Shown here piece after piece: positions 1-28,738 of a stretch of 28,738 nt of DNA; the first letter of the stretch is position 1; every line of letters begins with the position of its first letter. The notes under the pieces were generated by a model. It saw only the letters and a program-made list of their open reading frames with translations, had not been told where the DNA came from and searched no databases. Origin of the DNA: a virus. Position numbers and translations under genes: made by a program. The stretch covers positions 1-28,738 of the IMG/VR virus record IMGVR_UViG_3300033816_000375; one strand, given 5' to 3'.

Positions 1-1991
1 CCTGGTGATGATTGGGCAAGGGCTCTTGCTTGGCTGGCTGCATTTCCGTATGCCAAGGCTAAGGCATCTACTGCAGTTTTTTCAACATTAAATGTAGAAA
101 GAAGTTGCTGATGAGAAGTATGAAGAGTATTTGTTTCTGCAAGCAATTCTGTTTGCTGATTAGTTAAGTAGTCAAACCCTCCACCCAAGACATTATTTTG
201 TCCATTAAGTTTAGCAATTCCACCACGAAGCATTGCAAAGAACTTAATTACGTTTGCAATACCGTTAACAAGAACACCAAATGTCATAAGTGCAACTGGG
301 GCAATTGCTCCAAGCACTCCGATCATAATTGTTATTACTTTCTTAGTTCCATCACTAAGACCATTAAACTTTGCTAAGATCTTTCCAACAAATTCAACTA
401 TTGGAGTTACTGCTTGTAAGAATGCTTTACCTACTGGAACTAATTCATTCTTTAAATTTTCCATGGCTTTTTTGAATTTAGCCCCTGTTGAATCTTCAAC
501 TCTCTTTAATTCTCGCTCAGACAAAATTGCTAATTCTTCAATTGATGCTCCAGCAAGATCTAGTGCTCTAGATGCCTGTGATCCATCCTTTACGATGTTA
601 CTAAATAATGTCGAGATTCTAGCAAACTGGAACTTACCAAATAGTTGTTCAATTGCTCTTGCACGGTTTAATGGATCTAGTGTGTCTAATGCTCTAGCAA
701 CTCCTACTACTGTACCCTTTAAATTTCCAGCGTTGTTGTCAACAATTCCCTTAATGTTAATTCCAAGATCTGCAAGGAATTCGCTAGTCTTCTTTGCTGG
801 GTTAATCATAGAAGCAAGACCAGACTTGAGTGCGTTAGCACCTTCTGATGCGTTGATTCCACCTTCCTTCATTGCAGTCATAAAGAATGCTAAATCTTCA
901 ACATCTCCACCAAGTTGCTTTACAACTGGTCCAGCCTTTGGAATTGCAATTGTTAAATCTTCAATAGAAAGAACAGTTTGGTTTTCTACGGCGTTAAGAA
1001 AGTTAATTTTTGATGCAAGTTGTTCTGAAGAAATACCAAAAGCATTTTGTAAAGAAATGGTGGTCTCAAGTGCTTGCTGCTGTTCTACTTGGCCAAGTAC
1101 GGAAAGTCGTGTTGCTTGAACTACTTGCGCTTCTAAAGCATCACCTTGCATACCCATCGCTGCAGCAGTTGCTGCCATTTCCATTGTGTCCTTTACGGCA
1201 ATACCGTATTTCGTAAACTCTTTACCTAGTCTTTGGATATTGGCAACTGCTTTATTTGTTGCATCTCCAGAGGTTGTTATGTCTCCATAAACTCTTGTAA
1301 ACTTAAGGACTGCCTCTTCCATTTCCATGAATGTTTTTGCTGCTGCAGAGCCAAGGATGGAAAGAGGAATTGTCAAACCAACCATCAACTGACGGCCTGC
1401 CCACTGAGTGTTCTTACCAAAGTTTAGGAGATTTGTTGATCCTTGCTTTAATAACTGATTCAAGAACTGTTGGCGTTGTGCAGCCATCTGAACTCTTGTT
1501 GCATAGTCAGCATACTTACCATTGGCCATTTGTAGATGCTTTGGAACTACCTGCAAAACCTTTACAAGGTCACCATTGGCATTGCCCAACTGAATGTACT
1601 GAGACTGAAGAAGTTTTACTCTATCTTTACGAGCACGGTTAATAATCTCACGCTCTTTTGCAAACATTCCCTTAAAGGTTTTTGTATTTGCCGTTGCTGC
1701 TGCTGCTGTATATCTAAAGTACTCTCGCATGGAGAGTTGATTTTTTTCAAGAGCCTGAGTAAAAGACCCTGTGCTTGTTGCTATTTCTTTTTGACTTGCA
1801 ACAAACTTTCCAGTCGCATTTATTGCTTGGATTAGTTGAGAATTAAGGCCCTTCTGGGCATTCATTGCTGCAACGTTACCCTGAGTTAGGGATTGGTTAA
1901 ATGTGCTTAATCCAGCCTGTAATTTACGAAGAGATGCGAGGGCTGCTCTGGTATCAAAATTAATACCAATATTAGAGTTTACATCAGCCAC
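1..1991 (-). CDS. Tail tape measure protein (N-terminal 663 residues; 3' end beyond the left edge)
   Basis: Sets tail length and is ejected with the DNA in siphovirus-like tails. The frame is open from a GTG start at 1991 to base 1, so the C-terminus is outside the window. GTG is chosen because an AAGAAGG ribosome-binding site lies 9 nt upstream, and the nearby ATG at about 1995 runs into TGA within three codons. Residues 1-150 look helical and coiled-coil-like. Residues about 230-420 match the TP901-type tape measure domain in pattern (for example GDVEDLAFFMTAMKEGGI and INPAKKTSEFLADLGI). A hydrophobic stretch at about 549-586 (IMIGVLGAIAPVALMTFGVL) is a likely membrane segment. It lies 18 nt after the short tail chaperone gene, the usual tape measure position. 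Confidence 0.93.
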   Translation of the reverse strand, partial: MADVNSNIGINFDTRAALASLRKLQAGLSTFNQSLTQGNVAAMNAQKGLNSQLIQAINATGKFVASQKEIATSTGSFTQALEKNQLSMREYFRYTAAAATANTKTFKGMFAKEREIINRARKDRVKLLQSQYIQLGNANGDLVKVLQVVPKHLQMANGKYADYATRVQMAAQRQQFLNQLLKQGSTNLLNFGKNTQWAGRQLMVGLTIPLSILGSAAAKTFMEMEEAVLKFTRVYGDITTSGDATNKAVANIQRLGKEFTKYGIAVKDTMEMAATAAAMGMQGDALEAQVVQATRLSVLGQVEQQQALETTISLQNAFGISSEQLASKINFLNAVENQTVLSIEDLTIAIPKAGPVVKQLGGDVEDLAFFMTAMKEGGINASEGANALKSGLASMINPAKKTSEFLADLGINIKGIVDNNAGNLKGTVVGVARALDTLDPLNRARAIEQLFGKFQFARISTLFSNIVKDGSQASRALDLAGASIEELAILSERELKRVEDSTGAKFKKAMENLKNELVPVGKAFLQAVTPIVEFVGKILAKFNGLSDGTKKVITIMIGVLGAIAPVALMTFGVLVNGIANVIKFFAMLRGGIAKLNGQNNVLGGGFDYLTNQQTELLAETNTLHTSHQQLLSTFNVEKTAVDALALAYGNAASQARALAQSSP

Positions 1992-2009
1992 TCATTAACA
2001 CCTTCTTCT

Positions 2010-2333
2010 TTATTTGATTGAGTTTAGAAGACCAGTTGCATCTGCCAGTTTCATACCTGACGCTGCATCAATAATCTTATAGACTGTAGGAAGATCTAGA
2101 TTTTCCTCAATCGCCTCTCTGTTGTCTGCTACTGCAGGCAAATACTGCTTGAATGCAATCTGTACGCAATCTAGCAGAACGTTCATTGATTTTTCGTTAT
2201 CTTCTGCCACTTCTTGCAACTCATTAAACTTTTGCATAAATGGCTTTAGTAGTGAGATTTTTAGTGGTCGTACTTCAAACTTTGTTCCATCAATAAGATG
2301 TAGTTCTTCTTTGTCTTCAACTTTTGTAGACAT
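2010..2333 (-). CDS. Tail assembly chaperone, short form (gpG-like)
   Basis: A 107-aa protein directly upstream of the tape measure gene, where chaperones that coat the tape measure during tail assembly are encoded. It is a clear paralogue of the N-terminal domain of the preceding gene: both carry a GPLKI/RPLKI-type motif, then L-DC-IA-KQY, then NLDLPT-Y-(I/V)-D-A(S/A)G-K. It stops just after this shared domain, so it corresponds to lambda gpG rather than gpGT. It has its own extended -10 promoter and a strong AAGGAGG site 5 nt before the ATG. The palindrome CCTTATAAGG (2341-2350) overlaps that ribosome-binding site. I saw no frameshift site at its end. The assignment rests on position and paralogy. 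Confidence 0.8.
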   Translation of the reverse strand: MSTKVEDKEELHLIDGTKFEVRPLKISLLKPFMQKFNELQEVAEDNEKSMNVLLDCVQIAFKQYLPAVADNREAIEENLDLPTVYKIIDAASGMKLADATGLLNSIK

Positions 2334-2358
2334 TTATCCTCCTTATAAGGTTTAGTTA

Positions 2359-2367
2359 ATTATACCA
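2359..2367 (-). promoter_or_regulatory. Extended -10 promoter for the short tail chaperone
   Basis: TGGTATAAT on the minus strand, 25 nt before the ATG at 2333. The predicted transcript has a short leader with a strong Shine-Dalgarno site. No clear -35 hexamer is visible. Confidence 0.6.
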
Positions 2368-2388
2368 TAAGGCAGGCTTATTTTTTGG

Positions 2389-3069
2389 CTATTCGTAAAC
2401 CTCATAAGATAGGCCCAAACCGATTCCGAAACCAGCCCTTTCTGCATTCTTACCTTGCAAAGCCATGATATCGCTTCCATCTGTTGCCTTGCCTTTACTA
2501 AATACCCTGGCTTTCATATCTTCCCATTCATTACTTTTCCCTGATTTTTTATCTAAATCGATACCCTTCATTGCAGCAAAAAATTTTTTATCATTGTATT
2601 CTAGTTCTCTTTTTATTTCAAGAGTTGCAGTTAGTTCTGGCATACATAAAGACTCCTCTAGTTCTTCATAATCTTTCCATATTCCAAGAACAAACACCTC
2701 AGACTCTAATTTTGCTAAGTCTAAAGTCTCCCATGTAGAGCCACTCTCTACTGCCTGAGACTTTACAGGCTCTTCTGACTTTGAATTAATTTTAATACCT
2801 GCTGCAATATCTAGTACTTCATATATTGTAGGAAGGTCTAGGTTATCTTCAAGATCATCAACTGTTTTTATGTGTGGAGCATACTGTTTCATTGCAATTA
2901 GTGCACAGTCAACTAAAATAGTTATTGATTCACTGTCTGTTTTTGCTTCTTTGATTAGTTCAAACTGTTCTAAAAAATCTCTAAGATACTTTATCTTAAG
3001 AGGGCCAGCGGATATCTCTGTCCTGTCTACAAAGTAAAATTTTCTTTTTGGATATATGCTTGTTGCCAT
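2389..3069 (-). CDS. Tail assembly chaperone, long form (gpGT-like)
   Basis: A 226-aa protein. Residues 1-95 are paralogous to the whole of the following 107-aa gene (shared LDLPTIYEVLDIAAGIK-type block). Residues about 110-226 form an extra domain with the pattern W-DY-ELE-SL-MPELTA-LE-KRE and KKFFAAMKGIDLD, which resembles the T-like half of phage tail chaperones. In lambda and many siphoviruses the two forms come from one gene by programmed frameshifting. Here the long form is a continuous reading frame. The start codon has no Shine-Dalgarno sequence, but a TATACT box ends 6 nt upstream, suggesting a leaderless mRNA. A terminator precedes this promoter, so it starts a new transcription unit. 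Confidence 0.8.
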   Translation of the reverse strand: MATSIYPKRKFYFVDRTEISAGPLKIKYLRDFLEQFELIKEAKTDSESITILVDCALIAMKQYAPHIKTVDDLEDNLDLPTIYEVLDIAAGIKINSKSEEPVKSQAVESGSTWETLDLAKLESEVFVLGIWKDYEELEESLCMPELTATLEIKRELEYNDKKFFAAMKGIDLDKKSGKSNEWEDMKARVFSKGKATDGSDIMALQGKNAERAGFGIGLGLSYEVYE

Positions 3070-3075
3070 TATATA

Positions 3076-3084
3076 AGTATACCA
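3076..3084 (-). promoter_or_regulatory. Extended -10 promoter, leaderless, for the long tail chaperone
   Basis: TGGTATACT on the minus strand. Only the six bases TATATA separate it from the ATG at 3069, so transcription would start at or next to the A of ATG. No ribosome-binding site is present. Confidence 0.65.
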
Positions 3085-3098
3085 AATAGAAATAGAAA

Positions 3099-3124
3099 AG
3101 CCCAGACTTTCAAGGGTCTGGGCT
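3099..3124 (-). terminator. Rho-independent terminator after the tail tube gene
   Basis: A perfect 9-bp stem, AGCCCAGAC with GTCTGGGCT, an 8-nt loop, then TTTCTATTTCTATTT on the minus strand. It lies 18 nt after the tail tube stop codon and just before the promoter of the next gene. Confidence 0.85.
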
Positions 3125-3141
3125 AATCCTATTAAGTTGTA

Positions 3142-3807
3142 TTATACGAGTGAACGGTCTACGATCTTACCGTATGATGCGTCATCGTTTGGAAGAAGAC
3201 GGAATGATACTTCAAACATTGAAGCCTCATCACGCTTTGCTGATACTGTTACGCTCTCGATTGAAAGTGCACGGTATGCAACATAGATTCTTTCCTTTGG
3301 ATCTAGTGCAGAACCAGAACCTGGTCCTACTGCTACGATTCCACGCTCTAGTGGAACGTCACCAATATCTCCTGCAGACATTCTCATGTCTACAAGACCT
3401 GCTGTTGAATCATCTAGATCTGCGTCATCTCCTGCAATTGCTACTAGAAGGTTTTCTAGTGTTGCCTCTGCGAAAGATGTATTTAGGTTAACTGTCATAC
3501 CTTGCTTGAATAAACGAGCAACGTCGAGAAGTTGATCTACCGCTACTTCACCAAAATCTGGTTCGAACGCTAGTTCCAAACCATTTGATGTGTATCCGAT
3601 ATTTGTGAATGCATTGTCGTTAGACAATGTTTCCTTGTAGGATGTCTCTGATGCTGTTAGTGCTGGAAGGTCTGTTGCTGCTTGAGCATCAGTAATCTTT
3701 CCTGCATTTGCGCCAGATGATACCAATCCTAGTGGACCTGCATTATGTGTAAAAAGTGCTGCTGCACCCACGATAATGTTACTACTTGAACCACGGCTGT
3801 ATGCCAT
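3142..3807 (-). CDS. Major tail (tube) protein
   Basis: A 221-aa protein that probably polymerises into the tail tube. It sits between the connector genes and the tail chaperone/tape measure genes. Visible blocks are an N-terminal SRGSSSNIIVGAAALF, a middle ELAFEPDFGEVAVDQLLD, and a C-terminal RDEASMFEVSFRLLPNDDASYG, consistent with a beta-rich tube subunit. The start is set at 3807 (MAYSRG) because AGAGGTGAG lies 4 nt before that ATG. The frame could be read open further to 3852, but that extension contains the leader and ribosome-binding site. A strong terminator follows, as expected for an abundant virion protein. I do not recognise a specific family member, so the role rests on position, size and expression signals. 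Confidence 0.78.
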   Translation of the reverse strand: MAYSRGSSSNIIVGAAALFTHNAGPLGLVSSGANAGKITDAQAATDLPALTASETSYKETLSNDNAFTNIGYTSNGLELAFEPDFGEVAVDQLLDVARLFKQGMTVNLNTSFAEATLENLLVAIAGDDADLDDSTAGLVDMRMSAGDIGDVPLERGIVAVGPGSGSALDPKERIYVAYRALSIESVTVSAKRDEASMFEVSFRLLPNDDASYGKIVDRSLV

Positions 3808-3856
3808 ATATCTCACCTCTTTCATTTTATTAAAAGGGGGTTGTTTCCTCACCTTA

Positions 3857-3864
3857 ATTATACA
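3857..3864 (-). promoter_or_regulatory. -10 promoter element for the tail tube gene
   Basis: TGTATAAT on the minus strand, upstream of a leader of about 50 nt that ends in the AGAGGTGAG ribosome-binding site for the ATG at 3807. The TG abuts the hexamer directly instead of being one base away. Confidence 0.45.
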
Positions 3865-3873
3865 GGCTTTTTA

Positions 3874-4482
3874 TTAGATGTTTTTGTTCCAGATTAACTT
3901 GTTATCTACCTCTGTACAAACAAAATTGCCCTCAGTGTCACCCTGCTTGTAGCATGTGGCACCTTGATATACGTTTACTGGGTGCCAGTCGTAGTCGATA
4001 ATTATCTTGTTACCCGCATAAGTACGGGCTGTGGCAAAGTCAACTATATCTCTGGTCTCTTCTAGTTGGTAGATTTTGAAGTTGTGAAAGAACAGTGGTA
4101 GAGAGTTTGCGTCCCATTCACCCTCATTTTCTGCTGCCCATTCGTTTAGGTCTTTTGCTGAGTCATCCCCATTATCAAGCAGGTTGCTTATCTGTTGCTG
4201 AGTAATGATCATATTCTTTTGTGCATCGTCACCCACAGAATAAAAATAATACAAGAGTTGCTCACACTTAATATATGGGAAAGCCTCTCTTCTCATCTTG
4301 AACATTCTGTCGTATACTCCAAAGACACCGTTACTCTGAGGAAACGTGTTTATGAGATCGTCTATCTGGGTAGGAAGTGTAGGGAAAAAGTATGTAGTTC
4401 CAGAGGAACCAAAACTTGGACCAATCTTGGCTGCCAAATAAGCATTAATAATTGTTGGTGGATGATGAATTGCTGCTACCAT
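3874..4482 (-). CDS. Tail terminator/completion-type protein (by position)
   Basis: A 202-aa protein encoded just before the tail tube gene, the usual place for the tail terminator that caps the tube and joins it to the head. Its start ATG shares one base with the stop codon of the previous gene (TAATG), so translation is probably coupled. The N-terminus (IHHPPTIINAYLAAKIG) looks helical. The middle carries REAFPYIKCEQLLYYFY and the end is mixed alpha/beta. I do not recognise a sequence family, so the function is inferred only from gene order. It could equally be another neck protein. Confidence 0.5.
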   Translation of the reverse strand: MVAAIHHPPTIINAYLAAKIGPSFGSSGTTYFFPTLPTQIDDLINTFPQSNGVFGVYDRMFKMRREAFPYIKCEQLLYYFYSVGDDAQKNMIITQQQISNLLDNGDDSAKDLNEWAAENEGEWDANSLPLFFHNFKIYQLEETRDIVDFATARTYAGNKIIIDYDWHPVNVYQGATCYKQGDTEGNFVCTEVDNKLIWNKNI

Positions 4483-5156
4483 TATGCACCCACCCCTGCA
4501 TTAGCAACCCAAGTGTATCCAACTGAAATGCCCTTGCTTCTTCCTCTTGCTTTTCCTGCTCTTAAGTTTTTCTTATATACTTCTGGATTCTCAAGATATC
4601 GTGCAACTCCGCTAGTCCTTAAGAATGATTGTGAAAAATATTTATCAAAGAACAGGTCTAAAGTTCTTTCAAATCCTCCCTGTGCTGCTGCACCTCCAGG
4701 GTTATTAACTCTAATTGGTTTCTTTGTAAACACCATTTCTCCATCTTCTTCAAAAGACAAAACCTCTGAACTTTTTGGTCTAATCGTTACTGCAATACCA
4801 TTCTCAATAATTCTTGCTTTATCATAAAATGGTGTTTTTGATCCATCTTGAATTGATTCTGATTGACGAAAAGATGACTTAAATGATAGTCCGATATTGC
4901 TGGTTGTAAAGGATATGTCGTATAGTCTTGCTCCTGGGCTTCCTGTTCTGTTCCACTCATATATGTGGTGAAGCATCTCTGGATTTACCCTTGCATTTGA
5001 GTCTACGAACTGCTTCATTATTTCAACTGTGTTGACTCCTAGTGATCTTAAGAATGGGGTCTTTCCCTTTTGAACACCGTCTAAGAAACCAAAAGAATAG
5101 TTTACGATGTTGTTCATTTCCTTCTTAAACTTCTTAGAATTGTAGACTGGTTTCAT
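4482..5156 (-). CDS. Head-tail connector/neck protein (by position)
   Basis: A 224-aa protein in a run of four coupled connector genes. The start overlaps the previous stop by four bases (ATGA) and its stop overlaps the next start by one. The N-terminus is basic (YNSKKFKKEMNNIVNY), followed by a motif around PEMLHHIYEWNRTGSPGARLYD and a basic C-terminal tail (KNLRAGKARGRSKG). The arrangement recalls HK97 gp10-like or neck proteins, but it is longer than the usual 110-150 aa of that family. Only the general role is supported. Confidence 0.5.
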   Translation of the reverse strand: MKPVYNSKKFKKEMNNIVNYSFGFLDGVQKGKTPFLRSLGVNTVEIMKQFVDSNARVNPEMLHHIYEWNRTGSPGARLYDISFTTSNIGLSFKSSFRQSESIQDGSKTPFYDKARIIENGIAVTIRPKSSEVLSFEEDGEMVFTKKPIRVNNPGGAAAQGGFERTLDLFFDKYFSQSFLRTSGVARYLENPEVYKKNLRAGKARGRSKGISVGYTWVANAGVGA

Positions 5157-5602
5157 AGGTCACCTGACTGATTCTCTGATCTTCTAATAACTAACTTAAA
5201 TGACTCTACAACTCCGAAAGGGCCTACGAATGGTTCGCATGTTGCTATTTCAAAAAGAGTTGGCTTTCCAGATCTAACGCCAGAGGTTTCCATGTATATT
5301 AGATTTCCTTCTTGGTCTTTGATATCCGTTATTAATATGTTTGTTAGTGCATTTTTATTGTCTCTTGAAGATATTCTTATGTCTGATTTTGTTCTTCCGA
5401 CCAGTAGTGAGTTCTGAGTAATGTTAACATTTGGCTTTACATCCTCTTTGAATGCTGATCCACCTGATGAAAAACTACAGGCAAAGGTTCTATCTAAAAC
5501 CCATTGCTTTTTAATTGCTCCAAAGTCGCCCTGCTCAATGATTGGGTGATAAAGAGAGGCCTGCATTGGAAACATGAAGTCTGGAGTTTCGCAAACTGTC
5601 AT
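5153..5602 (-). CDS. Head closure/head-tail joining protein (by position)
   Basis: A 149-aa protein coupled to both neighbours by start/stop overlaps (TAATG upstream, ATGA downstream). It begins TVCETPDFMFPMQASLYHP and looks beta-rich (LVGRTKSDIRISSRDNKNAL and VESFKLVIRRSE). Small beta-barrel head-closure proteins such as SPP1 gp16 occupy this place, after the adaptor gene and before neck proteins. No diagnostic motif is visible, so the assignment is by order and size. Confidence 0.5.
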   Translation of the reverse strand: MTVCETPDFMFPMQASLYHPIIEQGDFGAIKKQWVLDRTFACSFSSGGSAFKEDVKPNVNITQNSLLVGRTKSDIRISSRDNKNALTNILITDIKDQEGNLIYMETSGVRSGKPTLFEIATCEPFVGPFGVVESFKLVIRRSENQSGDL

Positions 5603-6498
5603 TACAACACCCCAAGTTTTGTAATAGACTTAGCATACTTAGAAAGTATCTTGTCTACAATTATATTTCCTGTTCCTTCGAAAAGACCCTTATCAAACTG
5701 AATTCTGTATTGATCTGTGTTGTAAGAAGAAATAAATCTCTTGTAATAATCTAACTTTCCACACTCTAAATCGTGGACTAGCATCTCTGTTGCTCTGATA
5801 ATGTCTGATGGAACTGTTGTATATCCATACTCAACAGTTATTAGGTAGTCCCATGTTTTGCCAAACCCTCTATATACAAACTGTGGGTCCAAAGAATCCG
5901 ATGCTGCTGCTGGTAAAACTAGTGGAGAAGACTCTGCACGATTGATGTTATCAGAAGACTTTTCGATAATCGCCGTCTTGTCTGATGATACTTCGTATTG
6001 TCTATCTTCTACTAACTTATTGTTTTCATATACCGCTAAAACTTTTTTAACATCGTCCCAGATTGGAAGATAGTCGGCACCTGTTCCTGTAAAATGTAAA
6101 ACCTTTTTCTTATAATAAAATCCTTCTGGGATTATTGAGTCAATAATTGCTCTAGCAATTTCCTCATTTAATGCATAGGCTGCGATGTCTGATGCTGTTG
6201 TTGCTTTTGTTGATGGATCAATATACGGTCTAACTATCTCATAGGTTTCATCCTGCAAAATTTCTTCATCTGATGCACCAAGATCTTTAACAATCTCAAC
6301 TCTGTATGAAGAGTCGTACTTTCCTGGCAAAGAAATCTCTAATGTTTCTCCAGAAGAAGACTCTGTAAAAGTTGATGTTGAAATTGAAAGGTCCGCCATA
6401 TCCGTTATGGTAACAGTTATATCTGCATCTGTAACTCCCGCTGGAATTACAAAATTAACAGGCACTTCTGCATATGGCGAAACTCTCAATATCTCCAT
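5602..6498 (-). CDS. Head-tail connector (adaptor) protein with an N-terminal beta domain
   Basis: A 298-aa protein. Residues 1-90 look like an Ig-like beta-sandwich (VPVNFVIPAGVTDADITVTI). The rest contains a helical stretch rich in conserved-looking positions (IIRATEMLVHDLECGKLDYYKRFISSY), the kind of region seen in gp6/gp15-like adaptors that dock under the portal. It is the first of four translationally coupled genes leading to the tail. It starts 6 nt after the previous stop codon. The role is inferred from position and this helical segment. The Ig-like part could be a surface or neck decoration. Confidence 0.52.
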   Translation of the reverse strand: MEILRVSPYAEVPVNFVIPAGVTDADITVTITDMADLSISTSTFTESSSGETLEISLPGKYDSSYRVEIVKDLGASDEEILQDETYEIVRPYIDPSTKATTASDIAAYALNEEIARAIIDSIIPEGFYYKKKVLHFTGTGADYLPIWDDVKKVLAVYENNKLVEDRQYEVSSDKTAIIEKSSDNINRAESSPLVLPAAASDSLDPQFVYRGFGKTWDYLITVEYGYTTVPSDIIRATEMLVHDLECGKLDYYKRFISSYNTDQYRIQFDKGLFEGTGNIIVDKILSKYAKSITKLGVL

Positions 6499-6504
6499 GC
6501 TGAA

Positions 6505-6927
6505 TTACCTTACAACCTTTTGTACTTCTTCGGTTGTTGCTAAGCGAACATGTGCACGGGTTAGCCACTTGTCTGCTTGATCCTTTGTTACAATATTAAC
6601 ACCCTTATAAACGGCTCCATTTGCCTCTTCCCAACGAACATTGCTTGTTGAGTAAATGGCGACCTTGTCTCCTAGGTCTTTTGCTGGCTTAATATTTTTC
6701 TTTGGACCATCTGCTGCCATTGATCCAATAGCACCTGTTTCTGTAAATCCTAGTGATTGAACTGGCTCTTCTGCTGGTGATGCTTCGACAACTGGTGACT
6801 CGACTGCTACCTCAACTACTGGCTCAACTACTGGCTCTGCTGGTGTCTCGACCACTGGGGCTTCAACGTGTGCTGGCTCTTCTACATTTTCTACTGAAAA
6901 TGGCTTGTTGTAATCATTATTTTCCAT
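6505..6927 (-). CDS. Head-associated protein with an acidic Pro/Val-rich N-terminus
   Basis: A 140-aa protein of two very different halves. Residues 14-60 are a low-complexity stretch of repeated PVVE/PAEP units, acidic and probably disordered. Residues about 80-140 form a compact domain (KVAIYSTSNVRWEEANGAV then IVTKDQADKWLTRAHVRLAT). It follows the capsid gene after a terminator and has its own promoter and an AAGGAGG site. Proteins in this slot are often capsid-decoration, head-completion or assembly proteins, but I do not recognise the family. Confidence 0.5.
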   Translation of the reverse strand: MENNDYNKPFSVENVEEPAHVEAPVVETPAEPVVEPVVEVAVESPVVEASPAEEPVQSLGFTETGAIGSMAADGPKKNIKPAKDLGDKVAIYSTSNVRWEEANGAVYKGVNIVTKDQADKWLTRAHVRLATTEEVQKVVR

Positions 6928-6945
6928 TGTATCCTCCTTGTTTGT

Positions 6946-6954
6946 ATTATATCA
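6946..6954 (-). promoter_or_regulatory. Extended -10 promoter for the connector operon
   Basis: TGATATAAT on the minus strand, 18 nt before the ATG at 6927. The gap contains AAGGAGG, so the transcript has a short leader with a good ribosome-binding site. It lies 12 nt after the capsid terminator stem. Confidence 0.62.
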
Positions 6955-6966
6955 TTAAAGTATTAA

Positions 6967-6996
6967 GGGGGACAGGAGAGTGAACTCCCGCCCCCC
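6967..6996 (-). terminator. Terminator hairpin after the capsid gene
   Basis: On the minus strand GGGGGGCGGGAG pairs with CTCCTGTCCCCC around a 6-nt loop, giving a 12-bp stem with two G-U pairs. It is followed by TTAATACTTTAAT, which is only moderately T-rich. It may be a partial terminator or a 3' stabiliser of capsid mRNA. Confidence 0.75.
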
Positions 6997-7017
6997 ATTA
7001 AAGGTACTGATTACAGA

Positions 7018-8151
7018 TTATGAATCTGAAGCAGCGTCAGCGAATGCAATTGCATCCTCTTCTTCCCACTGAATACCAAAGCGGACGAATACTGTGTACT
7101 CAATTGTGTCCTTCTTTGCTACGTATTCACGGTTTACAGTGATGTCACGCTGGAATCCCCATACACGGTTTGCAGGGAATGTCAAGTCGATATAGCCTGC
7201 TGGGTAGTAAGGAACTTCCTGAACTTCAATTCCGAGAACACGAGTTGTACGTGCTCCACCGAATGTCTGTCCGATACCATCAAGGTATGATTGGCGGTTT
7301 GCCTGGGTTGATCCTGGCATCTGGCCTGCAAATGCTTCTGCTACTGCATCAGCAAGTGTACCGTTGTTCTTAACGATTCCACCGAATGCGTCTGTACCTG
7401 CGTAGAACTTAAGATTGTTCTTAAGTGCACGGTACTTACGTGGCATTGCATTGATGATGCCCTGCATTACATCAGGTGTCCAAGCATTATCTGCTACGGT
7501 CACTACTGACTCATGTGCATCTCCGTTTGTCTTTACCTTGTTGATAAAGCCTGGCATGATTGACAAGAATGCTCCTGTTGAACCATCACCATTGATAGCG
7601 AGATCTTCGATATCGTTTGCGAATGCATTTGTCATCAAGCGTACTAAGTGATCTTCTAGAGCGTCACCTTCTACACCATCTTCCAATGATTCTGCTGTTA
7701 CTTCCCAATCAAGACGAATCTTCTTGGTAGTAAGTTCGACCTTAGAGAATGTTGCACCTGTGTTTGTGTAGTTACCAATTGCTTGTGCTGCTGCACGGAT
7801 TACACGCTCACCGACGTTTACCTTCTCAAGTTCCATTGAATTAGCCTTCATTGTTACACGACGGCCATCCTTTGCTAATACTGTAGCGTCCCAAACATAG
7901 TCGATAAAACGACGTGCTTGCTCAGGGCGCAAAATTCCAGAAGCCGCTGAACCACTAGGGTTAACAGCGTTTGCTCCGCTTGTAGATCCAAGAGTTGCTG
8001 TTGGAATGTTTCCAAGTGTATTTGCACCTGGGTTTGCTACTCCACCAATTCCACCTGATGCGAAAGCACCTTGACCCTGATACAGACCTGGAGTTTCTCC
8101 TCCTAGATTTGCTTCAGCGCCTGGCTGGTTTTTGATTATTTCTTCTGACAT
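7018..8151 (-). CDS. Major capsid protein (HK97 fold)
   Basis: A 377-aa shell protein. The start at 8151 (MSEEII) is chosen because AGGAGGTGA lies just before it, although the frame is open to 8178. The first 80 residues are Gly/Asn/Ala-rich and probably disordered. The rest has features usual for HK97-type capsids: an N-arm/E-loop region (TMKANSMELEKVNVGERVIR), a spine-helix-like segment (LEDHLVRLMTNAFANDIEDLAING), a central P-domain part (MPRKYRALKNNLKFYAGTDA) and a beta-strand end (NREYVAKKDTIEYTVFVRFG). It directly follows the protease/scaffold gene, the standard order, and is followed by a strong hairpin. Confidence 0.88.
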   Translation of the reverse strand: MSEEIIKNQPGAEANLGGETPGLYQGQGAFASGGIGGVANPGANTLGNIPTATLGSTSGANAVNPSGSAASGILRPEQARRFIDYVWDATVLAKDGRRVTMKANSMELEKVNVGERVIRAAAQAIGNYTNTGATFSKVELTTKKIRLDWEVTAESLEDGVEGDALEDHLVRLMTNAFANDIEDLAINGDGSTGAFLSIMPGFINKVKTNGDAHESVVTVADNAWTPDVMQGIINAMPRKYRALKNNLKFYAGTDAFGGIVKNNGTLADAVAEAFAGQMPGSTQANRQSYLDGIGQTFGGARTTRVLGIEVQEVPYYPAGYIDLTFPANRVWGFQRDITVNREYVAKKDTIEYTVFVRFGIQWEEEDAIAFADAASDS

Positions 8152-8174
8152 ATTGTCACCTCCTAGTGATTTGT

Positions 8175-8753
8175 TCATTTGAATAGATCGGCTGTTTTGA
8201 GGAAACTACCGCCCCATAGGGATTTTTCAACCATTTCAGGCTGAGACTGGAAGATATCGCCGATATCTCCAGACTTTCGGAATGCGGTGTCTGCTTCCAC
8301 AGCGTCTACTCGTTTTCCAAATTCATTAAACTCATTTGATACTGCTGCAATATCTTTTGCAACTGCTGCAAATGAATCCTTTACTGTATCAACATCGACC
8401 TTTGAAGACTTAAGAAGTTCTACTTCTGCTTGCAAAGACTTTACTGTTGACACTAGATCGCTAAAGGCTGATTCTAGAGTATTTTTCATTTCAGTAACTG
8501 CTTCTGCAATTACCTCTTCTGACTTAGATACTTCTACAACTGCTTCTGTTACTGCCTCGACTGCTTCAGCATCTTCTGCTTTTACAATCTCTTCTGCTAC
8601 AACTTCATCAGTCTTGACAACATCTGCTGTCTCAACCTCTTCTGCCTTAGCAACTTCCTCAGTAACCTCTGCAACTGATGCATCTGCCTCTGGAGCGACC
8701 ACAACATCTTCAATTACGTCTGTCTTTTCAACTTGTGTTTTTGATTTTGTCAT
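8175..8753 (-). CDS. Nested scaffold protein from an internal in-frame start
   Basis: An ATG at residue 254 of the protease gene (MTKSKTQVEKTD) is preceded by a strong AAGGAGG site with 8-nt spacing. Translation from there would give a 192-aa acidic, Ala/Val/Glu-rich, helical protein lacking the protease domain. Its C-terminal half has heptad-like stretches (LVSTVKSLQAEVELLKSS). This copies the lambda C/Nu3 arrangement, in which a scaffold is read from inside the protease gene. Expression is inferred only from the ribosome-binding site and the domain boundary. Confidence 0.65.
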   Translation of the reverse strand: MTKSKTQVEKTDVIEDVVVAPEADASVAEVTEEVAKAEEVETADVVKTDEVVAEEIVKAEDAEAVEAVTEAVVEVSKSEEVIAEAVTEMKNTLESAFSDLVSTVKSLQAEVELLKSSKVDVDTVKDSFAAVAKDIAAVSNEFNEFGKRVDAVEADTAFRKSGDIGDIFQSQPEMVEKSLWGGSFLKTADLFK

Positions 8754-9512
8754 AGGTTGTACCTCCTTGTTAATCTTAGAAGTATTAATGCCTTTAGCAC
8801 TATCAACTAAGAATTTTATCATGTCTGTCTTTTCATTATCCGTTTTTTCAACGAAACCTATATTTTCCATTTGCTCACCAGTAGTTGGGCTTACCTCTGA
8901 CTCATTTTCTGAAACCATTACGAGACCTGATTCCTTATCATAAAAAACATTCTCTAAAACTGTTTCATCGCCTTTGATAACATCTACGCCATCAACCTTC
9001 TCAACAGATACAATGTTTGCAAATTGATTTGCTGGGGAATCTACAAGACTCAACTCAATCAAATCATATTGCTTAATAATTCTAATTGCTTTGTCTGACT
9101 TTTCGTCAAACCCTTCATCCCATTTGTTCATTCGGCCACCAATAGAAAAACCAGTCAAAGTTCCATCTAGAACTTTCTCCCAAGTATCTTGTGCACCCTT
9201 TGAAACATATGCTGATACAAATACGCCATTATAAAACTTCTTTGAATCTGGATCAAAATACTTATCTGCTTTAAATGAAACCATCTTTCCTACTGCTAGT
9301 GGTTGATGCATTTCTCTGATGTTCCCTCGAAATTTTGCAAATGCATCCATTGACGCTTCTGCTGTTACAATGTCATCTTGCTTATCAACATTGTCTAAAG
9401 ATGCAAAACCAGAAACAATTCTACGCTCCTTATCCACCTTAGTAAGTGGCATGGAAAGACGTAGATTTTCCCCATCTGAGTTCCAATGGGCCTTGGATAT
9501 ATTGCTCACCAT
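8175..9512 (-). CDS. XkdF-like prohead protease fused to an acidic scaffold region
   Basis: A 445-aa protein between the portal and capsid genes. Residues about 25-165 look like a phage prohead serine protease of the XkdF/U35 type: RIVSGFASLDNVDKQDDIV, a candidate catalytic His69 in REMHQPLAVG, Ser123 in LTGFSIGGR, and the family-typical ELSLVDSPAN at 154-162. Residues about 250-440 are Glu/Ala/Val-rich and coiled-coil-like, as in scaffolds. The ATG at 9512 has AAGGAGGG 9 nt upstream. A TATAAT box also lies only 3 nt before this ATG. The gene probably yields both this fusion and a separate scaffold (see the nested entry). Co-occurrence with a PBSX-type portal is consistent. Confidence 0.85.
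   Translation of the reverse strand: MVSNISKAHWNSDGENLRLSMPLTKVDKERRIVSGFASLDNVDKQDDIVTAEASMDAFAKFRGNIREMHQPLAVGKMVSFKADKYFDPDSKKFYNGVFVSAYVSKGAQDTWEKVLDGTLTGFSIGGRMNKWDEGFDEKSDKAIRIIKQYDLIELSLVDSPANQFANIVSVEKVDGVDVIKGDETVLENVFYDKESGLVMVSENESEVSPTTGEQMENIGFVEKTDNEKTDMIKFLVDSAKGINTSKINKEVQPMTKSKTQVEKTDVIEDVVVAPEADASVAEVTEEVAKAEEVETADVVKTDEVVAEEIVKAEDAEAVEAVTEAVVEVSKSEEVIAEAVTEMKNTLESAFSDLVSTVKSLQAEVELLKSSKVDVDTVKDSFAAVAKDIAAVSNEFNEFGKRVDAVEADTAFRKSGDIGDIFQSQPEMVEKSLWGGSFLKTADLFK
8762..8768 (-). promoter_or_regulatory. Internal ribosome-binding site for the scaffold
   Basis: AAGGAGG on the minus strand, 8 nt before the internal ATG at 8753. Here it encodes Lys-Glu inside the protease/scaffold frame. 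It is as strong as the sites before true gene starts in this window. Confidence 0.65.
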
Positions 9513-9564
9513 TATATTATACCCTCCTTTTTATATAAGTCTCACATTTTGGACAAATTGGACA

Positions 9565-11157
9565 TTAAGGAGTTTTTCTTCCTTCGCCCTTTGGATTTCG
9601 TCCAGCGACAGTTGACGAACTGTCAGAATTGTTATTTGTTCTTTCAGCATCTCTTGCTCTTGTTGTGTTTGCCTCTGCTGCTGCCTCTGGTTTAAGATCT
9701 AGGACATCGTCCCCACCATCTCTTTGTGGCATATCCAAAACAACTCTTGCCTCGTTAGGAGTCATGATCTGATTCTTAACATAACGCTCAAGGATTTGAG
9801 ACTGAGCAATTTCATCAGTGAGTGTTAACTCGTTAAATACAAACTCAATGATGTCTGTCTTTTCACGAATAATCTTGTTGATCATTTTTTCAAGTTGTCT
9901 TTGTGCTGGTCTTGCAACCTGCTCCTTAAAGGTACGATCCTGTGCAAGTGCTGCTGCAATAGATCCAGAATCGCCACCCCCAAGTTTAGACAATGGCACT
10001 TGATGTGCTACTAGGATGTCATCACGGTTTTGCTTACGATACTCTTTAAATGAGCCGTCCTGTATACCGTCTTCGATGGGCTCCATCTTGAATTCTACTT
10101 TGTTGTTTTCGCTATCACCTGGAAGTGGAATATATAGCGTTCTGTGTGACTGTCCTCTGAGATTTGTCTGCAAGAATCGGAACATCTTATCTTCTGCATC
10201 TCCAGAAAGTTTTGCACCCTTTAACGTTACAACATAACGTGGCACTGCCTTGTTTGCAAAGTAGTCGATATTGTATTGTGAGGCAAGTGAGTCTCCATGT
10301 AGTGAGTTGATAGCCGACATAATGTCTGGCACTCCGTAGAATGTGTTGAGAGGTGAATATTGCTTAAAGTGAATAATCTCGTTTGGTCTAGCATCTGTTG
10401 TTAGTGGGTTTTGATTCTTTGCACCAAAGTTGCGGAAGTAGACAATCTTATTTCCAATGATCTGGACATATCCATCCTTTAGTCTTCTAACTCGCATTGT
10501 TGTCGCTGGGATATGCCCAACATAACCAATATCTCCACGAGTTGTTCTACCAATTTCAAGATAACCATTTCCAGTTGACTGTAGGTCTGTGTAAACCTTT
10601 TCCATTGTGGCTGTAAATGAGTCATCGTCATTAAGTGACTCTAGCCAGTCTCTTGCTTCAATCTTTGTTCTTTCAATTCTCTTTCGTGCCTTCTGTGTTG
10701 CACTGTTGTCTTCTGATGACTCAAGTCTCATCATTGTTCGTTGAGAAACCTTAAACTCATATCCAAGTCCTACAATGTTTTCTACTTTGGCATCGATTGC
10801 TGCGTGGTTTGCAAAAGATGTGTCGTAGTAGTTTGCTAATTCATAAAGGTTCCAAGGTGGTGTAATTACATCAAACATTCCATAGCCATTTACATATACT
10901 AGTCCTGGGTTTATCTCTTTTGATTGTGCTCCGTCAATACCGCTTTTTCCAGCAAGTGCTGCAGTTGTATATTGTGTTGTTGGTTCAATCATCTTTGTTG
11001 CAGACCTACTAATGCGTCTTTTAAAGTTTGCTTCTAGTCCGTCAAGAGACTTTAATGTTTCCCAGTTACCACTAAATGGATCTGACTTGGAGAATGGATC
11101 ATCCTTGCTAACTGCGTGGTCAATGCTTGCACCAATAATTAGTTCTTGATCTTCCAT
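9565..11157 (-). CDS. Portal protein (PBSX/XkdE-type family)
   Basis: A 530-aa portal forming the ring through which DNA enters and leaves the head. Diagnostic-looking parts are the N-terminal YDTSFANHAAIDAKVENIVG, the wing/stem region EIIHFKQYSPLNTFYGVPDI, SQYNIDYFANKAVPRYVV, and the clip-to-crown segment DDILVAHQVPLSKLGGGDSG. These are typical of PBSX-type phage portals. The C-terminal 60 residues are Asn/Ser/Arg-rich and probably disordered. The ATG begins 2 nt after the previous stop. The protease gene follows. No terminase gene lies upstream, which is unusual. Confidence 0.9.
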   Translation of the reverse strand: MEDQELIIGASIDHAVSKDDPFSKSDPFSGNWETLKSLDGLEANFKRRISRSATKMIEPTTQYTTAALAGKSGIDGAQSKEINPGLVYVNGYGMFDVITPPWNLYELANYYDTSFANHAAIDAKVENIVGLGYEFKVSQRTMMRLESSEDNSATQKARKRIERTKIEARDWLESLNDDDSFTATMEKVYTDLQSTGNGYLEIGRTTRGDIGYVGHIPATTMRVRRLKDGYVQIIGNKIVYFRNFGAKNQNPLTTDARPNEIIHFKQYSPLNTFYGVPDIMSAINSLHGDSLASQYNIDYFANKAVPRYVVTLKGAKLSGDAEDKMFRFLQTNLRGQSHRTLYIPLPGDSENNKVEFKMEPIEDGIQDGSFKEYRKQNRDDILVAHQVPLSKLGGGDSGSIAAALAQDRTFKEQVARPAQRQLEKMINKIIREKTDIIEFVFNELTLTDEIAQSQILERYVKNQIMTPNEARVVLDMPQRDGGDDVLDLKPEAAAEANTTRARDAERTNNNSDSSSTVAGRNPKGEGRKTP

Positions 11158-11159
11158 GA

Positions 11160-11546
11160 TTACTCCTCGTCCCCGTACTTAGCGATTGTGTCCTTTGCTG
11201 CCTGAACAGCACCTAAGTCATTTAGAGATGGAATAAGTCCAGCCTTTAGTCTGTCAACTTGTTCTGAGTACTCTTCTTCTGACACTCTGGTTAATCCTGG
11301 AATAAATACGCATGTACCGTCTCCTGGATCGCCGTAGTGCATTGCAGTCTTTTTTAGTTCTGCCATTCTAGAGATATCGTTTTTATCTGAAGGAATGTTA
11401 AGTACGGAACCATTTCCGTCTGTAAACCACTTGCCATTTGCCTTCTTATAGACATAAAGGCCCCAGTCATAGTTTTTCTCAATGACTTGTCGTCTTACAT
11501 TTTTTACAATTGGCTCACCAGTTTTTGGGTTTATTAAGGAATCCAT
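11160..11546 (-). CDS. Small portal-linked protein of unknown function
   Basis: A 128-aa soluble protein, not recognised. It opens with MDSLINPKTGEPIVKNVRRQ and contains DWGLYVYKKANGKWFTDGNG and MHYGDPGDGTCVFIPGLTRV, then a helical acidic end. It is read just before the portal gene with a 2-nt gap, so it probably belongs to head assembly. A GTG at 11552 would add two residues, but the ATG at 11546 is preferred because a TATACT box ends 7 nt before it and no Shine-Dalgarno sequence is present, the leaderless arrangement seen elsewhere here. Confidence 0.7.
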   Translation of the reverse strand: MDSLINPKTGEPIVKNVRRQVIEKNYDWGLYVYKKANGKWFTDGNGSVLNIPSDKNDISRMAELKKTAMHYGDPGDGTCVFIPGLTRVSEEEYSEQVDRLKAGLIPSLNDLGAVQAAKDTIAKYGDEE

Positions 11547-11553
11547 ATCCACA

Positions 11554-11562
11554 AGTATACCA
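11554..11562 (-). promoter_or_regulatory. Extended -10 promoter, leaderless, for the portal operon
   Basis: TGGTATACT on the minus strand. Seven bases separate it from the ATG at 11546, which places the expected transcription start at the start codon. It lies right after the stop codon of the LamG-type gene and would drive the portal-protease-capsid genes. Confidence 0.63.
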
Positions 11563-11564
11563 TA

Positions 11565-14500
11565 TTAAACTGGATCAACTATAAATTTGGACCAGTTGAC
11601 GTCCGTATACAGAGAGTACCCATAATCTTTTAGGGTTACTGGATAATCGTCGTTGACTATTATTTTGTTTGTTCCTGTATAACTTTTATAAACTTCTGAT
11701 GGGTTTACTCCATAATAACTGGTTTCAGAAAGGACAAGGACTTTGTTCCAGTTAAAGGAAGGAGCATTCCAGAACTCCCAGTCTAACCCAGAACTAGACA
11801 AAACCTTAACCCTAAACCATGGCCTTTCTGATACGTTTTGAACTTCCTGCAAGTTAGTTGACTGATAGTAGGAAATGCTATTAAATAGTAGTGGGCCAGT
11901 TAGCCTTATGGCACCCTCAAAAGACGAAAAGACTAGACTGTCAGAAAAACTTATTCCCATAAAGCCCCACTCTTGAAGAGTTAAGACTGGCTCTTTTACA
12001 ATCTTTCCGTTCCAATAAAACCCAATTCCGTCTTGAACCAAACCAGTCTTTGCATCTATTGCATATATTTTTGCTCTTCGTCCACTAGGGTCGCTTGCAA
12101 CCATGTAGAACTTTAGGTATGCAGTTTTACTTTCTATTTCAAATATTTGTGTAGGGGCATATGGGAAATAGTCTCCATCAAACCTGACTGCCATCTGCAT
12201 TGCAATTGCTTTAAAATCGTTTGCCCTGCTAGTATTAATTGGAATTAACAATCCCCTATTTACGAGTGGATCATATTTTCCTCTAACCTGTACCCCGCTT
12301 GTTTTGGTAAGATACAGATATGAAGACGATCCACTATAAATTGAAAATGGATTTTGTTTTTTAAAATCATAATATATTCCTGTTTTTGTATAAGGATAAA
12401 TTGGAGTTCCAAATCTTGTTCCAATTGGGCTTGCATCAGACTCATTGAGTGCTTGCGAAGCATAAGCAAGTTTTTTAATATTCACATTATTTGTATCTGA
12501 GTCTTTTACGTTTATGTCAATATGAGTAACAATCGAAAGGTCATTAAAGTCTACGCCAGAAGGTGGGTAGATTATCATGTTATCTACAACTTCATATTTT
12601 GTTGTCATCCAGTCCGAGCCTGGAACTAAAATTCCATTTCTAGAAGGGCGTTCTGTTTTTGTGAAATAAAAAGAAGTTTGGTTTGCCCCTAATTCTGTAT
12701 ATTGAAAAGTCACATAACTTTTAACAACTGATCCATCTGTATCATATCTATAATCTTTTGATATTTTATTTTTAAGATCTTCATAGTCGTTATATCCAGT
12801 AAATAAATAGTTATCAAGTGACTCATAAGTTCTTTGAACTGGAAGTCCGTATTCATTTGCAAGTTCTGCATATGTCCATTCGACTGGATCAGTTTCTATT
12901 GCAATGGTTTTTGATGGTATCGGATAGTCAATATTAAACTGAACAAAGTCAAGATCAAAATACTGATCCCCCCTTTTATCTAAAACTGATTCAGCAAAAT
13001 ATGTTAGAGGAATTTGATCTTCCCAATATGCGTTTGCAGATACAGACAATTTATAGGTATCAAAAACTTTGTTTGCAATAAGTGTATAACTAGCAACATG
13101 ATCAATTAGCGCATCTTCCTCATTAACAAAAACTCCTCCTCCAGAAATACCTCCATTGACAGTGCTTGTTACTCCTCCAGAAGGTGGCATAGAGGTAGTG
13201 TCTATCCCACCATCTATATTAATTAATTGATTATTTTGATATACAGCAAATAAGTCTTCGTTCCATACTGGGAATCCAAGTTCATTAAATAGTCCCCTAA
13301 TTTTTTGGAAATTATATTTTGTACAAACCCCGACCTTATAAATTTTCCCAGTGAAGGTAGAATTTCCAAGTTTGTCTCCACCCACATACAATCTTAAATC
13401 AGATAACGAACCAAAGAATTCTGATGCTCGCTCTCCAAATCTTGAAACAAATGCTGGGATGTTTACTCCTATGTCAACTAGTTCTCCTGGCTCGGCAACT
13501 AGTGGTGAGTACAAGGTTTGTGGAGTTCCCTGATAATTAATCGAGTATGATATCTGATTATTAATTAATTCTATTGCAAAATAACTGCTACTGTTTTCTT
13601 TTTCAATTCTAAATAAAGTTTGTGTTTCAGGTGATGACTGAGGCAATCTAAAACAACCATAAAATGCAGATGTTGAACTTTTTAAAAAGTCAAAGTTTTC
13701 AAACAATATGTGTCCAGAAACATTGTCCCACGAAGAGTTAGGTCTAAATGAAAAAAAGTTTACTGTGTCTGAAGACTGCACCAAGTTACAGTCTGAGAAC
13801 AACTCTTCTTGTGTTTTTGCAGAAAGCAGAATTTGTGGTAGTGGGTTTTTTGAAACAGACAAACCCCTATTCTGTATCAAGGTGTTGTCGTTAAATGCCT
13901 GCTTCCAAGATCCTATTTTTGGATACTGATAATTAGCAGAATAATTTGCAAAAGCATAATCTATAAAAACTGAGGTTCCGCTATAAGATGTATTAATGTT
14001 TTCTGGTATTTCAACTCCTTGACCGAAAACAAACTTTCGCTTTGTTACTGCTGTAGGCACAACATATGGATAAATTGCAACACAATCTATATCGATTGGG
14101 AACACATCTTCATGTGTATAAAATCCTATCCAGTCTTGATCTTTTTCATTTACAGTCATTTCTGGAAACTCTAATACGGCAGGATTATAACTAAAAGATA
14201 TAACTTCTTGTCCATTAATTACAAGAGAGGCAGTATCTTTGCCAAGTCTTAAATGTACAAGCATTGGTCTTGTCCATTCACCAACATAGTACGTACTGTA
14301 ATCATTTCCTATTTTTAATCCTATAGACGGTCCGTCAACATAAATACCATCGTTAGATGCTACAGGGCCAATAATTCTTTTTCTATCATTTGAATATGAA
14401 TTTACTCTAATCCAAGTTTCTAACGTATATTGCTTAAATTTTCCAGATTCATTTAAAAATCCTAAGCCAGGAACTATTAGGGATGGGTTTGATCCATTAG

Positions 14501-15278
14501 GGTATAGGGCAGTTAAACTAGACGTCCCATAAACAATTGGAATTCCTAAATTTTTTGCTTTAAGCATGTTGTCAGAAACTAAGTAATATGCGTCAAGTTC
14601 TTGTAGGCCATAACATTTTGCAATAACGGCCTTTTGTGGAGAAATAGATATATCTGATGGAAGATCTATAGGAACAACTCCAAGAGATGTTGAAGAAAAT
14701 TCTTCTGACCATTGTCCAAAAGTTATTCCGTTTACTAAAAACACATCTTCTGTTTCTGATCCTCCTATAAAGTTAATTTTAAATACTAATTGTATTTTTG
14801 AGTCGTCTGGAGGTGTATCAAATGTTTCTGATATAAAAACCCAACTACTATTTATGATAGTGTCGTAGTTTTTTAAATGTGTAATAATCTGCCCACTAGT
14901 TGTATCTTCATACTGGTAGCCAATTTCAAATCCTACAATGTAGGCACTTTCAGAATAAAAATACCCTCCAACAGAAAATGTTTTTAAGTATGTGTTTAGA
15001 TCTCTTAAGTCCATAATCTCATTGCTTATTGCAACAATAGATGCAGACTCATTGCTAGTTGTGTCTGCTGTTATTTTACCTACATAACTATTAATAAATG
15101 GTTCGCCTATTGACTCTGAATACTCTTGATAAGTACCGCCAGAAATAGTCCAATTAGACAAGTTTCTCTGTTGCTCAGAAATTAAAGAAATATAGTCTAC
15201 ATTATCATCAAGGGCCCAAAGACCAGTCGGATGTTCTGCGAACACCTTTTCTGCGTATAGGTTTGATGGAGTAGACAT
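11565..15278 (-). CDS. Large LamG/concanavalin-like virion structural protein
   Basis: A 1237-aa protein, the longest gene in the window. At least two stretches look like LamG/concanavalin A-like jelly rolls: about 278-370 (YTLETWIRVNSYSNDRKRI then LVHLRLGKDTASLVINGQEV) and about 540-640 (FRIEKENSSSYFAIELINN and ADLRLYVGG-like strands). A third beta-rich region is near the C-terminus. Such domains in phage proteins usually bind glycans on the host surface or decorate the virion. No signal peptide or catalytic motif is seen. It is unusual for such a protein to lie between a reductase gene and the portal gene. It starts with a near-leaderless promoter. Confidence 0.72.
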   Translation of the reverse strand: MSTPSNLYAEKVFAEHPTGLWALDDNVDYISLISEQQRNLSNWTISGGTYQEYSESIGEPFINSYVGKITADTTSNESASIVAISNEIMDLRDLNTYLKTFSVGGYFYSESAYIVGFEIGYQYEDTTSGQIITHLKNYDTIINSSWVFISETFDTPPDDSKIQLVFKINFIGGSETEDVFLVNGITFGQWSEEFSSTSLGVVPIDLPSDISISPQKAVIAKCYGLQELDAYYLVSDNMLKAKNLGIPIVYGTSSLTALYPNGSNPSLIVPGLGFLNESGKFKQYTLETWIRVNSYSNDRKRIIGPVASNDGIYVDGPSIGLKIGNDYSTYYVGEWTRPMLVHLRLGKDTASLVINGQEVISFSYNPAVLEFPEMTVNEKDQDWIGFYTHEDVFPIDIDCVAIYPYVVPTAVTKRKFVFGQGVEIPENINTSYSGTSVFIDYAFANYSANYQYPKIGSWKQAFNDNTLIQNRGLSVSKNPLPQILLSAKTQEELFSDCNLVQSSDTVNFFSFRPNSSWDNVSGHILFENFDFLKSSTSAFYGCFRLPQSSPETQTLFRIEKENSSSYFAIELINNQISYSINYQGTPQTLYSPLVAEPGELVDIGVNIPAFVSRFGERASEFFGSLSDLRLYVGGDKLGNSTFTGKIYKVGVCTKYNFQKIRGLFNELGFPVWNEDLFAVYQNNQLINIDGGIDTTSMPPSGGVTSTVNGGISGGGVFVNEEDALIDHVASYTLIANKVFDTYKLSVSANAYWEDQIPLTYFAESVLDKRGDQYFDLDFVQFNIDYPIPSKTIAIETDPVEWTYAELANEYGLPVQRTYESLDNYLFTGYNDYEDLKNKISKDYRYDTDGSVVKSYVTFQYTELGANQTSFYFTKTERPSRNGILVPGSDWMTTKYEVVDNMIIYPPSGVDFNDLSIVTHIDINVKDSDTNNVNIKKLAYASQALNESDASPIGTRFGTPIYPYTKTGIYYDFKKQNPFSIYSGSSSYLYLTKTSGVQVRGKYDPLVNRGLLIPINTSRANDFKAIAMQMAVRFDGDYFPYAPTQIFEIESKTAYLKFYMVASDPSGRRAKIYAIDAKTGLVQDGIGFYWNGKIVKEPVLTLQEWGFMGISFSDSLVFSSFEGAIRLTGPLLFNSISYYQSTNLQEVQNVSERPWFRVKVLSSSGLDWEFWNAPSFNWNKVLVLSETSYYGVNPSEVYKSYTGTNKIIVNDDYPVTLKDYGYSLYTDVNWSKFIVDPV

Positions 15279-15287
15279 TATGAGTCT

Positions 15288-15296
15288 ATTTTACCA
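15288..15296 (-). promoter_or_regulatory. Extended -10 promoter for the LamG-type gene
   Basis: TGGTAAAAT on the minus strand, 9 nt before the ATG at 15278, so the leader would be only a few bases. No Shine-Dalgarno sequence is present. Confidence 0.52.
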
Positions 15297-15303
15297 CAGA
15301 AGA

Positions 15304-17337
15304 CTACTTGTTTATTTTAATTTCACAGTAGTCTGTGGTGCAATATGATTCACCTTGAGCCTCAAGATTATCTACACCGTCGTAAATTGCACTAAAGTCA
15401 ATGTGCTTCAACTTTCCAATATACGACTCATACTGCTCTTCAGTAATCTGAGTATATGGCTGCTGAGGATAAACAGTATTTCCCATTGGTAGGAATGAGA
15501 CTGCCTTTAGTTGTCCCTCGTACATATGCAGTGCTGGAACAACATGCTTTGACTCTGTTTCCTTGTCAAATGAAAGTGTTACAGAAACACCATTATCAGA
15601 CCAGTACTTCTGAGCAGTTGCAGCAAGAGCAATTTTTTCAAACAACGTAACATCCTTTTCAGATCGTGGATGACCTGACTTGATTGGGAAGTATACTACT
15701 GATGTATTTGCTGACACTACGTCGTCTTCAATTGTGTACCCTGCTGCTTTGAACAAATGCATCATTGGATCTGTGTTACCAAATCGAACTGCACGAAGGA
15801 AGAAGTTTCCTCCAGGTCCCCAGTGAACCCCAGGAGTTGCACCAGAAAGAATTGAAACTGATCCTGATGGCTTAACTGTTGTTACACGAATTGATTCACG
15901 AACACAAAGCCATTCTGAATACTGATGATCGTAATGACGAATCTTGTTGTATCCTTCATCCATCCACTCACGAACAATTGGCAAACCCCTTTGATCTGCA
16001 AATGATGCAATACCAGTAAGTGATGTACCAATACGACGGTTGCGTTGCATGATACCGTTTGTTTGTGGCCAGTGTGTTGGAACAAGTGTTACAGTCTTTC
16101 CATAAAGGTATGCAAACTTCAGGGTACGCAGGAAGTCCTCCTTAGATTCATGACGATTTAAGTGCACTTCTACAAGTGTACATAGTTCGTATGATTCCAA
16201 TGGCTGCTCCGCACATGGGTTAAATCCCATCACACGATAATCCTTACCGTCTGGCGCATCCTTTAGTCGTCCATAATTACGAGCAACATCAAGCCAGATA
16301 AAACCTGGTTCTCCGTTTTCTGTAATTAAATCTACATAGTCTTCATACTTTGTTCCTACTTCTGCTGAAATAGAATTATTAGACATCCAAGCCCAGCCTG
16401 GATTGTCTGGATCAAACGAGTTACGCTCTGGAAACATCTCTGAGTTCTTTAGATTCATAAATGTTTCATCTCCAGCATTACCCAAAGCAAGAGTTGCTGA
16501 TCGCCTTACGTTCCCTGATACTACACATGTACCAATTAGGTTTACAAGGTCTACGATGGCACGAGAATCTAGTGTTTCTCCGCCTCTGGAGCCGATTACA
16601 CGGTCTATCTGGTCGTGCAACTTGATAAGAGGTGCAGGCCCTGATGCAACGCCTCCAAAGCCCTTAATCGGTGCTCCAAGAGGTCTGATCAAATCATAGT
16701 TAAACTTCTGAATGCTCTGGTTTGCTCTTAGGTATGAGTTGATTAGAAGTCTGACTGACTCTACCCATCCTTCACGAGTGTCTGGAATTTCGAACACCTG
16801 TTCTGGTTCTGTTGGGGTATAGATTGAGAAATTCTTATCCTGTCCCACTGTATCAAACCCTACACCAATGCCAAGCATAAGGGCATCCATAACCCAAGCA
16901 AATAATGCTCCTGGATCATTCTTGTCAAGATCCTTTGTTGAAACCATTGCACAGTTTTGTAGTGCTGCTGAGTTCTTCTTCTCCATAGTCATAGGAGTTC
17001 CAAATGCCCACATACCTCGTCCTGGTGGAGTCCACTTTAATTCAAACATTCTTTGGAATGCTTCTTGTGCTGACTTCTGTGCCTTGTAGTCATTCCATGG
17101 CAAACGGTTTTCTTTAGCATGATTCTTTTGTACTGAATACATTCCCTCGATTACACGACGACAAACTTCATGCCATCTTTCCTTAGTTCCATCTTCCTTC
17201 ATGCGAGAATATGTACGAATAAAAGTAATTTCTCCAAGTGAGTTCTCTGCTGCATCTTTAAACCCAAATGGGCTTTCTTGGTTCTTGTATTTTTCTACGA
17301 ATTCCTCTGGAAGTTTAAAACTAAAAAAATCTGACAT
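15304..17337 (-). CDS. Adenosylcobalamin-dependent (class II) ribonucleoside-triphosphate reductase
   Basis: A 677-aa enzyme that converts ribonucleotides to deoxyribonucleotides using a B12-derived radical, supplying dNTPs for phage replication. The key residues of the monomeric Lactobacillus leichmannii-type reductase are present. Cys129 (LQNCAMVS) and Cys386 (YELCTLVEV) form the active-site pair. Cys375 and Glu377 lie in FNPCAEQPLE, the thiyl-radical finger loop. The C-terminal CTTDYC (Cys666/Cys671) is the dithiol that re-reduces the active site. Substrate-loop patterns such as SGNVRRSA are also seen. The length is slightly below the usual 740 or so. A class II enzyme needs no separate small subunit or activase, which fits its single-gene setting. 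AAAGGA lies 11 nt before the ATG. Confidence 0.95.
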   Translation of the reverse strand: MSDFFSFKLPEEFVEKYKNQESPFGFKDAAENSLGEITFIRTYSRMKEDGTKERWHEVCRRVIEGMYSVQKNHAKENRLPWNDYKAQKSAQEAFQRMFELKWTPPGRGMWAFGTPMTMEKKNSAALQNCAMVSTKDLDKNDPGALFAWVMDALMLGIGVGFDTVGQDKNFSIYTPTEPEQVFEIPDTREGWVESVRLLINSYLRANQSIQKFNYDLIRPLGAPIKGFGGVASGPAPLIKLHDQIDRVIGSRGGETLDSRAIVDLVNLIGTCVVSGNVRRSATLALGNAGDETFMNLKNSEMFPERNSFDPDNPGWAWMSNNSISAEVGTKYEDYVDLITENGEPGFIWLDVARNYGRLKDAPDGKDYRVMGFNPCAEQPLESYELCTLVEVHLNRHESKEDFLRTLKFAYLYGKTVTLVPTHWPQTNGIMQRNRRIGTSLTGIASFADQRGLPIVREWMDEGYNKIRHYDHQYSEWLCVRESIRVTTVKPSGSVSILSGATPGVHWGPGGNFFLRAVRFGNTDPMMHLFKAAGYTIEDDVVSANTSVVYFPIKSGHPRSEKDVTLFEKIALAATAQKYWSDNGVSVTLSFDKETESKHVVPALHMYEGQLKAVSFLPMGNTVYPQQPYTQITEEQYESYIGKLKHIDFSAIYDGVDNLEAQGESYCTTDYCEIKINK

Positions 17338-17374
17338 AATGTGTATCGTCCTTTCAAAAACGGATTAAGACCTA

Positions 17375-17383
17375 AGTATATCA
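17375..17383 (-). promoter_or_regulatory. Extended -10 promoter for the ribonucleotide reductase
   Basis: TGATATACT on the minus strand, followed by a leader of about 30 nt with an AAAGGA ribosome-binding site before the ATG at 17337. Its first base overlaps the last arm of the inverted-repeat cluster at 17383-17432. Confidence 0.58.
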
Positions 17384-17432
17384 GAGTTTTATGAAAAGCA
17401 AAACTCTACCTAAATCTATTCTTGAGAGTTTT
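17383..17432 (-). repeat. Triple 8-bp inverted repeat upstream of the reductase promoter
   Basis: On the minus strand AAAACTCT (17432-17425), AGAGTTTT (17407-17400) and AAAACTCT (17390-17383) are separated by 17 and 9 nt. The middle arm can pair with either outer arm. The cluster spans the stop codon of the upstream gene and abuts the reductase -10 element, so it could be an operator or a switchable hairpin at the end of the upstream transcript. The arms are AT-rich, so chance is not excluded. Confidence 0.5.
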
Positions 17433-18153
17433 ACTTAAAGGTTTTCTTTTGCCAAAACTTTAGCCTATAGCCATTTTGAAAAGTAGACCTTACTTTACTT
17501 CTTTGTTCTTCTATTTTCTTTGCTGGAAAGTCTTTATCTAGTTCCATTGTCCATTCTTCTCTTTTAAATGGAAATACTTGAGACATTGGAGTTCCCTGTT
17601 TTAGTGTTCCCTTAAAATTCTTTTTTACCAAGAATGACAGATGCCCATCAGTAAAATAGTTGTCAGTGTCAACAACAGCATCGATTGCCTTTAGTGGTGA
17701 TGGGCTTTGGTGCATTGGAGTTGTAAAAAATGTACTATACCCAGGATTAGTTTGAACCATCCATGTGGGATGAATTCTTAAAACTTTATTACAATAAATA
17801 TCTTTATCTATAGGTAAATGAGAAATTTGTTCTGCTGAATGCTCACTTATAAGTAGTGAATGATACTTGTTCATCCCCGCAGGAAGTTGAATATTTAAAT
17901 TGCCGTCAGTTGTATCTATATATATATCACATGGAACTTTTAAAATATATCCCATTGCCATAGCGTCAAAAAATGCTTGACATTTCTTTACAGTAAGCCT
18001 CATGATACCTCTATCAGGAATGTCGCTTCCTGAAATTGCTGGTTGCTCTTTATACCAGTTAGGAATATTCCTTGTTCCCTGCTCTGGCTCTGGAACAATA
18101 CTTAGCAACTGAGGATACATCTGAAGAAATTTAATAGTATTCATAATTCCCAT
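17431..18153 (-). CDS. Conserved-looking phage protein of unknown function
   Basis: A 240-aa soluble protein. Visible elements are NIPNWYKEQP near the N-terminus, a block LTVKKCQAFFDAMAMGYILK followed by PCDIYID, a central IHPTWMVQTNPGYSTFFTTP, and a basic C-terminus (KVRSTFQNGYRLKFWQKK). The combination of a W-(Y/W)K motif and KKC-x-FFDAM-x-GY recalls proteins of unknown function found in many phages (possibly DUF6065-like, from memory and not checked). It lies between the fibre block and the reductase. The start at 18153 has a weak AGG site. A second ATG three codons later is possible. Confidence 0.68.
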   Translation of the reverse strand: MGIMNTIKFLQMYPQLLSIVPEPEQGTRNIPNWYKEQPAISGSDIPDRGIMRLTVKKCQAFFDAMAMGYILKVPCDIYIDTTDGNLNIQLPAGMNKYHSLLISEHSAEQISHLPIDKDIYCNKVLRIHPTWMVQTNPGYSTFFTTPMHQSPSPLKAIDAVVDTDNYFTDGHLSFLVKKNFKGTLKQGTPMSQVFPFKREEWTMELDKDFPAKKIEEQRSKVRSTFQNGYRLKFWQKKTFK

Positions 18154-18166
18154 TCTATTACCTATA

Positions 18167-18175
18167 ATTATATCA
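18167..18175 (-). promoter_or_regulatory. Extended -10 promoter for the unknown 240-aa protein
   Basis: TGATATAAT on the minus strand, 13 nt before the ATG at 18153, leaving a leader of about 6-7 nt that contains AGG. Confidence 0.55.
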
Positions 18176-18208
18176 TAACAAATGACTTAGCATTATGTTA
18201 AAATATTA

Positions 18209-19819
18209 TTATGCTTCAGGAGTTGGTTCAGGCAATGGGTAATCTATCTGATAACCGTCATAGACTAGGAAGTTTTCTGTGAAGAAAATATCTAGTGGCT
18301 CACAGTTAATAGAAACAACTTGATGCTCAACATTTGTTATAACCAAGTCAACTATATCAACCCAAGTGTTTGTTTGTGTGGACCACAACTTGTCTGTAGT
18401 CAAAAGGTTTGCAGACAAAATCATTTGTGCAACACCGTCTCTCTTTGTAAGTAAATGGTGAGTTCCTGAGTATGTTTCATTGTTAATCATTACAACAACT
18501 GGAGCATTTGATAGTCCAACCATTTTAACTGTTGTTGTTTTATTTGGAACAATTGATAGATTTTCTGGATTGTTAGTCCAAGCAATCATTTCTTCTTTTG
18601 TAAATGACATTCCTAGTCCAGGAACGTCTGTTGAAACAAGAGTGTCTCCTACCTGAAGATCTTGTGCTTGTACATATCCAGTTGTAGTTAGGATCAAAGT
18701 TGTTGGACCAACAGATGTAAAACGTGGTCCTCCGCCGTAAGCACCAAAGGCACCGAAGGCACCGAAGGCACCAAAGGCTCCGAATGCAGAAAACGCACCG
18801 AAAGCACCAAAGGCTCCGAATGCAGAAAACGCACCGAAAGCACCGAAAGCACCAAAGGCTCCGAATGCAGAAAACGCACCGAAAGCACCGAAAGCACCGA
18901 AAGCACCGAATGCAGCGAATGCACCGAAAGCACCGAAGGCAGCGAATGCAGTTGTAACAGTTCCTGATGCACCTGATGTTGCAGAATTACCACAAGCATT
19001 TGTTGCATAAACAGTGTATGACTGTGCTGTTCCTTGTTCTTGACCTACAGATACCGAAGTTGATCCAGTAGTTCCAGACTTTCCATCAGATGATGCCCAA
19101 GTGTAAGATGTAATTGCTGATCCACCATTTGATGGGGCTGACCATGAAACAGAGTCTGTTCCTGCTGATGGAGAAGATGCAGAAGGTGCACCTGGTGTTG
19201 CTGGAACTGTTGTTGCAGTAACCGCACCTGATGCTGATGTTAAATCAGAGTCACCATTTGCATTTGTAACACGACCCTGGAATGTATAGGATGTTCCTCC
19301 TGATAATCCAGTAACGCTTACTGCAGAAGTTGCACTTGATGCAGACTGTGCTGCATTTGAAATTGCATAGTGTGATGAAATTGCTTTTCCACCTGTTGCT
19401 CGTGGTTCAACTGTAACGATAACAAGACCGTTACCAAAGCCACGACCAGAACATGTGTTTGTTACTGCTGAAATGGAAGGAGATTGTGGAACAGTCGTAA
19501 CTGTTACAGAGTTAGATGCAGCAGATGCTGCTCCAGTTCCTGCAGCATTAGTTCCTGTTACTGTAAAAGTTGCTGTTGCACCTGAAGCAATTCCAGTTAC
19601 AACAATTGGAGATGATGCCCCAGTTGCTGTTTGTCCTGTGCTTGCTGTTACAGTAAAAGATGTCGCAGCATTAGGCCCTGTAGGAGTAAATGTTACTGAT
19701 ACAGCGCCATTGTCATAAGGACGGTTTGTTCCAACATCTGTTGCTGTACCTATTGTTGGTGCGTATGGAGTTAGGAAGTCGTTTGCCGACTGACTCATTC
19801 TACCTGCTTGCTTTGACAT
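18209..19819 (-). CDS. Fn3-FGAF repeat-Hint domain structural protein
   Basis: A 536-aa protein of unusual build. Residues about 20-290 hold three fibronectin type III-like domains, each ending in a VTV/VTA-TTVP-type linker (for example SVTVTTVP and VTATTVPATPG). Residues 292-364 are an almost pure repeat of Phe-Gly-Ala triplets with Ser or Ala variants. Residues about 371-525 look like a Hint (hedgehog/intein) fold: TTLILTTTGYVQAQDLQVGD, then SGTHHLLTKRDG, then ENFLVYDGYQ. Position 1 of Hint would be Ser372 rather than Cys, and the C-terminal His-Asn of inteins is absent. It follows the fibre genes, so it is probably a virion or tail-tip protein. AAGGGAG precedes the ATG. Confidence 0.8.
   Translation of the reverse strand: MSKQAGRMSQSANDFLTPYAPTIGTATDVGTNRPYDNGAVSVTFTPTGPNAATSFTVTASTGQTATGASSPIVVTGIASGATATFTVTGTNAAGTGAASAASNSVTVTTVPQSPSISAVTNTCSGRGFGNGLVIVTVEPRATGGKAISSHYAISNAAQSASSATSAVSVTGLSGGTSYTFQGRVTNANGDSDLTSASGAVTATTVPATPGAPSASSPSAGTDSVSWSAPSNGGSAITSYTWASSDGKSGTTGSTSVSVGQEQGTAQSYTVYATNACGNSATSGASGTVTTAFAAFGAFGAFAAFGAFGAFGAFGAFSAFGAFGAFGAFGAFSAFGAFGAFGAFSAFGAFGAFGAFGAFGAYGGGPRFTSVGPTTLILTTTGYVQAQDLQVGDTLVSTDVPGLGMSFTKEEMIAWTNNPENLSIVPNKTTTVKMVGLSNAPVVVMINNETYSGTHHLLTKRDGVAQMILSANLLTTDKLWSTQTNTWVDIVDLVITNVEHQVVSINCEPLDIFFTENFLVYDGYQIDYPLPEPTPEA
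18728..18948 (-). repeat. Tandem repeat encoding FGA/FSA triplets
   Basis: A 9-bp unit (TTCGGTGCA-like on the minus strand) repeated about 24 times, with interspersed units giving FSA and FAA. A longer period that includes the FSA unit occurs three times. The repeat stays in frame throughout. Confidence 0.9.
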
Positions 19820-19849
19820 ATTTAATCTCCCTTGTTTCTTTAATTTTTG

Positions 19850-21952
19850 TTATGCTGACAAATCTCCGAAGACCAACCATCCTGATGCAGTCTTCAGTGC
19901 TGTTGCTACTGAGTATGTTGCTCTGAAGTTACGTCCTGGTGTTCCAACAACTCCGTTTGTTGATTCAAATCGTGCTCCAGTTCCTGATTCCTGGTAGAAA
20001 TCAATTGACTGACCAGTTGAGTATCCTGTTGCTGGAAGAGTAATTACTACTGCTCCTGCTAATGGAATAAACTTATCTTGCTCGCCTGCTGCTATTGTTC
20101 GTGCTCCTGCTGCTAGAGCAGTTGCAATTGTAGTAACAGAAGGAACGCCAACCTTTGTCTGTGTGCCGTCAGTAAATGCTACACCATTTGATGCAACTGT
20201 TACTGTACCAGTAAATGTTGGATTAGCAGTTGGTGCATATCCTGAGATGCTTGCTCCTGCTGGGATTGTAACTGTTCCTGTAAATGTTGGTGAATCAAGT
20301 CCTGCGATTACAGAGTAGTTTGTTCCGTCAGTTGTAAATTCCCACTTATCAGTAGATTCGTTCCAACGAATCTGAACTGCATTTGAGTCTCCACGCATGA
20401 TTCTTAGTCCAGCATTTTCTGTTGGAGTACCTGTAGTAAAGTTACTGTTTAGGTCGATAATATTATCAGCCAAAGAAATTGTTTCGCTGTTAACAGTTGT
20501 AGTTGTTCCGCTTACTGTTAGGTTTCCACCAACAACAAGGTTTCCATTTACTTCTGCGTTATCATTAAGGTAAACTTTTCCTGTACCATTTCCAGATAGG
20601 GATAGGTCTGTATTTAGACTATTGCTTTGTAAACTATTAGACTTAATACCGTTGCTAAATGCAATTCCGTTTCCGTCTGCGCTTGAGAAGTTTGCTCCTG
20701 CCTCAACGACTAGGGGTCCCTTGATATTAACAGAACCAGTTCCTGTTGGATCTAGTTCGATGTTACCGCTTCCGCTTGTTCTTAGTCCAAGATTTTCATC
20801 AACATCGGCAGAAACAACGATTGCTCCTGATTCATCTTGAAGAACCTTCTGGCCATTAACATAAAGTGATCCTGGACCTACGTAGATATCTTTCCACATC
20901 TTTGTAGGAGATCCTAGATCGTATGTGTTGTCAGTTGTAGGAATCATGCTTCCGCCTGCAGTTACTGCTGGTAGAACTACTGTTCCTGTAAATGTTGGTG
21001 ATGCTAGTGGTGCCTTAAGATCTAGGGCTGTTTGTGTAGCAGTTGTGATGTGTGTGCTATCAACATCGAACTTATCAGTTCCTGCGTTCCACTCAAGGCC
21101 TACGCCAGCAAGTGCTGACTGATCTACTTCTGCGCCAGAGATAGCGTTTGTGAGTTGTGTCTGTGTTACAAGTTCTGTAGTGTCTGCAATACCGTGAACA
21201 TTTTCTGTTTCTGCATTGTGATCAGAAACTGCATCTGAAATTGCTGTTGCCTGTGCAGTTGAAACTGGCTTATTGGCATCTGATGTGTTGTCTACATTTC
21301 CAATACCAAGAGTACCTATAGTAATTGCATTAACTTCTGACTTAAGTGCTAGAAGTGAAGTATCTGGAATACCATGGACATCTGTTACATCTGTGTTATG
21401 TGTTGTAACTGCGTTATCTGCATAGTTTTTTGTTGCTAAATCTGCAGTATCTGCAATACCGTGAACGTTTGTTTGATCTGTGTTGTGTGCTTCTAGATTT
21501 GCTGTAGTTACTAGAAGCGATGTGTCTGCAATGCCATGTACATTTAATTCATTTTCATTGTGTCCTTGTAGTGCACCTGCTGCAGTATCGACTGCATTAG
21601 ACTGTGCTGCATTAGCCTTGTTTGTTGCATCTATCGCTGATGTAGCACGTGAAGCAGCAATCGCTGCTGTAGTTTCTGTTATTGTTGCGTAATTTGTTAA
21701 AAAGTTAGGGTCATCGCCAATTGATGCTGCTAACTCGTTTAGAGTATTGAGAAGTTCTGGAGCACCGTCAATGATGGCTGCGAGTTCTGCTGCATTAGCA
21801 AAGTACTGTAGGGCAGTCCATGTAGATGTTCCGTTACCCATTTTAAATTTATTGGTGTCAGTCTCAAATCCGATTTCACCTGCTGCTAGAATTGGGTTTG
21901 CAGCCGTCCATTGTGCTGCAGTTCCTCTGCGCTGTTGCATTCTTGTTGCCAT
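19850..21952 (-). CDS. Tail fibre/tropism-type protein with HGI repeats
   Basis: A 700-aa fibre protein. The first 50 residues (MATRMQQRRGTAAQWTAANP, then GEIGFETDTNKFKMGNGT) are the N-terminal domain common to many phage tail fibres and tropism determinants. Next comes an APELLNTLNELA segment and a helical Ala-rich region. Four copies of a motif HN-x4-x-VHGI-x-DT-x2-L follow between residues about 129 and 260. The rest is beta-rich with NPTFTGTV and GNLVVGGNLTVSGTTT repeats, typical of trimeric fibre shafts. It probably contacts the host. The gene has its own promoter and AAGGAGA. It shares the APELL segment with the 541-aa protein. Confidence 0.88.
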   Translation of the reverse strand: MATRMQQRRGTAAQWTAANPILAAGEIGFETDTNKFKMGNGTSTWTALQYFANAAELAAIIDGAPELLNTLNELAASIGDDPNFLTNYATITETTAAIAASRATSAIDATNKANAAQSNAVDTAAGALQGHNENELNVHGIADTSLLVTTANLEAHNTDQTNVHGIADTADLATKNYADNAVTTHNTDVTDVHGIPDTSLLALKSEVNAITIGTLGIGNVDNTSDANKPVSTAQATAISDAVSDHNAETENVHGIADTTELVTQTQLTNAISGAEVDQSALAGVGLEWNAGTDKFDVDSTHITTATQTALDLKAPLASPTFTGTVVLPAVTAGGSMIPTTDNTYDLGSPTKMWKDIYVGPGSLYVNGQKVLQDESGAIVVSADVDENLGLRTSGSGNIELDPTGTGSVNIKGPLVVEAGANFSSADGNGIAFSNGIKSNSLQSNSLNTDLSLSGNGTGKVYLNDNAEVNGNLVVGGNLTVSGTTTTVNSETISLADNIIDLNSNFTTGTPTENAGLRIMRGDSNAVQIRWNESTDKWEFTTDGTNYSVIAGLDSPTFTGTVTIPAGASISGYAPTANPTFTGTVTVASNGVAFTDGTQTKVGVPSVTTIATALAAGARTIAAGEQDKFIPLAGAVVITLPATGYSTGQSIDFYQESGTGARFESTNGVVGTPGRNFRATYSVATALKTASGWLVFGDLSA

Positions 21953-21993
21953 TTATGTATTCTCCTTATGGGGGCTGCCCATTAACTTATCTT

Positions 21994-22002
21994 ATTATAA
22001 CA
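21994..22002 (-). promoter_or_regulatory. Extended -10 promoter for the tail fibre gene
   Basis: TGTTATAAT on the minus strand, about 41 nt before the ATG at 21952, with AAGGAGA in the leader. Confidence 0.55.
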
Positions 22003-22008
22003 TCAATT

Positions 22009-22458
22009 TTAGTTGAAGTTATCTACTACACTACCGCCATCGAATACAACTGTCCAAACTGTCGAGTCTGGTCCACCTGCATCCAAACCTACACCCAAGG
22101 GGCTGTTGAATGATCCACCTTCATAGAACTGGGATACTATGAAACCAGTTCCATCAATTGCGGTATCGTGAATGTGCTGTGGTAAGTTATTTGTATCATC
22201 GATAGTTGCTTGGGTATACCAAACTCCATCGTAATAAAAATTAACTCTGTTTGTTCCAGTGTCTAACCACTGAGTTCCATTAGTTGGTGAAGAAGGAGCA
22301 GTTGAGCCAACAGACATTGATCGGTTATCGACATACTCCTTAGTTGCTGCATGGGCATTAAGAGTTGGTGCTCCTACTGTCACTGCACTTCCGAATGTAC
22401 CGCCGTTTGCTACGACTAATCCATTCTTGACCTTGAAGTCTTTATCGACTGTTGCCAT
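22009..22458 (-). CDS. Small fibre-related protein
   Basis: A 149-aa protein whose first residues (MATVDKDFKVKNGLVVANGG) match those of the next upstream 541-aa protein, a probable shared docking segment. It also has the fibre motif APTLNAHAATKEYVD, then SVGSTAPSSPTNGTQWLDTG and FYYDGVWYTQ, a pattern frequent in phage tail fibre and receptor-binding proteins. It is probably a minor fibre or a chaperone-like partner. GGGAG precedes the ATG. Confidence 0.75.
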   Translation of the reverse strand: MATVDKDFKVKNGLVVANGGTFGSAVTVGAPTLNAHAATKEYVDNRSMSVGSTAPSSPTNGTQWLDTGTNRVNFYYDGVWYTQATIDDTNNLPQHIHDTAIDGTGFIVSQFYEGGSFNSPLGVGLDAGGPDSTVWTVVFDGGSVVDNFN

Positions 22459-22493
22459 TTACTACTCCCTCTTCCAACTATTTTTATTTTTTA

Positions 22494-24119
22494 TTACTTA
22501 AGCAATGTTCCGACAACAGTAACTGTTGAGTTATTGTTTGTGGTTGTTACTAGAAGTTGTACATTTGCACCGTTAACATTTGCTGAAACTGACATCGCTG
22601 TGCCATTTGTTCCAACAATTCCGTATTCGGTCATTGAAATGTTATCTGAAGCGTCAAGTGTCAAAAGGACCTTTGAGATTTCAGTATGTGATCCGTAAGC
22701 AACCTTTACAAGGAACTCTGCTGAACGGTAATCTGCCTTAGCAAATGCGTGTCCTACATGAGCACCTGCAGATGCTGCTGACATTGTTGAAGCAACCTGC
22801 TTAGCAACTGAGTTTACTTCAACTGCTGTGAAGTTTGGAACTACTGCTTCAAGAGCATCTACTGCTCTTTCATCTGTGAAGTAAAGGTTTGTACCTTCTG
22901 CAAGATCAGATGTTGTAGAGTCTGCTACACCGTTTTCTGCGGTAATAGTAAGTCCTGCACCTGTTCCTGTGATTGTAATGTTTGTAAGATTTGCACCAGT
23001 CAAAAGACTTGCTGCTGAAGACTTAGCACGAGCATCTGTGAAGTACTGTGTTGTTCCTTCTGCTACATCATCTGTTGTAAGTGCATCTGCGTGTGCGATT
23101 GCTGCTGCTTCTGCTGCATTTGCCTTTGAAGTTGCATCTGCTGAGGCAGTTGCTTCTGCTGCTGCTTGTGCAGCGTTAGCCTTTGAGGTAGCATCTGATG
23201 ATGCTGTAGCCTCTGCTGCAGCCTGTGCTGCATTAGCCTTTGAGGTAGCATCTGATGATGCTGTTGAAATTGCATTTGATTCTGCTGAATCAACATATGC
23301 CTTTGTTGCTGCATGTAGGTTGCTTGTTGGTGCACCTGAAAGTGTCAAAGCACCTGTCATTGTGTCGCCAGCCTTTGAAACCTTTGTTCCTACTGATGTA
23401 GCAAGGTCTGTTGCATAGTTTGGATTATCTCCAATTGCTGCTGCCAACTCATTGAGTGTATCAAGAAGTTCTGGTGCTGAATCTACAAGTGCTGCAATTT
23501 CAGTATCTGTGTAAGCCTTAGCATCTGCCTCTGCTTGGTCAGCGTATGCCTCGTAAGCAGTTGTGATTGCAGTTTCACGAGTGTCTGTGTAAGCCTCTGC
23601 TGCTGTCTGAGCAACGCTAATTTCTGTTGCTGTCTTGTATGCTGACCAAACCTCTGTTGAAAGGTTTGATGCATCATTGATCAAGTCATCTGCGTAGTCT
23701 TTAGCATCTTGCTCTGCTGTGTCAGCATATGACTGGTAAGCAGTTGTAATTGCTGTCTCACGAGTATCTGTATATGCTTTAGCATCTACTTCTGCTTGAT
23801 CAGCGTATGCTTCGTAAGCAGTTGTAATTGCTGCTTCTCTACTCTCTGTGTAAGAGTTTGCTGCTGCTTGTGCTGCGTCTGCAGATCCTGCTTCATCATA
23901 ATAAGCATCTACTACTGTACGATCAAGTGAAAGTTCTCCACCTGCTGAAACATCAAACTGGTTTGATACTGACTTGACTAGTGTTTCTCCACCAATCAAA
24001 TCAAGAATATATTGATCTCCTGCATTTTCTGTAAGAATTACCTCACCGTTGATTGTACCTTGTAGGCCTTCAACGACGAGTCCACTCTTAATCTTAAAAT
24101 CTTTATTTACTGTTGCCAT
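22494..24119 (-). CDS. Tail fibre protein with Ala-rich coiled-coil repeats
   Basis: A 541-aa protein. Residues 1-20 (MATVNKDFKIKSGLVVEGL) match the 149-aa neighbour. Residues about 80-225 contain repeats of the type AYTDTRETAITTAYEAYADQ, and residues about 280-345 hold three copies of SSDATSKANAAQAAAEA. Both are Ala-rich and probably helical, trimeric shaft segments. A fibre motif with GALTLSGAPTSNLHAATKAY lies between them. The last 85 residues resemble the C-terminal part of the adjacent 148-aa protein (both carry EYG followed by an N-x-V-x-L-x-V-T pattern). AAGGAGA precedes the start. Confidence 0.85.
   Translation of the reverse strand: MATVNKDFKIKSGLVVEGLQGTINGEVILTENAGDQYILDLIGGETLVKSVSNQFDVSAGGELSLDRTVVDAYYDEAGSADAAQAAANSYTESREAAITTAYEAYADQAEVDAKAYTDTRETAITTAYQSYADTAEQDAKDYADDLINDASNLSTEVWSAYKTATEISVAQTAAEAYTDTRETAITTAYEAYADQAEADAKAYTDTEIAALVDSAPELLDTLNELAAAIGDNPNYATDLATSVGTKVSKAGDTMTGALTLSGAPTSNLHAATKAYVDSAESNAISTASSDATSKANAAQAAAEATASSDATSKANAAQAAAEATASADATSKANAAEAAAIAHADALTTDDVAEGTTQYFTDARAKSSAASLLTGANLTNITITGTGAGLTITAENGVADSTTSDLAEGTNLYFTDERAVDALEAVVPNFTAVEVNSVAKQVASTMSAASAGAHVGHAFAKADYRSAEFLVKVAYGSHTEISKVLLTLDASDNISMTEYGIVGTNGTAMSVSANVNGANVQLLVTTTNNNSTVTVVGTLLK
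23090..23270 (-). repeat. Three tandem Ala/Asp/Ser-rich repeat units in the fibre gene
   Basis: Three near-identical units of about 51 bp encode variants of SSDATSKANAAQAAAEA. The units have diverged slightly, so this is not a recent slip. Confidence 0.75.
23483..23860 (-). repeat. Degenerate repeat of the ETAITTAYEAYAD unit in the fibre gene
   Basis: Four related copies of a block containing RE(T/A)AITTAY-(E/Q)-(A/S)-YAD(Q/T)AE-DAK-Y, seen at both DNA and protein level. It probably extends a helical shaft. Confidence 0.72.
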
Positions 24120-24137
24120 TTTTTATATCTCCTTTTA

Positions 24138-24584
24138 TTATGCCTTAAGTCCAATTCGTGCGAAACGAACTGTGACTGGCTTGATCGCTTGGTCTGGAGT
24201 GACTGTTAAGGCCACGGTATTTCCAGTGCGAGAGACATTAATGGTGCCAATATTCCCATCATTGTCGATTGTTCCGTATTCGCTGACATTTACATTTGTA
24301 CCGTCAACGAGAATTGTTAGTTCGGTTGCATAGAACTTATTGTCCCCTGCAGAGGTCTTTGATATTGAAACAATATACTTGACCATACGCCAAACTGTAG
24401 CGTCAAAGTTATCAACAACAGTTACGTTCTCAATACCAGTGATTGTGTTTTCATTGTTACCTGCTGAACCCAAATCTGTTGCTTGGGCTGATGCGGTGTC
24501 AATTAAATCTTCATAATTTTCTTGAGTAGGTCTATCTCCAGTTTGGAATAGACTCTTAACTGCTGGGATTGATACTTTGGCCAT
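24138..24584 (-). CDS. Tail/fibre-associated protein with a shared C-terminal module
   Basis: A 148-aa protein. The N-terminus (KVSIPAVKSLFQTGDRPTQENY) has the TGD-x-PT-x2-N(F/Y) motif often seen in phage tail fibre and tip proteins. The last 85 residues resemble the end of the 541-aa fibre protein (Y-V then a hydrophobic strand, VSEYGTIDND, GNTVALTVTP). This suggests a common adhesion or trimerisation module. It has no ribosome-binding site. A TATAAT box ends 6 nt before the ATG. Confidence 0.75.
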   Translation of the reverse strand: MAKVSIPAVKSLFQTGDRPTQENYEDLIDTASAQATDLGSAGNNENTITGIENVTVVDNFDATVWRMVKYIVSISKTSAGDNKFYATELTILVDGTNVNVSEYGTIDNDGNIGTINVSRTGNTVALTVTPDQAIKPVTVRFARIGLKA

Positions 24585-24590
24585 GTGGTA

Positions 24591-24599
24591 ATTATATCA
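24591..24599 (-). promoter_or_regulatory. Extended -10 promoter, leaderless, for the 148-aa gene
   Basis: TGATATAAT on the minus strand. The six bases TACCAC separate it from the ATG at 24584. An inverted repeat (24604-24622) lies immediately upstream. Confidence 0.65.
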
Positions 24600-24603
24600 C
24601 CCT

Positions 24604-24622
24604 TTTAATTAATCTAATTAAA
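24604..24622 (-). repeat. AT-rich inverted repeat upstream of a leaderless promoter
   Basis: TTTAATTA and TAATTAAA around a 3-nt loop, overlapping the stop codon of the 68-aa gene and abutting the -10 element of the next. No T-run follows on the minus strand, so it is not a classic terminator. It may be an mRNA end structure or a protein site. Confidence 0.4.
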
Positions 24623-24824
24623 GGATATAGTTGCTGTATCCAATAACTTGAAGAGGAATTGGTGCGGGATTAGTTTTAGAATATCCAAACACACTTACGT
24701 TAATAAACTGAACTCTAAATGGCAAAACCTCTTCAACTCTTGCTTTTGGTTGTATGTGATCTATGCGAATTTGTCTTAAATCAAGATCTGTAATCTGTGC
24801 ATGTGCTAATTGATGTGTTGGCAT
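24618..24824 (-). CDS. Small tail-tip region protein, unknown function
   Basis: A 68-aa protein (begins MPTHQLAHAQITDLDLRQIR, ends PAPIPLQVIGYSNYIL). Its ATG shares one base with the stop codon of the 129-aa gene (TAATG), so it is translationally coupled and probably real despite its size. No transmembrane segment is visible. It may be a small virion subunit acting with its neighbour. Confidence 0.7.
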   Translation of the reverse strand: MPTHQLAHAQITDLDLRQIRIDHIQPKARVEEVLPFRVQFINVSVFGYSKTNPAPIPLQVIGYSNYIL

Positions 24825-25213
24825 TACTGTGTTACATCTTCAATAATAACCATTGACCCTTTGGCTACCGTCCAAACTCTGCCTTCTGATAGAAGTTCTG
24901 TGAGTTGGATGTCGAAGATGTCTCCTGTCTCAAGAAGTTCTGATTGAGATGATGTAAGATTTACAGTAAAACTTCCTTCTGTATCTTGAAACTCAATTGG
25001 CTCAGGGGATAAAGAAATAATAACTTCATCAGTTGAAGGACGGTAAACATCCATAGCAACTTCCCAGTCATCAAGAAGAAGTGGCTCTCTTGCATCGTTA
25101 GTTACATAAACACGAAATGCTGCAGAATCTCCACGAACGACTGTCCAGCGAATTTCTGGTGGGGCTGCACCAAGTGCATAGGAGTCTGTGGGTTGATTTC
25201 TAAAGGTAGCCAT
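24824..25213 (-). CDS. Ig-like/BppU-type virion protein (probable)
   Basis: A 129-aa protein. The layout RGDSAAFRVYVTNDAREPLLLDD, then MDVYRP, then strands ending in TVAKGSMVIIEDVTQ resembles the small beta-sandwich domain at the N-terminus of phage baseplate proteins (a memory-based resemblance, not searched). It sits in the tail-tip/fibre block. The start has no ribosome-binding site. A TATAAT box ends 6 nt upstream, so it is probably leaderless. It is coupled to the 68-aa gene downstream. Confidence 0.68.
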   Translation of the reverse strand: MATFRNQPTDSYALGAAPPEIRWTVVRGDSAAFRVYVTNDAREPLLLDDWEVAMDVYRPSTDEVIISLSPEPIEFQDTEGSFTVNLTSSQSELLETGDIFDIQLTELLSEGRVWTVAKGSMVIIEDVTQ

Positions 25214-25219
25214 AATGTT

Positions 25220-25228
25220 ATTATATCA
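25220..25228 (-). promoter_or_regulatory. Extended -10 promoter, leaderless, overlapping a stop codon
   Basis: TGATATAAT on the minus strand, six bases (AACATT) before the ATG at 25213. Its TGA is the stop codon of the upstream 182-aa gene. Confidence 0.66.
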
Positions 25229-25774
25229 CGACAAACCGTCTTTGAGTGCTCCCCAGGTGCCGTTACCCTTTGTTTGAACAATCAACATTCCACCATTATC
25301 AAGTGTTGCTTGAATTGCAACAACTGCTATATATCTTGCTGGACCTGTTGTTGGTCGACCTGAAACAAGAGTTCCAGAATTATCTACATATACCTTGGTT
25401 CCAGCAGGACCTAAACTTGTTGTGTTCATTTGAATAACACCAGAAACAATAACAAGGCCATTAGAATTATTTGGAATATCATTTTTTACCAAACCCAAAA
25501 TTGGAACATCTGGATTATGAGATACACTTGATGGATCATATTTTTGAATTAATGATTTTCCAGAAATACTTCCACTAATAAATACTGGAATACCCTGAGA
25601 AATTACTGTGCCTGTAGTATTTCTAACATCAATATATGCTGCGCCATAGCCCAGGGGAGGAAGAATATTATTCAAAGCATCTACTAAAACCTTAAAATCT
25701 CCGTGCACATTAACGGGATCTGAAGCAATAGGGTATGAAAGTGAGGTAGGATAATTAGATGCGTATTGTGGCAT
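25226..25774 (-). CDS. Virion structural protein of the fibre region
   Basis: A 182-aa protein. The second half has a pattern common in phage fibre-region proteins: ISQGIPVFISGSISGKSLIQ, then PILGLVKNDIPNNSNGLVIV, then GTKVYVDNSGTLVSGRPTTG and GGMLIVQ. This is a beta-rich domain of unclear role. No signal peptide or catalytic motif is present. The ATG lies 7 nt after a TATAAT box, with no Shine-Dalgarno sequence, so it is probably leaderless. It is the first gene of the minus-strand fibre block and is divergent from the lysozyme gene. Confidence 0.72.
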   Translation of the reverse strand: MPQYASNYPTSLSYPIASDPVNVHGDFKVLVDALNNILPPLGYGAAYIDVRNTTGTVISQGIPVFISGSISGKSLIQKYDPSSVSHNPDVPILGLVKNDIPNNSNGLVIVSGVIQMNTTSLGPAGTKVYVDNSGTLVSGRPTTGPARYIAVVAIQATLDNGGMLIVQTKGNGTWGALKDGLS

Positions 25775-25781
25775 AATCTTT

Positions 25782-25790
25782 ATTATACCA
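25782..25790 (-). promoter_or_regulatory. Extended -10 promoter, leaderless, for the 182-aa gene
   Basis: TGGTATAAT on the minus strand, seven bases before the ATG at 25774. It lies back to back with the plus-strand lysozyme promoter. The short inverted repeat AAAGT-TG-ACTTT (25797-25808) lies between and could be a shared operator. Confidence 0.65.
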
Positions 25791-25800
25791 CCCTATAAAG

Positions 25801-25830
25801 TTGACTTTTGGGCAAAATTTGTGTTATACT
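25801..25830 (+). promoter_or_regulatory. Sigma70-like promoter of the lysozyme gene
   Basis: TTGACT (25801-25806), an 18-nt spacer, then TATACT (25825-25830) with an upstream TGT that completes an extended -10. It is the only promoter in the window with a near-consensus -35 hexamer, and the only one on the plus strand. Confidence 0.78.
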
Positions 25831-25838
25831 TGGTTTAG

Positions 25839-25854
25839 ACACCTGCCAAGGTGT
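25839..25854 (+). other. Small hairpin in the leader of the lysozyme mRNA
   Basis: ACACCT and AGGTGT pair around GCCA, close to the predicted 5' end of the transcript. It could protect the message or affect ribosome access. Confidence 0.45.
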
Positions 25855-25877
25855 TATTGTTTTCTAAGGAGGAAACT

Positions 25878-26441
25878 ATGATTAAATTTATCGAAAGAAA
25901 CAAAGAGATCATTAGCACACTCAGTATCGTAGCACTTGTCAGTGTATTTTCTAATGCTGCTAATGCTGCCCCAGAACTAAGCACGAAGAATAACCTTAGC
26001 CTTGAACAGGCTCAGACATCGGACACAACCTCGAAAGAGGTTTTTTTGGTTTCTAAGGAAAAAATGTTGGAGAGTTTTGCAAATAAGACATCTCTTACAG
26101 ACTTAGAACTAAAGAAGATGCTTGCACTTGTTGGCTTCAAGGGTCAAAACCTTGTTGAGGCTTGGGCTGTAGCAAAGAAAGAATCTAATGGTCGCCCATT
26201 GGCTTTTAACGGAAATGAAAGCACTGGGGACTCCTCATATGGAATCTTTCAGATTAATATGATTGACTCACTTGGTCCTGATCGTAGAGACAAGTTTGAG
26301 TTATCTGCAAATGCTGAACTTTTTAACCCAGTTTTAAATGCACAAATTGCACACCACATGAGTAATGGTGGAGAAAACTGGATTGCCTGGAAGGGCATTA
26401 CTCCAAGAACAAAGTACTGGATGGCTAAATTTCCTAAGTAA
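25878..26441 (+). CDS. Secreted lysozyme/transglycosylase-like enzyme (probable endolysin)
   Basis: A 187-aa protein and the only plus-strand gene. It starts with a basic patch and hydrophobic core (MIKFIERNKE, IISTLSIVALVSVFS) and a likely signal peptidase site after Ala30 (ANA-APE). Residues about 90-175 resemble a lysozyme-like/SLT domain: Glu102 in VAKKESNGRPL is the candidate catalytic acid, followed by GDSSYGIFQINM and GGENWIAWKG. It should cleave peptidoglycan, either for lysis via host secretion or in wall remodelling. The start at 25878 is set by AAGGAGG 5 nt upstream. The frame is open to 25851, but that would include the leader. It has its own promoter and terminator. Confidence 0.85.
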   Translation: MIKFIERNKEIISTLSIVALVSVFSNAANAAPELSTKNNLSLEQAQTSDTTSKEVFLVSKEKMLESFANKTSLTDLELKKMLALVGFKGQNLVEAWAVAKKESNGRPLAFNGNESTGDSSYGIFQINMIDSLGPDRRDKFELSANAELFNPVLNAQIAHHMSNGGENWIAWKGITPRTKYWMAKFPK

Positions 26442-26453
26442 AATATAATAACT

Positions 26454-26488
26454 AAAGGCACCTATGGAAAACTCTATAGGTGCTTTTT
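26454..26488. terminator. Convergent bidirectional terminator
   Basis: GCACCTAT (26458-26465) and ATAGGTGC (26476-26483) form an 8-bp stem, extended by AAAG/TTTT pairing. On the plus strand a TTTTT run follows, ending the lysozyme mRNA. On the minus strand the hairpin is followed by CTTTAGTTATTATATTTT and would end the oxygenase operon, whose stop codon overlaps it. Confidence 0.82.
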
Positions 26489-27062
26489 AGTTTCTTAAAA
26501 TAAGGTTAATTGCTGCTCTTGGGGCCTTAATAGTCTCAACCTCATGAGCAAGATTTTTAGGAACAAAAATAAAGTCACCTTCTACTACATGGTGCTCATT
26601 TTCTAAATTCTCTCCTGTGCGCCAAATCATTTCACCCTTTACTACCCACTGAAACTGATCAACATAGTCTCTATGCTTGCTTCCGACTATTCCCCTGTTT
26701 TTCATTAAAGATACTAAACAAAAGTTTCCAGTATATATTTCTGATGAGTATTGAGAAAGCCCCCACTCAGTTACTGGAGCAAGTTCTGGAATTATTGTCA
26801 TATAAAGATCTTTTGGATCATATAGTTGAAATGCCATTCTTGACCAAAATCTACATTTTAATCTCATATCAGAAGACTCACCCTCAACAAAATCGTTTAA
26901 CCGATATGATCTATCTGGAAAGGCAGTTAAGTCTTCATCAACATACTTAGAGACCATGGACATAATTGTGTCCAACGATGGCAAATCCGTAAACACATCT
27001 TTAAATATGTGAATTCTATTCTCAGCAATTGCTTGCTCGACAAGAGTCATATCTATTTTCAT
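26487..27062 (-). CDS. Cupin/JmjC-like protein, candidate Fe(II) oxygenase
   Basis: A 191-aa protein with a C-terminal double-stranded beta-helix pattern. His130-x-Asp132 lies in SKHRDYVDQFQ, then VVKGEMIWR and VEGDFIFVPKNLAHEVE with His173. HxD plus a distal His in this arrangement is the iron-binding triad of JmjC/cupin-type 2OG oxygenases. Residues 1-100 are not recognised. The start at 27062 is chosen because its ATG overlaps the previous stop by four bases (ATGA). A TTG at 27071 is less likely. It is the third gene of a coupled operon with another oxygenase, so both may act on the same target, which is unknown. Confidence 0.75.
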   Translation of the reverse strand: MKIDMTLVEQAIAENRIHIFKDVFTDLPSLDTIMSMVSKYVDEDLTAFPDRSYRLNDFVEGESSDMRLKCRFWSRMAFQLYDPKDLYMTIIPELAPVTEWGLSQYSSEIYTGNFCLVSLMKNRGIVGSKHRDYVDQFQWVVKGEMIWRTGENLENEHHVVEGDFIFVPKNLAHEVETIKAPRAAINLILRN

Positions 27063-27658
27063 TTTAACCAACTAACTACAGCATATCGTTCTCCAGATTT
27101 TACTGGCAGGACTGAGTGGTTATAAACATATGTTGATGGGAAAACAAGAAAGTCATTTGCTGCAGGTTTGTATGTTATTCCAAATCTTGGAAACACAATC
27201 TCACCACCTTCATAGTTATCATTAATATAATATATTGTTGACATTCTTCTGTGGTAGTCTTTATGATCATCAACATGGTTTACAAACTTTTGCCCAACTC
27301 CATATTTTAATATGCTGTATTGGTCGTGCCATGTTGTAGAAAGTCCATACATTGATTTATAGTCATTCTCTAGAGGACCAAGATTTTCAAGGAATAGATT
27401 TGAAAGAGATGAAAAGAATGCACCCTTAAAACCAATAAACTCTTTAATTTCTTCTTCACTATAGGGAACTGGAACTACAAATGTATCTCTAAGTTCTTTG
27501 TTCTTTCCAGCCTCTTCATCTCCCGTTTTTACTCCTGCCAACTGCCATTCTATTTTTGCACTAGAAATTCCTTCTTCTATATCAAAAACTAAGGAGCCAT
27601 CATAATTCATAGCGTTAGAATAAACAACAACTCCTGGAACTAATTCTTTTTTATTCAT
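27059..27658 (-). CDS. 2OG-Fe(II) oxygenase, prolyl 4-hydroxylase-like
   Basis: A 199-aa protein. The C-terminal half carries the whole prolyl 4-hydroxylase-type catalytic set: His128-x-Asp130 in KFVNHVDDHKD, the strand MSTIYYINDNYEGGEIVFP, His181 in YVYNHSVLPV and Arg191 in SGERYAVVSW, which would bind the 2-oxoglutarate carboxylate. It would hydroxylate a protein or small molecule in the cytoplasm. The start at 27658 shares one base with the previous stop (TAATG) and has AGGG 8 nt upstream. An in-frame extension to 27724 overlaps the upstream gene and is unlikely. Phages often carry such enzymes with unknown substrates. Confidence 0.88.
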   Translation of the reverse strand: MNKKELVPGVVVYSNAMNYDGSLVFDIEEGISSAKIEWQLAGVKTGDEEAGKNKELRDTFVVPVPYSEEEIKEFIGFKGAFFSSLSNLFLENLGPLENDYKSMYGLSTTWHDQYSILKYGVGQKFVNHVDDHKDYHRRMSTIYYINDNYEGGEIVFPRFGITYKPAANDFLVFPSTYVYNHSVLPVKSGERYAVVSWLK

Positions 27659-27903
27659 TACCATTTCCCTATCGGACAGGTTGCTACTTGCATTTTTGTT
27701 TTTGCATACATAAAGCAGCCACATTTTTTACACTGTTTTGTTAATTTAATTAATTCTGGGCATGCTTTACATATAGAATATCTTTCAGATGAAACCTCTT
27801 CAGTTGCCCATTCAGTATTTGGGTTAATAAGATCCATTGGCCCAACAGAAGATTCTTTATTTGTTTCTATTATTTCTTTTATTTTACCTATTCTACCTGA
27901 CAT
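27658..27903 (-). CDS. Cys-rich zinc-ribbon-like small protein
   Basis: An 81-aa protein, helical at the N-terminus, then six cysteines: Cys45 and Cys48 (CKAC), Cys58, Cys61 and Cys63 (CKKCGC), and Cys76 (TCPIGKW). This spacing suggests a zinc or iron site of the zinc-ribbon or rubredoxin type. Similar short proteins ending in CPIGKW are, as I recall, common in marine phages beside oxygenase genes, but the function is unknown. It leads a three-gene coupled operon. It lacks a ribosome-binding site and has TAAAAT 6 nt before the ATG. Confidence 0.75.
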   Translation of the reverse strand: MSGRIGKIKEIIETNKESSVGPMDLINPNTEWATEEVSSERYSICKACPELIKLTKQCKKCGCFMYAKTKMQVATCPIGKW

Positions 27904-27909
27904 ACTATA

Positions 27910-27918
27910 ATTTTACCA
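27910..27918 (-). promoter_or_regulatory. Extended -10 promoter, leaderless, for the oxygenase operon
   Basis: TGGTAAAAT on the minus strand. The six bases TATAGT separate it from the ATG at 27903. No Shine-Dalgarno sequence is visible. Confidence 0.57.
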
Positions 27919-27957
27919 TACCATTCTTTTTTTTAGAAAAATATATAGTAATTTAAA

Positions 27958-28738
27958 TTAAATTGGTTGTGCATCGCCAGGACCGCCACCGCCACCGCCA
28001 CCTGAAGGTGTAACAGCAGGTGTAACTGCAGGGGTAACAGCAGGGGTAACAGCAGGAGTTACTGCAGGGGTAACAGCAGGTGTAACTGCAGGGGTAACAG
28101 CAGGTGTGACGCTTTCTTCTGGTGAATAACAGTTAGGCCAAGTTCCTAGTTCTCCAAACTCAGCACATGTTGGAGTTGAAGGTGTTACTGAAGGTGTTAC
28201 TGAAGGGGTAACAGCAGGAGTTACTGCAGGGGTAACAGCAGGTGTAACTGCAGGTGTAACTGCTGGTGTAACTGCAGGGGTAACAGCAGGGGTAACAGCA
28301 GGTGTAACGGATGGAGTTACCGAAGGTGTAACTGCAGGTGTGACAGAAGGTTCAACACACTCACCAAATGATGCATTCCAAACTAATCCACACTGACCAC
28401 ACTGAGATGAGGATAAAGTGCTTGTGTCAGCACAAGGATCTGCTGGTGTAACAGCAGGGGTAACAGCAGGGGTAACAGCAGGGGTAACAGCAGGGGTAAC
28501 AGCAGGGGTAACTGCAGGTGTTACTGCAGGAGTAACTGCAGGTGTGACAGCAGGCGTTACAGGCGTAACCTCTGGCTCAACACATTCACCAAATGATGCA
28601 TTCCAAACTAATCCACACTGACCGCACTGGCTTTGTGTTAGGAGAGAAGTATCTTCACAAGGATCTGCTGGTGTTACTGCTGGAGTAACCTCTGGCTCAA
28701 TACATTCACCAAATGTTGGTGACCAAACCAAACCACAC
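27958..28738 (-). CDS. Cys-module/Pro-Thr-rich repeat protein (N-terminus beyond the right edge)
   Basis: 260 codons are visible and the frame is open to the window edge, so the true start lies outside. A TTG at 28731 is not a start, because it falls inside a repeated CGLVW motif. The protein alternates between a 30-residue module (DPC, then SQCGQCGLVWNASFGECVEP) and long runs of the four-residue unit PAVT. Three similar modules and one diverged module (CAEFGELGTWPNCYSP) are seen. It ends in a glycine run and DAQPI. It looks like an extended, possibly surface-exposed stalk with disulphide or metal-binding knots, in a virion or secreted protein. The function is unknown. Confidence 0.8.
   Translation of the reverse strand, partial: CGLVWSPTFGECIEPEVTPAVTPADPCEDTSLLTQSQCGQCGLVWNASFGECVEPEVTPVTPAVTPAVTPAVTPAVTPAVTPAVTPAVTPAVTPAVTPADPCADTSTLSSSQCGQCGLVWNASFGECVEPSVTPAVTPSVTPSVTPAVTPAVTPAVTPAVTPAVTPAVTPAVTPAVTPSVTPSVTPSTPTCAEFGELGTWPNCYSPEESVTPAVTPAVTPAVTPAVTPAVTPAVTPAVTPAVTPSGGGGGGGPGDAQPI
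28006..28575 (-). repeat. 12-bp tandem repeats encoding PAVT
   Basis: Three tracts (about 28006-28110, 28180-28345 and 28440-28575) of a 12-bp unit of the GGTAACAGCAGG type on the plus strand, with silent variants and occasional PSVT units. The tracts separate the Cys modules. Such repeats are prone to length change and assembly collapse. Confidence 0.88.

Follow-up and report, generated by a model that had tools for sequence, protein, structure and literature searches.

The locus examined here raises the question of why a phage should carry two oxygenase-like genes directly behind a gene for a protein built of Pro/Thr repeats. Phage 2-oxoglutarate (2OG)-Fe(II) oxygenases are widespread, and we know of no established substrate for any of them. 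The window, that is, the whole stretch of DNA analyzed (IMGVR_UViG_3300033816_000375), is linear, comprises 28,738 bases and encodes the tail and head proteins on its minus strand. The features relevant to the question are the following.

27958..28737, minus strand: C-terminal part of a Pro/Thr-repeat, likely fibre protein, in which (A/S)VTP arrays and Cys modules alternate; its 5′ end is missing at the contig end.
27658..27903, minus strand: Cys-rich protein of 81 aa (Cys81) with six Cys; phrog_13558, weak DUF6171 match.
27059..27658, minus strand: predicted prolyl-hydroxylase-like 2OG-Fe(II) oxygenase (2OG), PF13640, 199 aa; starts at a TAATG overlap.
26487..27062, minus strand: JmjC/cupin-like predicted oxygenase ("type I cupin"); starts at an ATGA overlap, and is fused to GT61 in some relatives.
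26454..26487, no strand assigned: terminator-like hairpin that separates the cassette from the lysozyme gene converging on it.
25851..26441, plus strand: SLT_3 lysozyme-like gene, the opposite-strand boundary of the cassette in relatives.

Along the minus strand, the repeat protein is followed by Cys81, 2OG, the cupin and the hairpin, with the lysozyme-like gene facing them, and the cassette genes are coupled through start/stop overlaps at TAATG (27660-27656) and ATGA (27062-27059). The 2OG start is likely the ATG at 27658 rather than the listed ORF start at 27724, and the ATG at 27062 is the most likely start of the cupin. Terminator-like hairpins do not exceed the shuffle mean in number, and the one at 26454-26487 is argued mainly from its position.

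What remains of the repeat protein in the window is an incomplete product of 259 aa (18% Pro, 17% Thr) with 29 VTPA units. These units are encoded by 13 different DNA 12-mers, and the amino-acid motif has therefore been kept beyond plain DNA duplication. Full-length relatives span 879-1013 aa and have a tail-fibre-like N-terminus, which they share with tail-fibre genes of the window and which matches the window's Mtd_N-type tail protein; some relatives contain a PASTA domain and some a Hint-like C-terminus. The full-length protein of locus L004 has no Pfam match. The location of the repeat protein among structural genes fits a tail fibre. Judged by these sequence features, the repeat protein is likely a virion fibre. 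Across relatives, the fibre N-terminus and Cys modules are constant and the spacer between them varies, being of VTP, TPTP, PVAP or Thr-rich type, while Cys81 occurs in nearly all cassettes irrespective of repeat type. In two relatives (L003, 2-1117; L189, 2399-5392) the fibre ends in a Hint/intein-like domain that starts with Cys and has His-Asn near its end, which suggests self-cleavage of the fibre C-terminus.

The 2OG gene of the window matches PF13640 (1.1e-16) and phrog_61 (4.6e-27). Among 27 relatives its iron triad (H129, D131, H182) is invariant and R192 is conserved in at least 90%, and the protein presents the DSBH core with its HxD...H triad and 2OG-binding basic residue. Searched against solved structures, the 2OG profile matches the prolyl 4-hydroxylase (P4H) of B. 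anthracis, PHD2, chlorella virus vCPH and prolyl 3-hydroxylase, as well as PKHD-type hydroxylases (the structures matched include 3itq, 5hv0 and 5c5t). The closest relatives of known function in this search are prolyl hydroxylases, and the gene is predicted to encode a prolyl-hydroxylase-like enzyme.

The cupin has only sub-threshold Pfam matches (PF08007, 13 bits against a cut-off of 22; PF07883, 25.5 against 27.2), and no Pfam JmjC family model scores above its cut-off. Its HxD (H128, D130) and H171 are nevertheless invariant among 25 relatives, and its AlphaFold model, of moderate confidence (pLDDT 83), retrieves YcfD, NO66, YxbC, FIH and PHD2 with Foldseek at E values of about 1e-5 to 1e-6. 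Residues and predicted fold together indicate a double-stranded beta-helix with HxD/E...H, and on this model the protein is JmjC oxygenase-like by fold while lying outside any JmjC family filing. Relatives of the cupin, sought in bacterial genomes for host identification, were not confirmed in any of 84,980 species genomes, nor were any found in the 50,697 phage records searched. Related phages also encode a third family, x193, a predicted 2OG oxygenase whose fold search, like the 2OG profile, matches vCPH of PBCV-1 (PDB 5C5T).

The initial annotation of this DNA had described a coupled operon right after the repeat protein, containing a prolyl-4-hydroxylase-like enzyme with HxD-H-R and a JmjC/cupin-like protein with HxD-H. 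The arrangement and both enzyme assignments hold, with coordinates and motifs as described and the two starts corrected as above. It had also named co-occurrence across phages as a check, and the result is positive. In a sample drawn by a PAVT DNA pattern only, without use of enzyme genes, PF13640 is present in 35/37 records with a fibre-type, Cys-containing PAVT protein and in 0/13 records in which the PAVT repeats belong to an unrelated protein that lacks Cys. The 2OG core domain lies 0.6-1.1 kb behind the repeat gene in 31 of the 34 pattern-only records with room downstream, and for this reason we do not attribute the adjacency of repeat and oxygenase to chance. The broader notion that PAVT repeats generally attract oxygenases is rejected by the Cys-less records. 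The Cys-less PAVT proteins (L042, L047, L060, L083, L086 and others) reach about 1,800 aa and belong to a different phage lineage.

Related phages carry a hypervariable cassette in the slot between the fibre and lysozyme genes. Annotation with profile models built from a few seeds, with representatives checked against Pfam and PHROGs, identifies in it 2OG, cupin, x193, GT61, GT60 and other glycosyltransferases, an NAD-dependent epimerase and radical SAM/SPASM proteins. The glycosyltransferase matches include GT61 at 3e-15, GT60 at 1e-38 and 2e-42, and phage glycosyltransferase families. GT60 lies behind the 2OG gene in L021-L023, and a linkage of prolyl hydroxylase and GT60 is also seen in other relatives. 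No glycosyltransferase was recognized in the slot of the window, and one was recognized in 9/20 PAVT-pattern loci. The exchange of slot contents can be seen in L008 and L291, whose lysozyme proteins are identical and whose repeats and cassettes differ. L073, L121 and L110/L122 keep VTP repeats and cupin in a slot without 2OG. Five further loci (L140, L158, L189, L283, L301) combine radical SAM/SPASM and GT60 with Thr-rich, mucin-like repeats (TTTTAAPTTTT), often without 2OG.

The relation between repeat type and enzyme content was assessed on a table of 96 unique complete cassettes; of more than 594 lineage contigs, 80 were kept. In a comparison of 29 fibres with at least eight VTP (VTP≥8) and 49 others, which leaves out loci found through either enzyme, the cupin subfamily of the window accompanies 24/29 of the former and 0/49 of the latter (p=1.5e-15), and any cupin accompanies 26/29 against 2/49 (p=3.5e-15); motif thresholds such as VTP≥8 and the cupin subfamily split were chosen after seeing the table, so the p-values given here and below are descriptive. 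The five VTP≥8 fibres without a type-I cupin have their VTP in other repeat contexts, and all eight unique complete cassettes located via the cupin have VTP≥8. Within the 96 cassettes, GT61 and GTx are restricted to VTP fibres, F5 is restricted to PVA-containing fibres and GT60 accompanies 10/10 Thr-rich fibres. At least one of 2OG, x193 and cupin occupies the slot behind 83/84 Pro-rich fibres, as against 5/10 Thr-rich ones; 2OG, too, accompanies half of the Thr-rich fibres.

A tree built from three flanking genes shows 13 or more changes of repeat class. Ten independent supported pairs on this tree show the cupin changing the same way as VTP in 9.2 and the opposite way in 0 (p=0.004). The corresponding values are 9.9 against 1.0 for PVA and x193 (p=0.012); for the 2OG gene and VTP, 4.1 against 1.3, they are not significant. 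The enzyme that tracks VTP is the JmjC/cupin-like one, and 2OG is shared among several Pro-rich repeat types; a role for 2OG as the VTP-specific enzyme is unsupported. The downstream flanking genes (lysozyme, cement and w24138) predict repeat class at chance level, and plain phage relatedness is therefore rejected as the cause as far as the downstream backbone is concerned.

From what was observed, namely the order of the genes, the conservation of their active-site motifs, their predicted folds and the patterns of co-occurrence and covariation, we propose, with a probability of about 0.64, that the locus is a fibre-modification cassette, in which the stalk repeats would be hydroxylated by the adjacent enzymes, and repeat and enzyme set would be swapped as matched pairs. 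The phage would make a protein resembling a tail fibre, in which extended Val-Thr-Pro stalks lie between Cys modules of the disulphide type, and the two iron/2-oxoglutarate-type enzymes encoded just downstream would hydroxylate stalk residues, the PF13640 enzyme most likely acting on prolines and the JmjC/cupin-like enzyme on some residue within VTP. In many relatives, Thr or the hydroxylated Pro would probably next receive sugars from GT61, GT60 or other glycosyltransferases of the cassette, and by swapping repeats and enzymes together the lineage would obtain varied stalk chemistries on the same phage backbone. Against this proposal stand the lack of covariation between 2OG and VTP, the loci that keep VTP repeats and cupin in a slot free of 2OG, the 2OG that accompanies half of the Thr-rich fibres, the moderate confidence of the cupin model and the negative search for hydroxyproline in PBCV-1 virions described below. 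The initial annotation had suggested the repeats as the hydroxylation substrate and a later glycosylation of the stalk. The first suggestion gains from the co-occurrence and from the covariation of repeat and cassette, but has to be recast, the VTP-tracking enzyme being the cupin and 2OG being common to several Pro-rich repeat types. The second is favored by the GT61-cupin fusion, the GT60 genes in the slot of relatives and the covariation; the slot of the window holds no recognized glycosyltransferase, and glycosylation in this particular phage is hence unproven and extrapolated from its relatives.

Among other explanations, the one that fares best, though we consider it unlikely, is that the repeat region and the cassette are co-carried on recombining segments and inherited as a linked block, with the enzymes acting on the Cys modules, on another virion protein or on the host surface. 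Fibre and cassette are contiguous, and since the 3′ end of the fibre gene adjoins the cassette, one recombination event can move both. Such linkage is also in keeping with the ability of Cys81 and 2OG sequences to predict repeat class in part (0.76-0.79) and with the tree of the intervening 2OG gene, which yields only 4-5 independent pairs, too few to decide. It does not sit well with the far better tracking of VTP by the distal cupin than by the presence of the proximal 2OG, nor with two loci (L277, L325) that have both VTP and TPTP/PVAP arrays and carry x193 together with a distant cupin. The Cys modules, for their part, do not discriminate between repeat types, since at least eight Cys are found in nearly all VTP, PTP and TTT fibres.

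It is less probable still that the oxygenases act, not on amino acids, but on the sugars or sugar nucleotides of a glycan that the virion bears on the Thr of the repeats. An epimerase, glycosyltransferases and the GT61-cupin fusion do occur in the same slot, and the GT60 found with all 10 Thr-rich fibres belongs to a family with members that put GlcNAc on mucin-type domains (PMC8724618). However, oxygenases occur with no recognized glycosyltransferase in the slot both in the window and in about half of the PAVT-pattern loci, the nearest solved relatives of 2OG are mostly protein prolyl hydroxylases, and the fold matches of the cupin are mostly protein-hydroxylating JmjC enzymes.

We give little credence to the idea that these are auxiliary metabolic enzymes which deplete 2-oxoglutarate, thereby altering host metabolism, and adjoin the fibre incidentally. 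A role of this kind has been proposed for cyanophage 2OG oxygenases (PMC3037559), and some records of the lineage hold 6-10 PF13640 genes, mostly away from the fibre locus (G002, G007, G008, G015, G022, G025, G029), but a bulk metabolic role would not lead one to expect a fixed place right behind the repeat gene or enzyme families that match the repeat type. Slippage-generated spacers devoid of any modification role, as the differing numbers of tandem arrays and the recurrence of some 12-mers might suggest, are the least credible reading, given that VTPA is kept while synonymous codons differ and that repeat type predicts enzyme content.

Within the proposed fibre modification, a more specific version, to which we assign even odds, is that each oxygenase family recognizes its own short Pro-containing motif (VTP for the type-I cupin, PVAP for x193) and glycosyltransferases follow, yielding exchangeable hydroxylated and glycosylated stalks in a large lineage of freshwater actinophages. 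Repeat type predicts the adjoining oxygenase, so the putative substrate is concrete and open to assay with short synthetic peptides.

The actinophage marker WhiB (PMC10202952) is present in 9/9 scanned records of at least 90 kb, and the nearest isolates by capsid protein are Streptomyces phages, at about 40%; the host is likely a freshwater actinobacterium. Elsewhere in the window, a second repeat protein (17431-19819, minus strand) combines an fn3-like part, GAFGAF repeats and a Hint-like C-terminus without the usual Cys and His-Asn ends, and the next gene is DUF6065-like. A similar gene, together with several 2OG genes, comes after a Hint protein in L027/L029, so DUF6065 may be another fibre-modifying enzyme. 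A putative enzyme gene (15304-17337, minus strand), ribonucleotide reductase-like by eye, lies between fibre and portal genes.

Several known systems share elements with the proposed cassette. Serine-rich-repeat bacterial adhesins place a repeat surface protein beside a strain-variable, dedicated glycosyltransferase cluster; unlike the phage fibre, they are cellular, Ser-rich, dependent on accessory secretion and without hydroxylases. Cyanophage 2OG-Fe(II) oxygenases (phrog_61) belong to the same enzyme superfamily as the 2OG of the window, and as a second clean example they give a mixed picture. In cyanophage ACG-2014f (L346, NC_047713.1 10981-27310), a collagen-repeat protein, a glycosyltransferase, a 2OG oxygenase and a tail fibre lie side by side, making it the one clear and possibly independent case, whereas other cyanophage copies lie away from fibres and adjoin DNA genes, with no repeat matching known. 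The prolyl 4-hydroxylase of PBCV-1 (vCPH), which the 2OG profile and the fold search with x193 both retrieve, is active, yet hydroxyproline was sought in virions and not found; PBCV-1 is a eukaryotic algal virus, and the same review reports no fixed repeat-protein partner (PMC7019647). In the Skp1 pathway of Dictyostelium and Toxoplasma, a soluble P4H, PhyA, is followed by the GlcNAc-transferase Gnt1 (CAZy GT60, a family represented by PF11397), which resembles the PF11397-family gene behind 2OG in L021-L023; GT60 is absent from the window, and the Skp1 target is a single proline in a subunit of a cytosolic ubiquitin ligase (PMC3515798) rather than long phage-fibre repeats. Mycobacteriophage capsid and tail proteins are glycosylated, and the phages encode glycosyltransferases (Freeman et al. 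2023, cited in PMC12619734); the account of these glycans in PMC12619734 places them at the C-termini of capsid and tail tube and describes no hydroxylase or repeat-matched cassette. In the literature searched, which did not extend to subscription papers, we found no description of a phage fibre with repeats matched to neighboring hydroxylases and glycosyltransferases. Viral P4H, the pairing of P4H with GT60 on hydroxyproline and glycosylated actinophage virions are each known separately; if the proposed reading is correct, their combination here would be the first bacteriophage system known to us that aims hydroxylation, and in relatives glycosylation, at a virion fibre, and would offer naturally occurring enzyme-motif pairs for use in modifying peptides.
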